Source of the DNA: Pelosinus fermentans JBW45
Lineage (GTDB): Bacteria; Bacillota; Negativicutes; DSM-13327
Length of the DNA stretch: 64,000 nt
Direction of reading: 5' to 3'
NCBI RefSeq assembly: GCF_000271665.2
Contig: NZ_CP010978.1
Location: 776,501-840,500 of the forward strand
The notes under the pieces were generated by a model. It searched no databases and was not told the origin of the DNA. It saw nothing but the letters and a program-made list of their open reading frames with translations. This document shows positions 1 through 64,000 of this stretch, one piece after another. The number at the start of each line of letters is the position of its first letter. The stretch's first letter is position 1. A program made the translations under genes and the position numbers.

Positions 1-2
1 CT

Positions 3-242
3 TCAAGCAAAGATGCCAAAAATCTATTAGAAAAAATCCTGATAAATGGACAATTCCTTGAAGTGACTTTAGTAGATGAATACCGAACGACCGACGATGG
101 CCGCCGCCGCTACTGGCAGGAAAATCCCCCTCAGGGCTTTTGGCGTCTGATACCTGTGACTATGCAAACACCGCCTCAGCCAGTTGATGACTATGTTGCT
201 GTAATACTGGCAGAACGTTATCTGGGAAAAGTTAACAAATAG
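3..242 (+). CDS. C-terminal end of an unrecognised protein
   Basis: An open frame enters from the left edge and runs 79 codons to TAG at 240-242. It is rich in charged residues and includes DDGRRRYWQ and PPQGFWRLIP. I do not recognise a family, and the start lies outside the window. The last codons overlap the first of three 11-bp-spaced TTAACA repeats, so the control region of the following porin begins inside this gene. Confidence 0.55.
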   Translation, partial: SSKDAKNLLEKILINGQFLEVTLVDEYRTTDDGRRRYWQENPPQGFWRLIPVTMQTPPQPVDDYVAVILAERYLGKVNK

Positions 243-259
243 TTAACAAAAAGTTAACA
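232..259 (+). promoter_or_regulatory. Pho-box-like triple direct repeat upstream of porin 1
   Basis: TTAACA occurs at 232, 243 and 254, an exact 11-bp period. The PhoP box of Bacillus is built from TTAACA-like hexamers with an 11-bp period, so PhoP-type control is a reasonable inference. A TATAAA (269-274) follows nine bases after the last hexamer and could be the -10 element. A 9-bp inverted repeat (264-283) overlaps that region. Confidence 0.5.
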
Positions 260-358
260 AATTTTTTGTATAAATATACAAAATGTAAGAAGGAAAATAA
301 TATATTATGGAGAATATACTAGAAAGTGAGGTAAGATCTGACAGCATTAAGATACTAA

Positions 359-464
359 TAAGGAGAGATTGAGGAAACATGGACACTCAATTAGGAACCC
401 TTCTTAGGCTTATCATGGTAAGATCACCGAACAAAAATAAAAAAACCTAAGGAGAGATTCTAAC
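359..464 (+). promoter_or_regulatory. Structured leader of porin 1
   Basis: This leader shares its layout with those of porins 2 and 3. AAGG (360-363) can pair with CCTT (399-402). TTGAG (369-373) pairs perfectly with CTCAA (386-390) around a loop containing GAAACATGGA. CTTAGG (403-408) is complementary to CCTAAG (446-451), which overlaps the porin Shine-Dalgarno sequence AAGGAGAG. The layout suggests control of translation by hiding or exposing the binding site. The folding is read by eye and not computed. Confidence 0.5.
379..450 (+). CDS. Possible 23-aa leader peptide of porin 1
   Basis: ATG at 379 follows GAGG by four bases and opens a 23-codon frame beginning MDTQLGTLL. Its TAA (448-450) lies inside the porin Shine-Dalgarno region. 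A similar short frame occurs at the same place before porins 2 and 3. It could couple leader translation to porin translation, or the frame may exist only because the RNA structure is conserved. Confidence 0.3.
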   Translation: MDTQLGTLLRLIMVRSPNKNKKT

Positions 465-1709
465 ATGAAAAAGAAATTAGTAGCTTCCTTGGCAGCTGCA
501 ATGGTACTTGGCGTAGCTGGTACATCATTCGCTGCATCCAACCCTTTCGTAGACGTTCCTGCAAAACATTGGTCCTATGACGCGGTAACCAAACTAGCTA
601 GCGCTGGTATCGTTGACGGTTATGGCGATGGCACTTTCAAAGGTGACAAAACCATCAGCCGTTATGAAATGGCTCAAATCGTCGCAAAAGCAATGGCTCA
701 TTCTGACAAAGCAACTGCTGAGCAAAAAGCTTCTATCGACAAATTGTCCGTAGAATTTGCTGACGAATTAGAAGGCTTGAATGTTCGTGTAACGAAATTG
801 GAAAAAAATTCTTCCACTATCAAAGTAACTGGTGAAGCTCGTTTGAGATATGAAGATTATAGTGATGATACTGGAGCAACATGGAAATTACGTAATCGAA
901 TACACCTCAATGGTAATATCAACGATCAATGGAGTTATTATGGTCGCTTACAGGCTGAAAATAATTTAAAAGGTGACACTGATACCAGTGTGACTATGCA
1001 TAATGCATATGTAAAAGGGAATATCGCAGGCACTACTACTACTATCGGACGCTTTGACTATTTCTTGAATCATGGTATGCTGATTGATAGTCAATTAAAC
1101 GGTGCGAATGTAGCATTTGGTAATGTAGTAAAAGCAAATGTATTCTATGGTAAAGACAATAGCAATAAACTTTTTGGTAATAAAGCTAGTGATAATGGCT
1201 ATTTAACTGTAGCTGGTGTGGGCTTAAACTATGCAGCATCGAAAGCTACTAGTCTTAATGGTGGTTATTATCAATATGAAAGTAAAGATAATGCAAACTA
1301 TTTTGGTGATGGGGATAAACGTAAAATCTGGGAAGCTGGATTCAAAACCCAATTTGCAACTAATTTCAATCTATTAGGTTCATATGCAAAATCAGATGCT
1401 GATGCTGAAGATACAGCATACTTTGCTCAAATTGGCTATAAGGGTGCTAACAAAAGTAAAGTTGGATCTTATGGCGCATGGGTTCAATACCGTAATATTG
1501 AAGGTACTGTAGCGCCTGCTACTACGTTTAATGGCGTATTCACTAAAGAACATGGCCAAGCTAATGGTGGTAAAGGCTTTGAAGTAGGGTTTAACTATAC
1601 TCCTGTATTAAATACTGTACTTCGTGTGAAATATGCTAAAATTGAACCAACTGCTATTTCTTCTGAAAAGGTTGATTTCTACCAAGCACAAGCTGAATTC
1701 TTTTTCTAA
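465..1709 (+). CDS. SLH-domain outer membrane porin (OmpM type), copy 1
   Basis: This 414-aa protein is an outer membrane channel that would also anchor the membrane to peptidoglycan through its SLH domain. A signal peptide ends near residue 24 (SFAA). One SLH domain spans about residues 26-76, with DVPAKHWSYDAV and the GDKTISRYEMAQ region. A coiled-coil linker covers about 82-115 (LEGLNVRVTKLEKN), followed by a beta-strand-rich barrel that ends in EFFF with the terminal Phe expected of outer membrane proteins. The start is fixed by AAGGAGAG eight bases upstream. The first 130 residues are almost identical in the next two genes, while the barrels differ. Confidence 0.93.
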   Translation: MKKKLVASLAAAMVLGVAGTSFAASNPFVDVPAKHWSYDAVTKLASAGIVDGYGDGTFKGDKTISRYEMAQIVAKAMAHSDKATAEQKASIDKLSVEFADELEGLNVRVTKLEKNSSTIKVTGEARLRYEDYSDDTGATWKLRNRIHLNGNINDQWSYYGRLQAENNLKGDTDTSVTMHNAYVKGNIAGTTTTIGRFDYFLNHGMLIDSQLNGANVAFGNVVKANVFYGKDNSNKLFGNKASDNGYLTVAGVGLNYAASKATSLNGGYYQYESKDNANYFGDGDKRKIWEAGFKTQFATNFNLLGSYAKSDADAEDTAYFAQIGYKGANKSKVGSYGAWVQYRNIEGTVAPATTFNGVFTKEHGQANGGKGFEVGFNYTPVLNTVLRVKYAKIEPTAISSEKVDFYQAQAEFFF

Positions 1710-1722
1710 GAAAAGTTAAAAA

Positions 1723-1757
1723 AGAGATCGCTGCCATCTAGCAGCGATCTCTTTTTT
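1723..1757 (+). terminator. Rho-independent terminator of porin 1
   Basis: AGAGATCGCTGC (1723-1734) pairs perfectly with 1741-1752 around a six-base loop, and a T run follows. Confidence 0.9.
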
Positions 1758-2050
1758 ATTAAAAATAGATGCCTTTAATGCTATATATGTTCCTGGCATC
1801 TCAGAGCGCGGTTAGTGAAAATTATCCTAAATAATTGAAATTTCACTTGACTTATTAGTCAAGTCGATGTATTATTGAGATTGTAAAGATTTTGTTAAAA
1901 TTTTCATCAATAGTTAATAAATTCTTAATAAATAGTAATAAAATATCAACGAAATAATTACATACTTATTTATAGAGATTCTGTTTTTTTATGGTCTTTC
2001 ACTGCTTAGAAAATTCTAGCAGTAGTGAATAGATATGAACAATAAACCTG
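1758..2050 (+). promoter_or_regulatory. Control region upstream of porin 2
   Basis: This gene-free stretch holds several signals. ACTTGACT-tatt-AGTCAAGT (1845-1864) is a perfect inverted repeat. It overlaps a possible promoter, TTGACT (1848-1853) with TATTAT (1870-1875). Hexamers TTCATC, TTAATA and TTAATA at 1903, 1914 and 1925 keep an 11-bp period, the same arrangement as the Pho-box-like repeats of porin 1. TAAAAT (1939-1944) lies eight bases further on. A hairpin pairs TTCAC and TGCT (1998-2006) with AGCA and GTGAA (2018-2029) and recurs before porin 3. Confidence 0.45.
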
Positions 2051-2149
2051 GCAAGGATAACCTTGAGGGAACATGGATACTCAGAGATGTCCTTTCTTAG
2101 GTGGAGTTCATAGTAAGACAAAAAATAAAACCTAAGGAGAGATTTTAAC
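2051..2149 (+). promoter_or_regulatory. Structured leader of porin 2
   Basis: AAGGATA (2053-2059) can pair with TGTCCTT (2088-2094) using one G-U pair, enclosing TTGAG (2063-2067) and CTCAG (2080-2084). CTTAGG (2096-2101) is complementary to CCTAAG (2131-2136) at the porin Shine-Dalgarno sequence. Differences from the porin 3 copy keep the pairing possible, which argues for a conserved RNA structure. The folding is read by eye. Confidence 0.5.
2073..2135 (+). CDS. Possible 20-aa leader peptide of porin 2
   Basis: ATG at 2073 follows GAGG and opens a 20-codon frame beginning MDTQRCPFLGGVH. It ends at TAA (2133-2135) inside the porin Shine-Dalgarno region. The peptide resembles that before porin 3. 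The alternative is that only the RNA fold is conserved. Confidence 0.3.
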   Translation: MDTQRCPFLGGVHSKTKNKT

Positions 2150-3421
2150 ATGAAAAAGAAATTAGTAGCTTCCTTGGCAGCTGCAATGGTACTTGGCGTA
2201 GCTGGTACATCATTCGCTGCAACAAATCCTTTCACAGACGTTCCTGCAAAACATTGGTCCTATGATGCAGTAACAAAATTAGCTAACGCAGGTATTGTTG
2301 ACGGTTATGGCGATGGCACTTTCAAAGGTGACAAAACCATCAGCCGTTATGAAATGGCACAGATCGTTGCAAAAGCAATGGCTCATTCCGACAAAGCAAC
2401 TGCTGAGCAAAAAGCTTCTATTGACAAATTGTCCGTAGAATTTGCTGAAGAATTAGAAGGCTTAAATGTTCGCGTAACAAAATTGGAAAAGAATTCTTCC
2501 ACTATTAAAGTAACTGGTGAAGCTCGTTTGAGATATGAAGATTATTCCAATAAATATGCAAATCATGATAGCTCTTATAAACTCCGTACTCGTATCAATC
2601 TTGATGGAACTATCAATGACAACTGGTCATACTATGGTCGTTTGCAAGCTGAGAACAATTTAAAAGGTGAAGGCGATACAGATGTAACTATGGATAATGC
2701 CTATGTAAAAGGGAATATCGCAGGCACTACTGCTACAATCGGTCGCTTTGATTACTTCTTGAACAATGGTATGATGATTGATAGTACATTAAATGGTGTA
2801 AATTTTGAATTCGGTAATGTATTAAAAGCAAATGCATTCTATGGTAAAGATAATAATAGAGATGTTTGGGGTAATGATAAGGAAGTAATGGATGATTACC
2901 TAGAAGTAACTGGCTTAGGTTTGAGTTATGCAGCTTCAAAAGCTACTACCTTGAATGGCGGTTATTATCAGTTTAAAGACAAAAATGACTCAGGCTATTT
3001 AACGAATGCTACTAGTGATGATACCTTGAAAGTTTGGGAAGCTGGTTTTAAAACACAATTCACTCCTAACTGGAGCTTAAGTGGTTCCTATGGTGAATCT
3101 GATGCAGACACTGAAGATACAGCCTACTATGCTGAAATCGGCTACAAAGGCGCTGACAAAAAGAAAGTTGGTTCTTATGGTGCGTGGGTTAACTATCGTA
3201 ATTTAGAAGCTAATGCAGCTCCTAAAACTACCATTGATGGAGCATATACTTCTCTTGGTCAAATGGGTTATGGTGCTAAAGGTTATGAAGTTGGATTTAA
3301 CTATACGCCAGTATTAAACACTGTTCTTCGTGTAAAATATGCTAACCTAAAACCAGCTACCGATAATACCTATACTGATAAACAAGATTTCTACCAAGCA
3401 CAAGTTGAGTTTTTCTTCTAA
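2150..3421 (+). CDS. SLH-domain outer membrane porin (OmpM type), copy 2
   Basis: This 423-aa paralog of the preceding gene has the same build: signal peptide to about residue 24, SLH domain (DVPAKHWSYDAVTKLANAG), coiled coil (LEGLNVRVTKLEKN) and an outer membrane barrel ending EFFF. Residues 1-24 are identical to copy 1. The barrel differs mainly in stretches that look like surface loops, for example around 130-140 and 220-235. It has its own leader and terminator, so it is probably transcribed alone. Its barrel is closer to copy 3 than to copy 1. Confidence 0.93.
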   Translation: MKKKLVASLAAAMVLGVAGTSFAATNPFTDVPAKHWSYDAVTKLANAGIVDGYGDGTFKGDKTISRYEMAQIVAKAMAHSDKATAEQKASIDKLSVEFAEELEGLNVRVTKLEKNSSTIKVTGEARLRYEDYSNKYANHDSSYKLRTRINLDGTINDNWSYYGRLQAENNLKGEGDTDVTMDNAYVKGNIAGTTATIGRFDYFLNNGMMIDSTLNGVNFEFGNVLKANAFYGKDNNRDVWGNDKEVMDDYLEVTGLGLSYAASKATTLNGGYYQFKDKNDSGYLTNATSDDTLKVWEAGFKTQFTPNWSLSGSYGESDADTEDTAYYAEIGYKGADKKKVGSYGAWVNYRNLEANAAPKTTIDGAYTSLGQMGYGAKGYEVGFNYTPVLNTVLRVKYANLKPATDNTYTDKQDFYQAQVEFFF

Positions 3422-3438
3422 GAATCGCTCAAAAACAG

Positions 3439-3469
3439 AAGCCGCTAACAAATTGTTAGCGGCTTTTTT
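3439..3469 (+). terminator. Rho-independent terminator of porin 2
   Basis: AAGCCGCTAACA (3439-3450) pairs with TGTTAGCGGCTT (3454-3465), followed by T residues. The terminator of porin 3 is nearly the same sequence. Confidence 0.9.
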
Positions 3470-3479
3470 ACTTTTTTAT

Positions 3480-3521
3480 TTCCCTCTAGAGAGGGGGGGG
3501 GGTTGAAAGACGGGGTGTGTT
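3480..3521 (+). repeat. CCCCTCTAGAGAGGGG-type dispersed repeat, copy 1 (degenerate)
   Basis: A palindromic core (CCCTCTAGAGAGGG) is followed by a short spacer and CGGGGTGTGT. The run of G residues is longer than in the other three copies at 5312, 27319 and 46191. It lies directly behind a terminator. Confidence 0.75.
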
Positions 3522-3860
3522 AAGAATGCTAGGCAGAAACCAGGCTGTTGCAGAATTTGGAGGCAACGTTAATTTATGAAAACAGAAAATATAGTAAATT
3601 CAGAAAATTAGCTTGATCTATTGATAATGATTGTGTTAATATTAGAAATGTAAATTACTTGTAAAAATTTCTTTAATCGTTAATAAAATCTTAAGAATAT
3701 AAAGCAATTGAGTAATTTCTAATTACATAGAATATAGTAGTTTGTGTAAGTCTTATTTTGGTGGTCTTTCACTGCTTAAAAACACTCAGAAGTAAAAGCA
3801 TTTCTTTTGCTAAATGGATGATTCTAGCAGTAGTGAATAGATATGAACAGTAAACCTGAC
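3522..3860 (+). promoter_or_regulatory. Control region upstream of porin 3
   Basis: This gene-free stretch parallels the one before porin 2. Hexamers TTCTTT, TTAATA and TTAAGA at 3669, 3680 and 3691 are spaced by 11 bp in the same Pho-box-like arrangement, though they are more degenerate than at porin 1. TATAAA lies at 3698-3703. The hairpin TTCAC/TGCT with AGCA/GTGAA (3767-3837) is kept, with about 38 extra bases in its loop compared with the porin 2 copy. Confidence 0.4.
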
Positions 3861-3959
3861 AAGGATAAACTTGAGGAAACATGGAAACTCAGAGATATCC
3901 TTTCTTAGGTGGAGTTCATGGAAAAAACAAAAAAATAAAACCTAAGGAGAGATTCTAAC
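3861..3959 (+). promoter_or_regulatory. Structured leader of porin 3
   Basis: AAGGATA (3861-3867) pairs perfectly with TATCCTT (3896-3902), enclosing TTGAG (3871-3875) and CTCAG (3888-3892). CTTAGG (3904-3909) is complementary to CCTAAG (3941-3946) at the porin Shine-Dalgarno sequence. This is the clearest of the three copies. The folding is read by eye. Confidence 0.5.
3881..3958 (+). CDS. Possible 25-aa leader peptide of porin 3
   Basis: ATG at 3881 follows GAGG and opens a 25-codon frame beginning METQRYPFLGGVH. A small length change shifts the end, so it stops at TAA (3956-3958), one base before the porin ATG at 3960. It still stops where a terminating ribosome could restart on the porin. 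Coding status is uncertain. Confidence 0.3.
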   Translation: METQRYPFLGGVHGKNKKIKPKERF

Positions 3960-5261
3960 ATGAAAAAGAAATTAGTAGCTTCCTTGGCAGCTGCAATGGT
4001 ACTTAGCGTAGCTGGTACATCATTCGCTGCAACGAATCCTTTCACAGACGTCCCTGCAAAACATTGGTCCTATGATGCGGTAACAAAACTAGCTAATGCT
4101 GGTATCGTTGACGGTTATGGCGATGGCACTTTCAGAGGTGACAAGACGATCAGTCGTTATGAAATGGCCCAAATCGTAGCAAAAGCAATGGCTCATTCCG
4201 ATAAAGCAACTGCTGAGCAAAAAGCTTCTATTGACAAATTGTCTGTAGAATTCGCTGAAGAATTAGAAGGATTAAATGTTCGTGTAACGAAATTGGAAAA
4301 AAACTCTTCCACGATTAAAGTAACAGGTGAAGCTCGCTTAAGATATGAAAATTATGATGCTGATGTTCATAATTCTAACTCTTTAGGCTTACGTACTCGT
4401 GTACATCTTAATGGTCAGATCAATGATGAATGGTCATACTATGGTCGTTTGCAATCAGTTAATAGCTTACGTGGTGGTGATGATGGCAAAGTTACTATGG
4501 ATAATGCCTATGTAAAAGGACAATTATTAGGTACAACTGCTACTATCGGTCGTTTTGATTATTTCTTAAATACTGGTTTGATGATAGATAGTACATTAAA
4601 CGGTGTAAATTTTGAATTTGGTAACAAGTTAAAAGCTAACCTTTTTTATGGTAAAGAAAATAATACAGATGTCTGGGGTAATGTTCCTGATGTTACTAAC
4701 TGGAATTCGCATTTAGAGGTTACTGGTCTAGGCTTGAATTATGCAACTTCAAAGTCTACAAACTTGAATGGGGGATACTATCAGTTCAAAGATAACGATG
4801 ATCCACTTGGACCATTTGGTGATGATAAAATTAAAGTTTGGGAAGCTGGCTTTACTACAAAATTTGCACCTAATTGGTCTTTAAGTGGTTCTTATGGTAA
4901 GTCTGATGTGGACGTTGAGAATAAAGCCTATTATGCTGAGTTTGCTTATAAAGGTGCAGATAAAAAGAAAGTTGGTTCCTATGGTGCATGGGTAAATTAT
5001 CGTCATTTAGAGGCTTATGCAGCACCTAAAACGACTTTTGATGGAGCATATACTGCTTATGGTCAGAATGGCTATGACTTAGCTAGTCTTGCTGCAAGTG
5101 ATAATGGTTATGGTGCTAAAGGGTATGAAGTAGGATTCAACTATACTCCAGTATTAAATACTGTACTTCGTGTTAAATATGCTGATTTAAAGCCTGCTTC
5201 AGATGGTGCTCCTACTGACAAAACAAAATTCGTTCAAGCACAAGTTGAGTTCTTCTTCTAA
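3960..5261 (+). CDS. SLH-domain outer membrane porin (OmpM type), copy 3
   Basis: This 433-aa protein is the third tandem paralog. It has a signal peptide (one change, Gly to Ser at residue 16), an SLH domain at about 26-76, a coiled coil and an outer membrane barrel ending EFFF. A segment near the C-terminus (about residues 368-380, around SLAASDNG) is an insertion relative to copy 2. The near-identical 5' ends of the three genes could recombine with one another. AAGGAGAG precedes the ATG by eight bases as in the other copies. Confidence 0.93.
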   Translation: MKKKLVASLAAAMVLSVAGTSFAATNPFTDVPAKHWSYDAVTKLANAGIVDGYGDGTFRGDKTISRYEMAQIVAKAMAHSDKATAEQKASIDKLSVEFAEELEGLNVRVTKLEKNSSTIKVTGEARLRYENYDADVHNSNSLGLRTRVHLNGQINDEWSYYGRLQSVNSLRGGDDGKVTMDNAYVKGQLLGTTATIGRFDYFLNTGLMIDSTLNGVNFEFGNKLKANLFYGKENNTDVWGNVPDVTNWNSHLEVTGLGLNYATSKSTNLNGGYYQFKDNDDPLGPFGDDKIKVWEAGFTTKFAPNWSLSGSYGKSDVDVENKAYYAEFAYKGADKKKVGSYGAWVNYRHLEAYAAPKTTFDGAYTAYGQNGYDLASLAASDNGYGAKGYEVGFNYTPVLNTVLRVKYADLKPASDGAPTDKTKFVQAQVEFFF

Positions 5262-5276
5262 GAATTGCTCTAATCA

Positions 5277-5310
5277 AAAGCTGCTAACATTTGTTAGCGG
5301 CTTTTCTTTT
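5277..5310 (+). terminator. Rho-independent terminator of porin 3
   Basis: AGCTGCTAACA pairs with TGTTAGCGGCT with one mismatch, and CTTTTCTTTT follows. Confidence 0.85.
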
Positions 5311-5311
5311 A

Positions 5312-5351
5312 ATCCCCTCTAGAGAGGGGTGCCTGAAAGGCGGGGTGTGTT
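5312..5351 (+). repeat. CCCCTCTAGAGAGGGG-type dispersed repeat, copy 2
   Basis: The palindrome CCCCTCTAGAGAGGGG is followed by TGCCTGAAAGGC (a small stem) and GGGGTGTGTT. It sits immediately behind a terminator, like copy 1. Confidence 0.85.
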
Positions 5352-5470
5352 CAGCAGAGTATCTTTCAACGCTTCCTATCATTTCCAGCAGGAAATGATC
5401 ATTAATATATCGAAGATATAAATTCAAAGAGTAAACACATATCCAAATCATCTTGAAAGGTGGAAAAATT

Positions 5471-5902
5471 ATGAAGAAAAAGTTTATCATTGGCCTATTG
5501 GCTTTTTGTATGTTATCTGTAGCTGTTGTGCCAGTTACGCAAGCTGCTATTTTTGGCGACCTTTTAAAGGTTGGCGGGATTTCCATTCTGATTGATAAAT
5601 TTGCGGGTCAGTTGAATGGTTTTATCAATACCTTGACCTTTAAACATGGTGCCGGTTCTGAATTTGCTACCAAGGTTGTACCAATCTTGACCTTTGGCAG
5701 TGGTGGTTACATAGGGGCAGCTCAGGTCATTGGCACACAGGATCTGATAGACAGAACCCAAGCCGTTGTGCAAATTGAAGGAAACTTTAACGGCAAACAA
5801 TTTCGTGTAAAAGCCCTAGTCCCAATTGACAGTAAAAACCCTGTAAACTTCTCCCGTGTCAACGGCGTAGGCGTATCAGCCATCATCGATGTGAAAATTT
5901 AA
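5471..5902 (+). CDS. Secreted protein of unknown function
   Basis: This 143-aa protein has a clear signal peptide (MKKKFIIGLLAFCMLSVAVV, cleavage probably after TQA near residue 26) and a mature part of about 117 residues. That part is glycine-rich (FGSGGYIGAAQVIG) and ends in alternating polar and hydrophobic residues that look like beta strands. I do not recognise a family. ATG 5471 is chosen because AAAGGTGG lies eight bases upstream; the in-frame TTG at 5453 would put that site inside the gene. It follows the porins and precedes other envelope genes, so a periplasmic or outer membrane role is likely. Confidence 0.75.
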   Translation: MKKKFIIGLLAFCMLSVAVVPVTQAAIFGDLLKVGGISILIDKFAGQLNGFINTLTFKHGAGSEFATKVVPILTFGSGGYIGAAQVIGTQDLIDRTQAVVQIEGNFNGKQFRVKALVPIDSKNPVNFSRVNGVGVSAIIDVKI

Positions 5903-5916
5903 AGATAATCAAGTCC

Positions 5917-6000
5917 TTGAACCACAAAGACGCAATACTGCTATGCAGTACACAAAGGAACGTAAAACCCCTTTGTGACCTTTGCGCCTTTGCGGTTCAA
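5917..6000. repeat. 84-bp inverted-repeat element (MITE-like), AACCACAAAG subtype
   Basis: The ends TTGAACCACAAAGACGCA and TGCGCCTTTGCGGTTCAA are inverted copies that match at 16 of 18 positions. The interior has no reading frame. It belongs with the related elements at 9805-9903 and 10401-10848. Right-end-like pieces also lie at 6015-6046 and 7225-7259. Confidence 0.7.
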
Positions 6001-6014
6001 TTTTTTTAATCATT

Positions 6015-6046
6015 TCTCAGTGTCCTCTGTACCTCCGTGGTTAACA
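6015..6046. repeat. Solo right end of an AACCACAGAG-type element
   Basis: CTCAGTGTCCTCTGTACC followed by TCCGTGGTTAA resembles the right end of the elements at 9805 and 10401. No matching left end is seen, apart from the neighbouring 84-bp element. Confidence 0.5.
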
Positions 6047-6145
6047 CATTCTTTTGTTTTTTAAAATCCAGCAGGAAATTTCTCCAGTTATCGCGAATGA
6101 ACTTTATAGATAGACAATATAAAACCAAAGGGGGATATACAGTAC

Positions 6146-7063
6146 ATGTTGCGTAAATTTATAAGTTTAACAATACTTACATTATTTATATGTTCGAATA
6201 TGGGGTTCGCTTTTGCCAACAATGTTGGGGAGAAAACAGTCCTAAACAAAGTAATAGCAGTTGAAACGTTCTTTTATGGTACAGAAATGACAGGAGCTTT
6301 GGTGGATCGTGTTAGCGCATTAGAGAAGGATATATACGGTAAAGAAAGTAAAGATCCATTGCTAACGCAAGCAGATAAGCTGTATTCCTCGACTTTTGAT
6401 AATTTTATCGATCAACCCTCCTTTCTCATTAAATTAAATGCCATCGAATGGTCCCTTACTCACGTTGTGACGGTGCAGCCTGCTAAAAATCGAATTGAAA
6501 ATTTAGAACATATCTTAACAGGAAATAGTACAACAGGATCACTCAATGATCGTCTTTCTAAATTGTTGAAACTCGCTTATACAAATGGTGAAGTAGCCAT
6601 TAACAATGTAACCTTGAATAAAGATAGTTTGTTAAAAATTAAATTAGTTACACCTTTGAGTACAAGTACGAATCGTCAAGGAGATTCAGTTCTATTCGAA
6701 GCAGCAGATGATATCTATGTAGATGGACACTTGGTGATTCCAAAGGGATCTCAGGGACAAGGGATTGTCAAAAAAGTGAAAGGTGCGAAGAACTTTGGTC
6801 GCAATGCAGAATTAGAAGTAAGCTTTGATACGATAGAAACCATTGATGGCACCAGAATCAATACCTTATTAGGGGATAAATCCAAAGAAGAAAATAAATC
6901 CTTAGTTACAGCAGCTGGGGCATCCCTAGCAGGCATGGTTATCTTAGGACCTGTTGGCATTGTCGGTGGTGCTTTTGTACATGGTAAGGAAGTAAATATT
7001 CCTGCCGGTGTTGAAATGTACATTCAAATCAAAGAGGATACCAATGTTTATGGGATACAATAA
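6146..7063 (+). CDS. Secreted envelope protein of unknown function with a hydrophobic C-terminal segment
   Basis: This 305-aa protein has a signal peptide (cleavage near FAFA, residue 24). The N-terminal half is helical with a repeated pattern (RVSALEKDIYG and RIENLEHILTG). Residues about 145-240 look like beta strands and include VIPKGSQGQGIVKKV, a pattern seen in TrbI/VirB10-like and other envelope beta domains. A glycine/alanine-rich hydrophobic stretch near 253-275 could lie in a membrane. I cannot assign a function. AAAGGGGGA precedes the ATG. A terminator follows, so it is probably a single-gene unit. Confidence 0.75.
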   Translation: MLRKFISLTILTLFICSNMGFAFANNVGEKTVLNKVIAVETFFYGTEMTGALVDRVSALEKDIYGKESKDPLLTQADKLYSSTFDNFIDQPSFLIKLNAIEWSLTHVVTVQPAKNRIENLEHILTGNSTTGSLNDRLSKLLKLAYTNGEVAINNVTLNKDSLLKIKLVTPLSTSTNRQGDSVLFEAADDIYVDGHLVIPKGSQGQGIVKKVKGAKNFGRNAELEVSFDTIETIDGTRINTLLGDKSKEENKSLVTAAGASLAGMVILGPVGIVGGAFVHGKEVNIPAGVEMYIQIKEDTNVYGIQ

Positions 7064-7085
7064 AGAAGAATAGGTTTATTTTTAC

Positions 7086-7113
7086 AAAAGCCGTCATAAG
7101 ACGGCTTTTTCTA
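7086..7113 (+). terminator. Rho-independent terminator
   Basis: AAAAGCCGTC (7086-7095) pairs with GACGGCTTTT (7100-7109) around ATAA, followed by TCT. Confidence 0.9.
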
Positions 7114-7224
7114 CATATTGCCGTATGGAGTTATACAGGAAAAGTGGTATAATAATAGAATAAAATTAGATTAACCCTATCTATCTTTCCTCTGTGTCTC
7201 TAATAGAGATGTTCAGTATTTGTA

Positions 7225-7259
7225 ACCCCCTTTGTGTCCTTTGCGTCTTTGTGGTTCGA
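7225..7259. repeat. Solo right end of an AACCACAAAG-type element
   Basis: CCCCCTTTGTGTCC followed by TTTGCGTCTTTGTGGTTCGA matches the right end of the 84-bp element at 5917. No left end is visible nearby. A fragment of the CTCTGTGTCTCT type lies just upstream at about 7190-7202. Confidence 0.55.
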
Positions 7260-7356
7260 TTCTTTTTGCATGTTTTATAGACCGCGAAGCATTTTCTTAT
7301 AGCCCTTTAGATGGGCATAATAGTAATAGGTAAATATTTTTCGATAGGAGAAAGTA

Positions 7357-8775
7357 ATGCAAATAAAGAAATTTATGGTTTGTGCATCCGTGCTAATGTT
7401 AGTTTCGAGTGCTTCTATGGCAGGACAAGCTGCTGATAAAGAAAATAATGAAATAGCTAAATCGAAGACAGATTCTCAAGAAAATATTGCAGCGAAAGAG
7501 GAGAAGAAAGCTCCGATTGTAATTGAAGCTGAGAAGTTGTCATTCAGTGAAGAAACAGGTGATGTATTTGCTGAAGGCAATGTAGTAGTCAAACAAAATA
7601 CAGACGTTATTTCCACAGATTTCATGCGTGGTAATAATAAAACAACTGAAGTATGGATTGACGGCAAAGCAACCTTGCAGCAGCCTGGTACAGAGCTGGT
7701 CGGCACAGGTACCCATTACAATTATACTACTCGTATAGGAAATATGAATAATGTAAAAGGTCTAGTAGGTAAGGAACATATTTCGAGTAATAACCTAGAA
7801 TTTTACCCTGAAAAATATATTGCCCATGATTCCACAGCAACGAAATGTCCAGCCATTGTGCCTGATTATCATATGAGTGCAGATCGAATCGAAATCTGGC
7901 CTGGGGAAAAAATGGTTGCATATAATGCTAAATTTTGGATTAAGAATGTGGTTATTTACTCTATGCCAAAATACCAGACCTCTTTGAAGAAGGGGGAATC
8001 CAAAAGTGCCTTTCCAAGTATTGGTTACCATTCTGGAGACGGTTTAACGATTTCACAGCATTTAGAATATCCAATTGAGGACAGACTATCAGCTTTTGCT
8101 GACCTAGATTATTATTCTCAGCATGGCCTTAAACCTTCTTTTGGTTTAACTAGTAAACAAAAAGGTTACAGTCTAAAATTGTACCAAAGCAATGAAGAGA
8201 ATGGTGATGATGAATGGATTAAGAAAGAAGCTGAGCTTCTCTTTACGCTAGATCCAATAAAAATGGGTAAGGTGACTGGCTACTTTACCGCTAGCAATGG
8301 CAAGTGGAAAGAGGGAAATATCTCCGGCTGGCGGCAGGATTATAATTTGTATTTTAAGCGTAATACGATCCAGCTAAGCAAAAAGCTTACCTTAGATGTA
8401 GGGGCAGGTTATGAGAGAAGATATTACGGCTATGATAATTCCTCCAATAATATATGGAGATTTAATACGAAGCTAACAGCAAGACCAAACGATAGACTGG
8501 AAACCTGGGTAGGATATGCTTACAATGATCAATCAGGTACTTCTGTCTATGAATATGATAAAATTGACAGCGATCGAGAGTTAAAAACTGGGTTTATGTA
8601 TAAAGTCGATAAAATGAATTCTGTGGGTGTCAAAATAGATTATGAAATTGACGCTGGAAAATTAAAAGATTTAGATTATACCTGGCGCCGCAATTTACAT
8701 TGCTGGGAAGCTGATATCACCTATCGTGAGAAACGCAGCCAAGTAAATGTAAAACTATCAACCATTGCATGGTAA
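7357..8775 (+). CDS. OstA/LptD-like LPS transport outer membrane protein
   Basis: This 472-aa protein has a signal peptide (to about residue 25). An OstA/LptA-like beta-jellyroll region follows at about 52-150, with the typical wording IEAEKLSFSEETGDVFAEGN and VVVKQNTDVIS. The remainder is rich in alternating aromatic beta strands like an outer membrane barrel and ends in AW. In Gram-negative cells this architecture belongs to LptD, which inserts LPS into the outer leaflet; at 472 residues it is short for that family. It lies just ahead of the heptose genes, which supports an LPS role. AGGAGAAAG precedes the ATG. Confidence 0.75.
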   Translation: MQIKKFMVCASVLMLVSSASMAGQAADKENNEIAKSKTDSQENIAAKEEKKAPIVIEAEKLSFSEETGDVFAEGNVVVKQNTDVISTDFMRGNNKTTEVWIDGKATLQQPGTELVGTGTHYNYTTRIGNMNNVKGLVGKEHISSNNLEFYPEKYIAHDSTATKCPAIVPDYHMSADRIEIWPGEKMVAYNAKFWIKNVVIYSMPKYQTSLKKGESKSAFPSIGYHSGDGLTISQHLEYPIEDRLSAFADLDYYSQHGLKPSFGLTSKQKGYSLKLYQSNEENGDDEWIKKEAELLFTLDPIKMGKVTGYFTASNGKWKEGNISGWRQDYNLYFKRNTIQLSKKLTLDVGAGYERRYYGYDNSSNNIWRFNTKLTARPNDRLETWVGYAYNDQSGTSVYEYDKIDSDRELKTGFMYKVDKMNSVGVKIDYEIDAGKLKDLDYTWRRNLHCWEADITYREKRSQVNVKLSTIAW

Positions 8776-8798
8776 GGGAATAAAGGGGTTTATTTGTT

Positions 8799-9797
8799 TT
8801 GGAAAAATCATTATTAACCATTATTCAAAGAATAGAACAACGCAATATTATGGTAATTGGCGATATAGTAGCTGATGTATATCTAGAAGGGAAAATATCC
8901 CGTATCTCCCGGGAAGCACCTGTATTGATATTAGAACACTCAGAAGAACGAGTTGTTCCAGGAGGTGCTGCTAATGTTGTACACAATACAGCTACATTAA
9001 GTGGCAACGTATATGCAGTAGGGGTTGTGGGGCAGGATTATGCAGGACAGGAATTAGCCCGGATTCTAGCAACTAAAAATGCTCATACCAACGGCTTGTT
9101 AGTTGACAATGGCAGGCCTACAATTACTAAAACAAGAGTTATGGCGGGCGGACAGGCGACTGTTCGTCAGCAGATTGTACGTATTGATAAGGAAAAGAAA
9201 GAAGCGTTGGGTCATGAAATTGAGCAATCCATCAAGGCGTACATCACGGCTCATATATCGAACATGCATGGCGTAGTGATTAGCGACTATGGCAGTCATA
9301 CCGTCACACCAGATATAATGCGTTATGTTATACAGACTTGTGGAGATAAGAATATTCCTTGTATTGTCGATTCGAGGTATAATATAATGGAATATAGTGG
9401 AATTGAAGTTGTTAAACAAAATGAATCAGAAGCAGCAGCAGCAGTAGGTTATGATATTATAGATCAGGCTACGCTACTGTCGGCTGGTAAGACAATCCTA
9501 GAAAAGCTAGATGCCAAGGCAATTCTAATTAGCCGTGGACCAGACGGTATGACTTTATTTGAAAAAACAGGTACCGTTACGCATATCCCTGTGACCAATA
9601 AAAGTGAAGTATATGATGTCACCGGTGCAGGGGATACAGTCGTAGCAACCATGATCCTGGCCTTAGCAGCAGGGGCATCCTATAAGGATGCAGCCCGCTT
9701 GTCCAATTTTGCAGCAGGCATCGTAGTAAAAAAACCAGGCACAGCAACCACAACCCCAGAAGAACTCCGCCAAGCCATCGGTGAGCATTTCGAGTGA
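8799..9797 (+). CDS. hldA: D-glycero-beta-D-manno-heptose-7-phosphate kinase (HldE N-terminal domain type)
   Basis: This 332-aa PfkB-family kinase phosphorylates heptose 7-phosphate at C1 in ADP-heptose synthesis for the LPS inner core. The N-terminal part carries GDIVADVYLEGKISRISREA and PGGAANVVHN, both typical of the RfaE kinase domain. Near the C-terminus the motif VTGAGDTVVA contains the catalytic Asp. It is a stand-alone kinase; the adenylyltransferase is the separate gene at 9931. The start is TTG at 8799 behind AAAGGGG. A 99-bp inverted-repeat element separates it from its partner gene. Confidence 0.9.
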   Translation: MEKSLLTIIQRIEQRNIMVIGDIVADVYLEGKISRISREAPVLILEHSEERVVPGGAANVVHNTATLSGNVYAVGVVGQDYAGQELARILATKNAHTNGLLVDNGRPTITKTRVMAGGQATVRQQIVRIDKEKKEALGHEIEQSIKAYITAHISNMHGVVISDYGSHTVTPDIMRYVIQTCGDKNIPCIVDSRYNIMEYSGIEVVKQNESEAAAAVGYDIIDQATLLSAGKTILEKLDAKAILISRGPDGMTLFEKTGTVTHIPVTNKSEVYDVTGAGDTVVATMILALAAGASYKDAARLSNFAAGIVVKKPGTATTTPEELRQAIGEHFE

Positions 9798-9804
9798 AAA
9801 ATAA

Positions 9805-9903
9805 TTAACCGCAGAGGCGCAGAGGAATTATAACATAAGTATAAAAAAATGATGATGCTTTTATTTATTCCTTCTCTGTGCTCTCTGTGTTCTCTGCGGT
9901 TAA
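9805..9903. repeat. 99-bp inverted-repeat element (MITE-like), AACCGCAGAG subtype
   Basis: The left end TTAACCGCAGAG and the right end CTCTGCGGTTAA are perfect 12-bp inverted copies. Further CAGAG/CTCTG units continue inward. There is no gene inside. It lies between the heptose kinase and adenylyltransferase genes and has the same ends as the gene-bearing element at 10401-10848. Confidence 0.7.
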
Positions 9904-9930
9904 AATTTCTTTAGATAAAGCAGGTGTAAT

Positions 9931-10398
9931 ATGAAAATAGTAGATTCTATTCAAATAAAGAATATAACAGAGCAACTAAAAGCCGATGGTAAAATAATTG
10001 TTTTTACCAACGGCTGTTTTGACATTCTCCATGTGGGACATGTTCGATATCTCAAAGCGGCCAGAGACCTAGGTGACTGTTTAATACTAGGTCTCAACAG
10101 TGACCAATCTGTACGTACCCTCAAAGGTCCAACCCGTCCAATCAATACCCAAGATGACCGAGCCGAAGTTCTATCGGCTCTTTCTGCTGTTGATTACGTA
10201 GTGATCTTTGAAGAGTCTACAGCAGAAAATCTAATTGATCAAATAAGGCCTGCTATCTACGTTAAAGGCGGCGACTATAACATCAAAGACCTCCCCGAAT
10301 CCTCCATCGTCTCCCGCCACGGCGGCCAAACCATCCTCATCCCCGAAGTAATCGGCAAATCATCGAGTAATATAATAAAGAAGATAAAGAAGGATTAA
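9931..10398 (+). CDS. hldC: D-glycero-beta-D-manno-heptose 1-phosphate adenylyltransferase
   Basis: This 155-aa nucleotidyltransferase transfers AMP to heptose 1-phosphate, giving ADP-heptose after dephosphorylation. The motif TNGCFDILHVGHVRYL holds the HxGH nucleotide-binding signature of the cytidylyltransferase-like fold, and SSSNIIKKI near the end corresponds to the second conserved signature. The size matches the separate RfaE2 domain. With the kinase at 8799 it completes the two activities that a bifunctional HldE carries in enterobacteria. GCAGGTG precedes the ATG. Confidence 0.9.
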   Translation: MKIVDSIQIKNITEQLKADGKIIVFTNGCFDILHVGHVRYLKAARDLGDCLILGLNSDQSVRTLKGPTRPINTQDDRAEVLSALSAVDYVVIFEESTAENLIDQIRPAIYVKGGDYNIKDLPESSIVSRHGGQTILIPEVIGKSSSNIIKKIKKD

Positions 10399-10400
10399 CG

Positions 10401-10848
10401 AACCACAGAGGGCGCAGAGGGTGATTTAATGAAAAATACAGATTGTATGGCGGCTTTAACAGATAAAGTTATTGGTGCAGCAATTGAAGTTCATAGAATC
10501 TTAGGACCTGGTTATCTGGAAAGTGTATATGAAGAAGCATTGGTACATGAATTGCAACTAAGAAATATTCCACTAGAACGACAGAAAGTAATTAATATCA
10601 ATTATAAAGATAAGGCAGTCGGTGAGGGACGGATAGATTTATTAGTTGATCAATGCCTTATCATAGAGCTAAAAGCAGTCAATGAACTTGCTGATATACA
10701 TGTGGCTCAAGTGTTGTCATATTTAAAAACTACAGGGTTACAACTGGGATTATTGATTAATTTTAATACAAAATATTTACGTGATGGAATAAAACGCGTA
10801 ATAAAATCAAAATAACCCTCTCTGTGTTCTCTGCGTCTCTGCGGTTAA
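10401..10848. mobile_element. Inverted-repeat element enclosing a GxxExxY gene
   Basis: The left end AACCACAGAGGGCGCAGAGG lies eight bases before the enclosed ATG. The right end begins directly after the stop codon and finishes in CTGCGTCTCTGCGGTTAA. The two ends are inverted relatives of each other and of the 99-bp element at 9805. The element therefore looks like a gene-carrying version of the small elements nearby. Whether it moves is not shown by the sequence. Confidence 0.5.
10429..10815 (+). CDS. GxxExxY family protein
   Basis: This 128-aa protein carries the family signature GPGYLESVYEEALVHEL (about residues 24-40). It also has a GRIDLLVDQCLIIELKAV segment whose D and E-x-K residues fit the PD-(D/E)XK nuclease-like fold suggested for this family. 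The function is not established. It interrupts the LPS heptose cluster and is flanked tightly by inverted CAGAG-type repeats, unlike any of its neighbours. I infer that it arrived with the flanking repeats. It may be the active partner of the repeat family or a passenger. Confidence 0.85.
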   Translation: MKNTDCMAALTDKVIGAAIEVHRILGPGYLESVYEEALVHELQLRNIPLERQKVININYKDKAVGEGRIDLLVDQCLIIELKAVNELADIHVAQVLSYLKTTGLQLGLLINFNTKYLRDGIKRVIKSK

Positions 10849-10872
10849 ATAAATCTTTTTAGAGGTTTTAAT

Positions 10873-11889
10873 ATGTATAAAAACATTCTTATTGTAAAAC
10901 TTAGTGCCATTGGTGATGTGATTCACGCTTTGCCTGTGGCTCATGCTTTGAAGCAGACTTACCCTGATGCTCGTATCACTTGGGTAGTAGAAAAACCTGC
11001 CTATGATCTTTTAACCAACAACCCTGATATAGATGAAATTATCATCTTCGATAAACCTAAATTCAAATCCTTATCAGGTCTACTATCAAATGGCTATACA
11101 TTCTCAAAATTGCTCAAATCCCACAAATTTGACCTAGCCATTGATCTGCAAGGACTATTCAAAAGCGCAGCCATCTCCTATCTCAGTGGTGCACCCAAGC
11201 GCCTAGTGTATTGCAACGCACGAGAGCTAAGTGACAAAATCGGTCAGCGAATTTGTGGAAATCATGAACATGGCCATGTAGTAGACCGATATCTAGATGT
11301 TGCACAGCACCTCGGCTGCAAAATAGATCAAGTCCAATTTCCTATAAACATCACAGAAGTTGAAGTACAAAAAGCAGAGGCGATAGCTAACCATGCAGGA
11401 TTAAGGCTAGAAAATCCCTACGTCGTCCTTGCCCCAGGTACTAACTGGCCTTCTAAATGCTGGCCAACAACTCACTTTGCCAAGTTGGCAGATCAATTCT
11501 ATGACAACAACATGATTCCAGTGATAATCGGCGGACCCAATGATAAACGATTAGCAGAAGAAATAATTGCCAATACGAAAATTCCCCCCATTGACCTTAC
11601 AGGCAAAACCTCTCTTAAACAATTGGCCTATATCATAAAAAAATCACGAACTTTTGTAGGCGGTGATACCGGTCCCATGCATCTGGCAGTGGCGGTAGGC
11701 ACTCAGGTAGTAACTATGTTTGGACCAACTGATCCTAATCGAAATGGACCTTATGGAGAAAATCATAGTATTTTAACCCCTGATGTACCTTGTATTTGCT
11801 GTTGGAAGCGCCAATGTACAAAGAAGCCAATGTGCCTTGAAACATTAAATGCTGATGTGGTGTATCAATCTATTCAAAATAAGAAATGA
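10873..11889 (+). CDS. LPS heptosyltransferase, GT9 family (WaaC/RfaF type)
   Basis: This 338-aa GT9 enzyme would add heptose from ADP-heptose to the LPS inner core. The N-terminus LIVKLSAIGDVIHALPVAHA is typical of heptosyltransferase I/II. The C-terminal domain has the ADP-heptose-binding region GGDTGPMHLAVAVGT followed by MFGPTDPNRNGPYG. The tail has a cysteine pattern (CICCWKRQC, then C) common in Firmicutes and delta-proteobacterial members. It follows the ADP-heptose genes, and the GxxExxY element lies between. The sequence does not decide whether it is heptosyltransferase I or II. Confidence 0.9.
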   Translation: MYKNILIVKLSAIGDVIHALPVAHALKQTYPDARITWVVEKPAYDLLTNNPDIDEIIIFDKPKFKSLSGLLSNGYTFSKLLKSHKFDLAIDLQGLFKSAAISYLSGAPKRLVYCNARELSDKIGQRICGNHEHGHVVDRYLDVAQHLGCKIDQVQFPINITEVEVQKAEAIANHAGLRLENPYVVLAPGTNWPSKCWPTTHFAKLADQFYDNNMIPVIIGGPNDKRLAEEIIANTKIPPIDLTGKTSLKQLAYIIKKSRTFVGGDTGPMHLAVAVGTQVVTMFGPTDPNRNGPYGENHSILTPDVPCICCWKRQCTKKPMCLETLNADVVYQSIQNKK

Positions 11890-11907
11890 AGGTAGGGAGC
11901 TAATAAA

Positions 11908-13077
11908 TTGAATATCTTAATTTTGTTTTCCCAACCATGGCGAGTAGGTGGTGCTGAAACCCATGTGGAAGCTCTTATAAAAGGTTTATCAGATCATAAT
12001 ATCATTCTCGCAGTAAATCGAGGCAGTAATACTGAAAAACTGCAAAGACTCAGGCAAGAGTTTGCGAATGTGGAAATCGTAGAAGTGCAGGCACGGGGAA
12101 TTAATGTCTTCCAGTGGATTATGGATTTATACAAATTGGCTGGTGTTATCAAAAAAAATAAAATTGAAATCATTAGCGCTCAGCAAAGAACCGCTGGAAT
12201 CTGGGCATACTTATTAAATAAATTTACAGATGTTCCTTTTGTCGTGACAATGCATGATCCCTGGCACCGAGCCTTTATAAAGAAAGGCTACGCAAAAATG
12301 TTTTCACAGATGATTGTGGTGAGTAGAAATTTAACAGATATATTAGTTAATAAATTTGGCTTTAAAAGTAGCCAAATTAGCTTCATCAATAATGGCATAG
12401 ATTTTGCAAAATTTGTACCCCAGGACAAAAAAGAAGCCAGAAATAGGCTAGGTATCTCACAAAATAGTAAGATTATTTTACACGTAAGCCGTTTAAGCAG
12501 CATTAAGGGAGCTGTATCCTTGATTTTAGTTGATAGTATGGAACATGTCCTACAGCAAGAGAAGGACGTGAAATTGATTATTATCGGTGAAGGACCATTA
12601 AGAGAAGAACTTAATGAAAAGTCAAGAACATGGAATGAAAATTATAAGAACTTGATTGAAATCAAAGATTTTACAGACGATATTTCTTACTGGTATAGTG
12701 CAGCAGATGTAATAGTAGGTGAGGGACGAGTTGCCATTGAAGCGATTGCCTGTGAAAGGCCTGTAGTGGCGATTCGCAATGGAGAACAGTTTTTTGGGGC
12801 AGTAACGATAGAAAATATTGCAGATGCACTAGAAGTTAATTTTGACGGAAAGCAGCTTTCTGCTACCCCGGAGGCATTAGCGATAGAAATTGTAAAGACA
12901 TTTAAGATTGCTCTTGAGCAAAGAATAGAAATAGCTAAATATATCAGCACGAAGCTCAGCATCAAAGAAATGTCTGGAAAGTACGATAATGTATTCAAGG
13001 ATGTAATTGCAAGTCATTTGACAACTAATATCGTAGAGGGTACAAGTAATCAAGAATCTAGTAAAAATTCAAATTGA
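11908..13077 (+). CDS. Glycosyltransferase family 4
   Basis: This 389-aa protein has a GT4 (GT-B fold) layout. The N-terminal domain opens with LFSQPWRVGGAETHVEALIKGL, split here as a glycine-rich GGAE acceptor loop. The C-terminal nucleotide-sugar domain includes ILHVSRLSSIKG and VGEGRVAIEAIACERPVVA, the E-x7-E region. It would transfer a sugar in LPS core or O-chain assembly; donor and acceptor are unknown. TTG at 11908 is the start, behind GGTAGGGAG. It is co-directional with the heptosyltransferase and the next two genes. Confidence 0.85.
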   Translation: MNILILFSQPWRVGGAETHVEALIKGLSDHNIILAVNRGSNTEKLQRLRQEFANVEIVEVQARGINVFQWIMDLYKLAGVIKKNKIEIISAQQRTAGIWAYLLNKFTDVPFVVTMHDPWHRAFIKKGYAKMFSQMIVVSRNLTDILVNKFGFKSSQISFINNGIDFAKFVPQDKKEARNRLGISQNSKIILHVSRLSSIKGAVSLILVDSMEHVLQQEKDVKLIIIGEGPLREELNEKSRTWNENYKNLIEIKDFTDDISYWYSAADVIVGEGRVAIEAIACERPVVAIRNGEQFFGAVTIENIADALEVNFDGKQLSATPEALAIEIVKTFKIALEQRIEIAKYISTKLSIKEMSGKYDNVFKDVIASHLTTNIVEGTSNQESSKNSN

Positions 13078-13089
13078 GGAATTAGTAAC

Positions 13090-14181
13090 ATGATAAATTT
13101 ATTTATAGTGAATACCCCATTTCAATTATTAAGTGCTTTTATCGTTGCGAATAGCTATGAGAAAGAGGCAGAAAATTATCTCTTGGTATTGAGACCAAAT
13201 GAATATGAAAATTGGCAATATAGTACAGGAGTCCAGTATATATTAAAGGATATTTCAACATGGAAAAAGTCACTTATTGTAGAAAAATGGTTGCAGCGGA
13301 ATGATAAAAGAAGTAGCTATCGAGGGCAAATCACAGAGATGAAAGAACGTATCGAAAGTATTGGCAATATCAATCAAGTCTTCTTAGGATCAGATAAAAT
13401 AATTCAAAATCAAATGATGGTTGAGATTGCTGGATGTTCAAATTATTCATTATTAGATGAAGGTAGTTTTTCCTATAATAGTCGAGATCGTAAAGCACTA
13501 AGTAAAATATGGCAATATCTACGAATACAGTATTTTCGGTATACTGGCAATGTTCGTGGAAATATGAAATATAATCTCAGTGGCATTGGTTATGGACCAG
13601 GTAATATAACTGACTATCTATATCGTCCCGAGTTATTAGGAAGAAAATCTAAGTGTGTAAAACCGCTGGAAAGAAAGTACATTCAAAGTATCTTGCCGAC
13701 CATTGCGGATCATATGGAAGATATATCAATTTTGATGCAGCAACCATGTATTATCTTTCTTGGCAGTCCATTTATTGAACAAGGTGCCTTTACCATTCAA
13801 GCGGAGATGCAGGTACTGCAAAATCTATATGAAATAGCGGAAAAATCGAAGTTGCGTCTTATTTATAAAACTCATCACTCTGAAAATGAAGATAAATTAA
13901 AGACCTATCAACAGGCATATCCAGAAATAGAAATCTTAAAATCATTAGAGCCAGCAGAGTTGTTATATCATAAATATAAGAATATAAAATATGTTATCAG
14001 TTTTGCATCATCGGGAATGTTATATATTAATAGTTTTGCAGATAAGGATATAAGACCAATAGCGGCATATAAACTGTATGGGCAAACTGCAATACAACCG
14101 CGTATACAACGAATATTTGAAAATTCAGGCGTATCTATGCCAAAGGATTGGGAAGAAATGCAAAATCTAATTTTATCCTAG
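13090..14181 (+). CDS. Sialyltransferase-like protein (GT52 / polysialyltransferase type)
   Basis: This 363-aa protein opens with LFIVNTPFQLLSAFIVAN, the signature of the GT52 and bacterial polysialyltransferase families. These families transfer sialic acid or other sugars to LPS or capsule. Later it has IIFLGSPFIEQG and a conserved YKTHHSE segment, comparable to the Y-K-P-H-P motif near the active site. No sialic acid synthesis gene is in the window, so another donor sugar is possible. It starts 12 bases after the GT4 gene behind TGAGGAA, which suggests one transcript. Confidence 0.65.
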   Translation: MINLFIVNTPFQLLSAFIVANSYEKEAENYLLVLRPNEYENWQYSTGVQYILKDISTWKKSLIVEKWLQRNDKRSSYRGQITEMKERIESIGNINQVFLGSDKIIQNQMMVEIAGCSNYSLLDEGSFSYNSRDRKALSKIWQYLRIQYFRYTGNVRGNMKYNLSGIGYGPGNITDYLYRPELLGRKSKCVKPLERKYIQSILPTIADHMEDISILMQQPCIIFLGSPFIEQGAFTIQAEMQVLQNLYEIAEKSKLRLIYKTHHSENEDKLKTYQQAYPEIEILKSLEPAELLYHKYKNIKYVISFASSGMLYINSFADKDIRPIAAYKLYGQTAIQPRIQRIFENSGVSMPKDWEEMQNLILS

Positions 14182-14249
14182 AAGAAATAACGGGTTAGTT
14201 ATTCATGGGAAAAGTTCTTGGATCTATTCTTAAAGAGAGGTTTAGGTTT

Positions 14250-15272
14250 ATGAAAGTATTATTAATTGGTCCTAATTATTTTAATTATGTTAGAAGTATT
14301 GCAGCAGCGTTGGAAAAAATAAATATTACTGTAAATGTTCAATGTTATGGTAATGCCTATGATAGTTGTAGCTATTGGCAAAAGCGGTTGGATTGTTGTG
14401 GAATTATAAATGTAAAGGAAGAACATGTCAGTGACTGGAATCGTCATATTTTGGAGATTAGTGCTGCGTTTCAACCTGATATATGCATTATATGCAATGG
14501 GACTATTATGTCCTCAAAAACCTTACAGATCCTGAAGAATAATGGGGTTAAACTGGTATTATGGCTTTTGGATGGGATCAAGCGTAATTCCGAACTTGAG
14601 AAGAATCTTTCTTTTTACGATAGATGTTTTGTATATGATGTTTTAGATATTGATCTTATTACTAGACAGTATCAAATACCTTGCAGTCAAGTATTGAGTA
14701 GCTATGATTCAGCAATCTATTATCCAGAAGAACAATCCAGAGATATTGACATTTCCTTTGTAGGGAAGCCTACCAAGAAGCGATTGCAAATATTAAAGCA
14801 TGTGGCTGAGTATGCATTAACGCATAATCGAAAATTTGTAGTATATGGTAACTTTTGGGGAAAACATATTTGGAAGAAGTTACAGTTTAAGTTGAAGTAC
14901 TCTCCTCTAGATAAATATGCAATTAATACCATGATAAATCCTGAATCTGTTGCTCAGCTTTATAGACGTACAAAGATTTGCCTAAATATTCACATTGCAG
15001 AGCATGATGGTCTTAATCCCCGTACTTTTGAAATATTAGGGACGAAATCTTTTGTGCTTGTTGATGATAAAGCTGAGTTAAAACAACATTTTGAAATAGG
15101 AAAACATCTTGTCGTATTTAATGATAAAAAAGATTTGATAGAAAAGATAGAATATTATCTTGAAAATACCGATTTGCGGGAAAATATTGCAGCAGATGGG
15201 CAGGCTTTTGTAACTAATCAATATGATATGGACAGTACAGTACGGAAAGTATGGAATTTAATTGTACAATAA
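14250..15272 (+). CDS. Glycosyltransferase, CgeB-like (C-terminal GT1_2 domain)
   Basis: This 340-aa protein has a weak N-terminal GT-B domain (MKVLLIGPNYFNYVRSIAAA). The C-terminal domain contains CLNIHIAEHDGLNPRTFEIL followed by GTKSFVLVDDKAEL. That wording is typical of the CgeB/glycosyl transferase group 1_2 domain found in spore-coat and polysaccharide clusters. ATG 14250 is preferred over the in-frame ATG 14205 because AAAGAGAGG lies about ten bases upstream of it. It is the last gene of the co-directional glycosyltransferase run. Donor and acceptor are unknown. Confidence 0.75.
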   Translation: MKVLLIGPNYFNYVRSIAAALEKINITVNVQCYGNAYDSCSYWQKRLDCCGIINVKEEHVSDWNRHILEISAAFQPDICIICNGTIMSSKTLQILKNNGVKLVLWLLDGIKRNSELEKNLSFYDRCFVYDVLDIDLITRQYQIPCSQVLSSYDSAIYYPEEQSRDIDISFVGKPTKKRLQILKHVAEYALTHNRKFVVYGNFWGKHIWKKLQFKLKYSPLDKYAINTMINPESVAQLYRRTKICLNIHIAEHDGLNPRTFEILGTKSFVLVDDKAELKQHFEIGKHLVVFNDKKDLIEKIEYYLENTDLRENIAADGQAFVTNQYDMDSTVRKVWNLIVQ

Positions 15273-15627
15273 TAGTTGTAAGGTTCTCTATATGTTAGAT
15301 CATGAAAAATAGTATATAATTAAAAATGGTGAATTGATTTGAGTAAATCTATTATATTGCATACCATAAACCCTATTGGCGACCAGGGCATACTGCTTAT
15401 CGACCGCTCCATGAGGAGCTGCTGATTCCATGATAGAAAAGTGAAGTAAGAAATATCTTTCTTAAGGGATAGAGAAAATGACAAAACGGTGGCTTGAGAG
15501 AAGTTCAAGTCACCGCCTTTAAACGCTTTATTACTAGAGAAGAGGCTATATAGATTATTGCTTGATATTTTATACCAAAAGTATGATATAATGATTGTCA
15601 AAAAGAGTTTACCAAGGAGAGGTTTTT
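15273..15627 (+). other. Intergenic stretch with hairpin and possible promoter
   Basis: No convincing gene lies here. CGGTGGCTTGA (15487-15497) can pair with TCAAGTCACCG (15505-15515) with one mismatch. A possible promoter, TTGATA (15562-15567) and TATAAT (15587-15592) with a long 19-base spacer, lies just before the next gene. The GC-richer part around 15375-15420 may be a remnant that I cannot identify. Confidence 0.4.
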
Positions 15628-16503
15628 GTGATAAATTTCAGATCCGTTCCGATTTTTATTGTTTCTTACAATCGACTTATTTGTTTACAACTGCTTATTG
15701 CAAAGCTTGAAAAAGACGGATATACAAATTTAATTATCGTTGATAACGCATCAACAAATAAATCTTTATTAGATTATTTACATAGTTTGCCTTATAAAGT
15801 TCATTTTTTAGAAAAAAATTACGGCCACTTGGTATTATGGGAAAGTCGTTTATTTGAAGATATTATTAATAGTACTTATTATGTTTTGACAGACCCCGAT
15901 GTAATACCTATTGATGAATGTCCAAGTGACTATGTAGAACATTTTTATGATATATTAAAACTTTATCCCGAAAAGACAAAAGTAGGCTTTTCATTAAAAA
16001 TTGATGATTTACCGGAGCATAATCCAAATAAATATGATTTGATTCGCTGGGAATCTTTTTTTTATGAAAATAAATTGTCTCAAAAGCCATTGTATTATGA
16101 TGCTGATGTCGATACAACTTTTGCACTATACCGACCGGGTTATCCAAAACATTTTTATAATGCAATTCGTACTGGCTTTCCATATACTGCACGACATTTG
16201 GGTTGGTATACTGATACAGAAAACTTATCAGATGAAGACGAATTATATTTTAAATCAGCAAATTCTAGTTTTTCTTCGTATGATGATTCTGCGATTAGTC
16301 AGATAAGAAATAGCACCATAAAAAAAATAGCGGAGAAGCAAGAAAATTTTAGTTTATACAAATTAATTAAAAGGGTTATAAAATTAGAACGGTTAACAAA
16401 CACAACATTTGGAGAAATTTTTAGAATAACATTCTTTTTATTATCAAAGAAAATCCGGCAACATTATAAATGTGTTAGGAGAAAAAGTATTATACAAGAA
16501 TAA
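15628..16503 (+). CDS. Glycosyltransferase family 2-like protein
   Basis: This 291-aa protein has a GT-A start, VPIFIVSYNRLICLQLLIAK, followed by LIIVDNASTN, and a DPDV motif in the position of the DXD metal/nucleotide site (VLTDPDVIPIDECP). The usual C-terminal GT2 features are weak. A related group of proteins is annotated in capsule and LPS clusters without a known acceptor. GTG 15628 is chosen because AAGGAGAGG lies six bases upstream; the upstream TTG at 15595 would overlap the promoter. It is AT-rich and isolated from the preceding operon, which hints at separate acquisition. Confidence 0.7.
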   Translation: MINFRSVPIFIVSYNRLICLQLLIAKLEKDGYTNLIIVDNASTNKSLLDYLHSLPYKVHFLEKNYGHLVLWESRLFEDIINSTYYVLTDPDVIPIDECPSDYVEHFYDILKLYPEKTKVGFSLKIDDLPEHNPNKYDLIRWESFFYENKLSQKPLYYDADVDTTFALYRPGYPKHFYNAIRTGFPYTARHLGWYTDTENLSDEDELYFKSANSSFSSYDDSAISQIRNSTIKKIAEKQENFSLYKLIKRVIKLERLTNTTFGEIFRITFFLLSKKIRQHYKCVRRKSIIQE

Positions 16504-16544
16504 TTAGGCGGCAATGTTCATTTCCCTAGTGCTGCAATAACCTG

Positions 16545-16589
16545 AATATTATAGCTGCCTACCGAGTTCAGGTAGGCAGCTATAATATT
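16545..16589. terminator. 19-bp perfect inverted repeat, probable terminator
   Basis: AATATTATAGCTGCCTACC (16545-16563) pairs perfectly with 16571-16589 around a seven-base loop, followed by TTTTAA. It closes the glycosyltransferase gene and could work in both directions. Confidence 0.75.
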
Positions 16590-16669
16590 TTAACGTAATA
16601 ACTAAACTTTTTTTGCTTGAAAAATATGTCCGGTTAAAGATGACAGCGAGATTGATGTGTCGCTGTCAT

Positions 16670-16910
16670 GGGCAGAATCGATTGATTGCCGACTATTATG
16701 TCTGGCAGAAACATGTTGAGACTGAGGCCAAGCTGCAGCAGGCAATCGTGTTAAGTGAGCAGCATGCCCAGAACAAAAACGTCCTGCAGAATAAGTTAGA
16801 CCTTAGTAATCAATGTGCAACCGATTAATCATTTCACAGTGCAGGCTCCTACTGTACAAGTCGCTGCCGAAGATGTGGCAAATAGAATTAATGCAAAAGA
16901 TCAAAAATAG
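16670..16910 (+). pseudogene. Decayed gene remnant (possibly phage-derived)
   Basis: Two frames join across a frameshift near 16812. The first encodes WQKHVETEAKLQQAIVLSEQ and further Gln/Asn-rich sequence. The second (GTG 16815 to TAG 16910) encodes VQPINHFTVQAPTVQVAAED and more. The wording resembles C-terminal parts of phage tail proteins, but I cannot name a family. Base composition is more GC-rich than the AT-rich flanks. The rest of 16504-17178 holds only hairpins. Confidence 0.35.
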
Positions 16911-17036
16911 GATAAATTAAACCTAGAATTATATGTGATTTTTAAATAGCAAAACACGCGTGATATTGAATTTTACGTATAATGATCTTGATTATTGCTT
17001 TGAATAAAAAAACTATATTACTGCGAGGTGGACCAT

Positions 17037-17061
17037 ACCGCTTGTTAGCGGTCATTTTTTT
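17037..17061 (+). terminator. Hairpin with T-rich tail
   Basis: ACCGCT (17037-17042) pairs with AGCGGT (17047-17052), followed by CATTTTTTTC. It reads as a terminator on the plus strand, after the remnant. Confidence 0.5.
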
Positions 17062-17178
17062 CTTTTTATCAGAGAAAAAAAGTGGGGAGCAATCGGAGTA
17101 AATTTTAATAATACAAGTATTGTCATATATCATACTAGCTGACTTCACTACGTGAAGTAAGTATGAAAATAAGCACTT

Positions 17179-18102
17179 TCAATTTGATATCCAGTCTTTT
17201 AGTGCATTCATATAATTCTCATAATATGAATACCTAGCAAGTTCATTCTTTATAGCAAATAGCCTGGCAATTTTGCTTTTAGGTAAATTAATTCTTGTTT
17301 CCAGGTGGTTAGTATATTCAATAAGTTCTCTACAAAATTTTGCATTAGTGCCCCCTTCTAATTGATTTTGTAGCGCTTTAAGCCTAGAAAGGTACTTTCT
17401 ATGGTGTCTTATATGAATGCCTAACAGCCGCGATCGTAGCTTAACTAGTGAATTTTTGGGTTTTAAGTTTATTCCAATTTGTTGAGAATCGTGGTGGCGG
17501 TAATAAATTAATTTTTCATTAAGCGGCATTACAGGATAAAAAGCAGTCATTATAAATGCCATCCAATCATCGTGAAGGCAATTGAGAGAAAAAGGATAGA
17601 TATGCTCAAGAGCTTCCTTTTTAAATGCCATCGTTGCACCGGTTACTATGTTTCTTGGTAGTAAAGATTGTATTGTAAAATTTTTGTGATTAAAGTTCAC
17701 ATAGTCCCAAAGGGATAGTTCCGTAGGACTTAAATTTTTATCAGTAACAAAAGCATTGGTAAATATCATATAGACATGAGGGTATAAAAGAAAGGCTTCC
17801 ATGATCGTTGCTACTTTATTTTCTAACCATACATCATCCTGATCGGCTAGAAAAATGATATCGCCACTACACATTTTTATTGCTTGTTCAAAATTTTTGG
17901 TAGAACCTAGATTAATAGGATTATGATGTACCTTGATTATTGGATGAGTAAAATCTTTCAATAGTAGCTTAGTATTATCATTTGAATTATCGTCACAAAT
18001 AATAATTTCATCCGGCAATAATGTTTGAGATAGAATACTGTCAAGCTGTTGTGCCAGGTACTTTTCACCATTATAGGTGCACATAGCAATCGATATCTTC
18101 AC
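17179..18102 (-). CDS. Glycosyltransferase family 2 (rhamnosyltransferase-like)
   Basis: This 307-aa GT-A enzyme opens with ISIAMCTYNGEKYLAQQLDS, contains DEIIICDDNSNDNT and the DXD-type motif FLADQDDVWL, and has LHDDWMAF near the acceptor site. These are the usual features of rhamnosyl- and other GT2 transferases acting on LPS or polysaccharide. The start is GTG behind AAGGAGG on the minus strand. It follows the GT4 gene at 18186-19286 with an 83-base gap, so the two form a short divergent operon. dTDP-rhamnose genes lie 5 kb away, which fits a rhamnosyl donor, but the donor is not proven. Confidence 0.85.
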   Translation of the reverse strand: MKISIAMCTYNGEKYLAQQLDSILSQTLLPDEIIICDDNSNDNTKLLLKDFTHPIIKVHHNPINLGSTKNFEQAIKMCSGDIIFLADQDDVWLENKVATIMEAFLLYPHVYMIFTNAFVTDKNLSPTELSLWDYVNFNHKNFTIQSLLPRNIVTGATMAFKKEALEHIYPFSLNCLHDDWMAFIMTAFYPVMPLNEKLIYYRHHDSQQIGINLKPKNSLVKLRSRLLGIHIRHHRKYLSRLKALQNQLEGGTNAKFCRELIEYTNHLETRINLPKSKIARLFAIKNELARYSYYENYMNALKDWISN

Positions 18103-18185
18103 CGAAATTCCTCCTTGCTTAAAAATTCTTCAATGAGATATACAGGAATTATAACATTTTTTCTAAGAGCTAGTATATGAAAGAT

Positions 18186-19286
18186 TTAATAATTAGTTAC
18201 TATTGCATTATATAAATCAGTAATTTTATCAGTAGTTTGTGAGTAAGAGAAGTTGTGAATAATTTTCTCTCGGCTATTTAAGGAGATCCTTTTTTGTAAA
18301 GTTAAATCGTTATGTACTAATAATAATTTTTCATATAATGCTTTAATACTATTTTTTTCTACTAAAAAACCTGTAGAACCGTCATCAACTACCTCGGGCA
18401 AGCCTCCTACAGCATATGCAACAACTGGTTTTCCCATTGACATAGCTTCAGCTGCTGCTAGTCCGAAAGTCTCTAGCTTAGATGGGAATGCCATCACATC
18501 AATCGCATTTAAGGCTACAGGCACGTCAGTATGATGTCCAGCAAAAATAATGCGATCGTATATTCCAAATCTCCAAGCCTTATATTTTAAAAAGGGGAGG
18601 TACTTCCCTTTACCTATAATGACTAATTTCCAGTTCTTGGCCTCTTCATAAGTTGCCAGTAGATGTAATAAATCCATATGTCCTTTCATATTTGGTCGGG
18701 CTACTCTGGAAACGATGCCTAAAAGGAAGTCTCTCTTAGTTACGCCCCACTTTTCTCGTAGGTGGATTCCTTTTGATAAATTTTCAGGCGTTGGTGAATA
18801 TGTAGCGGTATCGATTCCATTATATATTGTAGTAAGTTTCTGTGGATCGAGATATCCTTCACTAAGAAAGCGATTCCTCAAATAGTCACTTACACAGATA
18901 ATTCGCTGTGCTTGTGCAATGTTGGATTGTTGCTCCTTAAAGTTTAACCATCCATGAGCAGTATATACCCAAGGTATGTTAGCTCGCATGCATGCTAAAG
19001 CGGTAGCTTGTCCAGCAGCTCCCGAGTTAGCATGTACCAATTGGATGTTGTGTCGACGAATGATTTTTTCTAATATCATAGAAGCAAGGCCTTTGTGCAA
19101 TCGTATAGGTACTTTATAATGGGTAATTCCCATGTTCTTTAATTCATTAGCTAATAAGCCTCCCCAAGAAGCCACATATATGTTATAGTCCATTACTTTT
19201 AGTTGCTTTGCTAATTGAAAAACATAGGATTCCGCACCACCGATATTTAAGCGGGGAACAACTAATAAAAGATTAGTAACTTGCAA
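18186..19286 (-). CDS. Glycosyltransferase family 4
   Basis: This 366-aa GT-B enzyme has an N-terminal LVVPRLNIGGAESYVFQLAK with the GGAE loop. The C-terminal domain includes LGIVSRVARPNMKGH, VIIGKGKY and FPSKLETFGLAAAEAMSMGK, the canonical E-x7-E region with G-L-A-A-A-E. The start is TTG behind GGGGGTT on the minus strand. It heads the minus-strand pair with the GT2 gene and is divergent from the radical SAM gene at 19448. A polysaccharide role is clear; donor and acceptor are not. Confidence 0.87.
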   Translation of the reverse strand: MQVTNLLLVVPRLNIGGAESYVFQLAKQLKVMDYNIYVASWGGLLANELKNMGITHYKVPIRLHKGLASMILEKIIRRHNIQLVHANSGAAGQATALACMRANIPWVYTAHGWLNFKEQQSNIAQAQRIICVSDYLRNRFLSEGYLDPQKLTTIYNGIDTATYSPTPENLSKGIHLREKWGVTKRDFLLGIVSRVARPNMKGHMDLLHLLATYEEAKNWKLVIIGKGKYLPFLKYKAWRFGIYDRIIFAGHHTDVPVALNAIDVMAFPSKLETFGLAAAEAMSMGKPVVAYAVGGLPEVVDDGSTGFLVEKNSIKALYEKLLLVHNDLTLQKRISLNSREKIIHNFSYSQTTDKITDLYNAIVTNY

Positions 19287-19447
19287 TTGATAACCCCCTG
19301 TTACGAAAAGAATGATTACTTATCATTGTAGCACGAAGTAGTTTTAGGAACAATTTTTCTGATATAATTATAGTGGTAAAATATGGTCAGGAATAGTATT
19401 TAGTGATACAATTATACGTACACGGAAAAATCAGGGAGATGTAAACC

Positions 19448-20341
19448 ATGTTAGTCAATTATGAAAATGTAGTAAAATATTATGTCAAAGCGCATATACC
19501 AAGTCTTATGAATCTATATAACGATCATAAAAAGAAAAAATACAAAAAGCGTGTAGCAAAAACTATTACACAACGTGAAGCCTTCTATAAGCAAAATGGT
19601 TCCTATCCGTTATTTCGCACCATTGAAATTGAAACCCATAATCGATGTAACAGTACGTGCTCATTCTGTCCCGTAAACAAAAATGATGATACCCGTGAAT
19701 ATAAGAAAATGAGTACAGAGCTATTTACGAATATCATTCAACAACTGCAGCACTTGGATTACCGTGGTACTGTAGGCTTATATTCAAACAACGAACCATT
19801 ATTAGATGAAAGATTAGTGGATTTAGCGCGGATTGCGAAACAGCATTTGCCTAATGCCACCATTCAGATCTATACCAATGGTACATTGCTGACCGTGAAT
19901 AAATTTATAGATCTCATGCAGTATCTAGACCACATGTATATTGATAATTATAATGATAAATTAAAACTCATTACTCCTGTTCAGCAAGTACATGATTACT
20001 GTACAAAAAATAAAGTATATCTGGATAAGGTACGGATTCGATTACGAAAATTACACGATGTACTCAGCACTCGAGGGGGACAAGCTCCAAATCGTAAAAA
20101 GGAGCAGATTCAATCCTTGGATGTTTCCTGTTTGCTGCCTTTTAGACAAATGATCGTGCGTCCTGACGGAAAGGTAAGCTTTTGCTGTAATGATGCATTA
20201 GGGAAGCATACGTTAGGTGATCTAGCAGTTCAAAGTATCGAAGAAGTGTGGAATGGAGAAATCTATACCAATATACGTAAGAATATTATACAAAGTCGTT
20301 CTTTGTTACCTCTTTGCAAAAATTGTGACTCTTTATTATAA
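19448..20341 (+). CDS. Radical SAM/SPASM protein
   Basis: This 297-aa enzyme has the radical SAM cluster motif CNSTCSFC (CxxxCxxC, about residues 67-74) that binds a 4Fe-4S cluster and S-adenosylmethionine. A C-terminal SPASM-like region follows, with CLLPFRQMIVRPDG, CCND and CKNCDSLL, for extra Fe-S clusters. Family members modify peptides or sugars or mature partner enzymes. Here it stands between divergent glycosyltransferases and an LtaS-like transferase, so it may act on a glycan or on an envelope enzyme. No small precursor peptide gene is seen beside it. GGGAG precedes the ATG. Confidence 0.85.
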   Translation: MLVNYENVVKYYVKAHIPSLMNLYNDHKKKKYKKRVAKTITQREAFYKQNGSYPLFRTIEIETHNRCNSTCSFCPVNKNDDTREYKKMSTELFTNIIQQLQHLDYRGTVGLYSNNEPLLDERLVDLARIAKQHLPNATIQIYTNGTLLTVNKFIDLMQYLDHMYIDNYNDKLKLITPVQQVHDYCTKNKVYLDKVRIRLRKLHDVLSTRGGQAPNRKKEQIQSLDVSCLLPFRQMIVRPDGKVSFCCNDALGKHTLGDLAVQSIEEVWNGEIYTNIRKNIIQSRSLLPLCKNCDSLL

Positions 20342-20417
20342 ATTAGTGAAGCATACTTAGATAACTAGTACATTGTAAAAAAGAATAGATAATATAATTG
20401 GTAGGAGGCTTCTTTCG

Positions 20418-22388
20418 TTGTCACGATGGGATTTCTTTTTTCGTAATATTCAACAAGATTTTAAAATTTTTATCTTTATGCTAATCCTTTTATGTGGATT
20501 GCGAGTAGGGTTTATTGGCTGGCTTTATACCTATATGAATGACGGGTCTACAGGAAAAGATATTGCTGTTGCTTTATTCTATGGGTTACGCATTAGTTTA
20601 AAAACAGCAGGTATTGCTGCGTTATTAACATGGATTTGCTGTACTGTAGTAAATCTACTATGGATGCGTGCCCAATTGGACAAATTGCGTTGGTGGATAG
20701 GCTGTGCCTATATCGCACTGTTAGCAGTATTATTTCAGGCGCGTATTCCTTACTATGAACAATTTCACAGTGGATTTAATCAATTTATCTATAATACATT
20801 TCGTGATGATGTTCAGGCACTATTTTCTACTTTTGTGCAAGAATACCAGCTGTTTGGGCGATTGGCAATTGCATTTTTTATGACAATGCTTTTAGGTTGG
20901 CTGCTAAAACGCTGGCTCAACACAGGTGCATTTACGTTGCCTCAGGTAGATAATGCATGGGGAAAACTATCTATGCGTATATCCGTTATAGTAGTCATGA
21001 TAACATTTATGGTCTTTACACGTTTTGGTGGCAGTTTAGTATATTCTCATTCCGTCAGTTGGAAGAACGCTGCTGTTTGTCATGATGAGTTCTTAAATGA
21101 AGCAATATTAGATGATGTTCAAGCACTATATCGGGCCCATGAAATTAATGAACTCATGGAAAGTGCGCAAGGAATTCATATTAATGCAGAGCGGATTCGC
21201 CAATATGGTCAGCATTTGGCAAATCAAGAGATAGGAGGTAATGATCTAGAAGAATTTCTTGAAAAGCATGCACAAGGACCAAAGGTATCCAAGCCTAAGC
21301 ATATTTTTATTATTATTGGCGAAAGTCAGGCCCAATGGCCTCTTATGTCTCAATATGCAGACTTACACATAGCAGATGGATTGAAGAGCCTTATATCTGA
21401 GAAGAATTCCACCTATGTGCCAGCCTTTTTACCTAATGGACCTTTTACTCCTATGGCCGTTACAGGAGTGGTTTCGGGTCTGGCAGAAGTTAATTTATAC
21501 CCTAATTATCAACCTGAATCCTATAGAAAACCTTATGCTACAGCCATTGCACCACAGCTGAAGAAATTAGGATATCGGACACGTTTTTGGTATGGTGGTT
21601 TTAGTTCCTGGGAACGAATCCGCGACTATGTCTTAGCCCAAGGATTTGATGAATTCCATGCTTTTGATGAATTAAAAAAAGAATCTGGAAACGTATGGGG
21701 AGCCGACGATAAGCTGCTTTTTGAGACGATACAGGAAAAATTTCAAGAAGATGAGCAGCCAACTGTAGATGTCATCTTAACCGTATCCAATCACGCACCC
21801 TATACGGTAGATTTAGCAAAAGAAGGATTTCCAGAAGAACAAGTGCGAAGTCAATTACCCCAATATGCCAAAAATAATAAAATGTTAGTCAAACAGTTAG
21901 GTCACTATTGGTACGCCGATAAGTATATTTCAGAGTTTGTTAAGACGCGATATGAAAAATCTCCCGATAGTTTATTTATCATCACGGGAGATCATGCAGA
22001 TCGTATGAATATTGAACCGACTCCAGACTTATTTACTCGGTATGCCATTCCGTTAATAATATATGGACAAGGCGTAAACAAACAGCTGCTGCCAGAGAAA
22101 ATAGCTGGCAATCATATTCATATCCTGCCTACCCTATTTGAATTGATTGCACCATTAGGCTTCCAATATTATTCTGTTGGGCAAAGTTTAACAAGAGGGA
22201 ATAATGTAGGTGTTAATCACTTGTTATGGATCACGCATGAAACTATTGGAAAGCTGGACAGTAATGTTACGGTTCCTGTACCTTATGCAGGTACCAGTTC
22301 TCAAGTAGATCTCCAGAGTGTGCAACTGGATTTGGAAGCCATGCAAGCGGTTTCCTGGTGGCGTATCAAAAATGGTCGTTATTTTTGA
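20418..22388 (+). CDS. LtaS-like sulfatase-fold phosphoglycerol (or phosphoethanolamine) transferase
   Basis: This 656-aa protein has about five N-terminal membrane spans (to about residue 205) and an extracytoplasmic alkaline-phosphatase/sulfatase domain. IIIGESQAQWPL (about residue 298) supplies the first metal ligand. GPFTPMAVTGVVSGL likely holds the nucleophilic Thr, and FIITGDHADRM (about residue 520) supplies further metal ligands. In monoderm Firmicutes this family builds lipoteichoic acid; in diderms relatives decorate LPS or periplasmic glucans. The LPS setting suggests decoration here. The start is TTG behind GTAGGAGG. Confidence 0.85.
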   Translation: MSRWDFFFRNIQQDFKIFIFMLILLCGLRVGFIGWLYTYMNDGSTGKDIAVALFYGLRISLKTAGIAALLTWICCTVVNLLWMRAQLDKLRWWIGCAYIALLAVLFQARIPYYEQFHSGFNQFIYNTFRDDVQALFSTFVQEYQLFGRLAIAFFMTMLLGWLLKRWLNTGAFTLPQVDNAWGKLSMRISVIVVMITFMVFTRFGGSLVYSHSVSWKNAAVCHDEFLNEAILDDVQALYRAHEINELMESAQGIHINAERIRQYGQHLANQEIGGNDLEEFLEKHAQGPKVSKPKHIFIIIGESQAQWPLMSQYADLHIADGLKSLISEKNSTYVPAFLPNGPFTPMAVTGVVSGLAEVNLYPNYQPESYRKPYATAIAPQLKKLGYRTRFWYGGFSSWERIRDYVLAQGFDEFHAFDELKKESGNVWGADDKLLFETIQEKFQEDEQPTVDVILTVSNHAPYTVDLAKEGFPEEQVRSQLPQYAKNNKMLVKQLGHYWYADKYISEFVKTRYEKSPDSLFIITGDHADRMNIEPTPDLFTRYAIPLIIYGQGVNKQLLPEKIAGNHIHILPTLFELIAPLGFQYYSVGQSLTRGNNVGVNHLLWITHETIGKLDSNVTVPVPYAGTSSQVDLQSVQLDLEAMQAVSWWRIKNGRYF

Positions 22389-22412
22389 TCTAGTAAATCC
22401 ATAATAACTTAA

Positions 22413-22460
22413 AAGGCACAAAGTTACAAAGAGGATACTCTAAGTAATCTTGTGCCTCTT
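22413..22460. terminator. Bidirectional terminator between convergent genes
   Basis: AGGCACAA (from 22413) pairs with TTGTGCCT (to 22457), with GTTAC/GTAAT-type pairing inside. It lies between the plus-strand transferase and the minus-strand deacetylase. Confidence 0.65.
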
Positions 22461-22463
22461 GGC

Positions 22464-23342
22464 TTAATTGTTTTTATTTACATCTTTTTTGTTACCATGC
22501 TTTGAGAAAATACGTTGTAGTAAGGTGGAGGGGAGCAAGTCACGGTATTGCTTTATTCGATATTCTAGAATTCTCATCCCAATAAATAGCATATGCAGTG
22601 AAGAAACCTTTAAGGCAAATTCCCATAAGGGCTGCCGTGATGAGATAACTACTCGCTTTAAAGAAAATAAATCATTTCTCCAGAAGTCTGTGCCCTTGAA
22701 AATACCCAAGGCTGCTTTATAGCCTGCCTGCTTAGCTAGATTTTTTACTCTGTTGTCAAAATCACCATAAGGATAGCATAAGAAGTCGATGGGGATATGT
22801 AGCTGTTGTTCTAAGGAACTCTTGCAGCTTACAAGTTCATGGAGGATTTTTTCTTCATTATTCAATCTAGAGAGGAAAGGATGATTGACAGTATGGGCAC
22901 AAATAAACATTCCTTGTTTTAACCACTCTTGGAGCTGTGCCAATTCCATCGTTCGACAGTGAGGTTTATTTTTATAATCTTCCCAATTATTTTCTTGTCC
23001 GATCCAATTGCTGATGATACAAACTGTGGCTGTCATATCATATTTTTTTAATAGTGGTAAAGCATTCATAAGATTGTCTTCATAACCGTCATCAAAAGTG
23101 AGAAGAATGGATTTTGACGGAAGAGGAGACTTCAGGGTAAAATGATGATACAGGTCTTGTAAAGAAATCGTAGTATATCCATGTTTCTTTAAATATTGTA
23201 GCTGCTGCTCAAACATAATGGGTGATACTGTATTGCGATCATTTGGTATATCAGCAATTCGATGGTACATTAAAATAGGGACTTCCTTATTTATATGTTG
23301 ATAGATTAAAAATAATAGTATTATAATAAGTAAGATCATCAT
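22464..23342 (-). CDS. Polysaccharide deacetylase (CE4)
   Basis: This 292-aa protein has a very short N-terminal membrane anchor (about residues 1-15, all hydrophobic) and a CE4 NodB domain. PILMYHRI opens the domain, LTFDDGYEDN holds the catalytic Asp and the metal-binding Asp, and CAHTVNHPFL supplies the histidine ligands. CYPYGDFDNRV matches a further conserved motif. It would deacetylate an N-acetylated glycan outside the membrane, either peptidoglycan or exopolysaccharide. It is convergent with the LtaS-like gene and divergent from rmlD. Confidence 0.88.
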   Translation of the reverse strand: MMILLIIILLFLIYQHINKEVPILMYHRIADIPNDRNTVSPIMFEQQLQYLKKHGYTTISLQDLYHHFTLKSPLPSKSILLTFDDGYEDNLMNALPLLKKYDMTATVCIISNWIGQENNWEDYKNKPHCRTMELAQLQEWLKQGMFICAHTVNHPFLSRLNNEEKILHELVSCKSSLEQQLHIPIDFLCYPYGDFDNRVKNLAKQAGYKAALGIFKGTDFWRNDLFSLKRVVISSRQPLWEFALKVSSLHMLFIGMRILEYRIKQYRDLLPSTLLQRIFSKHGNKKDVNKNN

Positions 23343-23434
23343 GAGTGAAGAATCCTTTCTGCTGCGATATGTATAGAATAATTTATTCTATCACTATTTT
23401 AAGAGTATGTAAAAAGATAAGGAGAATCTATAGT

Positions 23435-24280
23435 ATGAAAATCTTTCTAGTCGGTGCGAATGGCCAACTTGGCAGAGAAATTAAACGTCAATTTCAGAAT
23501 AAATATGAACTGTTCTTGCATGGTACGGATACCTTGAACATCACGGATTTCGACGCTGTTGATACTGCTATTGCCATAGTAAAACCAGATGTTGTAATCA
23601 ATGCAGCAGCTTATACCAATGTAGAAAAGGCCGAGGAAGATTGTGATAATGCGTTTAAAGTAAATGCGATAGGAGCTGAAAACCTAGCGATAAGCTGTAA
23701 AAAGCACAATAGTAAGCTGGTGCACATTAGTACTGATTATGTTTTTGACGGAACGAAAGATAGACCATATGAAGAATTTGACCAGCATAATCCTCTTTCT
23801 GTATATGGCCGCAGTAAATCCTTCGGTGAAAAACTAATTGAGCAAGTTGGTGGAAAATATTTCATTTTACGTACATCCTGGTTATACGGTGATGGTAATA
23901 ATTTTGTTCGTACGATGCTGCGCTTGTCTAAAGAAAAAAGTGAAATATCCGTAGTGGGAGATCAATACGGCACGCCTACCTACACGAAAGACTTATGCTG
24001 GGCGATTGAGAAAGTTATGTGTACTACGTTTTATGGCGTTTATCATGCTTCTAATGAAGGAAGCTGCAGCTGGTATGAGTTTGCCAAGGAAATTATGACT
24101 GGTGCCAAACGCAAGACCATTATGAAATCCTTAACTACAGCCGAATATCCAGTAAAAGCAAAACGTCCTATGAATTCCGTAATGGAAAACAGAATGCTAA
24201 AACTTCGTGGACTTAATACGATGAGGCCGTGGCAGGAAGCGTTAAAGGATTACTTGGAACATGAGTGCCAGCAGCTTTAA
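23435..24280 (+). CDS. rfbD: dTDP-4-dehydrorhamnose reductase
   Basis: This 281-aa SDR-fold enzyme performs the last step of dTDP-L-rhamnose synthesis. GANGQLGREI is the nucleotide-binding loop. STDYVFDG and YGRSKSFGE (the YxxxK pair) form the active site, and LRTSWLYG is typical of RmlD. ATG 23435 is chosen over an upstream in-frame start at 23345 because AAGGAGA precedes it and the fold begins there. It is the first gene of an rmlD-B-A-C operon. The donor would serve rhamnosyltransferases in both LPS and exopolysaccharide clusters. Confidence 0.93.
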   Translation: MKIFLVGANGQLGREIKRQFQNKYELFLHGTDTLNITDFDAVDTAIAIVKPDVVINAAAYTNVEKAEEDCDNAFKVNAIGAENLAISCKKHNSKLVHISTDYVFDGTKDRPYEEFDQHNPLSVYGRSKSFGEKLIEQVGGKYFILRTSWLYGDGNNFVRTMLRLSKEKSEISVVGDQYGTPTYTKDLCWAIEKVMCTTFYGVYHASNEGSCSWYEFAKEIMTGAKRKTIMKSLTTAEYPVKAKRPMNSVMENRMLKLRGLNTMRPWQEALKDYLEHECQQL

Positions 24281-24313
24281 ATCAAAAGAATAACAGCTAT
24301 GAGGGAGAGGATG

Positions 24314-25390
24314 ATGAAATTCATGAATACGATACTCGTTACAGGTGGCGCAGGCTTTATTGGTAGTAACTGTGTACATATGGCAATCGCCCAAGGGAAA
24401 AAAGTGATCAATTTGGATAGCCTTACTTATGCTGGAAATTTAGAGTCGTTACAGGCAATTGTGGACAACCCCAACTATATCTTTGTTCAAGGCGACATTG
24501 GTGATGGCTTATTAGTAGATCAGCTGCTGGCAGAGCATTCTCCGGATGTTGTGGTGAATTTTGCAGCCGAATCCCATGTGGACCGTTCCATCGAAGGTCC
24601 TGCTGCGTTTATTCAAACCAATATTGTTGGTACATTTAATTTATTAGAATCCGTAAAGAAATACTGGCTGAAGCGGGCAGAAGCAGACAAAGCTAAGTTC
24701 CGTTTTCTTCATGTATCAACGGATGAAGTATTCGGCTCTTTAGGGGAGACTGGATATTTCACGGAAGAAACACCCTATGCTCCCAATTCCCCCTATTCCG
24801 CTTCCAAAGCATCTTCTGACCACTTGGTAAGAGCATATCATCATACTTATGGACTTCCCGTAGTAACGACAAATTGCTCCAATAATTATGGACCGTATCA
24901 ATTTCCTGAAAAATTAATTCCATTAATGATATTAAATGCATTAGCTGGGAAATCATTGCCTATCTATGGAGATGGGAAGAATGTTCGGGACTGGCTATAT
25001 GTAGAAGATCATTGTAGTGCTATTTTAACAGTATTGGAAAAAGGGGAAATTGGTGAAACCTATAATATTGGCGGGCATAATGAAAAATCGAATTTAGAAA
25101 TTGTATATAAGATTTGTGATTTACTAGATAAAGCAAGGCCAAGGGATACTGGAAAATCATATCGGGAGCAAATTGCCTATGTGAAGGATCGCCCGGGACA
25201 TGATCGGCGTTATGCCATTGATGCATCCAAAATCAAAGATGAGCTGGGATGGGTACCGTCAGAAACCTTTGAGAGCGGTATAGAGAAAACGATACAATGG
25301 TATTTGCACAATGCTGAGTGGTGCCACCATGTTTGTGATGGCAGCTATCGGGGAGAACGACTCGGTCTTGTGTCAGAGGAGAAACAATAA
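24314..25390 (+). CDS. rfbB: dTDP-glucose 4,6-dehydratase
   Basis: This enzyme of about 358 aa converts dTDP-glucose to dTDP-4-keto-6-deoxyglucose. GGAGFIGSN binds NAD, and [11 protein letters not shown] carries the catalytic Thr-Asp-Glu triad. [10 protein letters not shown] is the YxxxK motif and [14 protein letters not shown] is a family signature. Several ATG codons lie in frame from 24299; 24314 is preferred for its spacing to GGGAGAGG, though 24323 is possible. The stop overlaps the start of rfbA in TAATG, which indicates coupled translation. Confidence 0.95.
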
Positions 25391-26277
25391 TGGGAATTAC
25401 AAAAGGAATTATTTTAGCAGGTGGCTCTGGTACCAGGCTATATCCATTGACTACCGTAGTCAGCAAACAATTGATGCCGATTTATGATAAGCCGATGATT
25501 TATTATCCCTTGTGTACGCTGCTATTGGCTGGTATCAAAGATATCTTGATTATTACGACTCCCCAGGATCAGCCCTTCTTTCAAGCAATGCTGAATGATG
25601 GCAGTCAATGGGGGATCAATTTGAGCTATGCAGTGCAGCCTAGTCCTGATGGACTTGCCCAAGCCTTTATTATTGGACGAGATTTTATTGGTAATGACAG
25701 TTGCGCATTAGTATTAGGTGATAATATTTTTTATGGACATAGCCTGACGGATAGTTTACGCCATGCTGCCAGCCATGAAGAAGGAGCTACCGTTTTCGCC
25801 TACTGGGTGAAAGATCCTGAACGTTATGGTGTAGTCGCTTTTGATGATAGTAAGCAAGCAGTAAGCATTGAAGAAAAGCCTGACAAACCAAAATCCAACT
25901 ATGCTGTTACGGGGCTCTATTTTTATGATAATCATGTCGTAGATATCGCTAAAGATTTAAAGCCTTCAGTACGTGGTGAATTGGAAATTACGGATGTCAA
26001 CCGAGCCTATTTGGAACAAAAAAAATTGCGGGTAGAGACCTTAGGCCGCGGTTTTGCCTGGCTGGATACAGGAACTCATGAGTCCCTATTACAAGCAGCT
26101 AACTATATTGAAACCATACAACAGCGCCAAGGACTCATGGTTGCCTGTCCGGAAGAAATCGCTTATCGTATGGGACTCATTAATAATGAAAAGCTATTTC
26201 AATTAGCAGATCCTCTTAAAAAGAATGGATATGGTCAATATTTATTAAATCTTCTGCAAGGCGGTGCGAAACTATGA
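25390..26277 (+). CDS. rfbA: Glucose-1-phosphate thymidylyltransferase
   Basis: This 295-aa nucleotidyltransferase makes dTDP-glucose from glucose 1-phosphate and dTTP, the first step of the rhamnose pathway. [11 protein letters not shown] is the pyrophosphorylase signature. [11 protein letters not shown] and [19 protein letters not shown] match the RmlA family, and the length is typical. It overlaps rfbB by one base and rfbC by four bases (ATGA), so the operon is tightly coupled. Confidence 0.95.
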
Positions 26278-26807
26278 ATATCATTGAGACGAAATTGCAA
26301 GGTGTAGTGATTATTGAGCCAAAAGTATTTGGCGATAATCGTGGTTTTTTTATGGAAACCTGGAATAAAGAAAAGTACGAAGAAGCAGGCTTGCCCTATC
26401 ATTTTGTGCAAGATAATTTATCCTTTTCAACAAAAGGCGTACTGCGCGGATTGCATTTTCAAAATCCGAATCCACAAGGAAAGCTGGTCTATGTTCTCCA
26501 AGGAGAAGTATTTGATGTCGCAGTAGATATTCGAGCAGGCTCATCAACCTTTGGTCAATGGGAAGGAGTTATCCTATCGAATGAAAATAAAAAGCAATTT
26601 TACGTCCCGGAAGGTTTTGCTCACGGTTTTTGCGTATTAAGCGAAACGGCGTTATTTGCATACAAATGTACTGATAAATATAATCCACAGGCAGAGACCG
26701 GCATTATGTGGAATGATCCTGATATTGGAATCCGGTGGCCGATGACAGAACCAGTTTTATCGGCAAAAGACAAAGAAAATGTACGACTGCGAGATATAAT
26801 AAAGTAA
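26274..26807 (+). CDS. rfbC: dTDP-4-dehydrorhamnose 3,5-epimerase
   Basis: This 177-aa cupin enzyme epimerises dTDP-4-keto-6-deoxyglucose at C3 and C5. [28 protein letters not shown] with the catalytic His, and [16 protein letters not shown] are the family motifs. It completes the four-gene rml set. After a 67-base gap comes the VanZ-like gene, which may be read through from this operon since no terminator intervenes. Confidence 0.95.
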
Positions 26808-26873
26808 TGTTTTGTTGGCGCTGTAATGACAGTAGCAAAAAAAACAATCTTACTGAATGTTTGAGGAAAATCA

Positions 26874-27311
26874 ATGAAAAATATATGGCGTTGGCTAATC
26901 GTTTTGACTATTATGATCATTATATATTTCCTATCGGATATACCCAATCTTCATTTGATCAGTGAAGCGCAGATCCCACTTTGGTTACGACGTTTCGCTA
27001 GCCAATATTACATCAAGATTGGATCACAAGGCTACTTCTCCTATATGTTTTCGCTGCATCCTGATTTCATTCTGCATAAAATTGGCCATATTGTAGCTTT
27101 TGGCACACTGGGGATCAGCATCTATTGGGCTGCTAGATACTCAGTAGTCTGGGCGATCATCTTAACAGCCATAGCAGCTGCCTTTGATGAATGGCATCAA
27201 TACTTCATACCAGGCCGCAGCAGCCGCTTCGGCGACGTAGTCCTAGACACGCTAGCAGCCACCATCTTCATATTACTAGTCAAATTCATGAAACAACCCC
27301 CAAAATCCTAG
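26874..27311 (+). CDS. VanZ family membrane protein
   Basis: This 145-aa protein has about four membrane spans and the VanZ signature near its end, FDEWHQYFIPGRSSRFGDVV. Members occur near cell-wall and polysaccharide genes; the molecular function is not settled. The central part of the protein has many aromatic residues. It follows the rml operon closely with GAGGAAAA before its ATG. A dispersed repeat lies just behind its stop codon. Confidence 0.85.
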   Translation: MKNIWRWLIVLTIMIIIYFLSDIPNLHLISEAQIPLWLRRFASQYYIKIGSQGYFSYMFSLHPDFILHKIGHIVAFGTLGISIYWAARYSVVWAIILTAIAAAFDEWHQYFIPGRSSRFGDVVLDTLAATIFILLVKFMKQPPKS

Positions 27312-27318
27312 TCCCCCA

Positions 27319-27359
27319 ATTCCCCTCTAGAGAGGGGTGCCCACAGGGCGGGGTGTGTC
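27319..27359 (+). repeat. CCCCTCTAGAGAGGGG-type dispersed repeat, copy 3
   Basis: The palindrome CCCCTCTAGAGAGGGG is followed by TGCCCACAGGGC (a small stem) and GGGGTGTGTC. It starts eight bases after the VanZ stop codon. Confidence 0.85.
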
Positions 27360-27389
27360 GTTCCCCAAAATAATAGGGAGGAAACAACA

Positions 27390-28580
27390 ATGAATTTTAT
27401 CATCAGAATGATCATAGGTCTATCGATCTTATTCATTATACCTCTAACGAATACCTATGCTGAAAATGCAGAAACTCCACCACGGGAAACAGGCTGGTAC
27501 TTTCCTTATCTAGGCCAGGGAAAAGGTACTTGGGATGCCAGCGTAGGGGTTTTTCTTTGGACTGATACCTTCCATACCCGTAATCTGCAATTCAGAGGGG
27601 ATATGGATTTAGCTCCAGGTGTGCGCTGGCATACTGTGGTTCGCTCCAATCGTGAACAAGATACCTTAAGAGGCTTTCATCCTCATTTTGATGAGAACTA
27701 TCTGGAGGGCTATGGATTTCATAAAAGTCAGAATGGCACCTTAAGTGCCAGTTTGCGCATTGGTAACATGAGATATCTGCATTTTCCTTATCCCGATTCC
27801 ATTGCGGTATTTGATCAAGTGCCAGGGATTAGTGATTTAACCGATGGAGCAAAAACTGGCTATAGCGGAGAGCTCTTGACCTTGGATTATGCTCACAAAA
27901 CAGGTCTAGGATTGCATGTAAGCGGGATCAACTGGGATTTTGGCAGAGAGGGTGGTTCAAAGATCTTAGAGGATTATGTCTTCTATCGCCAGAATTTTGG
28001 AAAACTGCACTTTGAAACCCATGTAGGGGGACTAGCAGTAAGGCCGGAACCTTTGGGGCGCAAGGAAAATGGTTATAATGTCTATTTGGGAACCAATGGA
28101 ACCCGATATACAGTCGGTTTGCTCTATGAAAAATTACAGAATCAGCCTGCTTACACAGGCGTCATGGTGAGTTTCCCCATGAATCATACAACGAAAGCCA
28201 TGGGTAAGGTAGCCTTTGACTACGATCGTACTCCTGAAGGATTTGCAATGCAAATACCATTAGTGTCAGGCAGGATTGGCGGTATAGAGAAAAAAGTGCC
28301 AGAAGGCGGCGTATTAGTCGGAGAAGTCAAAGCAGAACGCCTGCGTACCTATTGGCAGAACGGTCAGGTTCGCAATTACTATGAACATCGTATCTCCTCT
28401 TGGGGAGAAACAGGCGGCAGTGATCTGATTGTGGTCATGAAAGAAGAACCATGGTATCTGCAAACAGAAGCACTCGTCAGCCCTCATAATTTCTCAGTAG
28501 GGATTAAGACATGGGAACGCGATCGTCAAGGACCGGCACAGCTGAGTCAGAAAGTGACCTATCAGTTTTATAAAAAATAG
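27390..28580 (+). CDS. Predicted outer membrane protein of unknown function
   Basis: This 396-aa protein has a signal peptide ending near residue 25 (NTYA). The rest is a beta-rich sequence with many alternating aromatic residues and tight turns, as in an outer membrane barrel. It ends VTYQFYKK rather than in Phe, so barrel insertion is uncertain. The N-terminal region GWYFPYLGQGKGTWDASVG is notable. Proteins of this kind sit beside exopolysaccharide genes in related organisms, but I cannot name the family. GGGAGGAAA precedes the ATG and a terminator follows. Confidence 0.7.
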   Translation: MNFIIRMIIGLSILFIIPLTNTYAENAETPPRETGWYFPYLGQGKGTWDASVGVFLWTDTFHTRNLQFRGDMDLAPGVRWHTVVRSNREQDTLRGFHPHFDENYLEGYGFHKSQNGTLSASLRIGNMRYLHFPYPDSIAVFDQVPGISDLTDGAKTGYSGELLTLDYAHKTGLGLHVSGINWDFGREGGSKILEDYVFYRQNFGKLHFETHVGGLAVRPEPLGRKENGYNVYLGTNGTRYTVGLLYEKLQNQPAYTGVMVSFPMNHTTKAMGKVAFDYDRTPEGFAMQIPLVSGRIGGIEKKVPEGGVLVGEVKAERLRTYWQNGQVRNYYEHRISSWGETGGSDLIVVMKEEPWYLQTEALVSPHNFSVGIKTWERDRQGPAQLSQKVTYQFYKK

Positions 28581-28589
28581 TTGAAAGAG

Positions 28590-28627
28590 AATGCCGTGAC
28601 AATCACATGCCACGGCATTACTTTTTT
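28590..28627 (+). terminator. Rho-independent terminator
   Basis: AATGCCGTG (28590-28598) pairs with CACGGCATT (28611-28619), followed by ACTTTTTTATT. Confidence 0.9.
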
Positions 28628-28630
28628 ATT

Positions 28631-28674
28631 TTTCTCTATGCTCTCTGTGCATCTCCGTGTCCCCTGTGTTTAAC
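28631..28674. repeat. Solo right end of an AACCACAGAG-type element (degenerate)
   Basis: TTCTCTATGCTCTCTGTGC followed by ATCTCCGTGTCCCCTGTG and TTTAAC resembles the right ends at 9871-9903 and 10816-10848. No left end was found. Confidence 0.45.
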
Positions 28675-28786
28675 GTTCTTCACTCTGGTCTCAATGACGC
28701 AGGACGCAAGGAGTTTTTCTATGTCAATTACAATCTTAGTTTGCTATAATGTTACAAAAGGTATCTAAATAAAGGAGTATTCGAAC

Positions 28787-29581
28787 ATGTTTGATCTACA
28801 TAGTCATATTATCCCAGGTATAGATGACGGTTCAAAGTATATGGAAATGTCTTTAGCGATGTTGCAAATGGCTGTGGAAAATGGTACGAAGGGAATTGTT
28901 GCCACTCCACACATCATAGAAGGCGAATGGCTGCCTGCCTGGGATCGAGTTCTTGCTGAATGTGATACACTAAGGCAAGAAGCGCAAAAAGCAGGAATTG
29001 AAATACCTATATTTCCAGGTGGAGAGGTTGCGATACATTTCGATATATTAGAAAAATTGAAAGGTCCAGGGTCATATTGTATTAATGGCGGTCGCTATCT
29101 ATTAGTGGAATTGCCAGCAAACCATATTCCCAGCTTTACGGATGACTTCTTTTTCGCCCTTCAAGCCAGAGGGATAACGCCCATCCTAGCACATCCAGAA
29201 CGACATCCCGAAATTGCTAAGAAACCAGAACTCCTTGTAGAATGGATTGGTAAAGGGATATTGACACAAATGAATGGTACAAGTATCACTGGACATATGG
29301 GAGAGCGAGTGATGGCTACGGCAGAGCTGCTGCTGGTTAATAATATGGTTCATAGTTTGGGATCTGATGCTCACCGTATAAATCACCGTAATACCAATTT
29401 GACTCCTGCAATAAAAAAAATTACAGAGTTGATTGGAATAAAGAAAACTCAAAGCATTACAGTGGAAAATTCGAATCATATTATTAGCGGTAAAGATGTG
29501 GATATTCCTACTATCAGCGATATACAATACCCTAAGAAAACCAAGGGAATCATGGCTTGGATAGGTAGTATATGGAAGTGA
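28787..29581 (+). CDS. Tyrosine-protein phosphatase, CpsB/CapC type (PHP domain)
   Basis: This 264-aa PHP-fold phosphatase removes phosphate from the C-terminal tyrosines of the polysaccharide kinase. FDLHSHIIPGIDDGS holds the first metal ligands, VATPHI the next, and LAHPERH and LGSDAHR the remaining ones. This matches CpsB, CapC and YwqE. It opens the first exopolysaccharide locus, whose kinase lies at 32248. TATAAT (28745-28750) upstream is a likely -10 element, and AAAGGAG precedes the ATG. The second locus at 54.6 kb lacks this gene, so one phosphatase may serve both kinases. Confidence 0.9.
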   Translation: MFDLHSHIIPGIDDGSKYMEMSLAMLQMAVENGTKGIVATPHIIEGEWLPAWDRVLAECDTLRQEAQKAGIEIPIFPGGEVAIHFDILEKLKGPGSYCINGGRYLLVELPANHIPSFTDDFFFALQARGITPILAHPERHPEIAKKPELLVEWIGKGILTQMNGTSITGHMGERVMATAELLLVNNMVHSLGSDAHRINHRNTNLTPAIKKITELIGIKKTQSITVENSNHIISGKDVDIPTISDIQYPKKTKGIMAWIGSIWK

Positions 29582-29625
29582 GATATAGTTGGTATTGACA
29601 GAAAAAATAAAAAAAGAATACAAAG

Positions 29626-29643
29626 GTATATCGAAAGATATAC
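29626..29643 (+). repeat. Small hairpin ahead of the 67-aa gene
   Basis: GTATATC (29626-29632) pairs with GATATAC (29637-29643) around GAAA, a stable tetraloop. No T run follows, so it is more likely a leader or RNA-stability element than a terminator. Confidence 0.4.
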
Positions 29644-29732
29644 GACTAAAGTCCTTTACAATGAGATTGTCCTAAGGTATACTAAATTATGGAAAGAAAA
29701 TATGACCATAATTTGGTAAAAGGGCTGATATA

Positions 29733-29936
29733 ATGGAAAAACAATTATTGCGCATAACGGAATTGAAGGAACAAATATTAGCTTCAGGTTATCATCCGGT
29801 TCAATTCAATGATATGGTAAAAGAAATTATAGGTAAAGTGCCCTTAGCAAATATCACTTTTGAACAAAGTTGTGAGCTAATTGAGAACTTGGAATATTAC
29901 TGCGAATTTTCTAAGAAATGCAAAAGTAAATTATAA
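29733..29936 (+). CDS. Conserved small protein preceding the exopolysaccharide operon, copy 1
   Basis: This 67-aa protein of unknown function has a close paralog at 54599, again directly before a wza-type gene. Shared features are a leading RI-x-ELK/EQ helix, SGYHP/AGYHP, and a C-terminal EQSCELIENLEYYCEF with three cysteines in the C-x10-C-x6-C range. It lacks a signal peptide and membrane span, so it is likely cytosolic and helical. The conserved position suggests a regulator or partner of the export/kinase system, but this is inference. AAAGGG precedes the ATG. Confidence 0.75.
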   Translation: MEKQLLRITELKEQILASGYHPVQFNDMVKEIIGKVPLANITFEQSCELIENLEYYCEFSKKCKSKL

Positions 29937-29954
29937 ATAAATAATCAGAATATG

Positions 29955-29991
29955 CGACTAGGCCTTCTTAGGGAAGGCCTAGTCGCATATT
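29955..29991 (+). terminator. Inverted repeat behind the small gene
   Basis: TGCGACTAGGCCTTC pairs with GAAGGCCTAGTCGCA around TTAGG, giving a long perfect stem followed by TATTTC. With only a short T-rich tail it may act as a partial terminator or attenuator before the wza-type gene. Confidence 0.65.
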
Positions 29992-30107
29992 TCGGCATAA
30001 ATTGGAAAGTATTTTTCATAATAATGGCAGGATTAATGTATTGAAACATAGAAATATAATATTCGACTATTTAATATATAAAACAACAGCACTCGGGAGG
30101 TTTTTTG

Positions 30108-30743
30108 GTGAGACGAGCTATCATGATGTTGACTTTAGCTGTATTTATCTTTAATATAGCTGGAAATCTGGTCTGGGCGGAAGAATATCGTTTAGATTCA
30201 GGTGATGTCCTTACGATCGGCGTTTGGGGTTATGAGGAATTACAAATGAAAGAAGTGGCAATTAGGCCCGATGGAAAGATGTCCTTTCCCATCGTTGGAG
30301 AAGTACAAGCTGCAGGGCTTTCTACAGGACAATTAACAGATCTACTGACAAAAGGCCTCAGTGATTTTGTTAAAGAACCAAAGGTAAGTATCAATATTGC
30401 AAAGCTCCATACAACCCGAGTCTACGTCCTTGGTGAAGTAGCTAAACCGGGTATGTATGAGTTGGAAAAACAGCATAATTTACTAGATGCTCTCGGCGCT
30501 GCTGGAAGCTATACCTCAGATGCAGCCAAGAAGAAAGTACATATTATTCGTAAAGATCAGACGAGTACTCCCATAAAGGTGAATATAATGAATATTTGGG
30601 AAAAAGGGGATATGACACAAAATTATGCCCTCGGGGATGGAGATGTTGTCTATTTATCTAGTAATGGTAAGATTCATTTTGCTTCCGACATTCTCCCATG
30701 GATTTCAGCCACATATCAAGTAACAAGAATGAATGATGAGTAA
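30108..30743 (+). CDS. Polysaccharide export protein (Wza family), copy 1
   Basis: This 211-aa periplasmic/outer membrane export protein has a signal peptide ending near VWA (residue 24). The Poly_export domain follows, YRLDSGDVLTIGVWGYEEL with IRPDGKMSFPIVGEV. A SLBB domain then contains VYVLGEVAKPGMYEL and LLDALGAAGSY. No lipobox cysteine is seen, unlike E. coli Wza. GTG 30108 is chosen because GGGAGG lies seven bases upstream and the paralog has the same arrangement; TTG at 30105 is the alternative. It is followed by the Wzz-type gene after 32 bases. Confidence 0.9.
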   Translation: MRRAIMMLTLAVFIFNIAGNLVWAEEYRLDSGDVLTIGVWGYEELQMKEVAIRPDGKMSFPIVGEVQAAGLSTGQLTDLLTKGLSDFVKEPKVSINIAKLHTTRVYVLGEVAKPGMYELEKQHNLLDALGAAGSYTSDAAKKKVHIIRKDQTSTPIKVNIMNIWEKGDMTQNYALGDGDVVYLSSNGKIHFASDILPWISATYQVTRMNDE

Positions 30744-30775
30744 TAAATGCGAATAAGGAGTTTGGAGGAAAGATA

Positions 30776-32251
30776 GTGGAAGAAACAACAATCGATCTAA
30801 AGGATATAATAAAGACGCTAAAAAAGCGTCGTGGATTAATTATTAAAATTTTTACAGGTATGGTGGTTTTCGCCGTAGCTATAAGCTTTCTGGTTCCACC
30901 AACTTATGAGGCAGAGACCAATTTGCGTATTAAGCAGCCCAAAGGACTGGCTAATTCCTTACTTGGGGATTTGCCTATGGGGAATTCAGGGGCAACGAAA
31001 CAATTGATGTCAACCTATGCGGAAATACTCAAAAGCCGTACAGTAGTACAAGCTGTCATCGATAAAACGCAAACAGATGGAGTAAGCGAAGAGGATATTC
31101 CGACTTATGAACAAATGCTTAAGCGTATTACAACCCAACCAGTTAAGGATACGGAGATATTAAAGGTTAAAGTAACTGCAAAATCTCCTGAAGAAGCTGA
31201 ATTAGTAGCTAATACGTTAGTAAATACATTCAATGAACGAATGACATATTTAGTACGCTCTGAACAAACTGGAATCCGAGAATTTATCGGTGAGCGCTTG
31301 AAAGAGTCCAAAAAAGAACTAGAGCAGGCTGAAACAGTATTAGAAAAATATAAACGAGAACAAAAGATCGTGGCTCCTGAAGAAGAAACGAAGGCCATGG
31401 TAGATAAATTTGCAGCCGTTGATAAACTAGCAGCGGAAAACACAGTAGCAATGTCTGCCGCGCAAGCAAGACTGGGCACTGCCAAGCAGCAGCTAAATAA
31501 AGAAAAACCAGGTTTTGTTGCTGATAGCCCTCTGATTCAACAATATAAGACTAAGTTGGCAGAATTAGAGGTCAACTTAGTAAGTTTATCTTCCAAATAT
31601 ACGGAAAAACATCCAGAAGTAATGGCGACTCGTGCGGCTATCAATGAAACAAATAGCAAATTGAGTAGTGAAATTTCCCGAGTCATTACTGCAGATGCTC
31701 CTTCTATGAACCCTATTCACCAAGGTTTATTGCAGAGCCAAATTGAATCAGAAGCTGAGATTGCGGCTCGTACAGCACAAAGTCAAGCGATAAAAGGTAT
31801 TATGACCAGTAGTGAACAAGACTTGAATAAGCTTCCAGCTAAGGAACAGGGTTTAGCAAAAGTCATGCGAGATGCCAATGTAAATCAAGAAATTTATATA
31901 ATGCTCGCCAAACGTCATGAGGAAGCCCGGATTAGTGAAGCTATGCAGCCTACGGATGTACAGATCATTGATGTAGCCATTGCGCCAGAGAAACCAATAA
32001 GTCCTAAGAAAACATTGAATGTAGTGATTGCTGCGATTCTGGGACTATTTGTTGGTACAGGAATTGCCTTTCTCTTAGAATATATGAATAAGACGGTTCG
32101 GAATGCAGATGACGTACAGCAGTATCTCGATCTTCCTGTATTAGGGAGCATTCCAGATTTTGATAGCAAAGTAACGATTGGTGAGACAGGAATATGGTCT
32201 AACATAAAAAAAATGGTGACAGCTAACAGCAAGGAGGGGAGACAAGGATGA
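30776..32251 (+). CDS. Chain-length determinant / tyrosine kinase modulator (Wzz family), copy 1
   Basis: This 491-aa inner membrane protein has a first span at about residues 22-40 and a last span at about 408-428 (VVIAAILGLFVGTGIAFLLE), preceded by the proline-rich EKPISPKKT. Between them is a long periplasmic coiled-coil region. It controls polymer length and activates the cytoplasmic kinase encoded next. GTG 30776 follows TTGGAGGAAAG. The stop overlaps the kinase start by four bases (ATGA). Confidence 0.9.
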   Translation: MEETTIDLKDIIKTLKKRRGLIIKIFTGMVVFAVAISFLVPPTYEAETNLRIKQPKGLANSLLGDLPMGNSGATKQLMSTYAEILKSRTVVQAVIDKTQTDGVSEEDIPTYEQMLKRITTQPVKDTEILKVKVTAKSPEEAELVANTLVNTFNERMTYLVRSEQTGIREFIGERLKESKKELEQAETVLEKYKREQKIVAPEEETKAMVDKFAAVDKLAAENTVAMSAAQARLGTAKQQLNKEKPGFVADSPLIQQYKTKLAELEVNLVSLSSKYTEKHPEVMATRAAINETNSKLSSEISRVITADAPSMNPIHQGLLQSQIESEAEIAARTAQSQAIKGIMTSSEQDLNKLPAKEQGLAKVMRDANVNQEIYIMLAKRHEEARISEAMQPTDVQIIDVAIAPEKPISPKKTLNVVIAAILGLFVGTGIAFLLEYMNKTVRNADDVQQYLDLPVLGSIPDFDSKVTIGETGIWSNIKKMVTANSKEGRQG

Positions 32252-32940
32252 CAACGACACGCAAACTAATTGTATACGAAGATGCGAAATCTCCTATTGC
32301 TGAGGCATATCGTACCTTGAGAACCAATATCCAGTTTTCGAAAACCGATGGTGAACTAAAGACCATCATGTTTACCAGCTCAGGACCAGGGGAAGGAAAG
32401 TCAACAACAATTGCCAATACCGCAGTGGCTTTGGCGCAGTCTGGAAAGAAAGTTATTCTTGTAGATTGTGACTTGAGGAAACCTGTACAACATAAAATTT
32501 TTGGTAAAAAGAATCGTGGAGTTACGAATATTCTGGTAGAGGAAATAGAGGCAGATCACTTTATCCAAGAAACCCAAGTGGAAAATCTTAGACTACTAAC
32601 CAGCGGTCCGATTCCGCCAAATCCGTCAGAACTGCTGGGTTCTGCTAAAATGCAAGAGTTAATCAAGTACCTTAAAACCCAAGCGGATTATGTCATTATT
32701 GATGCTCCTCCGGTTATTGCTGTTACCGATGCATCAGTATTGGCTTCCAAAGTGGATGGGATTACTTTAATAATTAATTCAGGATCTGTACGCCCTGAGA
32801 TGGCTCAAAAGGCAAAAGATTTACTGATAAAAGCCAATGGACATTTGCTGGGAGTTATTTTAAACCGCGTAGAAATTGAAGAAGAACATGCTTATTACTA
32901 CTATTATTATGGTAGTGATGATAAAAAAATAGCAAAATGA
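32248..32940 (+). CDS. Tyrosine-protein kinase, CpsD/CapB type (BY-kinase), copy 1
   Basis: This 230-aa BY-kinase acts with the preceding Wzz-type protein in control of polysaccharide export. KSPIAEAYRTLRTNI is the oligomerisation motif. SSGPGEGKST is Walker A, VILVDCDLRKP is Walker A', and YVIIDAPPV is Walker B. The C-terminus has a run of six tyrosines (about residues 216-221), the autophosphorylation cluster on which CpsB-type phosphatases act. It overlaps the previous gene by four bases. Confidence 0.93.
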   Translation: MTTTRKLIVYEDAKSPIAEAYRTLRTNIQFSKTDGELKTIMFTSSGPGEGKSTTIANTAVALAQSGKKVILVDCDLRKPVQHKIFGKKNRGVTNILVEEIEADHFIQETQVENLRLLTSGPIPPNPSELLGSAKMQELIKYLKTQADYVIIDAPPVIAVTDASVLASKVDGITLIINSGSVRPEMAQKAKDLLIKANGHLLGVILNRVEIEEEHAYYYYYYGSDDKKIAK

Positions 32941-33195
32941 TAGATGCCAATACTTAATAATAAAACATCTAGTCGGCAAATAGTCAAAGTGACCTAATTG
33001 CCAGCTAGATGTATCGTGTAGTTCGAATTGAAAAATTTGTGACATTTTTCAATTCAATTTAAAAACATTAAACGCTAAGATGGATTCCATATACTACCAT
33101 TACTCTGTTTTAATTATAAATGACGATTATTTGAAATTTCTTTGTTTTTATAAAAGAAATTTCAAATAATTCATTAGCGAAAAAGAAAGGAGACG
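32941..33195 (+). promoter_or_regulatory. Three successive inverted repeats between kinase and glycosyltransferase genes
   Basis: The gap contains three hairpins. ACATCTAG/CTAGATGT with GGCAA/TTGCC lies at 32965-33012. GAATTGAAAAAT with ATTTTTCAATTC is a perfect 12-bp stem at 33025-33055. ATTATTTGAAATTTCTTT (33126-33143) with 33153-33170 is a perfect 18-bp stem. None has a clear terminator T run. Such a series could regulate transcript ratio between the export genes and the downstream synthesis genes. The equivalent gap in the second locus (57751-57791) is short and lacks them. Confidence 0.55.
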
Positions 33196-34686
33196 ATGTA
33201 TATGACACCTCCTACCCATATTTTAGCAGTTAAACAACCTGTACAAGCCAATTCTATATATTCTCGTATTGGGCGTTATATGGCGTCAGTGATTCTAATG
33301 GCAGTAGATTATATGGCTGTGGTTCTTGCGATATTAACAGCCTGGTATTTGCGTGCTGTTTTGCTTCCATATCATTTTCCGACATTACCACCTTTTCATA
33401 TTAACAACACCTATGTTTATTTTGTTTTTCCTTTGACCTATTTTCTGTTTTTAGCATATGAAGGCATGTACAAAAAAAGACTGCCCTTCTGGAAAAGTGT
33501 TGAAATATTATTTAAAATCTGTGCTTATGTGAGTGCTTTGGCCATTGTTGTTATGTATTTTACAGGGAAGGCAGAAAACATTTCTCGTGCCTTTATTGGA
33601 CTAACCTGGTTCTTTAGTTTTATATATCTCATTTCTACGCGCTATGTTACTAAAAGGATACTTGTCGGTATTGGTTTATGGCAGAAGCCGGTAGTGATTG
33701 TTGGCGCAGGAAAGACAGCAGAAATCTTGGCAAAAAGCTTTGAAGACGAGCCTAATCTTGGATATAAAATTATTGGATTAGTCGAGGATAATTACGTAGA
33801 TCGTCCTTTAATACACAAATATCCTCACATTGGTGGATTTGCCAATGTAGAGCAGGCTGTCATCAATAGTCGGGTACAGGATGTAATCATTGCTACTCCA
33901 GGTCTTGCTAGGGAAGAAATGTTGAATCTAGTATATAGGATTCAGCCTTATGTGAGAAATTTAACCATAGTACCGGATTTGTTTGGTGTTCCCTTAAGTA
34001 ATATGGAAGTAGAAACATTATATAATGAAAAAACAGTGATGTTAAAAGCACGCAACAACCTTTCGTTATTTAGAAATCGATTTATTAAGAGGCTCTTTGA
34101 TGTTGTAACAGGAATTTTCATTTTCAGTTTTATTTCTCCCGTTTTAGTAGTGTTATATCTGGCTGTAAAATATGATTCTCAAGGACCAGCATTGCACGTT
34201 GCTAGAAGGTTGGGGAAAAATGGGGAAGAATTTTTATGCTATAAATTTAGGACTATGCATGTTAATGCTGATAATATGCTAGAAGAATATTTTCAACAAA
34301 ATCCTGAAGCAAAAGAAGAATGGGATAAATTTGCTAAATTAAAAAATGATGATCCACGTGTTACTAAAGCTGGTAAATGGCTCAGAAAATACAGCTTGGA
34401 TGAATTGCCGCAGATTGTGAATGTTTTAATTGGTAATATGAGTCTTGTTGGGCCGCGTCCTTATTTGCCACGAGAAAAAGCTAGAATGGGATATTTAGCG
34501 AATACCATTCTGGAAACCGTGCCAGGTATTACTGGGCTCTGGCAAGTTAGTGGTCGCAATGAGATCGAATTTGAGGGGCGATTACAGTTGGATTCATGGT
34601 ATGTACGTAATTGGTCAGTGTGGCACGATATGGTCCTGTTATTAAAAACGGTGAATGTTGTTCTAGGTAGAAAAGGTGCGTATTGA
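33196..34686 (+). CDS. Undecaprenyl-phosphate sugar-phosphate transferase, WbaP-like
   Basis: This 496-aa enzyme starts repeat-unit synthesis by moving a sugar phosphate to undecaprenyl phosphate. Four to five N-terminal membrane spans (to about residue 150) are followed by a Rossmann-like domain (VVIVGAGKTAEILAKSF). The C-terminal bacterial sugar transferase domain contains CYKFRTMHVNAD, YSLDELPQIVNVL and GNMSLVGPRPYLPREKARMG. The three-part layout matches WbaP, which commonly uses UDP-galactose; the substrate here is not certain. ATG 33202 is an alternative start with better spacing to AAAGGAG. Confidence 0.9.
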   Translation: MYMTPPTHILAVKQPVQANSIYSRIGRYMASVILMAVDYMAVVLAILTAWYLRAVLLPYHFPTLPPFHINNTYVYFVFPLTYFLFLAYEGMYKKRLPFWKSVEILFKICAYVSALAIVVMYFTGKAENISRAFIGLTWFFSFIYLISTRYVTKRILVGIGLWQKPVVIVGAGKTAEILAKSFEDEPNLGYKIIGLVEDNYVDRPLIHKYPHIGGFANVEQAVINSRVQDVIIATPGLAREEMLNLVYRIQPYVRNLTIVPDLFGVPLSNMEVETLYNEKTVMLKARNNLSLFRNRFIKRLFDVVTGIFIFSFISPVLVVLYLAVKYDSQGPALHVARRLGKNGEEFLCYKFRTMHVNADNMLEEYFQQNPEAKEEWDKFAKLKNDDPRVTKAGKWLRKYSLDELPQIVNVLIGNMSLVGPRPYLPREKARMGYLANTILETVPGITGLWQVSGRNEIEFEGRLQLDSWYVRNWSVWHDMVLLLKTVNVVLGRKGAY

Positions 34687-34719
34687 TATAATACAAGGTG
34701 GAACTATTTTTAAGTACTT

Positions 34720-36015
34720 ATGGGGTTTGTTAATATGGTAATAAAGAAAGAACTTTCTCATGATAAACGTAAGCTTTTGGGAAATACGTTGGCTTATTCA
34801 ATAATACATTATGCTAATTACTTGCTACCGTTAGCAATAATTCCATTACTTGTTCGTGCATTGGGACCAGAAAAATTTGGGCTGTTAGGTTTAGCACAAG
34901 CATTAATGACATACTTAGAAATAATAGTTGATTTTGGTTTATCTATCACTGCCCCTAAAGAAGTTGCACTATACCGGGATGATAGAAATAAATTGAATAC
35001 TATTTTTAATAGTATTCTTTTTTCAAAAGTATTATTAGCAGTTATTGCATTTCTTGTATTGAGTATTGTCCTTTTTGCAGTTACAAAATTTAGAATAAAT
35101 TTTTCTATATTTTTAATAATGTTTGGTATTGTTATAGCAAAATGTTTGTCACCAGCTTGGTTTTACCAGGGATTAGAAAAGGTGCAGTTATACCTTTTTA
35201 TAACTATGTTTTTTCGAATACTATATGCTGTGAGTATATTTATAATTATTAAATATCCTGAGGATTATTTAATCGCTGCTGGTTTACAAGTGAGTTGCCT
35301 AATTATAGGGGAGACGATTGCACTTTGTATTGCAATTCGAAGTCATTCATTACGTTTTGTTATTCCATCTTGGCAAGATATCAAGTACGTAAATCAAAAT
35401 GGTTGGCATTTATTTATGTCAAGAATAACGTTAGCTTTGTATACTAGTGGCAATACTGTAATTCTTGGATTCTACACTAGCGAGCTAATAACAGGTTATT
35501 ATGTAGCAGCAGAAAGGGTTATTCGTGCAATTGAGAATATGATTCAACCGGTGATCAATGCCTTGTATCCTTATATAGTAAGGAATAAAAATATAAAGTT
35601 TATGGTTAAGGTCATCGTTATGAGTGTATTAATTTCTAGCTTTGGCACTATTGGATTAATATATTCTTCAGATTTAATTATAATGAAGTTATTTGGCTCT
35701 GCTTATTTCGAAAGCATAGATATTTTAAAAATTATGTCCTTGGAACTTGCAATTGCTATTCCATCGGCTCTATTAGGTGTGACTTATCTGGTTGCTTTTG
35801 GCAAAACGAGAATGTTCAGTTTTAGCAATATATTTGGTGTATCATTCTATTTTGTAAGTTTATTATTTATTATTCCAAACATTAGCATAACTAAGGTAAT
35901 TATAATTTCAATACTATCCCATCTAATAGTATTATTAATAAGATCATTTGGAGCAATACAAATATATAGTGAGGCAAAGCGATGTAGTGTAAATGGAGAG
36001 AAAGGCGTGAAATAA
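34720..36015 (+). CDS. Oligosaccharide flippase (Wzx type), copy 1
   Basis: This 431-aa integral membrane protein has about 12 spans and belongs to the polysaccharide transporter/MATE-like flippases. ALGPEKFGLLGLAQALMTYL near the N-terminus and AWFYQGLEK are typical. It would flip undecaprenyl-linked repeat units across the inner membrane. A gene with the same order and many similar residues is at 59181. The coding sequence is very AT-rich, as often for Wzx genes. The next gene begins three bases after the stop. Confidence 0.9.
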   Translation: MGFVNMVIKKELSHDKRKLLGNTLAYSIIHYANYLLPLAIIPLLVRALGPEKFGLLGLAQALMTYLEIIVDFGLSITAPKEVALYRDDRNKLNTIFNSILFSKVLLAVIAFLVLSIVLFAVTKFRINFSIFLIMFGIVIAKCLSPAWFYQGLEKVQLYLFITMFFRILYAVSIFIIIKYPEDYLIAAGLQVSCLIIGETIALCIAIRSHSLRFVIPSWQDIKYVNQNGWHLFMSRITLALYTSGNTVILGFYTSELITGYYVAAERVIRAIENMIQPVINALYPYIVRNKNIKFMVKVIVMSVLISSFGTIGLIYSSDLIIMKLFGSAYFESIDILKIMSLELAIAIPSALLGVTYLVAFGKTRMFSFSNIFGVSFYFVSLLFIIPNISITKVIIISILSHLIVLLIRSFGAIQIYSEAKRCSVNGEKGVK

Positions 36016-36017
36016 TA

Positions 36018-37184
36018 GTGTTTGAGAATGTTTTGGTTGGCGTATCCTTCTCATCGGATAATAGAGGTGTAAATGCCTTAGGCATAGGAGCATTAATACG
36101 CCTTAAACTAAATAATCAATCTAGTGATGTTACTGTTATCAATTTTTCTAAAGAAGAAAGAATTGTTGAACATGACATATGGATGCATGGTAGTTATCAA
36201 AAAGTAAATGTATATCATTTTTCATCGAAAACTCTTCTTAAGGCCCTAAGTGCGTTATGGTTCAATCGTTTTCCAAATAAGTTAGCATTGATAATAAAGC
36301 AAGCTAAAACGATTTATACAGTGAATGAAGGCGATAGCTTTAGTGATATTTATGGGCTGAAAAGATTACTGTTTTGGTGTTTGATCGCAATGCTCCCAAT
36401 TATCGGAAAGAAAAGATTGGTCTTTCTTCCACAAACAATTGGACCTTTTAATACTTTTATCGGAAAGATGATGTCAAAATATATTTTAAAATCAGCACAA
36501 GTGATCTATGTAAGAGATGAACAAGGTAAAAAGTACTTGGAAGAAGGAAGTATCAGTCATACATTAAGCTGTGATATGGCAGTCTTCATGCCACCAAAGA
36601 AGGTGTTAATTGAGGTTCCTGAAAAATGTGTGGGAATTAATATAAATGGCTTACTATATTATGAAAGTTATGGCATAATACAAGGACGGTATAGTCATTA
36701 TAAAAAAATAATAGTAGATTTAATACATGAAGCATTAAAAAACAACTATAAAGTCTTGTTAGTACCACATACATATAACGTTAATAGTCCTGGAAATGAA
36801 GATGATTTAAAAGCAACCAGAGAAATATATGATTCTCTAAAACACCCGGATGTATTAATAATTGATAGCGATTATGATGCCCAAGAATTAAAATATTTTA
36901 TATCAAAGTGTGAAGTTTTTTATGGGTCGCGGATGCATTCTTGCATTGCAGCTCTGTCATCAACAGTTCCAACTGTTGGTTTAGCATATAGTTATAAATT
37001 TACGGGAACATTTGGATTGTTTAATCAAAGTCAATGGGTGTTTGATATTGAAAATATAACAGAAGCAGAAATACCAGCATTTATAATTAAGATAACTAGA
37101 ATATTTGATGATTTGCAAAATATAAAAAAAGAACTAATAGACATGAAAAGCGAAATGGAGAAAAAGTATCTTGAAGGTAAGTAA
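36018..37184 (+). CDS. Polysaccharide pyruvyl transferase family protein, copy 1
   Basis: This 388-aa enzyme would add a pyruvate ketal to a sugar of the repeat unit, using phosphoenolpyruvate. It has [35 protein letters not shown]-like wording (residues IYVRDE), and [20 protein letters not shown], which marks the C-terminal CsaB/pyruvyl transferase region. It starts with GTG three bases after the flippase stop and overlaps the FrhB-like gene by 14 bases. A paralog at 61079 lies in the same gene order. Confidence 0.9.
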   Translation: MFENVLVGVSFSSDNRGVNALGIGALIRLKLNNQSSDVTVINFSKEERIVEHDIWMHGSYQKVNVYHFSSKTLLKALSALWFNRFPNKLALIIKQAKTIYTVNEGDSFSDIYGLKRLLFWCLIAMLPIIGKKRLVFLPQTIGPFNTFIGKMMSKYILKSAQVIYVRDEQGKKYLEEGSISHTLSCDMAVFMPPKKVLIEVPEKCVGININGLLYYESYGIIQGRYSHYKKIIVDLIHEALKNNYKVLLVPHTYNVNSPGNEDDLKATREIYDSLKHPDVLIIDSDYDAQELKYFISKCEVFYGSRMHSCIAALSSTVPTVGLAYSYKFTGTFGLFNQSQWVFDIENITEAEIPAFIIKITRIFDDLQNIKKELIDMKSEMEKKYLEGK

Positions 37185-38388
37185 AAACGTAGCTTCAGTA
37201 GATAAGAATAGACTATGTCATGGTTGTGGAGCATGTTCCTACATTTGTCAAAGCAATGCAATAACATTAAAGAATGATGGTTACAATAATTATCCTTTTA
37301 TAGATATAGCAAAATGTAATCAATGTGGCTTGTGTTTAAAGGTGTGTTCTGGTATTCATTTTGATTTTAAAAATACTAGTTGTATAGAACAAGAACTTCT
37401 ACTTTCTAAGAATAATCTCTATATAGGGCATTCAAATCAAGCTTCTGTCAGACAAAAGTCTGCTTCAGGAGGTATAATAACGCAGATTATATTGAGTTTA
37501 TTACGTGAAAAGATCATAGATGGCGCCATTGTAGCTCGAAATGTTGGAACGATACCTGATATAGGGGCTGCAGTTGTTCATAGCGAAGAAGAAGTGATGA
37601 ACAGTACATCGAGTATTTATTATCCTGTATCAGTATGTGCAGCCTTGAAACAAATTGATAGAAATAAAAAATATATTTTCGTTGGTAAGGGATGTGATTT
37701 GGATTCATTAAATCGAATATCTGTTATTCAACCATGGATAGATAAAGCAATTCAATTAAAAATTGGGATGATGTGTCATCATACTCCATATGCACAGGAA
37801 ACAAAAGAACTTGTTGAGAGTGTTGGTATTAGTAATACACGCTTAACTAGAATCGTTTACCGAGGTTTAGGATGGCCTGGTGACACGGTAATAACAAGTG
37901 GGAAACGGCAATATGTTCTGCCATATAAAATATCATGGGGGAAATACTTAGGTAAAAACATTCCATTTAGATGTAAACTCTGCTTTAATGGAATGGCAGG
38001 GCATGGGGATATCGTAGTAGGAGATGCATGGAAAATGAATTTATTACTACAAAAAGATTTAAATGATGGATATTCCCTATTCATGGTAAGAACAAATGGG
38101 GCACAAGAAATATTGGATAAGTTATATAAAAAAAATGATATTATCATAGAATCTGTAGCTCCTAGATTCTTAATTGAGAGTCAAAAGAACTTAATAAGTA
38201 AGAATGAATCTGCATTATGCAATGTTTTTATATTTAAACTGTTGTATAAAAAGAATTTATTCGACAATATATCATTCAACGATATCATTAAGAGAAAATA
38301 TATTTATTTGTTATTTAGCTTTAAAGGTTTGAGAAAATTTGCAAGCGCATTAAAAAATTATTACCTGTATATGAAATTAAATAAATAG
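37171..38388 (+). CDS. FrhB-like coenzyme F420 hydrogenase/dehydrogenase beta subunit family Fe-S protein, copy 1
   Basis: This 405-aa protein has an N-terminal 2[4Fe-4S] ferredoxin domain (LCHGCGACSYIC and CNQCGLCLKVC, about residues 13-60). FrhB-type N- and C-terminal domains follow, with SASGGIITQIILSLL, VGKGCDLDSL and CKLCFNGMAGHGDIVVGDAW. The last region holds extra conserved cysteines. Family members carry flavin and move electrons. Its place directly after a pyruvyl transferase suggests a role in polysaccharide modification, but no substrate is known. The start is TTG, and the first 14 bases overlap the previous gene. Confidence 0.88.
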   Translation: MKVSKNVASVDKNRLCHGCGACSYICQSNAITLKNDGYNNYPFIDIAKCNQCGLCLKVCSGIHFDFKNTSCIEQELLLSKNNLYIGHSNQASVRQKSASGGIITQIILSLLREKIIDGAIVARNVGTIPDIGAAVVHSEEEVMNSTSSIYYPVSVCAALKQIDRNKKYIFVGKGCDLDSLNRISVIQPWIDKAIQLKIGMMCHHTPYAQETKELVESVGISNTRLTRIVYRGLGWPGDTVITSGKRQYVLPYKISWGKYLGKNIPFRCKLCFNGMAGHGDIVVGDAWKMNLLLQKDLNDGYSLFMVRTNGAQEILDKLYKKNDIIIESVAPRFLIESQKNLISKNESALCNVFIFKLLYKKNLFDNISFNDIIKRKYIYLLFSFKGLRKFASALKNYYLYMKLNK

Positions 38389-38405
38389 GTATGTGAGTGT
38401 AATTT

Positions 38406-39425
38406 ATGAATAAAAAGGTTTATATTGTTATTTTGAATTGGAATGGTTGGAAAGATACAATTGAATGCTTAGAAAGTGTTTTTCGCAACCAATATAGTAA
38501 TTATAAGGTTATTGTATGTGATAATGCTTCTAGTGATGGGTCACTAGACAAAATAAAGCAATGGGCTGATGGAAAATTAAAAGCAAATATATCAGATGAT
38601 AGCCGAATTGCTATTCATACTAGCCCGATGCTAGAAAAGCCTATACGTTATATCGAATATACTCGCGAAAATGCAGAAAGTGGTGTATTGAAAATAGATG
38701 AGCCACCACTGATTTTGATTCAGACGGGAGAAAACTTAGGCTTTGCTGGTGGTAATAATGTGGGGATCAAATATGCCTTGGCAAGGAATGACTTTGACTA
38801 TATTTGGTTACTTAATAATGATACTGTAATTAAACCAGATTCAATGATTCACTTACTTCAAAGAATTCAGGAACAACCTTCTGTGGGGATGTGCGGTTCT
38901 ACTCTTCTTTATTATCATCAACCTGAAAAAGTACAAGCGTTAGGTGGAGCGACATATAATAAGTGGTTAGGTATAAGTAAACATTTGAGTGCCTATGAAG
39001 AATTTAATAATTTAATAAATTCTAATAAAATTGAAAAACAAATGGATTATATTATTGGTGCATCTATGTTTGTATCCAAAAAATTTATAGAAGATATAGG
39101 CTTAATTAGTGAAGATTATTTTTTGTACTATGAAGAAATTGATTGGGTTATACGAGCGAGTGGGAAGTATAACTTAGGTTATGCGCCGAAAAGTATTGTA
39201 TATCATAAAGAGGGAGCAACGATAGGATCAAGTAGCGCTTCAATGGGAAAAAGCTCATTGGCAGATTATTTTGCAGTGAAAAGTAGATTGATTTTTACAA
39301 AAAAATTTTTCTCGTATACATTACCTACGGTATATTTAGGATTATTGATTGTGATTTTTAATCGAATCAGACGTAAACAATGGGATAGAGTTGAGATGAT
39401 ATTGAAAATCATAATAGATCGATGA
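38406..39425 (+). CDS. Glycosyltransferase family 2
   Basis: This 339-aa GT-A enzyme opens with VYIVILNWNGWKDTIECLES and has VIVCDNASSDGS. FAGGNNVGIKYAL follows, then YIWLLNNDTVI in the DXD position and DYFLYYEEIDWVIRASGKY near the acceptor site. This pattern is common in rhamnosyl- and galactofuranosyl-type GT2 enzymes. A hydrophobic C-terminal segment may associate with the membrane. It belongs to the first exopolysaccharide locus, and a similar gene begins at 63467 in the second. Confidence 0.88.
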   Translation: MNKKVYIVILNWNGWKDTIECLESVFRNQYSNYKVIVCDNASSDGSLDKIKQWADGKLKANISDDSRIAIHTSPMLEKPIRYIEYTRENAESGVLKIDEPPLILIQTGENLGFAGGNNVGIKYALARNDFDYIWLLNNDTVIKPDSMIHLLQRIQEQPSVGMCGSTLLYYHQPEKVQALGGATYNKWLGISKHLSAYEEFNNLINSNKIEKQMDYIIGASMFVSKKFIEDIGLISEDYFLYYEEIDWVIRASGKYNLGYAPKSIVYHKEGATIGSSSASMGKSSLADYFAVKSRLIFTKKFFSYTLPTVYLGLLIVIFNRIRRKQWDRVEMILKIIIDR

Positions 39426-39571
39426 TCTTGATGAGTTTGTAATATATCTTTTTAATTTTTTTGATAGAAGAGGTATATATATCCTAGGAGAATAATGATT
39501 GAAAAAATCTACATTATGAAATAATTGGAGAAATTACCGTTAGTTTAATGTAATGGAAAGGAGCTATTATC

Positions 39572-40762
39572 ATATTATATTTAAATAAATGTTTAATTGT
39601 CCTATTATCTATAACTGTGTGGATGCAAATGTGGGCAATCAGTACAGAACGTTTTGGGCTCAGTATGTCTACGATAGTATTACTTTTTATTGCCGTCTTA
39701 AATATTACTAAAATTCGTTTTGATAAAAAAACACTAATAATATCAGGAATTTTAATGGTGTGGATGATTACTATAAGCCTCTTGAGTGATGTGCCAGAAA
39801 GCATTTGGATACTGCGCATTATTCGAAATACGATGATGATTTTTATGATAATAGTATGTTCGTGGTTATTTGGGACTCAAGTGTATATACGATTATTTGT
39901 TAAAAGCATCATAGTAGTAACCTTTATAGGATGCTTTTATGGTATATATCAGGCTATTGCTGTATATTATGATTTGCCTTATTTTTTAAACATATTTAGT
40001 ACTAATACGTCTTATCATCCTAGGGATTTGTACGAATATTATGGAGGATGGATAGATATTTATAGAATATATGGTGTTTTTGATGAACCATCTTTTTATG
40101 CAGCCTTTTTAATATTGGTTAGTGTAATACTATTACATTTAAAATTGAACAGTTTAATAAAAGTAGCATTGTGGATACTCATAATCATAAATATCATTAG
40201 TACTTTCTCCAGACTAGGATATGCATGTTTTGCAATTGTCGTTATGAGTTACTATATAAATTCATTAAATTTCATCTTTATGAATAAAAAGCTACAATAT
40301 TATATTATAGGTTTTCTGTTAATTAGTATTCCTTTGATTATGCCTGGTATTAGTTATCTTTTATATCATTATGATATATTTTCGGATTTATCAATCTCTG
40401 GTAGAACCAATTCCCAGTTATATTATTTTGAGGAAGCTAGGTTATTTGGCTTTGGTATGGGGAGTATTAAAGCTTTTTCATCTAATTTTGCAGTTATTGG
40501 GGATATTGAAAAATTTGCACATAATGCATTAGCAAGCATTGCTTATGAATGGGGAATCGTTGCAATCTCCTTTTATTATTATATAATGCTTTCTTTTTTA
40601 AAAAATTCAAAAATACCAGGAATTTCTTTATGTGTCGTTGCGGCAGTTTCATCACTATTAAGTTTCGGAGAATTTTACAATATTGAATCTATTCTAATTA
40701 TGTTTTGCCTTCTAACCAAATATGCTAAATTTATGGAAGAAAATTCAAATGTTATTAGATAG
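39572..40762 (+). CDS. O-antigen/exopolysaccharide polymerase (Wzy-like)
   Basis: This membrane protein of about 396 aa has about ten spans and a large loop with FDEPSFYAAFLILVSV and SRLGYACFA. It ends with a FGMGSIKAF region, the layout of the Wzy/O-antigen ligase-like family. It would join repeat units in the periplasm. GTG 39617 begins an undisputed frame but has no ribosome site before it, while AAAGGAG at 39556-39562 precedes the same frame. Starting at ATA 39572 (or ATT/ATC just before) adds a further hydrophobic stretch. The start is therefore uncertain. Confidence 0.75.
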   Translation: MLYLNKCLIVLLSITVWMQMWAISTERFGLSMSTIVLLFIAVLNITKIRFDKKTLIISGILMVWMITISLLSDVPESIWILRIIRNTMMIFMIIVCSWLFGTQVYIRLFVKSIIVVTFIGCFYGIYQAIAVYYDLPYFLNIFSTNTSYHPRDLYEYYGGWIDIYRIYGVFDEPSFYAAFLILVSVILLHLKLNSLIKVALWILIIINIISTFSRLGYACFAIVVMSYYINSLNFIFMNKKLQYYIIGFLLISIPLIMPGISYLLYHYDIFSDLSISGRTNSQLYYFEEARLFGFGMGSIKAFSSNFAVIGDIEKFAHNALASIAYEWGIVAISFYYYIMLSFLKNSKIPGISLCVVAAVSSLLSFGEFYNIESILIMFCLLTKYAKFMEENSNVIR

Positions 40763-40782
40763 GAAATATATATATTTCCTAT
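40759..40782. repeat. 24-bp perfect palindrome behind the polymerase gene
   Basis: ATAGGAAATATA (40759-40770) is directly followed by its exact reverse complement, overlapping the polymerase stop codon. No T run follows. A second stem, AACTTTGTC/GACAAAGTT, lies at 40836-40871 in the same gap. Confidence 0.6.
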
Positions 40783-40997
40783 ATTTAGTGTTATTCTAGG
40801 TGTTACAGGAGTATACTGAAAATTATTGCGTAAAGAACTTTGTCTAGATTTAACAAAAATTTGACAAAGTTACTAGATGTCTGTTGTAAATAAGTTCTAC
40901 AAGTTGAATTCATGATTGTACCATTTTTCTTTTTTACTAGAATTGTCATATTCAATTTGAGTAACCCGCCGATAAAATTGAGGGGGTAAACATAATA

Positions 40998-42083
40998 ATG
41001 AAATTACTGATTAATATTTCCATGCTAGGTCACAAGCCTACTGGATTAGGTGTATACTCTGAACACTGTGCAAATTTCTTGGACCAGGCTTTTAATTGTT
41101 CCATAGTGTCATCCTTTTTTACTTCAAAATATGACAATGAAATTATTAAGTCGCCGTCTAATATAGGTTTTGGCGTCGGAGGCACATCAAATATAGAAAG
41201 ATTAGCTTATCTTTCTATGCAATTTCCTAAAGAAAAGAATAGTTTTATTTATAATCCAACACATCATGGTGTACTTGGATTTAATAATCAAATTATAACG
41301 ATACACGACTTAATACCTATACATCACCCAATGCAACATAAATTGCAATATTTATATTTTAAATATTACTTATCGAAACTTATAAAAGACTGTAAAGCAA
41401 TTTTTACCGTATCGCAGACAGCTAAGGAAGATATATGTGGCTACTATAAATTAAAACCAGAAAGAGTCTTTGTAGTTCCTAATGGTGTTGATTCAATGAT
41501 GTTCAGTCGCGATAATGTTTACACTAGCCAAGACCCCTATCTTTTGGTGGTTGGAGCAGCTTATCACCACAAGAATATTCATGAGTTGTTAAATAATTGG
41601 CAAGTTTGGAAAGGAAAATACAAAATTAAGGTTGCATCAGCAAGTGGTAAGTATGGACAGTATTTAAAAGAGGTAGTTCGTCAGTGCAAATTAGAAAAAG
41701 ATGTAGAGTTTCTTGGTTATGTGACACAGACACAATTAATTAAGTTATATCAAGGTTGTAAAGCCTTAGTATTTCCATCTTTATGGGAAGGGTTTGGACT
41801 ACCACCAATCGAGACGTTGGCATGCGGCCGACCTGTAATCGTTTCTGATATTCCTGTTCATATGGAAATATTGCAAGATGCGGCAATTTATATAACACCA
41901 GGTAATCCGGATACTTGGGGTGATGCATTCGTTATGTTAGAAGATAAAAAGATGATAGAATGTAAATTAAAGTTATCCGAGAAAGTTATAAAAAAATATA
42001 CTTGGGATAGTACTGGAGAAATATTGATTAAGTCCCTATTACAAGTTGAGCCGAATTTAATCGGTCTTCTAAGCAATAGATAA
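40998..42083 (+). CDS. Glycosyltransferase family 4
   Basis: This 361-aa GT-B enzyme begins LLINISMLGHKPTGLGVYSE with the PTGLG acceptor loop. It contains IHDLIPIHHP and VVPNGVD. The donor domain has LLVVGAAYHHKN, FLGYVTQ and FPSLWEGFGLPPIETLACGR, a textbook E-x7-E region. Mannosyltransferases of this form are common, and ManC at 44807 would supply GDP-mannose, though donor use is inferred. GAGGGGG precedes the ATG. Confidence 0.9.
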   Translation: MKLLINISMLGHKPTGLGVYSEHCANFLDQAFNCSIVSSFFTSKYDNEIIKSPSNIGFGVGGTSNIERLAYLSMQFPKEKNSFIYNPTHHGVLGFNNQIITIHDLIPIHHPMQHKLQYLYFKYYLSKLIKDCKAIFTVSQTAKEDICGYYKLKPERVFVVPNGVDSMMFSRDNVYTSQDPYLLVVGAAYHHKNIHELLNNWQVWKGKYKIKVASASGKYGQYLKEVVRQCKLEKDVEFLGYVTQTQLIKLYQGCKALVFPSLWEGFGLPPIETLACGRPVIVSDIPVHMEILQDAAIYITPGNPDTWGDAFVMLEDKKMIECKLKLSEKVIKKYTWDSTGEILIKSLLQVEPNLIGLLSNR

Positions 42084-42103
42084 TTTTGTGATCGAGGTAT
42101 AAA

Positions 42104-43015
42104 ATGTATAAAATTGCTTTAATAATTCCTACTCGAAATAGCGGTCAATCATTTAAAGATACACTTGCATCTGTTAGCAAGCAAACGATAACATTGCATT
42201 ATAAAGTAGTCATTGATACTGAATCAGAAGATTGTACAATTAAGGATGCTAAAGAACATGATTTTGAAATTATAAGTATTAAAAAGAAAGAATTTAATCA
42301 TGGTGCGACACGTCAGTCTGGTGTAAATTTACTTAATGATGTTGATATTATAATATTTATGACTCAAGATGCAATATTGGCTGATAATGAAAGCTTAGAA
42401 AATCTATTAGAATGCTTTAAAGATCCTAAAGTTGGTGCAGCTTATGGAAGGCAGTTGCCACATTTAAATGCAGAGCCAATTGATGCACATGCAAGATTAT
42501 TCAATTATTCAATTGCCTCAAGGGTAAAAAGTATAGATGATGCAAAGAAGTTAGGTCTTAAAACTGCATTCATTTCAAATTCTTTTGCGGCGTACAGAAA
42601 ATCGGCGCTGTTATCGGTAGGGGGCTTTCCGAGCAACACTATCTTAAGTGAGGATACATATGTAGCGGCTAAAATGCTTCTAGATGGCTGGAAAGTTACA
42701 TATTGTGCAGAGGCTAAAGTATATCATTCTCATAATTATAATTATGTACAAGAATTTAACAGATATTTTGATATTGGAGTCTTTCATGCCCGAGAACCTT
42801 GGATTCGATCTAGCTTTGGACAGGCTGAAGGTGAAGGTAAGCGGTTTGTTATCTCTGAGTTTAACTATTTATGGTCTACAGGATATAAGTCAACAATATT
42901 ATCTGCATTTTTTAGAACTTTACTTAAGTATTTAGGATATAAGTTAGGATTGAATGAAAAATGGATGTCTACAAGGATAAAAAAAAATCTTAGTATGCAC
43001 AAAGGTTTTTGGTAA
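42104..43015 (+). CDS. Glycosyltransferase family 2 (rhamnosyltransferase-like)
   Basis: This 303-aa GT-A enzyme contains IALIIPTRNSGQSFKDTLAS and VVIDTESEDCT. KEFNHGATRQSGV and FMTQDAILAD follow, wording typical of rhamnosyltransferases of O-antigen and exopolysaccharide clusters. SEDTYVAAKMLLDGW and YCAEAKVYHSHNY are near the acceptor site. It follows the GT4 gene after 20 bases. The next 325 bases hold only a remnant and a repeat. Confidence 0.88.
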   Translation: MYKIALIIPTRNSGQSFKDTLASVSKQTITLHYKVVIDTESEDCTIKDAKEHDFEIISIKKKEFNHGATRQSGVNLLNDVDIIIFMTQDAILADNESLENLLECFKDPKVGAAYGRQLPHLNAEPIDAHARLFNYSIASRVKSIDDAKKLGLKTAFISNSFAAYRKSALLSVGGFPSNTILSEDTYVAAKMLLDGWKVTYCAEAKVYHSHNYNYVQEFNRYFDIGVFHAREPWIRSSFGQAEGEGKRFVISEFNYLWSTGYKSTILSAFFRTLLKYLGYKLGLNEKWMSTRIKKNLSMHKGFW

Positions 43016-43063
43016 GAGTGAATGGACGAATGTGAATAAAAGATTATCTGTTAATATGGGGAT

Positions 43064-43115
43064 GCCACTGGGGACGGTTCGAGATGGGCGGTAGGGACGT
43101 TCCATCTTTGTCACA
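43064..43115. repeat. REP-like sequence (GGGGACGGTTC type)
   Basis: CACTGGGGACGGTTCGAG and GGGACGTTCC followed by TTTGTCACA have the form of repeats tied to REP-associated tyrosine transposases, where GGGACGTTC and GTGACA blocks recur. It lies directly before the remaining part of a broken glycosyltransferase gene. A remnant of such a transposase lies 0.9 kb downstream. Confidence 0.5.
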
Positions 43116-43238
43116 TTGTTCGAATCCTTTGGATATGTTGCAGTAGAGGTAATGACTTTAAAGAAACCAATAATAGCAAGCAAGGTTGGCGGGTTATGTA
43201 AAATTATAGAATACGGGAAGTCAGGATTTCTTTTTTAA
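43116..43238 (+). pseudogene. Remnant of a family 4 glycosyltransferase
   Basis: The frame from 43116 encodes LFESFGYVAVEVMTLKKPII and continues with ASKVGGLCKIIEYGKSGFLF before TAA at 43236-43238. This is the E-x7-E donor-site region of GT4 enzymes, cut off on both sides. The upstream part has been replaced by the REP-like sequence. The remnant indicates gene loss at the end of this locus. Confidence 0.75.
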
Positions 43239-43340
43239 TGAAACTAATATGTGTAAAAATATAGATGGTATTAATTTCCATAAAATCAAGTTTAAATATG
43301 GGTGAAATGAAAGATGATATGGATGGAGGACAGGAGTACC

Positions 43341-43958
43341 GTGTTAATAAATATTATTCTGAAAATATATGGGTATTTACGAGCTGATTTGTTGAGAAAA
43401 ATTCTGCTGAAATTTATTTTGAAAGTAGAAAATGGTCAGGCATGGTCAAATACAGTAAGAAAAATATACAGACAATATTATAGAATTGAGATTGGTTATG
43501 GTACATATGGTGGGGCGTTTGATTATAATAAAATTGCATCCGGAACAGTATTTGGTAATTATTGTTCAGTAGCAAATAATGTCTATGCATTGAACGGTAA
43601 TCATCCAATTGCTTATTTCAGTCAGCATCCAATGTTTTATAATCCACATTTAAAATTTGTAAGCGAAGAACAAATACAAAGAACAAAACTGGTGATTGGT
43701 CACGATGTATGGATTGGAGCAAATGTAATTATTTTGCCATCGGTTAAAAAAATCGGTAATGGAGCAGTAATTGGTGCGGGGGCAGTGGTTACAAAAGATA
43801 TAGAAGCATATCAAGTTTGTGCTGGTAATCCTGCTAGATTGATTAAATATAGATTTAGCCAATCTGTTATACAAAAATTGGAAAAAAGTGAATGGTGGTT
43901 GTTAGATAAAAACAATCTATTTACCTCAAGGGAGAAAATTCAAAACTATATAAAGTGA
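43341..43958 (+). CDS. Left-handed beta-helix acetyltransferase, copy 1
   Basis: This 205-aa CatB/LbH-type acyltransferase would transfer acetyl from acetyl-CoA to a sugar. The hexapeptide-repeat region includes [29 protein letters not shown] with the likely catalytic His, and [31 protein letters not shown] and [13 protein letters not shown] follow. GTG 43341 is preferred over ATG 43314 because CAGGAG lies just upstream and the paralog at 60444 begins at the corresponding residue. It follows the remnant region and closes the first locus. Confidence 0.85.
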
Positions 43959-44000
43959 AATACTTATAGAAGCTATTTCAGAAGATGGTGATGAATATTT

Positions 44001-44558
44001 CGGCGGATTACGACGAGCTATGTGGGTTATTTAAGCCGAAAATATAAACGCGTGGGGCATTTGTTTCAAGATCGGTATAAAAGTGAAAATGTAGAAAGTG
44101 ATAGTTATTTGCTTACTGTCATACGGTATGTGCATCAGAATCCAGAGAAGGCAGGGATTGCAAAGACGGAAACGTATCCTTGGAGTAGTTGTTCCGGATA
44201 TTTGAGGGGAACTGGAGATCGCTACTTACCAGAGTTTGCTGAAATTTTAAATATGCTTTCTGAAAACCGTGATGTAGCGATAGAGGGGTTTAAAAGATTT
44301 CATATGGAATTTAGCCAAGAGGCATGCATGGACGTTATGGAAGATTGTAAATCGGATAATAATCACGAAGCGCAGATTCAAGAGTTTTTGCAAATTAGGG
44401 GAATTGCATTAATGGACATTTCGAAACCAGAATATCTAGATACTCGTAAAGAATTGATTATTTGGCTGCAAGAGAATACTGCCATGTCAGGAAGAAAACT
44501 GGCGGAGGTAACGGGAATTAATAGGGAAGCTATTAGAAAAATCCTTGCAAATAAATAG
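44001..44558 (+). pseudogene. REP-associated tyrosine transposase (RAYT/Y1_Tnp), N-terminally truncated
   Basis: The frame contains TTSYVGYLSRKYKRVGHLFQ and DRYKSENVESDSYLLTVIRY, then VHQNPEKAGI and YPWSSCSGYL, which are hallmark parts of the Y1 transposase family. A C-terminal helix-turn-helix-like tail (TGINREAIRKIL) follows. The N-terminal part with the first histidine motif is missing, and an in-frame TGA stands at 43992. In another frame upstream, fragments such as EDGDEYFGGLRRAM suggest a frameshift. It is therefore a dead copy, near a REP-like sequence at 43064. Confidence 0.75.
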
Positions 44559-44618
44559 TTGGTGTGACAGAGCTACAAGTTTGAAAACATACTGACTTAT
44601 GATTTGTTTTGTGAGATA

Positions 44619-44747
44619 ATGAAAGCATATTTAATTAAAGCAGCTGTAGCTTTGCTATCGCTGTTTTATTGCGCATTGGATGGCTCCGTACTCTTGCTGC
44701 TGATACATCACAACATACGGCTGAAAGAAAAAATGCGCGCTAAATAA
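44619..44747 (+). CDS. Possible 42-aa small membrane protein
   Basis: ATG 44619 to TAA 44747 encodes a peptide with one membrane span, about residues 7-30 (AAVALLSLFYCALDGSVLLL), and a basic tail (RLKEKMRAK). The ribosome site is weak (GTGAG). The codon use is more GC-rich than the flanks, as expected for a coding stretch. No homolog is known to me. The rest of the gap up to ManC shows nothing further. Confidence 0.35.
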   Translation: MKAYLIKAAVALLSLFYCALDGSVLLLLIHHNIRLKEKMRAK

Positions 44748-44806
44748 CCAGGAATGTTAGTAACCCTGTTCATGATATAAAACGAATACCGAGAGGAGCC
44801 GTTTCA

Positions 44807-46171
44807 TTGAAAATCATAATTCTAGCAGGTGGTGGAGGCACACGTTTATTCCCATTATCCCGCACCTGTTTTCCTAAACAATTTATGAAGCTTGGGACTG
44901 AGCAATCCTTATTAGCACAGACAGTTACTCGTTTTATACCTGTAGCCAAGGTGGCAGATATGGTGATTGTGACTAATCAGGAATATATTCATCATGTTAA
45001 AGCAGAGTTAGCTGCTTGTGGGGCGATGGGCGCCCATATTTTATTGGAACCCGTAGGGCGTAATACGGCTCCAGCCATTGCATTGGCGGCAAGGTACTGT
45101 ATTGATGAATTGGGTGCCGGGGAAGATGAAGTCATGTTTGTGACACCTTCGGATCATATTATTCGTAAAAATGATCTTTTTATTAAGTCTGTAAAGCAGG
45201 CTGAAGAAATGGCGCGCCAGGATCATCTTGTCACCTTTGGCATAAAACCGGATAAACCTGAGATTGGGTATGGGTATATTGAAGCTGGTGAGGCGTATGG
45301 ATATGGTTTTGCTGTGAAGTCCTTTAAAGAAAAACCTAGTCAGGTAGTAGCTGAAGAATATGTAGCAGCAGGACGATATTATTGGAATTCAGGAATGTTT
45401 GCAGTTACTATGGGGCAAATCATGAGAGAATTTTCTACTCACCAACCTGAGATTTATCAATTAGCATCTACTAACTATGCAGATGCATTGGCTCAGTTTG
45501 AAAACATGCCCAATATTTCAATTGACTATGCGGTGGCGGAAAAATCGGATAAAGTAGTAACAATTCCCTTATTAGCTTATTGGAATGACATTGGTTCCTG
45601 GGATGCTATTTACGATGTATTAGACAAGGATACGGATGGCAATGCCGTCAAAGGTGATTGTATACCGATTGATTGTACGAATACACTCATGCTAGGACGT
45701 AGTCGTTTGATAGCTGGCATTGGACTTGAGGATTTGCTAGTGGTGGAAACGGATGATGTGATAGTAGTAGCTAAGAAGGGGGAATCCCAAAAGGTTAAAG
45801 ACTTGGTCAATGAATTGAAAGATCGGGGACGCCGTGAAGCGGATGAGCATACGACCTTATATCGGCCATGGGGGAGTGTTACTGTCTTGGGTGGCGGACC
45901 AGGGTATAAGATGAAGCAAGTCAGAGTTAACCCTGGACAAGGGCTTAGTCTGCAAATGCATTATCATCGCACGGAGCATTGGATTGTGACGGGTGGTACG
46001 GCGCAAGTGACTCTGGGGGATGAAGTAAAGATGGTACATGAAAATGAGAGTGTATTTATCCCTATGTCTACCAAACATCGTTTGGAGAACCCAGGGCGGA
46101 TTCCGTTGGAGATTATCGAAGTGCAGAATGGCAAGTATTTAGAAGAAGATGATATTGTACGGTTTGATTGA
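44807..46171 (+). CDS. manC: Mannose-1-phosphate guanylyltransferase / mannose-6-phosphate isomerase
   Basis: This 454-aa bifunctional-type enzyme makes GDP-mannose from mannose 1-phosphate and GTP. LAGGGGTRLFPLSR is the pyrophosphorylase signature. FVTPSDHII and FKEKPSQVVAEEYVAAGRYY are family motifs. A C-terminal cupin domain follows, with YRPWGSVTVL and MHYHRTEHWIVTGGTAQVTL. The start is TTG behind GAGGAG. It is flanked downstream by a dispersed repeat, and no phosphomannomutase gene is in the window. Confidence 0.92.
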   Translation: MKIIILAGGGGTRLFPLSRTCFPKQFMKLGTEQSLLAQTVTRFIPVAKVADMVIVTNQEYIHHVKAELAACGAMGAHILLEPVGRNTAPAIALAARYCIDELGAGEDEVMFVTPSDHIIRKNDLFIKSVKQAEEMARQDHLVTFGIKPDKPEIGYGYIEAGEAYGYGFAVKSFKEKPSQVVAEEYVAAGRYYWNSGMFAVTMGQIMREFSTHQPEIYQLASTNYADALAQFENMPNISIDYAVAEKSDKVVTIPLLAYWNDIGSWDAIYDVLDKDTDGNAVKGDCIPIDCTNTLMLGRSRLIAGIGLEDLLVVETDDVIVVAKKGESQKVKDLVNELKDRGRREADEHTTLYRPWGSVTVLGGGPGYKMKQVRVNPGQGLSLQMHYHRTEHWIVTGGTAQVTLGDEVKMVHENESVFIPMSTKHRLENPGRIPLEIIEVQNGKYLEEDDIVRFD

Positions 46172-46190
46172 TGTATATGGGAGAGTGTGA

Positions 46191-46236
46191 CGAACACACC
46201 CCGCCCTTTGTGCACCCCTCTCTAGAGGGGAATTAG
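46191..46236 (-). repeat. CCCCTCTAGAGAGGGG-type dispersed repeat, copy 4 (inverted)
   Basis: ACACACCCCGCCC is followed by a short spacer and CCCCTCTCTAGAGGGG. This is the reverse complement of the other copies, including the AATT flank seen in copy 3. It lies behind the manC stop codon. Confidence 0.85.
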
Positions 46237-46300
46237 GACAAAGATAATTTACAGTTATTATTTTGCTATCACTGCTTGCTATATGGATATTTTTTATGCA

Positions 46301-46344
46301 TAAATAAGGAGACAAAGTCGCTTGCGACTTTGTCTCCTTATTTA
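46301..46344. terminator. 20-bp perfect inverted repeat, bidirectional terminator
   Basis: A perfect 20-bp stem (46301-46320 with 46325-46344) surrounds the loop CTTG and lies between manC and the minus-strand XRE gene that end toward each other. AAATAA/TTATTT at the base gives T-rich tails on both strands. Confidence 0.75.
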
Positions 46345-46402
46345 TATTTGGCATCGCCAAGATTAAAAAATTTATGTGATGCTTCTATTTGTTAAGTTCT
46401 CG

Positions 46403-46729
46403 TTACTTGTCTGCAGGGGCTTTTTTTATGCCATATTTATAAAGAATAAATTCTCTAGCCAGGTCTAGCTCTTTTTTTACATGGTCAGGAAGATTATCTA
46501 TTTCATCGTCATTTTGCTTAGTATCTACAATATCATCTTCTGCGAAAAAGTCAGATAAAGAAATTTGGAGAGCATTACAGATTTTTTCTAAAGTGATAAT
46601 ATTTGGACTTTTTTCACCTATTTCTATTTCGCGTAAGGTTGCTTGCCCTATTTCTGCAAGTTGAGAAAGTTTATTAGTACTGTAGCCTTTTTCTTTTCTC
46701 AAATGAATAATACGTTCAGCGATAGTCAT
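46403..46729 (-). CDS. XRE-family transcriptional regulator (with acidic tail)
   Basis: This 108-aa protein has an N-terminal helix-turn-helix (residues about 5-60; GYSTNKLSQLAEIGQATLRE and then IEIGEKSPNIITLEKICNAL). An acidic linker follows (AEDDIVDTKQNDDEIDNLPD) with a C-terminal helix that may bind a partner. It is divergent from a second small XRE gene at 46851. Three 16-bp operator-like repeats lie in the shared region, so one or both proteins probably bind there. GGAGG precedes the ATG. Confidence 0.87.
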   Translation of the reverse strand: MTIAERIIHLRKEKGYSTNKLSQLAEIGQATLREIEIGEKSPNIITLEKICNALQISLSDFFAEDDIVDTKQNDDEIDNLPDHVKKELDLAREFILYKYGIKKAPADK

Positions 46730-46745
46730 AATATAAAACCTCCAA

Positions 46746-46829
46746 TTAACGCTAAAGCAATTATAACATAAATATTTAAAATAAAATTAACGCATTAGCA
46801 TTGACTAATTAACGCAGAAGCATTACAAT
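46746..46829. promoter_or_regulatory. Shared operator/promoter region of divergent XRE genes
   Basis: Three 16-bp repeats of the form TTAACGC-NNN-AGCAWT lie at 46746-46761, 46787-46802 and 46809-46824. Spacings of 41 and 22 bp place them on nearly the same helix face. A strong promoter, TTGACT (46801-46806), 17 bases, TACAAT (46824-46829), drives the plus-strand gene. The third repeat fills its spacer and the second overlaps its -35. ATTATA (46760-46765) is a possible minus-strand -10 next to the first repeat. Binding would repress in both directions. Confidence 0.75.
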
Positions 46830-46850
46830 AACAACGAGGGGGTGATGACT

Positions 46851-47099
46851 GTGAAAAATTTAGAAGAATTCCGTAAAGCAAAAGGGTGGTCTCAAAAGAA
46901 GTTAGCGGATCAGTCGGGCGTTTCACAAACTTATATATCGGAGCTGGAAGCGGCTAAGAAGCAGCCGACTGTCCTTATCGCACAAAAACTTGCCACGGCG
47001 TTTGGAATATCTCTTGCAGATTTGTTACATGACGAGTTCAGAGCCCCCAAATGTAAGGAGGTGAAAGAGATAGATTCTGGATCAGAAAGGAGTGTGTAG
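46851..47099 (+). CDS. Small XRE-family regulator
   Basis: This 82-aa protein has a helix-turn-helix over about residues 5-60 (KAKGWSQKKLADQSGVSQTY and ISELEAAKKQPTVLIAQKLA), and a short charged tail. It lies opposite the larger XRE gene, and the pair resembles a phage-type or toxin-antitoxin-type regulatory switch. GTG 46851 is preferred because GAGGGGG ends eight bases upstream; ATG 46845 is the alternative. The spacing to the next gene (172 bases) suggests separate transcription. Confidence 0.8.
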   Translation: MKNLEEFRKAKGWSQKKLADQSGVSQTYISELEAAKKQPTVLIAQKLATAFGISLADLLHDEFRAPKCKEVKEIDSGSERSV

Positions 47100-47271
47100 G
47101 TATTGATGATTCTATCGCATCTATTTACAGTATAGCCAAAAAGAAATCGTAAATCCATTTTTTGTTAAACATTGTTACAGTTTCAGGTAGGTTATTGTTA
47201 TATCATAAGTAATCGCAATATTTAGATAAATGGTTTAATAAGAGAACGATAAAACATAGGAGGTACGCTAA

Positions 47272-48597
47272 ATGGGGTCACTTGCTAAGAAATACGAGGT
47301 AGAAAATGCTTCGGTAGGACGAGCTGCTATGACGGATGCAGAGTGGAAAGCGGCCATTCGATTTGATGCTACGGATTGGGGCTGGATTATCATGAGCATT
47401 GGCATGGCCATTGGTGCAGGAATTGTATTTCTGCCTGTACAGGTTGGGCTAATGGGGCTATGGGTGTTTTTACTTTCTTCTGTTATTGGCTATCCTGCCA
47501 TGTATTTGTTTCAAAAGCTATTTATTAATACGTTAGCCGCTTCGCCTGAATGCAAAGATTATCCTAGTGTGATTGCAGGGTATCTGGGAAAGAATTGGGG
47601 GATGTTTTTAGGGGCGTTATATTTTGTCATGCTGGTGATTTGGGTATTCGTATATTCCACTGCTATTACGAATGATAGTGCTTCTTTTATACAATCCTTT
47701 GGTTTGACAGAATCTTTGCTGTCGACCAACCCTTTTTATGGTTTGTTTTTAATTTGCTGTTTGGTGGCGTTAGCTTCGCGAGGGGAGAAGGTATTGTTTA
47801 AAATTTCTACGGGGATGGTACTGACAAAGCTGTTTGTGGTAGCTTTTCTTGGACTGGCTATGGTGAGTCGCTGGGATTTGGCAAATGTCGGTTCCATTCC
47901 ATCATTAGGGACTTTACTAAAGGATGCAGTGGTTATGCTTCCCTTTACGTTAACATCCATATTATTTATTCAGAGTTTGAGTCCGATGGTGATTTCCTAC
48001 CGATCTCATGAGAAGTCCATTGAAGTAGCAAGGTATAAAGCAATGCGTGCCATGAATATTGCTTTTGGAGTTTTATTTGTTACCGTGTTCTTTTATGCCG
48101 TATCCTTTACCTTAGCGATGGGTCATGAGCAGGCTGTCCATGCTTCTCAGCAAAATATCTCGGCTTTGGCGATGGTGGCACAGGGGAGCGGTACCAGCAA
48201 TCAGCAAATGGTGAAGATTTTTAGTTTGATTTTGAATATTTTTGCCGTAATGACAGCCTATTTTGGCGTATATCTGGGATTTAGAGAAGCGTGCCAAGGT
48301 TTGGTCATGAATGTGCTGCGGCGTATAGTCCCAGAGGAGCACATTCATAAGACGCTTGTCGGCTACGGTATTATGGGTTTTACCGTATTGCTGTCTTGGG
48401 GAGCGATTGTGCTGAATGCACCCGTCTTAAGTTTTACATCCATTTGCAGTCCGATATTTGGTTTGGTAGGCTGTTTAATTCCAGCGTATCTGGTATATCA
48501 AGTACCATTTCTTCAGCAATATAAAGGAATTTCACTAAAAATAATTATTGCGACGGGTATTTTACTTTGTATATCTCCATTTTTAGCCTTTGCGTAA
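47272..48597 (+). CDS. cyuP: Amino acid permease, probable cysteine/serine transporter (SdaC/YhaO type)
   Basis: This 441-aa protein has about 11 membrane spans and the features of the HAAAP family, for example GWIIMSIGMAIGAGIVFLPV near the N-terminus. It stands 44 bases before an L-cysteine desulfidase gene. In enterobacteria the same pairing (cyuP-cyuA) imports and degrades cysteine, so cysteine is the likely substrate, with serine as an alternative. GGAGG precedes the ATG. Confidence 0.8.
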   Translation: MGSLAKKYEVENASVGRAAMTDAEWKAAIRFDATDWGWIIMSIGMAIGAGIVFLPVQVGLMGLWVFLLSSVIGYPAMYLFQKLFINTLAASPECKDYPSVIAGYLGKNWGMFLGALYFVMLVIWVFVYSTAITNDSASFIQSFGLTESLLSTNPFYGLFLICCLVALASRGEKVLFKISTGMVLTKLFVVAFLGLAMVSRWDLANVGSIPSLGTLLKDAVVMLPFTLTSILFIQSLSPMVISYRSHEKSIEVARYKAMRAMNIAFGVLFVTVFFYAVSFTLAMGHEQAVHASQQNISALAMVAQGSGTSNQQMVKIFSLILNIFAVMTAYFGVYLGFREACQGLVMNVLRRIVPEEHIHKTLVGYGIMGFTVLLSWGAIVLNAPVLSFTSICSPIFGLVGCLIPAYLVYQVPFLQQYKGISLKIIIATGILLCISPFLAFA

Positions 48598-48641
48598 TAC
48601 TCGTATCTCTTTGAGGATTAATAAAATGAGGAGAATTTGAT

Positions 48642-49955
48642 ATGAAGAAGATAGATTCTAAAATGGTGAATCCTTTATGGCTGGAAATGATCAAGGTTGT
48701 AAAAAGAGAGGTAGTACCTGCATTGGGGTGTACTGAGCCCGTTTCCTTAGCGCTGGCTGCAGCTATCGCAGCGCAGAGGTTAGATAAGCCCGTTGAAAAA
48801 ATTGAAGCTAAGGTCTCAGCCAACTTGATGAAAAATGGTATGGGAGTCACCGTACCGGGAACAGGTATGACAGGACTCTTTATTGCCGCTGCTGTAGGTG
48901 CGATTGGCGGTGATCCGTGGGGGAAGCTAGAAGTTCTGAAGAATCTCACTCCTGAGCAGGTCAGAAAAGCACAGCAAATGGTTGCTCAGGGGCGGGTTGA
49001 GGTTATGGTTGCTGATGTACCCCATATTTTGTATTCGGAAGCAAAAGTAATGCATGGAGAAGAGTGGGTAACCGTTGCGATTGCCGATACTCATACTCAA
49101 GTGGCACGCATTGAGGAAAATGGCAAAGTAATATTTGAAATGGAGTTTGAGGATTATATAGCAAATGCAATGGAAGATAAATCCACCATAGCTGGTATTA
49201 AGGCTCGGGATGTTTTTGATTTTGCCATGGGAGTGCCTTTAGAAATGATCCGTTTTATCCATGAAGCTGCTGACTTGAATACTTCTTTATCCCGAGAAGG
49301 CATGAATGGACATTATGGATTACAGATTGGTGCTACGATGGATCGCCAGAGGCAGCAAGGATTCTTAGCAGATGGTCTATTAACTCAAGTTTTGATGCGT
49401 ACGACCGCCGCATCTGACGCAAGAATGGGAGGGGCAGTATTGCCGGCGATGACCAATTCCGGTTCTGGCAATCAGGGAATAGCGGCAACCATGCCTGTCG
49501 TAGTGGTTGCTGAATATGTAAAAGCGAATGAAGAATCGCTCATTAGGGCGTTAATGCTGTCGCACATGATGGCCATCTATATCCATGATAAGCTCCCCAA
49601 GTTATCGGCATTGTGCGCCGTTACGACGGCTTCTATGGGAGCTGCTGCAGGAATGGCTTGGCTGCTGAAAGAGGACTTTCGGGTGGTCAGTATGGCGATT
49701 TCTAACATGATTGGCGATTTGGCGGGGCTTATCTGTGACGGTGCGTCCAATAGCTGCGCAATGAAGGTGTCTACTTCTGTTATGTCTGGGTATAAGGCAG
49801 TATTGCTGGCTCTTGAGGGAATTCGGGTTACAGGGAATGACGGAATTGTGGCAGAGGATGTCGATCGATCCATTGCCAATTTGGGAGTACTGGCCTGCCA
49901 AGGAATGGCCCAAATGGATGAGCAGATTTTACAAATTATGTTGAATAAAAGATAA
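48642..49955 (+). CDS. cyuA: L-cysteine desulfidase (CyuA/UPF0597 family)
   Basis: This 437-aa enzyme would break L-cysteine into sulfide, ammonia and pyruvate using a 4Fe-4S cluster. The region PALGCTEPVSLALAAAIAAQ carries a cluster cysteine, and further cysteines are at about residues 325, 367 and 373 (LSALCAVTT, LICDGASNSCAM). LPAMTNSGSGNQGI is a family hallmark. It follows its permease closely and is probably cotranscribed. The end of the transcript is marked by a hairpin at 49978-50012. Confidence 0.88.
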   Translation: MKKIDSKMVNPLWLEMIKVVKREVVPALGCTEPVSLALAAAIAAQRLDKPVEKIEAKVSANLMKNGMGVTVPGTGMTGLFIAAAVGAIGGDPWGKLEVLKNLTPEQVRKAQQMVAQGRVEVMVADVPHILYSEAKVMHGEEWVTVAIADTHTQVARIEENGKVIFEMEFEDYIANAMEDKSTIAGIKARDVFDFAMGVPLEMIRFIHEAADLNTSLSREGMNGHYGLQIGATMDRQRQQGFLADGLLTQVLMRTTAASDARMGGAVLPAMTNSGSGNQGIAATMPVVVVAEYVKANEESLIRALMLSHMMAIYIHDKLPKLSALCAVTTASMGAAAGMAWLLKEDFRVVSMAISNMIGDLAGLICDGASNSCAMKVSTSVMSGYKAVLLALEGIRVTGNDGIVAEDVDRSIANLGVLACQGMAQMDEQILQIMLNKR

Positions 49956-49977
49956 GAAAATTTGTTGGTTGTCGATA

Positions 49978-50012
49978 AGATGCCTATTTATCACTTAGAT
50001 AAGTAGGCATCT
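49978..50012 (+). terminator. Hairpin behind cyuA
   Basis: AGATGCCTA (49978-49986) pairs with TAGGCATCT (50004-50012) with inner TATC/GATA pairing. The T run is weak (TTCTTTT, slightly displaced). Confidence 0.65.
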
Positions 50013-50021
50013 AGGGTTCTT

Positions 50022-50050
50022 TTGACACTGTAATTATGTTATGCTACACT
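50022..50050 (+). promoter_or_regulatory. Probable promoter of the MNT/HEPN group
   Basis: TTGACA (50022-50027), a 17-base spacer and TACACT (50045-50050), with TG two bases before the -10. It lies 41 bases before the ATG at 50092. Confidence 0.7.
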
Positions 50051-50091
50051 AATCACAATGGCATATATTATGGAAAGGACGGGTAAGACAC

Positions 50092-50520
50092 ATGATTGTT
50101 CCATACATACGTCTGTCTACTTCTCATCCAGTATTGCGTCGACAAGAATGGCGTCCCTGGAAAAAGCTTGGTTATCGAGTATTGGATGAAGATGGTTTCA
50201 CCGTTTACCATGAGCAGGAAGCAATTAAGAGGACTATTCTCAATGCTTTTATTAATACTGATGCTGATATCTTTTTATTCGGATCTCGGGCGACAGGAAT
50301 GGTGCATGAAAAGTCTGATTATGATGTAGGATATTATGCAGAGGATGGATTATCTGTGTATATTTTGGCAGAGTTAAAGGAAACGTTAGAAGAGTTTCCT
50401 ATTCCTGCGCGAGTAGATTTGGTCGATTTTGCGGTTCTTTCACCAGAATTTATCAAAATTGCTATGAAAGGTGGGGTGGAAATATGGAAACAAAAAAGGA
50501 AGAACTCGTTTTTCACCTAA
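50092..50520 (+). CDS. MNT-domain nucleotidyltransferase (minimal type)
   Basis: This 142-aa protein has a minimal nucleotidyltransferase domain with the GSX10DXD motif (GSRATGMVHEKSDYDVGYY, about residues 65-84). Such proteins act as antitoxins that modify HEPN partners. The N-terminal part (about 55 residues, LRRQEWRPWKKLGYRVLDED) is an extension not typical of MntA. A degenerate small gene follows, and then a complete MNT-HEPN pair. Confidence 0.8.
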   Translation: MIVPYIRLSTSHPVLRRQEWRPWKKLGYRVLDEDGFTVYHEQEAIKRTILNAFINTDADIFLFGSRATGMVHEKSDYDVGYYAEDGLSVYILAELKETLEEFPIPARVDLVDFAVLSPEFIKIAMKGGVEIWKQKRKNSFFT

Positions 50521-50628
50521 GCGAATCGGGTTTATGAAAGCGCAAAGCGGCTGCCTGAGGAAGTTCGCAAGATTATTATTACCATTGAGAATAATGAGGG
50601 AGTAAATCATGACAAAGAAAAAGCTTGA
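50484..50628 (+). pseudogene. Frameshifted small gene after the first MNT gene
   Basis: ATG 50484 opens METKKEELVFHLSESGL before a TGA (50535-50537). In another frame, 50521-50628 encodes ANRVYESAKRLPEEVRKIII and TIENNEGVNHDKEKA. Joined by a one-step frameshift they look like one helical protein starting inside the MNT gene and ending in the next. It may be a decayed HEPN-type partner, but this is a guess. Confidence 0.35.
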
Positions 50629-51031
50629 AATGGATTTGATTCAAAAGTTAAGAGATTTCTTTGCGGAGCGCCAGGATATTATGTTTGCTTGGTTGTTCGG
50701 TTCTTATGCTACTGGTTTTACTACTCGTTTCAGTGATATGGACATTGCTGTTTATGTTGAGGATCATACGGTATTGACAGATATGGATTGGTATTTGCAA
50801 TTAAAGGCAGATCTTATGGAGCTGGTGAACAAAGAAATTGATTTAGTGGTGCTAAATAATGCTAAGCCATTGATTAAACATACAGCCAATATGCAAAAAA
50901 AGATACTTTTATCGCGCAATGCATTGTTTGAAGCAGAATACTCCTTGCGGGTTGTTAAAGAATACAATGATGTGAGATATTGGGCGCGCTATTCTAGGCA
51001 GCATTTATTGAGAGGGAACAAGAATGGTTAA
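50609..51031 (+). CDS. mntA: MntA-type antitoxin nucleotidyltransferase
   Basis: This 140-aa protein carries the catalytic GSX10DXD motif (GSYATGFTTRFSDMD, about residues 30-44) and a third acidic residue later (EIDLVVLNN). MntA proteins attach AMP to a tyrosine of their HepT partner and so disarm it. It overlaps the following HEPN gene by eight bases, the usual layout for this toxin-antitoxin pair. GAGGGAG precedes the ATG. Confidence 0.88.
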   Translation: MTKKKLEMDLIQKLRDFFAERQDIMFAWLFGSYATGFTTRFSDMDIAVYVEDHTVLTDMDWYLQLKADLMELVNKEIDLVVLNNAKPLIKHTANMQKKILLSRNALFEAEYSLRVVKEYNDVRYWARYSRQHLLRGNKNG

Positions 51032-51437
51032 ACGGGACGTTTTAGAGCGAAAATTATATCAAATTGAAAAGTCACTACGAAAAATACAGGTTTATACTTC
51101 AATGAATTATGATGAATTTATCAGTCATCCAGTTGCCAGAGATGTAGTAGAATATAACCTCTTCATCATTATCAATTGTATGATTGATATTGTAAATCAT
51201 ATCGTAGCTGATGAAGAGTTAGGGGAAATTGATGTGCTATCCGATGGTTTTCGAATTTTGTCGGATCATGGATATTGGACAAAGCTGCAGGCTGCTATCT
51301 ATATTAAAATGGTAGCATTTCGTAATATGATAGCTCATCAATATATTGATGTAGATGCAAATGTGGTATATATGATTTTACAGGAAAAATTAAAAGATGT
51401 TGAAACGTTCAAACAGCAAGTTATAGATAAAATTTAA
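51024..51437 (+). CDS. hepT: HepT-type HEPN toxin (DUF86)
   Basis: This 137-aa helical protein carries RNMIAHQY near residue 108, an exact RX4HXY motif. That motif is the RNase active site and the tyrosine target of AMP transfer by MntA. The N-terminal IEKSLRKIQVYTSM and middle VVEYNLFIIINCMID are typical of DUF86. It overlaps mntA by eight bases. A strong terminator at 51532 closes the unit. Confidence 0.9.
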   Translation: MVKRDVLERKLYQIEKSLRKIQVYTSMNYDEFISHPVARDVVEYNLFIIINCMIDIVNHIVADEELGEIDVLSDGFRILSDHGYWTKLQAAIYIKMVAFRNMIAHQYIDVDANVVYMILQEKLKDVETFKQQVIDKI

Positions 51438-51531
51438 TTTACAATTAAATGGAAATGACGGTCTATTTTCAATGCATTTATTAATACTAAATGCTAGAGG
51501 GGAATGAAGAGAAGGACTGAAGAACTGATGA

Positions 51532-51573
51532 AACAAGGGGAAGAAGTCATTGTGACTTTTTCCCCTTGTTTTT
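51532..51573 (+). terminator. Rho-independent terminator between convergent genes
   Basis: AACAAGGGGAAGAAGTCA pairs with TGACTTTTTCCCCTTGTT around TTG with one G-U/mismatch position, followed by TTT. It serves hepT and may also stop the minus-strand dehydrogenase transcript. Confidence 0.85.
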
Positions 51574-51624
51574 ATCGGAATCGTTTGTAGTTAGATTTTG
51601 ACGTTCATCATTTTATGTATTCGA

Positions 51625-52683
51625 TTATTCTATTAAAACAACGGGTTTAATCAAATCCTTTGGTTTATCTTTCATAAGGAATAGGGCTTCTTCAATATGA
51701 TTAAATCCTGTAAAAACGTGGGTGATTAGTCTGCTTAAATCGACACGGTTATGCTGCACAAGGTTGACCAGCATTTCCATTCTATAGCGACCGCCAGGGC
51801 AGAGTCCGCCTTTGATGGTCTTGTGAGCCATTCCACAGCCCCAGGCTAGGCGAGGTACGGGGAGACTTTCACCGCTGCCATGATAGTTTACATTGGCAAC
51901 GACGCCGCCGGGTTTAACAATGGAAATTGCTTGCCCCAAGATTTCGATACCGCCTCCAGCCAAGATGACTCGGTCAACTCCTTTGTTTTGGGTCAGTTCC
52001 ATGATTTGCTCTACGATATCGCCATTTTTGTAATTGACAATATCCGTTGCTCCGTAGAATTGGGCTGCTTCTACACATACAGACCGACTGCCGACACCGA
52101 TAATCCTGCCTGCACCACGCAATTTTGCACCAGCTACTCCCATTAGACCAACTGGGCCAATGCCAATGACTGCGACGCTGGAACCAAATTGAATATCCGC
52201 TAGTTCAACGCCGTGGAATCCCGTTGTCATCATATCCGTGATCATAACGGCACTAGGTAGGGGAATCTCTTTCGGCATAATCGCCAAATTCATATCCGCA
52301 TCATTGACATGGAAGAATTCACCGAAAACACCATCTTTAAAGTTCGAAAATTTCCAGCCTGCCAGCATTCCATTAGAGTGCTGGTGAAATCCTGCTTGCG
52401 CTTCAAGTGAGCGCCAATCTGGAGTAATGGCTGGGACGATTACGCGATCACCCGGTTTAAAATCGTTAACCTTATCTCCTATTTCCACAATTTCACCGAC
52501 AGCTTCATGACCAAGAATCATGTCGTGTCTGTCACCGATTGCTCCTTCAAAAACTGTATGGATATCCGAGGAGCAGGGAGAAATCGCTAACGGTCGTACC
52601 ATTGCATCGTAAGGACCTATTAGTGGTTTTTCTTTTTCGATCCAGCCTACTTTATTGATACTTAACATTGCAAAACCTTTCAT
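51625..52683 (-). CDS. Zinc-dependent NADP secondary alcohol dehydrogenase
   Basis: This 352-aa enzyme closely follows the pattern of the Thermoanaerobacter and Clostridium beijerinckii secondary alcohol dehydrogenases. With the start at MKGFAM, the catalytic zinc residues fall at the family numbers Cys37 (SPCSSD), His59 and Glu60 (LGHEAVGE). GIGPVGLMGV binds the cofactor, and GVGSRSVCVEAAQFYGAT has the Gly-Ser-Arg and Tyr that select NADP. ATG 52683 lies nine bases after GGGGAGG; the longer frame from 52701 would contain that site. It would interconvert ketones and secondary alcohols such as acetone/isopropanol or 2-butanol. Confidence 0.92.
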   Translation of the reverse strand: MKGFAMLSINKVGWIEKEKPLIGPYDAMVRPLAISPCSSDIHTVFEGAIGDRHDMILGHEAVGEIVEIGDKVNDFKPGDRVIVPAITPDWRSLEAQAGFHQHSNGMLAGWKFSNFKDGVFGEFFHVNDADMNLAIMPKEIPLPSAVMITDMMTTGFHGVELADIQFGSSVAVIGIGPVGLMGVAGAKLRGAGRIIGVGSRSVCVEAAQFYGATDIVNYKNGDIVEQIMELTQNKGVDRVILAGGGIEILGQAISIVKPGGVVANVNYHGSGESLPVPRLAWGCGMAHKTIKGGLCPGGRYRMEMLVNLVQHNRVDLSRLITHVFTGFNHIEEALFLMKDKPKDLIKPVVLIE

Positions 52684-52852
52684 CATGTTCATCCTCCCCA
52701 ATATTTTACTTGCGTGAGTGAATGTTCTTTATTTCACAATTATAAGTTATTTATATCACATATTAATGGTTCTGTAAATATTATTGATAATATTCTGATG
52801 AAATCGTTAACGCTAAAATTACATATAGGTAAGCCAGTATACCCAGAGAAAG

Positions 52853-54166
52853 TTATTCCTCAGAGTTTAAAATTGCACTTAATGCATTAATCGCATACAA
52901 TGGTACATTTGTAAGCCAATCTTCTTTTCGATAATCAGACATTGATGTTCTAATTGCATTTTTAGGATTATATTTCAGACAGTAGTTTTTGAGACTTTTG
53001 GCCTGTAAATTCTCTGCGGCCTTTACTTCAAGAGGGACAATTTCATTGCCATGTTGGAATATAAAATCGATTTCACCTGTAGATTTTTCTGCTGACCAGT
53101 AATAGGGTTTTATCTCACTGTTTGTTATTAATTGCTGTAGAACGTATTGCTCTGTTAATGCGCCCTTAAATTCCTCAAAGATCTTAGTATTTTCCAGTAT
53201 TGATTTTAGGTTCAGGTCGCTCATAGCCGAAAGCAAGCCAACATCAAGTACAAATAACTTAAATGCATTAAAATCTTGATACGCCATTAGTGGCATATCG
53301 GGTTTGGATACACGACCAACTTTATAGATTAACCCACAATCAATCAGCCATGTCATAGCAAGTTCATATTCTCTTGCTCTTGCTCCTTGTCTGATAAGTC
53401 CATAGATAAATTTGCGATTTTCTTTTGCAAGTTGTGAGGGAATCGAAGTCCATAACATTCTAATACGTGGCACTGTTTCGTTGGGTGCGTGCTTTGAGAA
53501 ATCTTGTTCATACGCCAATAGTATTTTTTTTTGGATCTCCCGGGCAGCGGTAAAATCGTTATTTACAATAAAGCTAGAAACTACCTCAGGCATTCCACCA
53601 ATATAATAATACTGTTTTAACAGATCAATATATTTTCCTTTAAAGCTCGTTATCATCTCAAAATCATTTGATTTCAAAAGATCCACAAGGTTTTCATGAT
53701 TTGTTGCAGTCAGAAACTCTAGAAAATTAAGTGGATATAAAGTCATAAAATCTACCTTGCCTACTGGAAATGAGGTACCTGGGTGCAGTGCAACCCCAAG
53801 TAAGCTTCCAGCAGCAATGATATGATAATCAGGTGCGTTTTCACAAAAATATTTAAGAGAGGTTAATGCTCGCGGAACTTCTTGAACTTCATCAAATATG
53901 ATCAGTGTATTTTTCGCTTCAATCGTGATGCCTGTTTCAATTTGCAGGGCGGTAATGATTCTTTTTATATCAATGTCGCCTTTAAAAAGGCTTTCCATTC
54001 TTTCGTTATTATCAAAATTGATATATGCACATTTCTCATAATGTGTTCTGCCAAATTCACGCATCAGCCAAGTCTTGCCAACCTGTCTTGCACCCTTTAT
54101 AATAAGCGGTTTTCGATGGGAACTGTTTTTCCATTTAATTAAATCATTGATTGTAGTTCTGATCAT
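52853..54166 (-). CDS. AAA ATPase with DUF4143 domain
   Basis: This 437-aa protein has Walker A GARQVGKTWL (about residues 25-34) and Walker B LIIFDEVQE, followed by SLLGVALHP. A C-terminal DUF4143 domain contains LTEQYVLQQLI and YYWSAEKSTGEIDFIFQ with EVKAAENLQ. That last part is a PD-(D/E)XK-like region (D and E-x-K). The family is widespread with unknown function and is often carried on variable islands. It stands alone, divergent from the second exopolysaccharide locus. Confidence 0.88.
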   Translation of the reverse strand: MIRTTINDLIKWKNSSHRKPLIIKGARQVGKTWLMREFGRTHYEKCAYINFDNNERMESLFKGDIDIKRIITALQIETGITIEAKNTLIIFDEVQEVPRALTSLKYFCENAPDYHIIAAGSLLGVALHPGTSFPVGKVDFMTLYPLNFLEFLTATNHENLVDLLKSNDFEMITSFKGKYIDLLKQYYYIGGMPEVVSSFIVNNDFTAAREIQKKILLAYEQDFSKHAPNETVPRIRMLWTSIPSQLAKENRKFIYGLIRQGARAREYELAMTWLIDCGLIYKVGRVSKPDMPLMAYQDFNAFKLFVLDVGLLSAMSDLNLKSILENTKIFEEFKGALTEQYVLQQLITNSEIKPYYWSAEKSTGEIDFIFQHGNEIVPLEVKAAENLQAKSLKNYCLKYNPKNAIRTSMSDYRKEDWLTNVPLYAINALSAILNSEE

Positions 54167-54598
54167 AGTAACACCTCTTTATAAGAAATTTCCTTAATTA
54201 TAGTGCAGATAAACACATAAGTCAAACGACTTCGTGTATTTGATTCCTTTATTATATTAGAGTTTGGGATGGAATGAGAATTCCAGGTGCAATCAAAAGA
54301 ATATTGAATCCCAGAAATATGACGATTTGTTAAATCTTAACAGATCGTCATATTTTTGTCATATCTTTATAGTATCCTAAAACTGGAAATTCAACCAAAT
54401 TACAAATTTGGAAAAATATATGATGAAAAGTATTTAATACTAGGAAACTAATTCTAAGATGCTACATATATTGATAAGGTAGTGAATTTTTAAATTATGA
54501 AAGGATGATTTATAAATAGTAATATTTTACCTTAATAAGAATAAAATGGATATTATACGGACATATAGTTTATATGAAGTGTCATGGAGGATGATATT
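54167..54598 (+). promoter_or_regulatory. Control region of the second exopolysaccharide locus
   Basis: This gene-free stretch begins the second locus. AATATGACGAT (54316-54326) pairs with ATCGTCATATT (54344-54354), with GTTAA/TTAAC inside, followed by TTTTGTC, a terminator-like hairpin with no plus-strand gene before it. CCAAATT/AATTTGG forms a short palindrome at 54395-54411. TTGATA at about 54472 could be a -35. The hairpin may act as an attenuator or insulate the divergent gene. No such hairpin precedes the first locus. Confidence 0.45.
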
Positions 54599-54805
54599 GT
54601 GAATAAACAGTTAGTACGAATTGCAGAGTTAGAGCAGCTAATCATAGCTGCTGGCTATCATCCTGCTCAGCTTAACGACATTACCAGAGAAGTCATTGGA
54701 ACCACTCATTTAGATGCTATTACTCATGAACAGAGTTGTGAATTAATCAAAACATTAGAATACTATTGCGATTTTGCTAAGAGGTGCCAAAAAAGCAAAT
54801 TGTAG
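54599..54805 (+). CDS. Conserved small protein preceding the exopolysaccharide operon, copy 2
   Basis: This 68-aa paralog of the protein at 29733 shares GYHP, EQSCELI, LEYYCDF and the final KRC-KSKL wording. The three C-terminal cysteines are kept. GTG 54599 is chosen because TGGAGG ends eight bases upstream and the start aligns with the paralog; ATG 54584 would overlap that site. It is again the gene before the Wza-type gene, here separated by 122 bases. The function is unknown. The conserved pairing suggests a role in the export/kinase system. Confidence 0.75.
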   Translation: MNKQLVRIAELEQLIIAAGYHPAQLNDITREVIGTTHLDAITHEQSCELIKTLEYYCDFAKRCQKSKL

Positions 54806-54813
54806 AAGGTGAG

Positions 54814-54847
54814 ATTGGAGACCTCTAAAGAGGTCTTTTTACCTTTC
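54814..54847 (+). terminator. Possible weak terminator behind the small gene
   Basis: GAGACCTCT pairs with AGAGGTCTTT around AA, followed by TTACCTTTC. As at the first locus, it could partly separate the small gene from the wza-type gene. Confidence 0.55.
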
Positions 54848-54927
54848 TTGGTACTTGAACAGAATATTATGATTATTGTAGTTATACAGATGAATTTTTG
54901 ATAAAACGGCACGTAGGAGGTTTTTTA

Positions 54928-55554
54928 GTGAAGTATGTTATTCATATTGTTGTTGTAACTGTATTTGTAGTAAGTATGGCTATGCATGTTGTTTGGGCAG
55001 AAGAATATCGCCTTGGTCCAGGTGACATTCTTACTTTTGGAGTATGGGGCTATGAAGACTTACAGGTCAAAGAACTTGCAATCAGACCTGATGGAAAAGT
55101 TGCTTTTCCTATTGTTGGGGAAATTGACGCGCTGGGAACTTCTACAGGTCAATTGACAGAACTACTCACGGAAGGTCTCAGCCATTATATCAATGATCCT
55201 AAAGTAACCGTGAATATTATTAAATTTCGCACAATCCGGGTCTATGTACTGGGTGAGGTAGTTAAACCGGGGATGTATGAACTGGAGAAACAGCATAATT
55301 TACTTGATGCTCTTGGTGCAGCAGGAAGTTATACCCGAAATGCAGCCAAGAAAAAAGTCTATATCATTCGTAAAGATCAGACAAGTACTCCGGTAAAGGT
55401 AAATTTGATGAACATATGGGAAAAAGGAGATATGACACAAAATTATGCACTAGGTGACGGAGATGTAGTATATCTTTCTAATAATGGTAGGATCAATTTT
55501 ACTACTGATATTCTCCCATTTGCCATGGGTAGCTATTATATAGGACATATGTAA
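54928..55554 (+). CDS. Polysaccharide export protein (Wza family), copy 2
   Basis: This 208-aa protein is closely related to the gene at 30108. It has a signal peptide ending at VVWA, Poly_export domain YRLGPGDILTFGVWGYEDL with IRPDGKVAFPIVGE, and a SLBB region with VYVLGEVVKPGMYEL and LLDALGAAGSY. GTG 54928 follows TAGGAGG by seven bases, the same arrangement as copy 1. The in-frame start at 54898 is less likely since the signal peptide begins later. The Wzz-type gene follows after 37 bases. Confidence 0.9.
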   Translation: MKYVIHIVVVTVFVVSMAMHVVWAEEYRLGPGDILTFGVWGYEDLQVKELAIRPDGKVAFPIVGEIDALGTSTGQLTELLTEGLSHYINDPKVTVNIIKFRTIRVYVLGEVVKPGMYELEKQHNLLDALGAAGSYTRNAAKKKVYIIRKDQTSTPVKVNLMNIWEKGDMTQNYALGDGDVVYLSNNGRINFTTDILPFAMGSYYIGHM

Positions 55555-55591
55555 CGATTACTTTGTTAATAATCTTCTTGGAGGGAAAAGA

Positions 55592-57055
55592 GTGGAAGAA
55601 ACAATCGATCTAAAGGAAGTCCTAAGAACTATTAAAAAACGCCGCATTTTAATTAGAAATGTATTTGCAGTGATGGTTATAGCTACAGTGGTAGTGAGTT
55701 TTCTCATTCCCCCTACCTATGAAGCTGAAACGACTTTGCGTGTAAAGCAGCCCAAAGGGCTGGCTGATTCCCTACTGGCTGATCTACCAATGGGGAGTAG
55801 TAGCAACACCAAGCAGTTAATGATCACCTACGCTGAAATTTTAAAAAGCCGAACGGTGGTAGAAGCAGTTATTAATAAGACTCAGGCTGATAAAGAAGAA
55901 GTACCTGATTATGAAGAAATGCTTAAACGAATTATGACTGTACCTGTAAAAGATAGTGAATTATTAAAAATAAAAGTAACGGCAAAATCAGCAGAAGAAG
56001 CACAGCTTGTTGCTAATACACTAGTTGATACATTTACGGAAAGAATGACCTTGCTGGTACGTTCTGAACAGTCGGAAGTACGTAAATTTATTGGCGAGCG
56101 AATGGTGGAATCAAAAAAGGAACTGGAAAAGGCAGAAAACCGATTGGAAAAATATAAAACGGATGAGAATATTGCAGCCCCGACAGAAGAAACGAAAGCT
56201 ATCGTGGAAAGACTTTCCGCTATTAGCAAGCTATCAGCAGAAAACGCGGTAGCATTGGCATCTGCACAGGCTAAAGTTAGTAGTGCGAATAAAGAGTTGG
56301 CAGAGGAAAAACCAGGGTTTATAGCTGATAGTCCGCTTATTCAGCAATATAAAGGCAAGTTAGCTGATTTAGAAGTCCAGTTGGTAACATTGTCTCAGAA
56401 TTTTACAGAAAAGCATCCTCAGATAATGTCTACCCGTGCTGCCATTATGGAGACGAAGGCTAAACTAAATATGGAATCAGCCAGTGTGCTGAATGCAGAA
56501 TCTCCCTCCATCAATCCTATACACTTGGGACTGTTACAAGGAAAGATTGAAGCAGAAGCCGACATTGCTGCTGGCAGCGCACAAAAGGAAGCCATTAACA
56601 AAATAGTAGCAGACAGTGAAAAAGAATTGAATAAGCTGCCTGCCAAGGAACAGGGACTGGTGCGAGTGATGCGTGATGCTGCAGTCGCGCAAGAAATATA
56701 TGTCATGTTAGCAAAACGCCATGAAGAAGCTCGGATCAGCGAAGTCATGCAGCCTACCGATGTACAGGTCATTGACGTGGCTGCCATACCGATTAAACCG
56801 ATTAGTCCGAAAAAGACCTTCAATGTGATTATCGCCGCCGCACTTGGCTTATTTATCGGTTTAGGACTAGCTTTCATGTCAGAATATATGAATAGAACGG
56901 TGAAAAGTGTTGAGGATGTTAGGGATTATCTTACTCTTCCTGTGTTAGGGAGCATTCCTCACTTTGACAGCGAATCGAAATTGGCAGTGAATCATGGTAT
57001 GTGGGCGAACATAAAACAGCTGGTAATGGCTAAGACCAAAAAGGGAGAACAATGA
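55592..57055 (+). CDS. Chain-length determinant / tyrosine kinase modulator (Wzz family), copy 2
   Basis: This 487-aa inner membrane protein is a paralog of the gene at 30776. It has a first span at about residues 22-40, a long periplasmic coiled-coil stretch, and a final span (VIIAAALGLFIGLGLAFMSE) after the proline-rich KPISPKKT. It would set polymer length and activate the kinase encoded next. GTG 55592 follows TTGGAGGG. The end overlaps the kinase start by four bases. Confidence 0.9.
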   Translation: MEETIDLKEVLRTIKKRRILIRNVFAVMVIATVVVSFLIPPTYEAETTLRVKQPKGLADSLLADLPMGSSSNTKQLMITYAEILKSRTVVEAVINKTQADKEEVPDYEEMLKRIMTVPVKDSELLKIKVTAKSAEEAQLVANTLVDTFTERMTLLVRSEQSEVRKFIGERMVESKKELEKAENRLEKYKTDENIAAPTEETKAIVERLSAISKLSAENAVALASAQAKVSSANKELAEEKPGFIADSPLIQQYKGKLADLEVQLVTLSQNFTEKHPQIMSTRAAIMETKAKLNMESASVLNAESPSINPIHLGLLQGKIEAEADIAAGSAQKEAINKIVADSEKELNKLPAKEQGLVRVMRDAAVAQEIYVMLAKRHEEARISEVMQPTDVQVIDVAAIPIKPISPKKTFNVIIAAALGLFIGLGLAFMSEYMNRTVKSVEDVRDYLTLPVLGSIPHFDSESKLAVNHGMWANIKQLVMAKTKKGEQ

Positions 57056-57750
57056 TGGGTATTGATAAATACAAGCTTATTGTACACGAACAAGCCAAAT
57101 CTCCAATTGCTGAGGCATACCGTACCTTAAGAACAAATATTCAATTTTCTAAAACAGATGGTCAACTACAAACGATCCTGTTTACCAGCTCTGGACCGGG
57201 TGAGGGGAAATCAACTACCCTGGCAAATACAGCAGTGGCCTTGGCTCAGTCTGGCAAGAGAGTTATTATAATGGACTGCGATCTTCGGAAACCGGTCCTG
57301 CATAAAATATTTGATAAGAAAAATCGCGGCATTACGAATTTTTTAGTCGAGGAAATTTGTGCTGAAGATTTGATCCAGGAGACACAGGTAGAAAATCTCA
57401 GAATATTGACCAGTGGGCCGATCCCGCCTAATCCCTCAGAATTACTGGGGTCTAGAAAAATGCAGGGCTTATTCAATTCTCTCAAAGAACAGGCAGATTA
57501 TTTAATGATTGACGCACCGCCGGTAATTGCTGTTACAGATGCCTGTGTACTGGCTTCAAAGGTTGATGGTATTGCCTTAGTTATCAATTCCGGTACGGTT
57601 CGCCCCGAAATGGCTCAAAAGGCAAAGGATTTGCTGATAAAAGCTAACGGACATCTGTTAGGAGTCATTTTGAATCGTGTGGAAATTGAGGAAGAGTATG
57701 GTCATTACTACTATTATTATGGTAGTGATACTACTAAAATAGCGAAATAG
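57052..57750 (+). CDS. Tyrosine-protein kinase, CpsD/CapB type (BY-kinase), copy 2
   Basis: This 232-aa paralog of the gene at 32248 has Walker A GPGEGKST, Walker A' VIIMDCDLRKP and Walker B YLMIDAPPV, plus KSPIAEAYRTLRTNI at the N-terminus. The C-terminal tyrosine cluster is HYYYYYG. No CpsB-type phosphatase gene precedes this locus within the window; the one at 28787 may serve both kinases. Sequence similarity to copy 1 is high, so the export set was probably duplicated as a block. Confidence 0.93.
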   Translation: MMGIDKYKLIVHEQAKSPIAEAYRTLRTNIQFSKTDGQLQTILFTSSGPGEGKSTTLANTAVALAQSGKRVIIMDCDLRKPVLHKIFDKKNRGITNFLVEEICAEDLIQETQVENLRILTSGPIPPNPSELLGSRKMQGLFNSLKEQADYLMIDAPPVIAVTDACVLASKVDGIALVINSGTVRPEMAQKAKDLLIKANGHLLGVILNRVEIEEEYGHYYYYYGSDTTKIAK

Positions 57751-57791
57751 ATATCTGGATAAATATAATAAATTTAAACTGAGGTGATTTT

Positions 57792-59162
57792 GTGCAAAGT
57801 CGATTTCCTATGCTGGGAAAGTTAATATTATTAATTGGCGATATGGGACTACTGGTATTGGCAACTTATTTGGCAGTTTTTATAGTCTTTTATGATCGTA
57901 CCGCGCAAATGGATTTTCCTATGTATTACAATATGACTCCGGTCATGATTGTTACTGCAGGTATTTTGTTCAATATAAACGGGCTCTTTTCACTATCCCG
58001 GAAAAAGTTCAGCGAACTGTTACTAAGCCTGGGAGTGGCACTGTTTAATTTAATGGTTGTTATGATGGCTATCAGTTTTTTCTTAAAAGAGTTCGGTTAT
58101 TCGCGCAGTGTATTGTTTATTACAATGATGCTGCAGTTTACAATGCTGGCAGCTTGGAAATATATCTTTTGGCAGGCAGAGCGGGCTTTAGGCACACGTA
58201 AAAACACGCTGCTGATTGGCAATCCAATGGAGTGTGTAAAGGTCATTGCCCGCCTGCAATTTCAGCCACAGCTAAACTATCATGTGCGTTATGTTTGTAC
58301 GGATTGTGAGAGTGAGACTTGGAAAAATGTAAATGAAGACATTGACTTAATGATCGTTTGTGCTGAATTGAGTTTGAAAGATAAGGCCGAAATCGTGCAT
58401 TATTGCCATACCAATGGCAAACAGGTTTTTCTAATCCCCAACATGTACGAAATCTTTTGCAGCGGCGCAGAACTGGATAAGATTGACGATATCCCTGTAT
58501 TTCATCCCTGCTATCTAAAGCCGGCATTAGAGCAGCGTACTTTAAAACGAATTCTTGATATAGCAGTGTCGGGAGCGGTTCTATTCTTTCTATGGCCCTT
58601 ACTGATGCTAGTGGCTATTGCGGTAAAATTGGATAGTCCAGGACCCATATTATACAGCCAAGTGCGGACAGGACTTGATGAACAGGAATTTAGAGTTTAT
58701 AAGTTTCGCAGCATGCGTGCAGATGCGGAAAGCACTACTGGCCCCGTGCTAGCAGGAGAAAATGATCCGCGGATTACAAGATTGGGGAAATTCTTGCGTG
58801 CTACCCGCATTGATGAGCTGCCTCAGCTCTTTAATGTACTGCTGGGCGATATGAGTATTGTGGGGCCTCGCCCGGAACGGCCGTTTTTTGTGGAACAATT
58901 CAAGGCAGAAATACCTGAATATATATACCGCCACAATGTCAAACCAGGAATTACAGGCTTGGCCCAGGTGTATGGCAAGTATAATACGACGCCGTATAAT
59001 AAGCTGATTTATGATTTGATTTATATACAAAAATGCAATGTGCTGACGGATTTGGTTATAATGCTGCAGACCGTAAAGGTGCTGGTGACTAAAAGTAGTA
59101 CCGAAGGGGTTAAAAGCAGCCATGCTGATCTGTCCAGGTATGAGATAGATCAATTAGGATAA
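57792..59162 (+). CDS. Undecaprenyl-phosphate sugar-phosphate transferase (exopolysaccharide type)
   Basis: This 456-aa enzyme would load the first sugar phosphate onto undecaprenyl phosphate for the second polysaccharide. Four N-terminal spans are followed by a middle domain (NTLLIGNPMECVKVIARL), then a C-terminal sugar transferase domain with LDSPGPILYSQVRTG, VYKFRSMRADAES, TRIDELPQLFNVL and GDMSIVGPRPERPFF. It is only distantly like the WbaP-type gene at 33196, so the two loci probably start their chains with different sugars. GTG 57792 follows GAGGTG. Confidence 0.9.
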   Translation: MQSRFPMLGKLILLIGDMGLLVLATYLAVFIVFYDRTAQMDFPMYYNMTPVMIVTAGILFNINGLFSLSRKKFSELLLSLGVALFNLMVVMMAISFFLKEFGYSRSVLFITMMLQFTMLAAWKYIFWQAERALGTRKNTLLIGNPMECVKVIARLQFQPQLNYHVRYVCTDCESETWKNVNEDIDLMIVCAELSLKDKAEIVHYCHTNGKQVFLIPNMYEIFCSGAELDKIDDIPVFHPCYLKPALEQRTLKRILDIAVSGAVLFFLWPLLMLVAIAVKLDSPGPILYSQVRTGLDEQEFRVYKFRSMRADAESTTGPVLAGENDPRITRLGKFLRATRIDELPQLFNVLLGDMSIVGPRPERPFFVEQFKAEIPEYIYRHNVKPGITGLAQVYGKYNTTPYNKLIYDLIYIQKCNVLTDLVIMLQTVKVLVTKSSTEGVKSSHADLSRYEIDQLG

Positions 59163-59180
59163 CGAAAAAGGTTGTGATGT

Positions 59181-60437
59181 ATGAAGGTTTCCAAAGATAT
59201 TCGTAATTTGCTAGACAATACTATTTCATTTTCGGTAATACAAGCTTTACGCTATATCATACCTATGGCGACAATTCCCTACCTGATTAGAGTCCTCGGA
59301 GCGGATATTTTTGGTGCAATTGCTTTTGCCCAGGCTATCATGATCTATTTCTCGTTACTATCCGACTATGGATTTAACTTTACTGGACCGAGAGATATAT
59401 CAATCAACAGGGACAACCTTAAAAAGGTATCAGAAGTATTTAGTTCAATAATGGTCATTAAAGTAGCATTAACAATAGTCGGATTATGTATCTTATTAGT
59501 GTGTTTAGCTACGATCCCAAGGTTGCAAGAAGAGAATACGTTACTTGTATTGTCATGCTATGGAGTAGTAGTTTCTCGTGCCTTATCCGTTGGCTGGCTG
59601 TTTCAGGGGTTTGAAAAAATACGCTATTACGCGATAATAGCTGCTGTTTTTCAGTTTGGATATGCGGTAGCTGTATTTATACTTGTGAAGAATGTTGACG
59701 ATTTTTTGCTAGTACCAATTATTAATTCTGCAAGTCTTATAATAGCGGAAGCACTTTCACTTATTGTTGCAATCAAGGTATTTAATTTACAAATAGTAGT
59801 ACCTAGTATAAGTAGAATTCGAATTCAAATTAAGGAGGGTTTTCATTTTTTTTTATCTCAATTATCGCTTTCGTCTTATACTGTAATGAACTCTGTATTA
59901 TTAGGTTTTTTCACAACGAATCGTGTAATAGGATACTATAGTGCAGCTGAAAAATGCATTCGGGCATTAGAGGGATTATTGCAGCCGGTTGTAAATAGTT
60001 TATATCCCTATATGGTGCGTACTCAAAATCTATCATTACTTAATAAAATTATATGTGTTACAAGTTTGGCTGGTATCTTATCAACTGTATCTGTTTATTT
60101 TTATAGTAATTTATTAGTAGAAATACTCTTCGGAAAAGGATTTGAGTATAGTGCGGATCTATTACGGGTTTTTGTTTTAGAGTGGATTATAGTATTTCCT
60201 TCAGCAATAATTGGAACTCCGTATCTTGTTGCATTTGGTTATCCTGAATATTTTTCTAAAAGTAATATGTTGGGAACTGGGGCTTATTTTGTGGGGGTGA
60301 TAGTTATATATTCCCATATTGATCCCATGAATATTATTATTATTACTCTTATTTCACATGGGATTGTATTAGTATGGAGGTTATTTGGTGTTTTTCAGCA
60401 TTTGTCTCCACTAAAATTTAGAAGGATAAGTAGGTGA
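59181..60437 (+). CDS. Oligosaccharide flippase (Wzx type), copy 2
   Basis: This 418-aa membrane protein has about 12 spans. VLGADIFGAIAFAQAIMIYF and GWLFQGFEKIRYY match the flippase at 34720. It would move undecaprenyl-linked repeat units outward. It begins 18 bases after the sugar transferase and precedes the acetyltransferase by six bases. The rest of the module order (pyruvyl transferase, FrhB-like protein) repeats that of the first locus, apart from the inserted acetyltransferase. Confidence 0.9.
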   Translation: MKVSKDIRNLLDNTISFSVIQALRYIIPMATIPYLIRVLGADIFGAIAFAQAIMIYFSLLSDYGFNFTGPRDISINRDNLKKVSEVFSSIMVIKVALTIVGLCILLVCLATIPRLQEENTLLVLSCYGVVVSRALSVGWLFQGFEKIRYYAIIAAVFQFGYAVAVFILVKNVDDFLLVPIINSASLIIAEALSLIVAIKVFNLQIVVPSISRIRIQIKEGFHFFLSQLSLSSYTVMNSVLLGFFTTNRVIGYYSAAEKCIRALEGLLQPVVNSLYPYMVRTQNLSLLNKIICVTSLAGILSTVSVYFYSNLLVEILFGKGFEYSADLLRVFVLEWIIVFPSAIIGTPYLVAFGYPEYFSKSNMLGTGAYFVGVIVIYSHIDPMNIIIITLISHGIVLVWRLFGVFQHLSPLKFRRISR

Positions 60438-60443
60438 CTTGGA

Positions 60444-61082
60444 ATGCAAAGCTTCATTTTGATGATATATAGGGTACTATTTTATCGACCATTTCGAAGG
60501 ATATTTTTGTTGTTTATAGCAAAATTTGAAGGTGGATGGTTTTGGTCTGGGACTATTCGCAACATATTCAAACTGTACCATGGTATTGATGTTGGTTATG
60601 GTACATACGGTGGCGCCTTTGACACAACAAAGATTGCTGGCGGAACCGTATTTGGTAACTACTGTTCTATTGCGCCGAATGTATACGTGTTTAATGGAAA
60701 CCACCCTTTGGCATTTTTTTCTCAGCATCCTATTTTTTATAATCCCCAAATAGGCTTTGTCAATGAGGAACAAATACCTCGTACTAAGTTGATTATCGGA
60801 CACGACGTATGGATAGGCGCAAATGCAATTATTTTGCCTTCGGTAAGTAGGATAGGCAATGGAGCTGTAATTGGAGCTGGAACAGTTGTAACCCGTGATG
60901 TTAAGCCCTATGAAGTGGTTGCAGGTAATCCAGCAAGGCATATTAGATATAGATTTACGCCGATTGTGATAGATCGCATTGAGAAGAGCTTATGGTGGCT
61001 TTTGACTAAAGATGAATTGCAAAAAGCAACACCAAGTCTATGTAAATTAACTCATGAAAATGAGATAAGGAGTTTCGAATGA
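60444..61082 (+). CDS. Left-handed beta-helix acetyltransferase, copy 2
   Basis: This 212-aa paralog of the gene at 43341 has [55 protein letters not shown] and [20 protein letters not shown] with hexapeptide repeats. It would acetylate a sugar of the second polysaccharide. In this locus it sits directly between flippase and pyruvyl transferase, whereas in the first locus it lies at the far end. Its stop overlaps the next gene's ATG by four bases. Confidence 0.88.
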
Positions 61083-62248
61083 ATAAACATACCGCCGTAT
61101 TATTAGGAGTAAGCTTAGAATCCGCAAATCGAGGAGTTAACGCTCTAGCGATAGGATCACTTAGCTTCATTGAACATATCACTGGAATAACAAATGTGGC
61201 TATTATTCGACTTGGTAAAGAAGATAGTATTTCAAAAATAGAAGTATTACTCAACGGATCAACAAAAGATATAGTTTGCTACTATGTTTCTAAAAGGACC
61301 TTCATAAGGTCGCTTTGGGAACTTGCAACGTCTAGGCCGCAGAATAAAATATCGAAGCTTATCGTCAATGCTGAATATATTTTTAACGTTAATGAAGGCG
61401 ATAGTTTTAGTGACATATATGGGTTAAAAAGGTTTTTAATTTGTTTTGGGAATTCACTTTTGGCAATACTCCCTAAAAAGAGGCAGGTTTTTTTACCACA
61501 GACAATAGGACCTTTTAGTTCTTTATTAGGAAAGTTTCTCTCGCGCTGGATTTTAAAGAGAGTTCCACAAATATATGTTAGAGATGAAAAAGGGGTAGAG
61601 TATTTAAGGGGGGCTGGACTAAATTATAAAACCCACATTGATATGGCTGTATTCATGGAGCCAAAGCGGGTTGGTATAACGGTGCCAGCTGGTACTATAG
61701 GAATCAATGTTAACGGTTTACTTTACTTCAACGGTTATGGAGAAATTAAAGGAAAATTTGATACCTATAAAGAGTTATTATATAAAATAATATGTAGTCT
61801 TTTAGAATCTGATCATAATGTTTTGTTAATTCCACACACATATGATGCCGGCCAACCGATTTGGGAAGATGATTTAGTAGCAATTAAAGATTTAGCAAAG
61901 ACGATTGGACATTCAAAACTCTCATATCTAGATAAAAACTATGATGCGCAAGAATTAAAATATATAATTTCTCAGACGGAGTTCTTTTGTGGTTCGCGAA
62001 TGCATTCATGCATTGCGGCACTTTCGTTGTCTGTACCGACCATTGGACTTGCTTATAGCTACAAATTTGAAGGTACTTTTAGAATGTTTGAACAATCAGA
62101 TTATGTTATGGATATTGATAATTTGCAACCAAGTAACATTGATTCAGTTGTATCAAAGATTCTTTCGAAAATAAGCAACTCAGCGGTCATTAAGCAAAGT
62201 TTGATAAAAAATAATATTGAAAGGAATTATACAGTTGTTGAGCAATAA
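61079..62248 (+). CDS. Polysaccharide pyruvyl transferase family protein, copy 2
   Basis: This 389-aa paralog of the gene at 36018 shares [45 protein letters not shown] and [13 protein letters not shown]. It would add a pyruvate ketal from phosphoenolpyruvate. It overlaps the acetyltransferase by four bases and reaches into the following FrhB-like gene, the same close pairing as in the first locus. This repetition supports a joint function of the two proteins. Confidence 0.9.
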
Positions 62249-63449
62249 TGTGAGTAAAGTAAATAAGACCAGGCTGTGCCATGGCTGTGGTGTCTGTTTT
62301 TCAGTTTGTCCAGCTGAAGCTATTATCATGAAAAATGACGGTCTTAATAATTACCCATCTATTGATGAACGTAAATGCACTTCTTGTGGTCTGTGTTTGC
62401 AAGTATGTTCAGGCATAAATATTAATTGTGAACGCAGCATGTCTTTTAAGCAATTAGATTGTGAAGAAAAGTATTACATGGGGTATTCTGATAATAGTGA
62501 GCTAAGAGAAAAAGCTGCTTCAGGTGGTGTAATAACTCAGATACTAACTAGCTTGATGTCTAGCGGTGAAATTGAAGGAGCTGTTATTGCAACTCATGGA
62601 AATCAGTTAGAGCAAATAAACGCTGTTTTAGTGGAAGACGTTGAGCAAATAAAAGGTTGTTCATCAACAATATACTATCCGGTATCTAGTTGTGCTGTAC
62701 TTAAAAAGTTATCGCCTTCAAAGCGATATGTATTTGTTGGAAAGGGATGTGATTTAGATTCCTTAAGCAGGTTACAGAAAGTTCACCCTTGGTTATCTAA
62801 GTCAATTCATGCAAAGGTTGGATTAATGTGTCATCATACCCCATATGCAAAGGCCACAGTAGAGTTACTTAAATCCCACGGATTTGATGACGTAAATAAA
62901 TGTAGTATTAGGTATCGGGAGAATGGATGGCCTGGGAAGACAGCAATTTCGGATGGGAACAGAGAAGTTCGATTAGAGTATAGCCAATCTTGGGGAAAAC
63001 ATTTAGGGTTATCAAGGAATATGCCTTTTCGATGTATGTGCTGCACAAATGGGATGGCTGGGCATGCCGATATTGTTGTCGGGGATGCTTGGAAACTGAA
63101 ACAGAGCAATGATAATTCTGTAAAGGGAACCTCACTTATAGTATGTAGAACTCAGAATGGTGAAAGTATCTTAAAAAGGTTCAATACTTCTGGACAGCTG
63201 CATTTAGATGAAGTGAAGTATGGTTTTGTTACTGAATGTCAGTCTAATCTCATTGCTAAGAATGCAAAAGCAAGTTATTGTCTGCTGCTCCTAAGACTAC
63301 TAAATAGCAACGTGAATTTTGAAAGTTCTTTTAGTCAACAATGCAGCAACATCCGACCGCGGGACTTTTTTACCATAAGAGGGATAAAAAATCAGCTTTC
63401 GGCAATTAAGGCAATTTATATGTATAAGATTGGGAAATTTGACTGCTAG
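62235..63449 (+). CDS. FrhB-like coenzyme F420 hydrogenase/dehydrogenase beta subunit family Fe-S protein, copy 2
   Basis: This protein of about 404 aa has ferredoxin motifs LCHGCGVCFSVC and CTSCGLCLQVC near the N-terminus. FrhB-type domains follow, with AASGGVITQILTSLM, FVGKGCDLDSLSRLQ and CMCCTNGMAGHADIVVGDAW. It matches the gene at 37171 throughout. The start is uncertain: TTG 62235 has AAAGGA nine bases upstream and is used here; TTG 62217 and GTG 62250 are alternatives. It overlaps the preceding gene, as in the first locus. Confidence 0.87.
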   Translation: MLSNNVSKVNKTRLCHGCGVCFSVCPAEAIIMKNDGLNNYPSIDERKCTSCGLCLQVCSGININCERSMSFKQLDCEEKYYMGYSDNSELREKAASGGVITQILTSLMSSGEIEGAVIATHGNQLEQINAVLVEDVEQIKGCSSTIYYPVSSCAVLKKLSPSKRYVFVGKGCDLDSLSRLQKVHPWLSKSIHAKVGLMCHHTPYAKATVELLKSHGFDDVNKCSIRYRENGWPGKTAISDGNREVRLEYSQSWGKHLGLSRNMPFRCMCCTNGMAGHADIVVGDAWKLKQSNDNSVKGTSLIVCRTQNGESILKRFNTSGQLHLDEVKYGFVTECQSNLIAKNAKASYCLLLLRLLNSNVNFESSFSQQCSNIRPRDFFTIRGIKNQLSAIKAIYMYKIGKFDC

Positions 63450-63466
63450 AATAAGGGGGGAAAACG

Positions 63467-64000
63467 TTGGATAAAGTGGGAGTAGTAGTTTTGAACTATA
63501 TTAATTATACCGACACAATTCAATGTGTGAATTATCTTTGTGCTCAAAGTGGAGTTGAATTAGAGATCGTCGTAGTGGACAATAACTCTCCTAATTCTTC
63601 TTATGAAATTATCACTCAAGCATTTTCACATCAGAATATTGATATTATTATAAACACTGAGAATGATGGTTATGCAAAAGGTAATAATTTAGGTCTTAGG
63701 ATTTTATGTGGGAGAGATGTAGACTGGTTACTAATAGTAAATCCAGATACTTACTTTACCGACAAATATGCTATTAAGGATATGATTAAACAAGCTGTTG
63801 GTCTAGTAGATGCCGGTATTATTGGTCCCAGAGTGGTGAAGGAAAATGGACGAACAATTATGCCATATTTTAACCAGCCTAATTTACTAAACCTGCTTTT
63901 CGAAGATTATGTCAGAATGCTGTTATATCCAGTGTGGTATATTGTTGAAAAATATATTAAGAGACCGTTTAAAGTGTTCCGAGTACATGGCTGTTGTATG
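63467..64000 (+). CDS. Glycosyltransferase family 2, partial at the window edge
   Basis: TTG 63467 follows AAGGGGGG and opens a frame of 178 codons that runs off the right edge. VGVVVLNYINYTDTIQCVNY, EIVVVDNNSPNSS, NDGYAKGNNLGLRIL and LLIVNPDTYFTD (DXD-type region) identify a GT2 enzyme of the rhamnosyltransferase-like type. Its position after the FrhB-like gene parallels that of the GT2 gene at 38406. Confidence 0.88.
   Translation, partial: MDKVGVVVLNYINYTDTIQCVNYLCAQSGVELEIVVVDNNSPNSSYEIITQAFSHQNIDIIINTENDGYAKGNNLGLRILCGRDVDWLLIVNPDTYFTDKYAIKDMIKQAVGLVDAGIIGPRVVKENGRTIMPYFNQPNLLNLLFEDYVRMLLYPVWYIVEKYIKRPFKVFRVHGCCM

Follow-up and report, generated by a model that had tools for sequence, protein, structure and literature searches.

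Genes for a predicted PD-(D/E)XK nuclease of the GxxExxY family share inverted ends with short intergenic palindromes in Pelosinus fermentans and other prokaryotes

Intergenic repeats that form palindromes and have no known mover are common. Among the described systems, REPINs are inverted pairs of REP sequences; passages of PMC3116915 propose that they spread via a Y1 transposase (RAYT) flanked by the same repeats. According to part of PMC4990558, the intervening sequence (IVS) of Coxiella is a comparable small selfish element with an ORF, excised from RNA by RNase III. For the element ends reported here, no description was found in the open-access literature; subscription papers and preprints lie mostly outside that scope, and the ends may be noted there. 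No assigned function for the widespread GxxExxY family was found in the open-access literature, and in the available portion of a review of prokaryotic MITEs (PMC10969869) no word begins with "nuclease" or "GxxExxY".

The window, i.e., the whole stretch of 64,000 nucleotides analyzed (Pelosinus fermentans JBW45, NZ_CP010978.1, 776,501 to 840,500), contains a GxxExxY gene within the same inverted ends as a gene-less element, as an earlier note had claimed (Table 1). The ends of the gene-bearing element are tandem 7-mer units (CRCAGAG, tip AACC) inverted to each other, and the gene is the sole ORF between them. The limits given in that note (9805-9903 and 10401-10848) were correct at 10401; the other three lay two bases too far out. 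The last left unit is 9 bases from the ATG, and the first right unit 4 bases from the stop codon, instead of eight and zero. PfkB-type kinase, cytidylyltransferase-like and heptosyltransferase ORFs surround both CAGAG elements, and by name fit hldE domains and waaF. All are uninterrupted; the elements had been said to break up an LPS heptose operon, which is correct as to insertion between its genes but not as to interruption of any gene. The genes on either side of the window's elements share a strand. Inspection by eye revealed no evident target duplication around the elements of this genome. A profile search of the 5.38-Mb genome revealed one GxxExxY match.

Table 1. Positions and composition of the palindromic elements in the window.
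Feature	Position	Strand	Description
Gene-bearing palindromic element	10401..10846	.	AACC...GGTT tips, 446 bp, CAGAG-type units
Left end	10401..10419	+	AACC tip and two units (CACAGAG, CGCAGAG)
GxxExxY ORF	10429..10815	+	128 aa, PD-(D/E)XK nuclease-like; E31, D70, E80xK82, Q94xxxY98
Right end	10820..10846	-	units CACAGAG, CGCAGAG, CGCAGAG (minus-strand reading) and AACC tip
Gene-less palindromic element, CAGAG type	9807..9901	.	95 bp, ends as in 10401-10846
Gene-less palindromic element, CAAAG type	5920..5997	.	78 bp, internal hairpin; most of element folded
Half element	7230..7253	-	three CAAAG-type units; corresponding gap in congener G002 also with such units

The layout resembles that of REPIN-RAYT systems in that dispersed intergenic hairpins of inverted repeats occur with a gene for a trans-acting enzyme flanked by the same repeats. 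However, GxxExxY is a predicted PD-(D/E)XK protein rather than an HuH/Y1 enzyme, its repeats are arrays of 7-mer units, and each genome holds 1 to 17 GxxExxY matches (49 genomes). Because the layout is the same and the enzyme unrelated, the GxxExxY system can be said to work like REPIN-RAYT without being a member of it. As with MITEs and autonomous insertion sequences, gene-less and gene-bearing versions have common inverted ends. In contrast to those, GxxExxY shows no DDE or HuH transposase by family matches and no target duplication evident by eye, its ends are tandem unit arrays, and end types turn over at shared sites. The proposed relation of MITEs to an autonomous element applies to the shared ends of the gene-less and gene-bearing forms; a role of GxxExxY as autonomous transposase is putative, and the term MITE serves as an analogy. 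The 23S rRNA intervening sequence likewise has a small gene tightly bounded by inverted ends, but encodes a different protein and has a different unit, whereas the GxxExxY element lies between protein genes and not in rRNA. One gene of that kind (23S_rRNA_IVP, four-helix S23, PF05635) was observed at L173:6303-6677, with matched inverted ends made of another tandem unit (AGCTCA.AG type).

Gene-less elements are dispersed in the chromosome. In the gene-less CAGAG element of Table 1, the inverted arms 9805-9816 and 9892-9903 (12 nt) are 100% complementary. Two elements of this genome were folded as single strands: 9800-9908 gave z -6.25, and the second z -5.36. Pattern AACCRCAGAGN{0,10}CAGAG had 148 matches in the genome (66 on the plus strand, 82 on the minus strand), and the wider pattern AACCRCVRAGN{1,2}CRCVRAG had 266; the reversed-pattern control had 0 in both cases. 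These matches count ends rather than elements, because a single element can yield two. The elements listed from this genome are 39-153 bp long and gene-less, except for the one bearing GxxExxY. When restricted to the window, a 12-mer test exceeded chance only mildly, with 7 matches against a mean of 3.54 in shuffles, of which 4 in 100 reached 7. Chance origin of the ends was ruled out by the reversed-pattern control of 0, and shuffled sequence of this genome gave 0 clusters. Rfam families had no match over 8000-12500 at E ≤ 1. Many CAAAG-type elements (5920-5997 and others) contain one more hairpin within the element (AATGCCGC...GCGGCA type), which was not noticed in the CAGAG type.

The ORF matched TIGR04256 (GxxExxY) with 149 bits (cut-off 35) and PF13366 (PDDEXK_3) with 146.5 bits (cut-off 22). 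The latter was its sole Pfam match at E ≤ 0.001; PF05635 and Y1 transposase were not matched at this threshold. Across 73 GxxExxY sequences, E31, D70, E80, K82 and Y98 never varied and Q94 was nearly invariant. D, ExK and QxxxY form the residue pattern of RecB-like nucleases; the conserved residues match it and fit a PD-(D/E)XK nuclease. The D and E-x-K residues had already been pointed out as nuclease-like, which these invariant positions and a Cas4-like model favor. The structure model (pLDDT 95.4) aligned best with the Cas4 chain SSO0001 (4ic1; Z 10.1, rmsd 3.4, 100 residues), other listed rows having Z < 8. The top Foldseek rows were LHK-Exo, SSO0001 and lambda exonuclease (best E 1.3e-3). 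GxxExxY is most likely a small PD-(D/E)XK nuclease of the Cas4/RecB/lambda-exonuclease type, as predicted from residues and model; a fold in common with Cas4 in itself shows no function. It resembles Cas4, RecB, AddAB, MGME1 and lambda exonuclease in predicted fold and in the conserved D, ExK and QxxxY, and differs from them in being stand-alone, ~120 residues long and without a conserved cysteine. Canonical Cas4 has a four-cysteine iron-sulphur cluster. None of the columns that are invariant or nearly so in the 73 sequences is a cysteine; thus, GxxExxY is not a canonical Cas4. A search by sequence revealed no solved structure at E ≤ 1. Defence and phage families were rejected, their matches being weak (PADLOC, E 0.012 and 0.027, the second being Cas4b; PHROGs, E 0.014 and 0.022).

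Flanks were analyzed for the best 80 of at least 571 GxxExxY relatives, picked by similarity from named genomes. These 80 loci represent 19 NCBI-named phyla, two of which are archaeal; for 4 loci no phylum name is given. Because many come from metagenome bins with short contigs, single taxon assignments may be wrong. In general, an element end contains roughly two to four units of 7 bases, CRCNRAG (CRCRGAT in some lineages), running inward from the tip. Inward unit arrays were present on both sides of the gene in 50/80 loci vs. 4/676 other ORFs (these four from two loci), and on at least one side in 76/80 vs. 32/676. Outward-oriented units were found on at least one side in 13/80 loci and on both sides in 1/80. 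In a motif-free test, each left flank was compared by alignment with the reverse-complemented right flank, other ORFs from the same loci serving as controls. The inverted-repeat score reached at least 14 in 57/79 loci (one of the 80 had too little flank), compared with 10/708 other ORFs and 0.25% of shuffles. Left and right unit types agreed in 46/50 loci (shuffled mean 14.2). The earlier note had suggested looking for CAGAG-type flanks of GxxExxY genes across phyla and for equally common flanks at unrelated genes; both methods clearly favored inverted flanks at GxxExxY genes over unrelated genes.

Similar results were obtained outside this set. Among loci picked by profile score (15 of 30 used; 5 were not located and 10 were already among the 80), 13/15 had units on at least one side and 11/15 on both. 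From six genomes, 40 stretches were taken, of which 33 were located and 7 were not; 6 belong to the 80, and 6 others overlap the profile-score set. With the close unit motif, these copies had units on at least one side in 20/33 cases and on both in 13/33. With a wider motif, which takes in GAT but not GAA unit endings, the counts were 24/33 and 20/33 (controls, 44 and 5 of 676), and 18/27 and 14/27 when copies among the 80 were excluded. Several copies failing the close motif had inverted CRCRGAT or CRCNRAA units by eye. In Bacillota, the phylum of the window, the wider motif was found on at least one side in 8/17 loci and on both sides in 7/17, including the locus of the window; recognizable units were absent in the other 9/17. 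This weaker association implies that in distant lineages of GxxExxY the ends may be different or absent. L066, L072, L078-L087 and L090 do not figure in every flank count, being short, broken, weak or left aside.

End type clustered on the GxxExxY tree (30 changes vs. a shuffled mean of 42.7; 0/200 shuffles as low), although the tree is poorly resolved (56/93 inner branches open) and end type switches often; L122 was left out because of its frame, and the end type of L036 was set by eye. One clade of 13 loci, including L126, L135, L141, L151, L156 and L174, carried the CAGAG label in 13/13. Its taxa are Pseudomonadota, Planctomycetota, Acidobacteriota, Spirochaetota and an archaeal bin, and several of its tips are AGCC rather than AACC.

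We also compared end patterns at the genome level. Of 398 genomes in the window's phylum, 21 had GxxExxY over the cut-off; four or more end patterns were present in 8/21 of these vs. 4/377 of those without it (p 6e-9; p 8e-8 with the JBW45 genome removed). The latter four were G173 (37 patterns), G096 (10), G339 (7) and G320 (4); 13/21 gene-carrying genomes had fewer than four. In 49 genomes picked for holding the gene, there were 179 GxxExxY matches; 44 genomes had at least one end pattern and 39 at least four (median 31, total 2641), the gene's own ends being included in these counts. Across the 49, GxxExxY copy number showed no correlation with the number of end patterns (Spearman 0.21, p 0.14). 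From the unit type of the gene ends, the palindrome type of the genome could be predicted in the case of CAAAG (p 0.0013) and of CCAAG (p 4e-5); for CAGAG it could not (p 0.64). The patterns used here differ slightly in tip (ACC for CAGAG, AACC for the others). The dominant palindrome type agreed with the gene-end type in 20/36 genomes (permutation p 0.0065; 13/49 genomes omitted for other types or fewer than four patterns; end type of L163 by eye). This test is blurred because the same genomes hold further GxxExxY copies, some with other end types. G482, the 2.1-Mb Kiritimatiellales bin that contains L179, had 17 GxxExxY matches; among 8 fetched copies, no pair aligned by blastn beyond 150 nt.

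These associations support the view that the GxxExxY gene is inherited together with its two ends as a single element and that the short palindromes are its gene-less relatives. The pairing of gene and ends in many bacterial and some archaeal groups points to a little-studied kind of selfish DNA. The GxxExxY-palindrome link provides a candidate enzyme and ready substrates for selfish DNA of many bacterial phyla and two archaeal bins, whose mobility thereby comes within reach of direct tests.

Relatives carry different alleles at the same site. We compared the boundary after the cytidylyltransferase gene and classed the alleles by eye; G004 had no neighbor-gene match. GxxExxY is enclosed by CAGAG ends in JBW45 and G005, by CACAAAG ends in G006, and by CGCGAAG ends in G002. 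The site is empty in G003 and G001 (same genus) and in G008 (same family), and holds a gene-less CAGAG palindrome in G007; an empty site in relatives, which the earlier note had suggested looking for, was thus found together with a gene-less version. In G009 (same family), a 5′-truncated gene has CACAAAG-like units on one side. Cytidylyltransferases of G002, G005, G006 and G007 are 89-92% identical to that of JBW45, whereas identity of GxxExxY is 81/127 (G002), 85/127 (G006) and 114/128 (G005). A similar picture is given by two contigs of one Chloroflexi bin, which may be mixed strains: their flanks are 94 and 97% identical and the gene-bearing middle 69%. Among the copies located in six genomes, one same-site pair had a diverged gene, and near-identical gene-bearing copies at different sites were absent. 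Given this absence, the lack of target duplication visible by eye, and the existence of genomes that have at least four patterns without the gene over the cut-off (4/377), the role of an autonomous transposase is putative. In Sporomusa genome G435, two equal-score GxxExxY matches lie 701,564 bases apart with neighboring end patterns at the same offset; we take this pair for a large repeat or an assembly duplication.

Turnover was examined by comparing 500-840 kb of the JBW45 genome with the matching stretch of G002; 129 of 185 gaps were comparable. Long matches were 92-95% identical at 704-771 kb and more diverged beyond. Palindromes occupied 31 gaps in both genomes, 5 in JBW45 only, 7 in G002 only, and 86 in neither. 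Within residual gap-length strata, 11.1 co-occupied gaps were expected (maximum of 5000 permutations, 19), and co-occupancy might come in part from a limited set of tolerant gaps. The dominant unit type differed in 20/31 shared gaps. Unit totals were 97 CAGAG, 69 CAAAG and 12 CGAAG in JBW45, and 35, 55 and 87, respectively, in G002. A change from CAGAG to CGAAG requires two changes in every unit, which point mutation cannot readily bring about; we therefore infer that old sites were re-inserted into or converted. As judged from these two genomes, palindromes seem to be replaced where they already stand as much as they jump to new sites. If near relatives do switch repeat type at sites that they share, this would be concerted evolution of an unusual form.

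We propose, with a probability of roughly 55%, a mobile palindrome system in which the candidate nuclease cuts folded units and elements take over older palindrome sites. GxxExxY would recognize the unit array in its folded state (hairpin or cruciform) and cut it, and the break would be repaired by copying in another element. In this way elements would reach further intergenic sites, but their main effect would be the replacement of older palindromes at occupied ones. Our confidence that the gene and its ends form a unit is much higher than that in the full chain. More tentatively, and with the odds against it, the process may amount to palindrome homing: the predicted Cas4-like nuclease would attack other unit types and convert their sites to its own, such that whole genomes switch type in place. 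JBW45 (CAGAG and CAAAG commonest) and G002 (CGAAG commonest) would then be two outcomes of takeover, and the CRCNRAG/CRCRGAT variety across phyla would reflect an arms race between element types.

An alternative that we regard as improbable is that a few tolerant gaps are hit repeatedly and independently by different types, with no replacement, and that GxxExxY is an ordinary transposase. Occupancy in either genome was limited to 43/129 compared gaps, and at some sites units of two types lie adjacent, as this alternative would have it. A mild bias by gap orientation is also possible (occupied gaps in JBW45: tandem 36/143, convergent 3/17, divergent 2/19; 41/179 in all). However, the excess of co-occupied gaps persisted within residual-length strata, and 44 gaps of at least 120 nt were empty in both genomes; both observations speak against this alternative.

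Less probable still, the palindromes may be REP-like sequences moved by a RAYT or other transposase, with GxxExxY caught between two of them as cargo. RAYTs are the movers proposed for REPINs in the cited part of PMC3116915, the JBW45 genome has 10 Y1_Tnp (PF01797) matches, and palindrome patterns also occur in genomes that lack a GxxExxY match. However, with 1.5 kb of flank on either side, 8/10 of these Y1_Tnp loci lack any unit pair of the CAGAG/CAAAG kind, and several show GGGAC-type repeats instead (by eye). At one other locus (L093), the sole pair is CTTTG/CTTCG and lies well away from the gene. The tenth (L100, 699186-699399 of the JBW45 genome) is a RAYT fragment abutted by a CAGAG palindrome, with the N-terminal part seemingly missing. 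Moreover, a passenger would hardly be expected as the enclosed gene at the frequency observed in the 80 loci relative to other ORFs.

Least probable is an element acting at the RNA level, whose hairpins would be tolerated as RNase III trims transcripts and whose protein would be dispensable, spread being by recombination alone: the PF05635 gene of L173 with its matched ends, the RNase III-excised Coxiella element described in part of PMC4990558, and the location of the window elements between genes of one strand are in keeping with it, but the five residues invariant in 73 sequences argue for selected catalysis, and occupied gaps are no more than expected tandem (36/41, yet 143/179 of all gaps), indicating no special tie to transcripts.

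RAYT was rejected as a flank partner, since the Y1_Tnp genes of JBW45 are not enclosed by ends of the kind found around GxxExxY. In the flank test across phyla, the top-scoring control ORF was an IS200-like Y1_Tnp gene (L117:12489-12941) with inverted flanks of 45 nt. The Y1_Tnp/RAYT genes near GGGAC-type repeats (L092, L094-L098) perhaps represent a separate REPIN-like set in the JBW45 genome.
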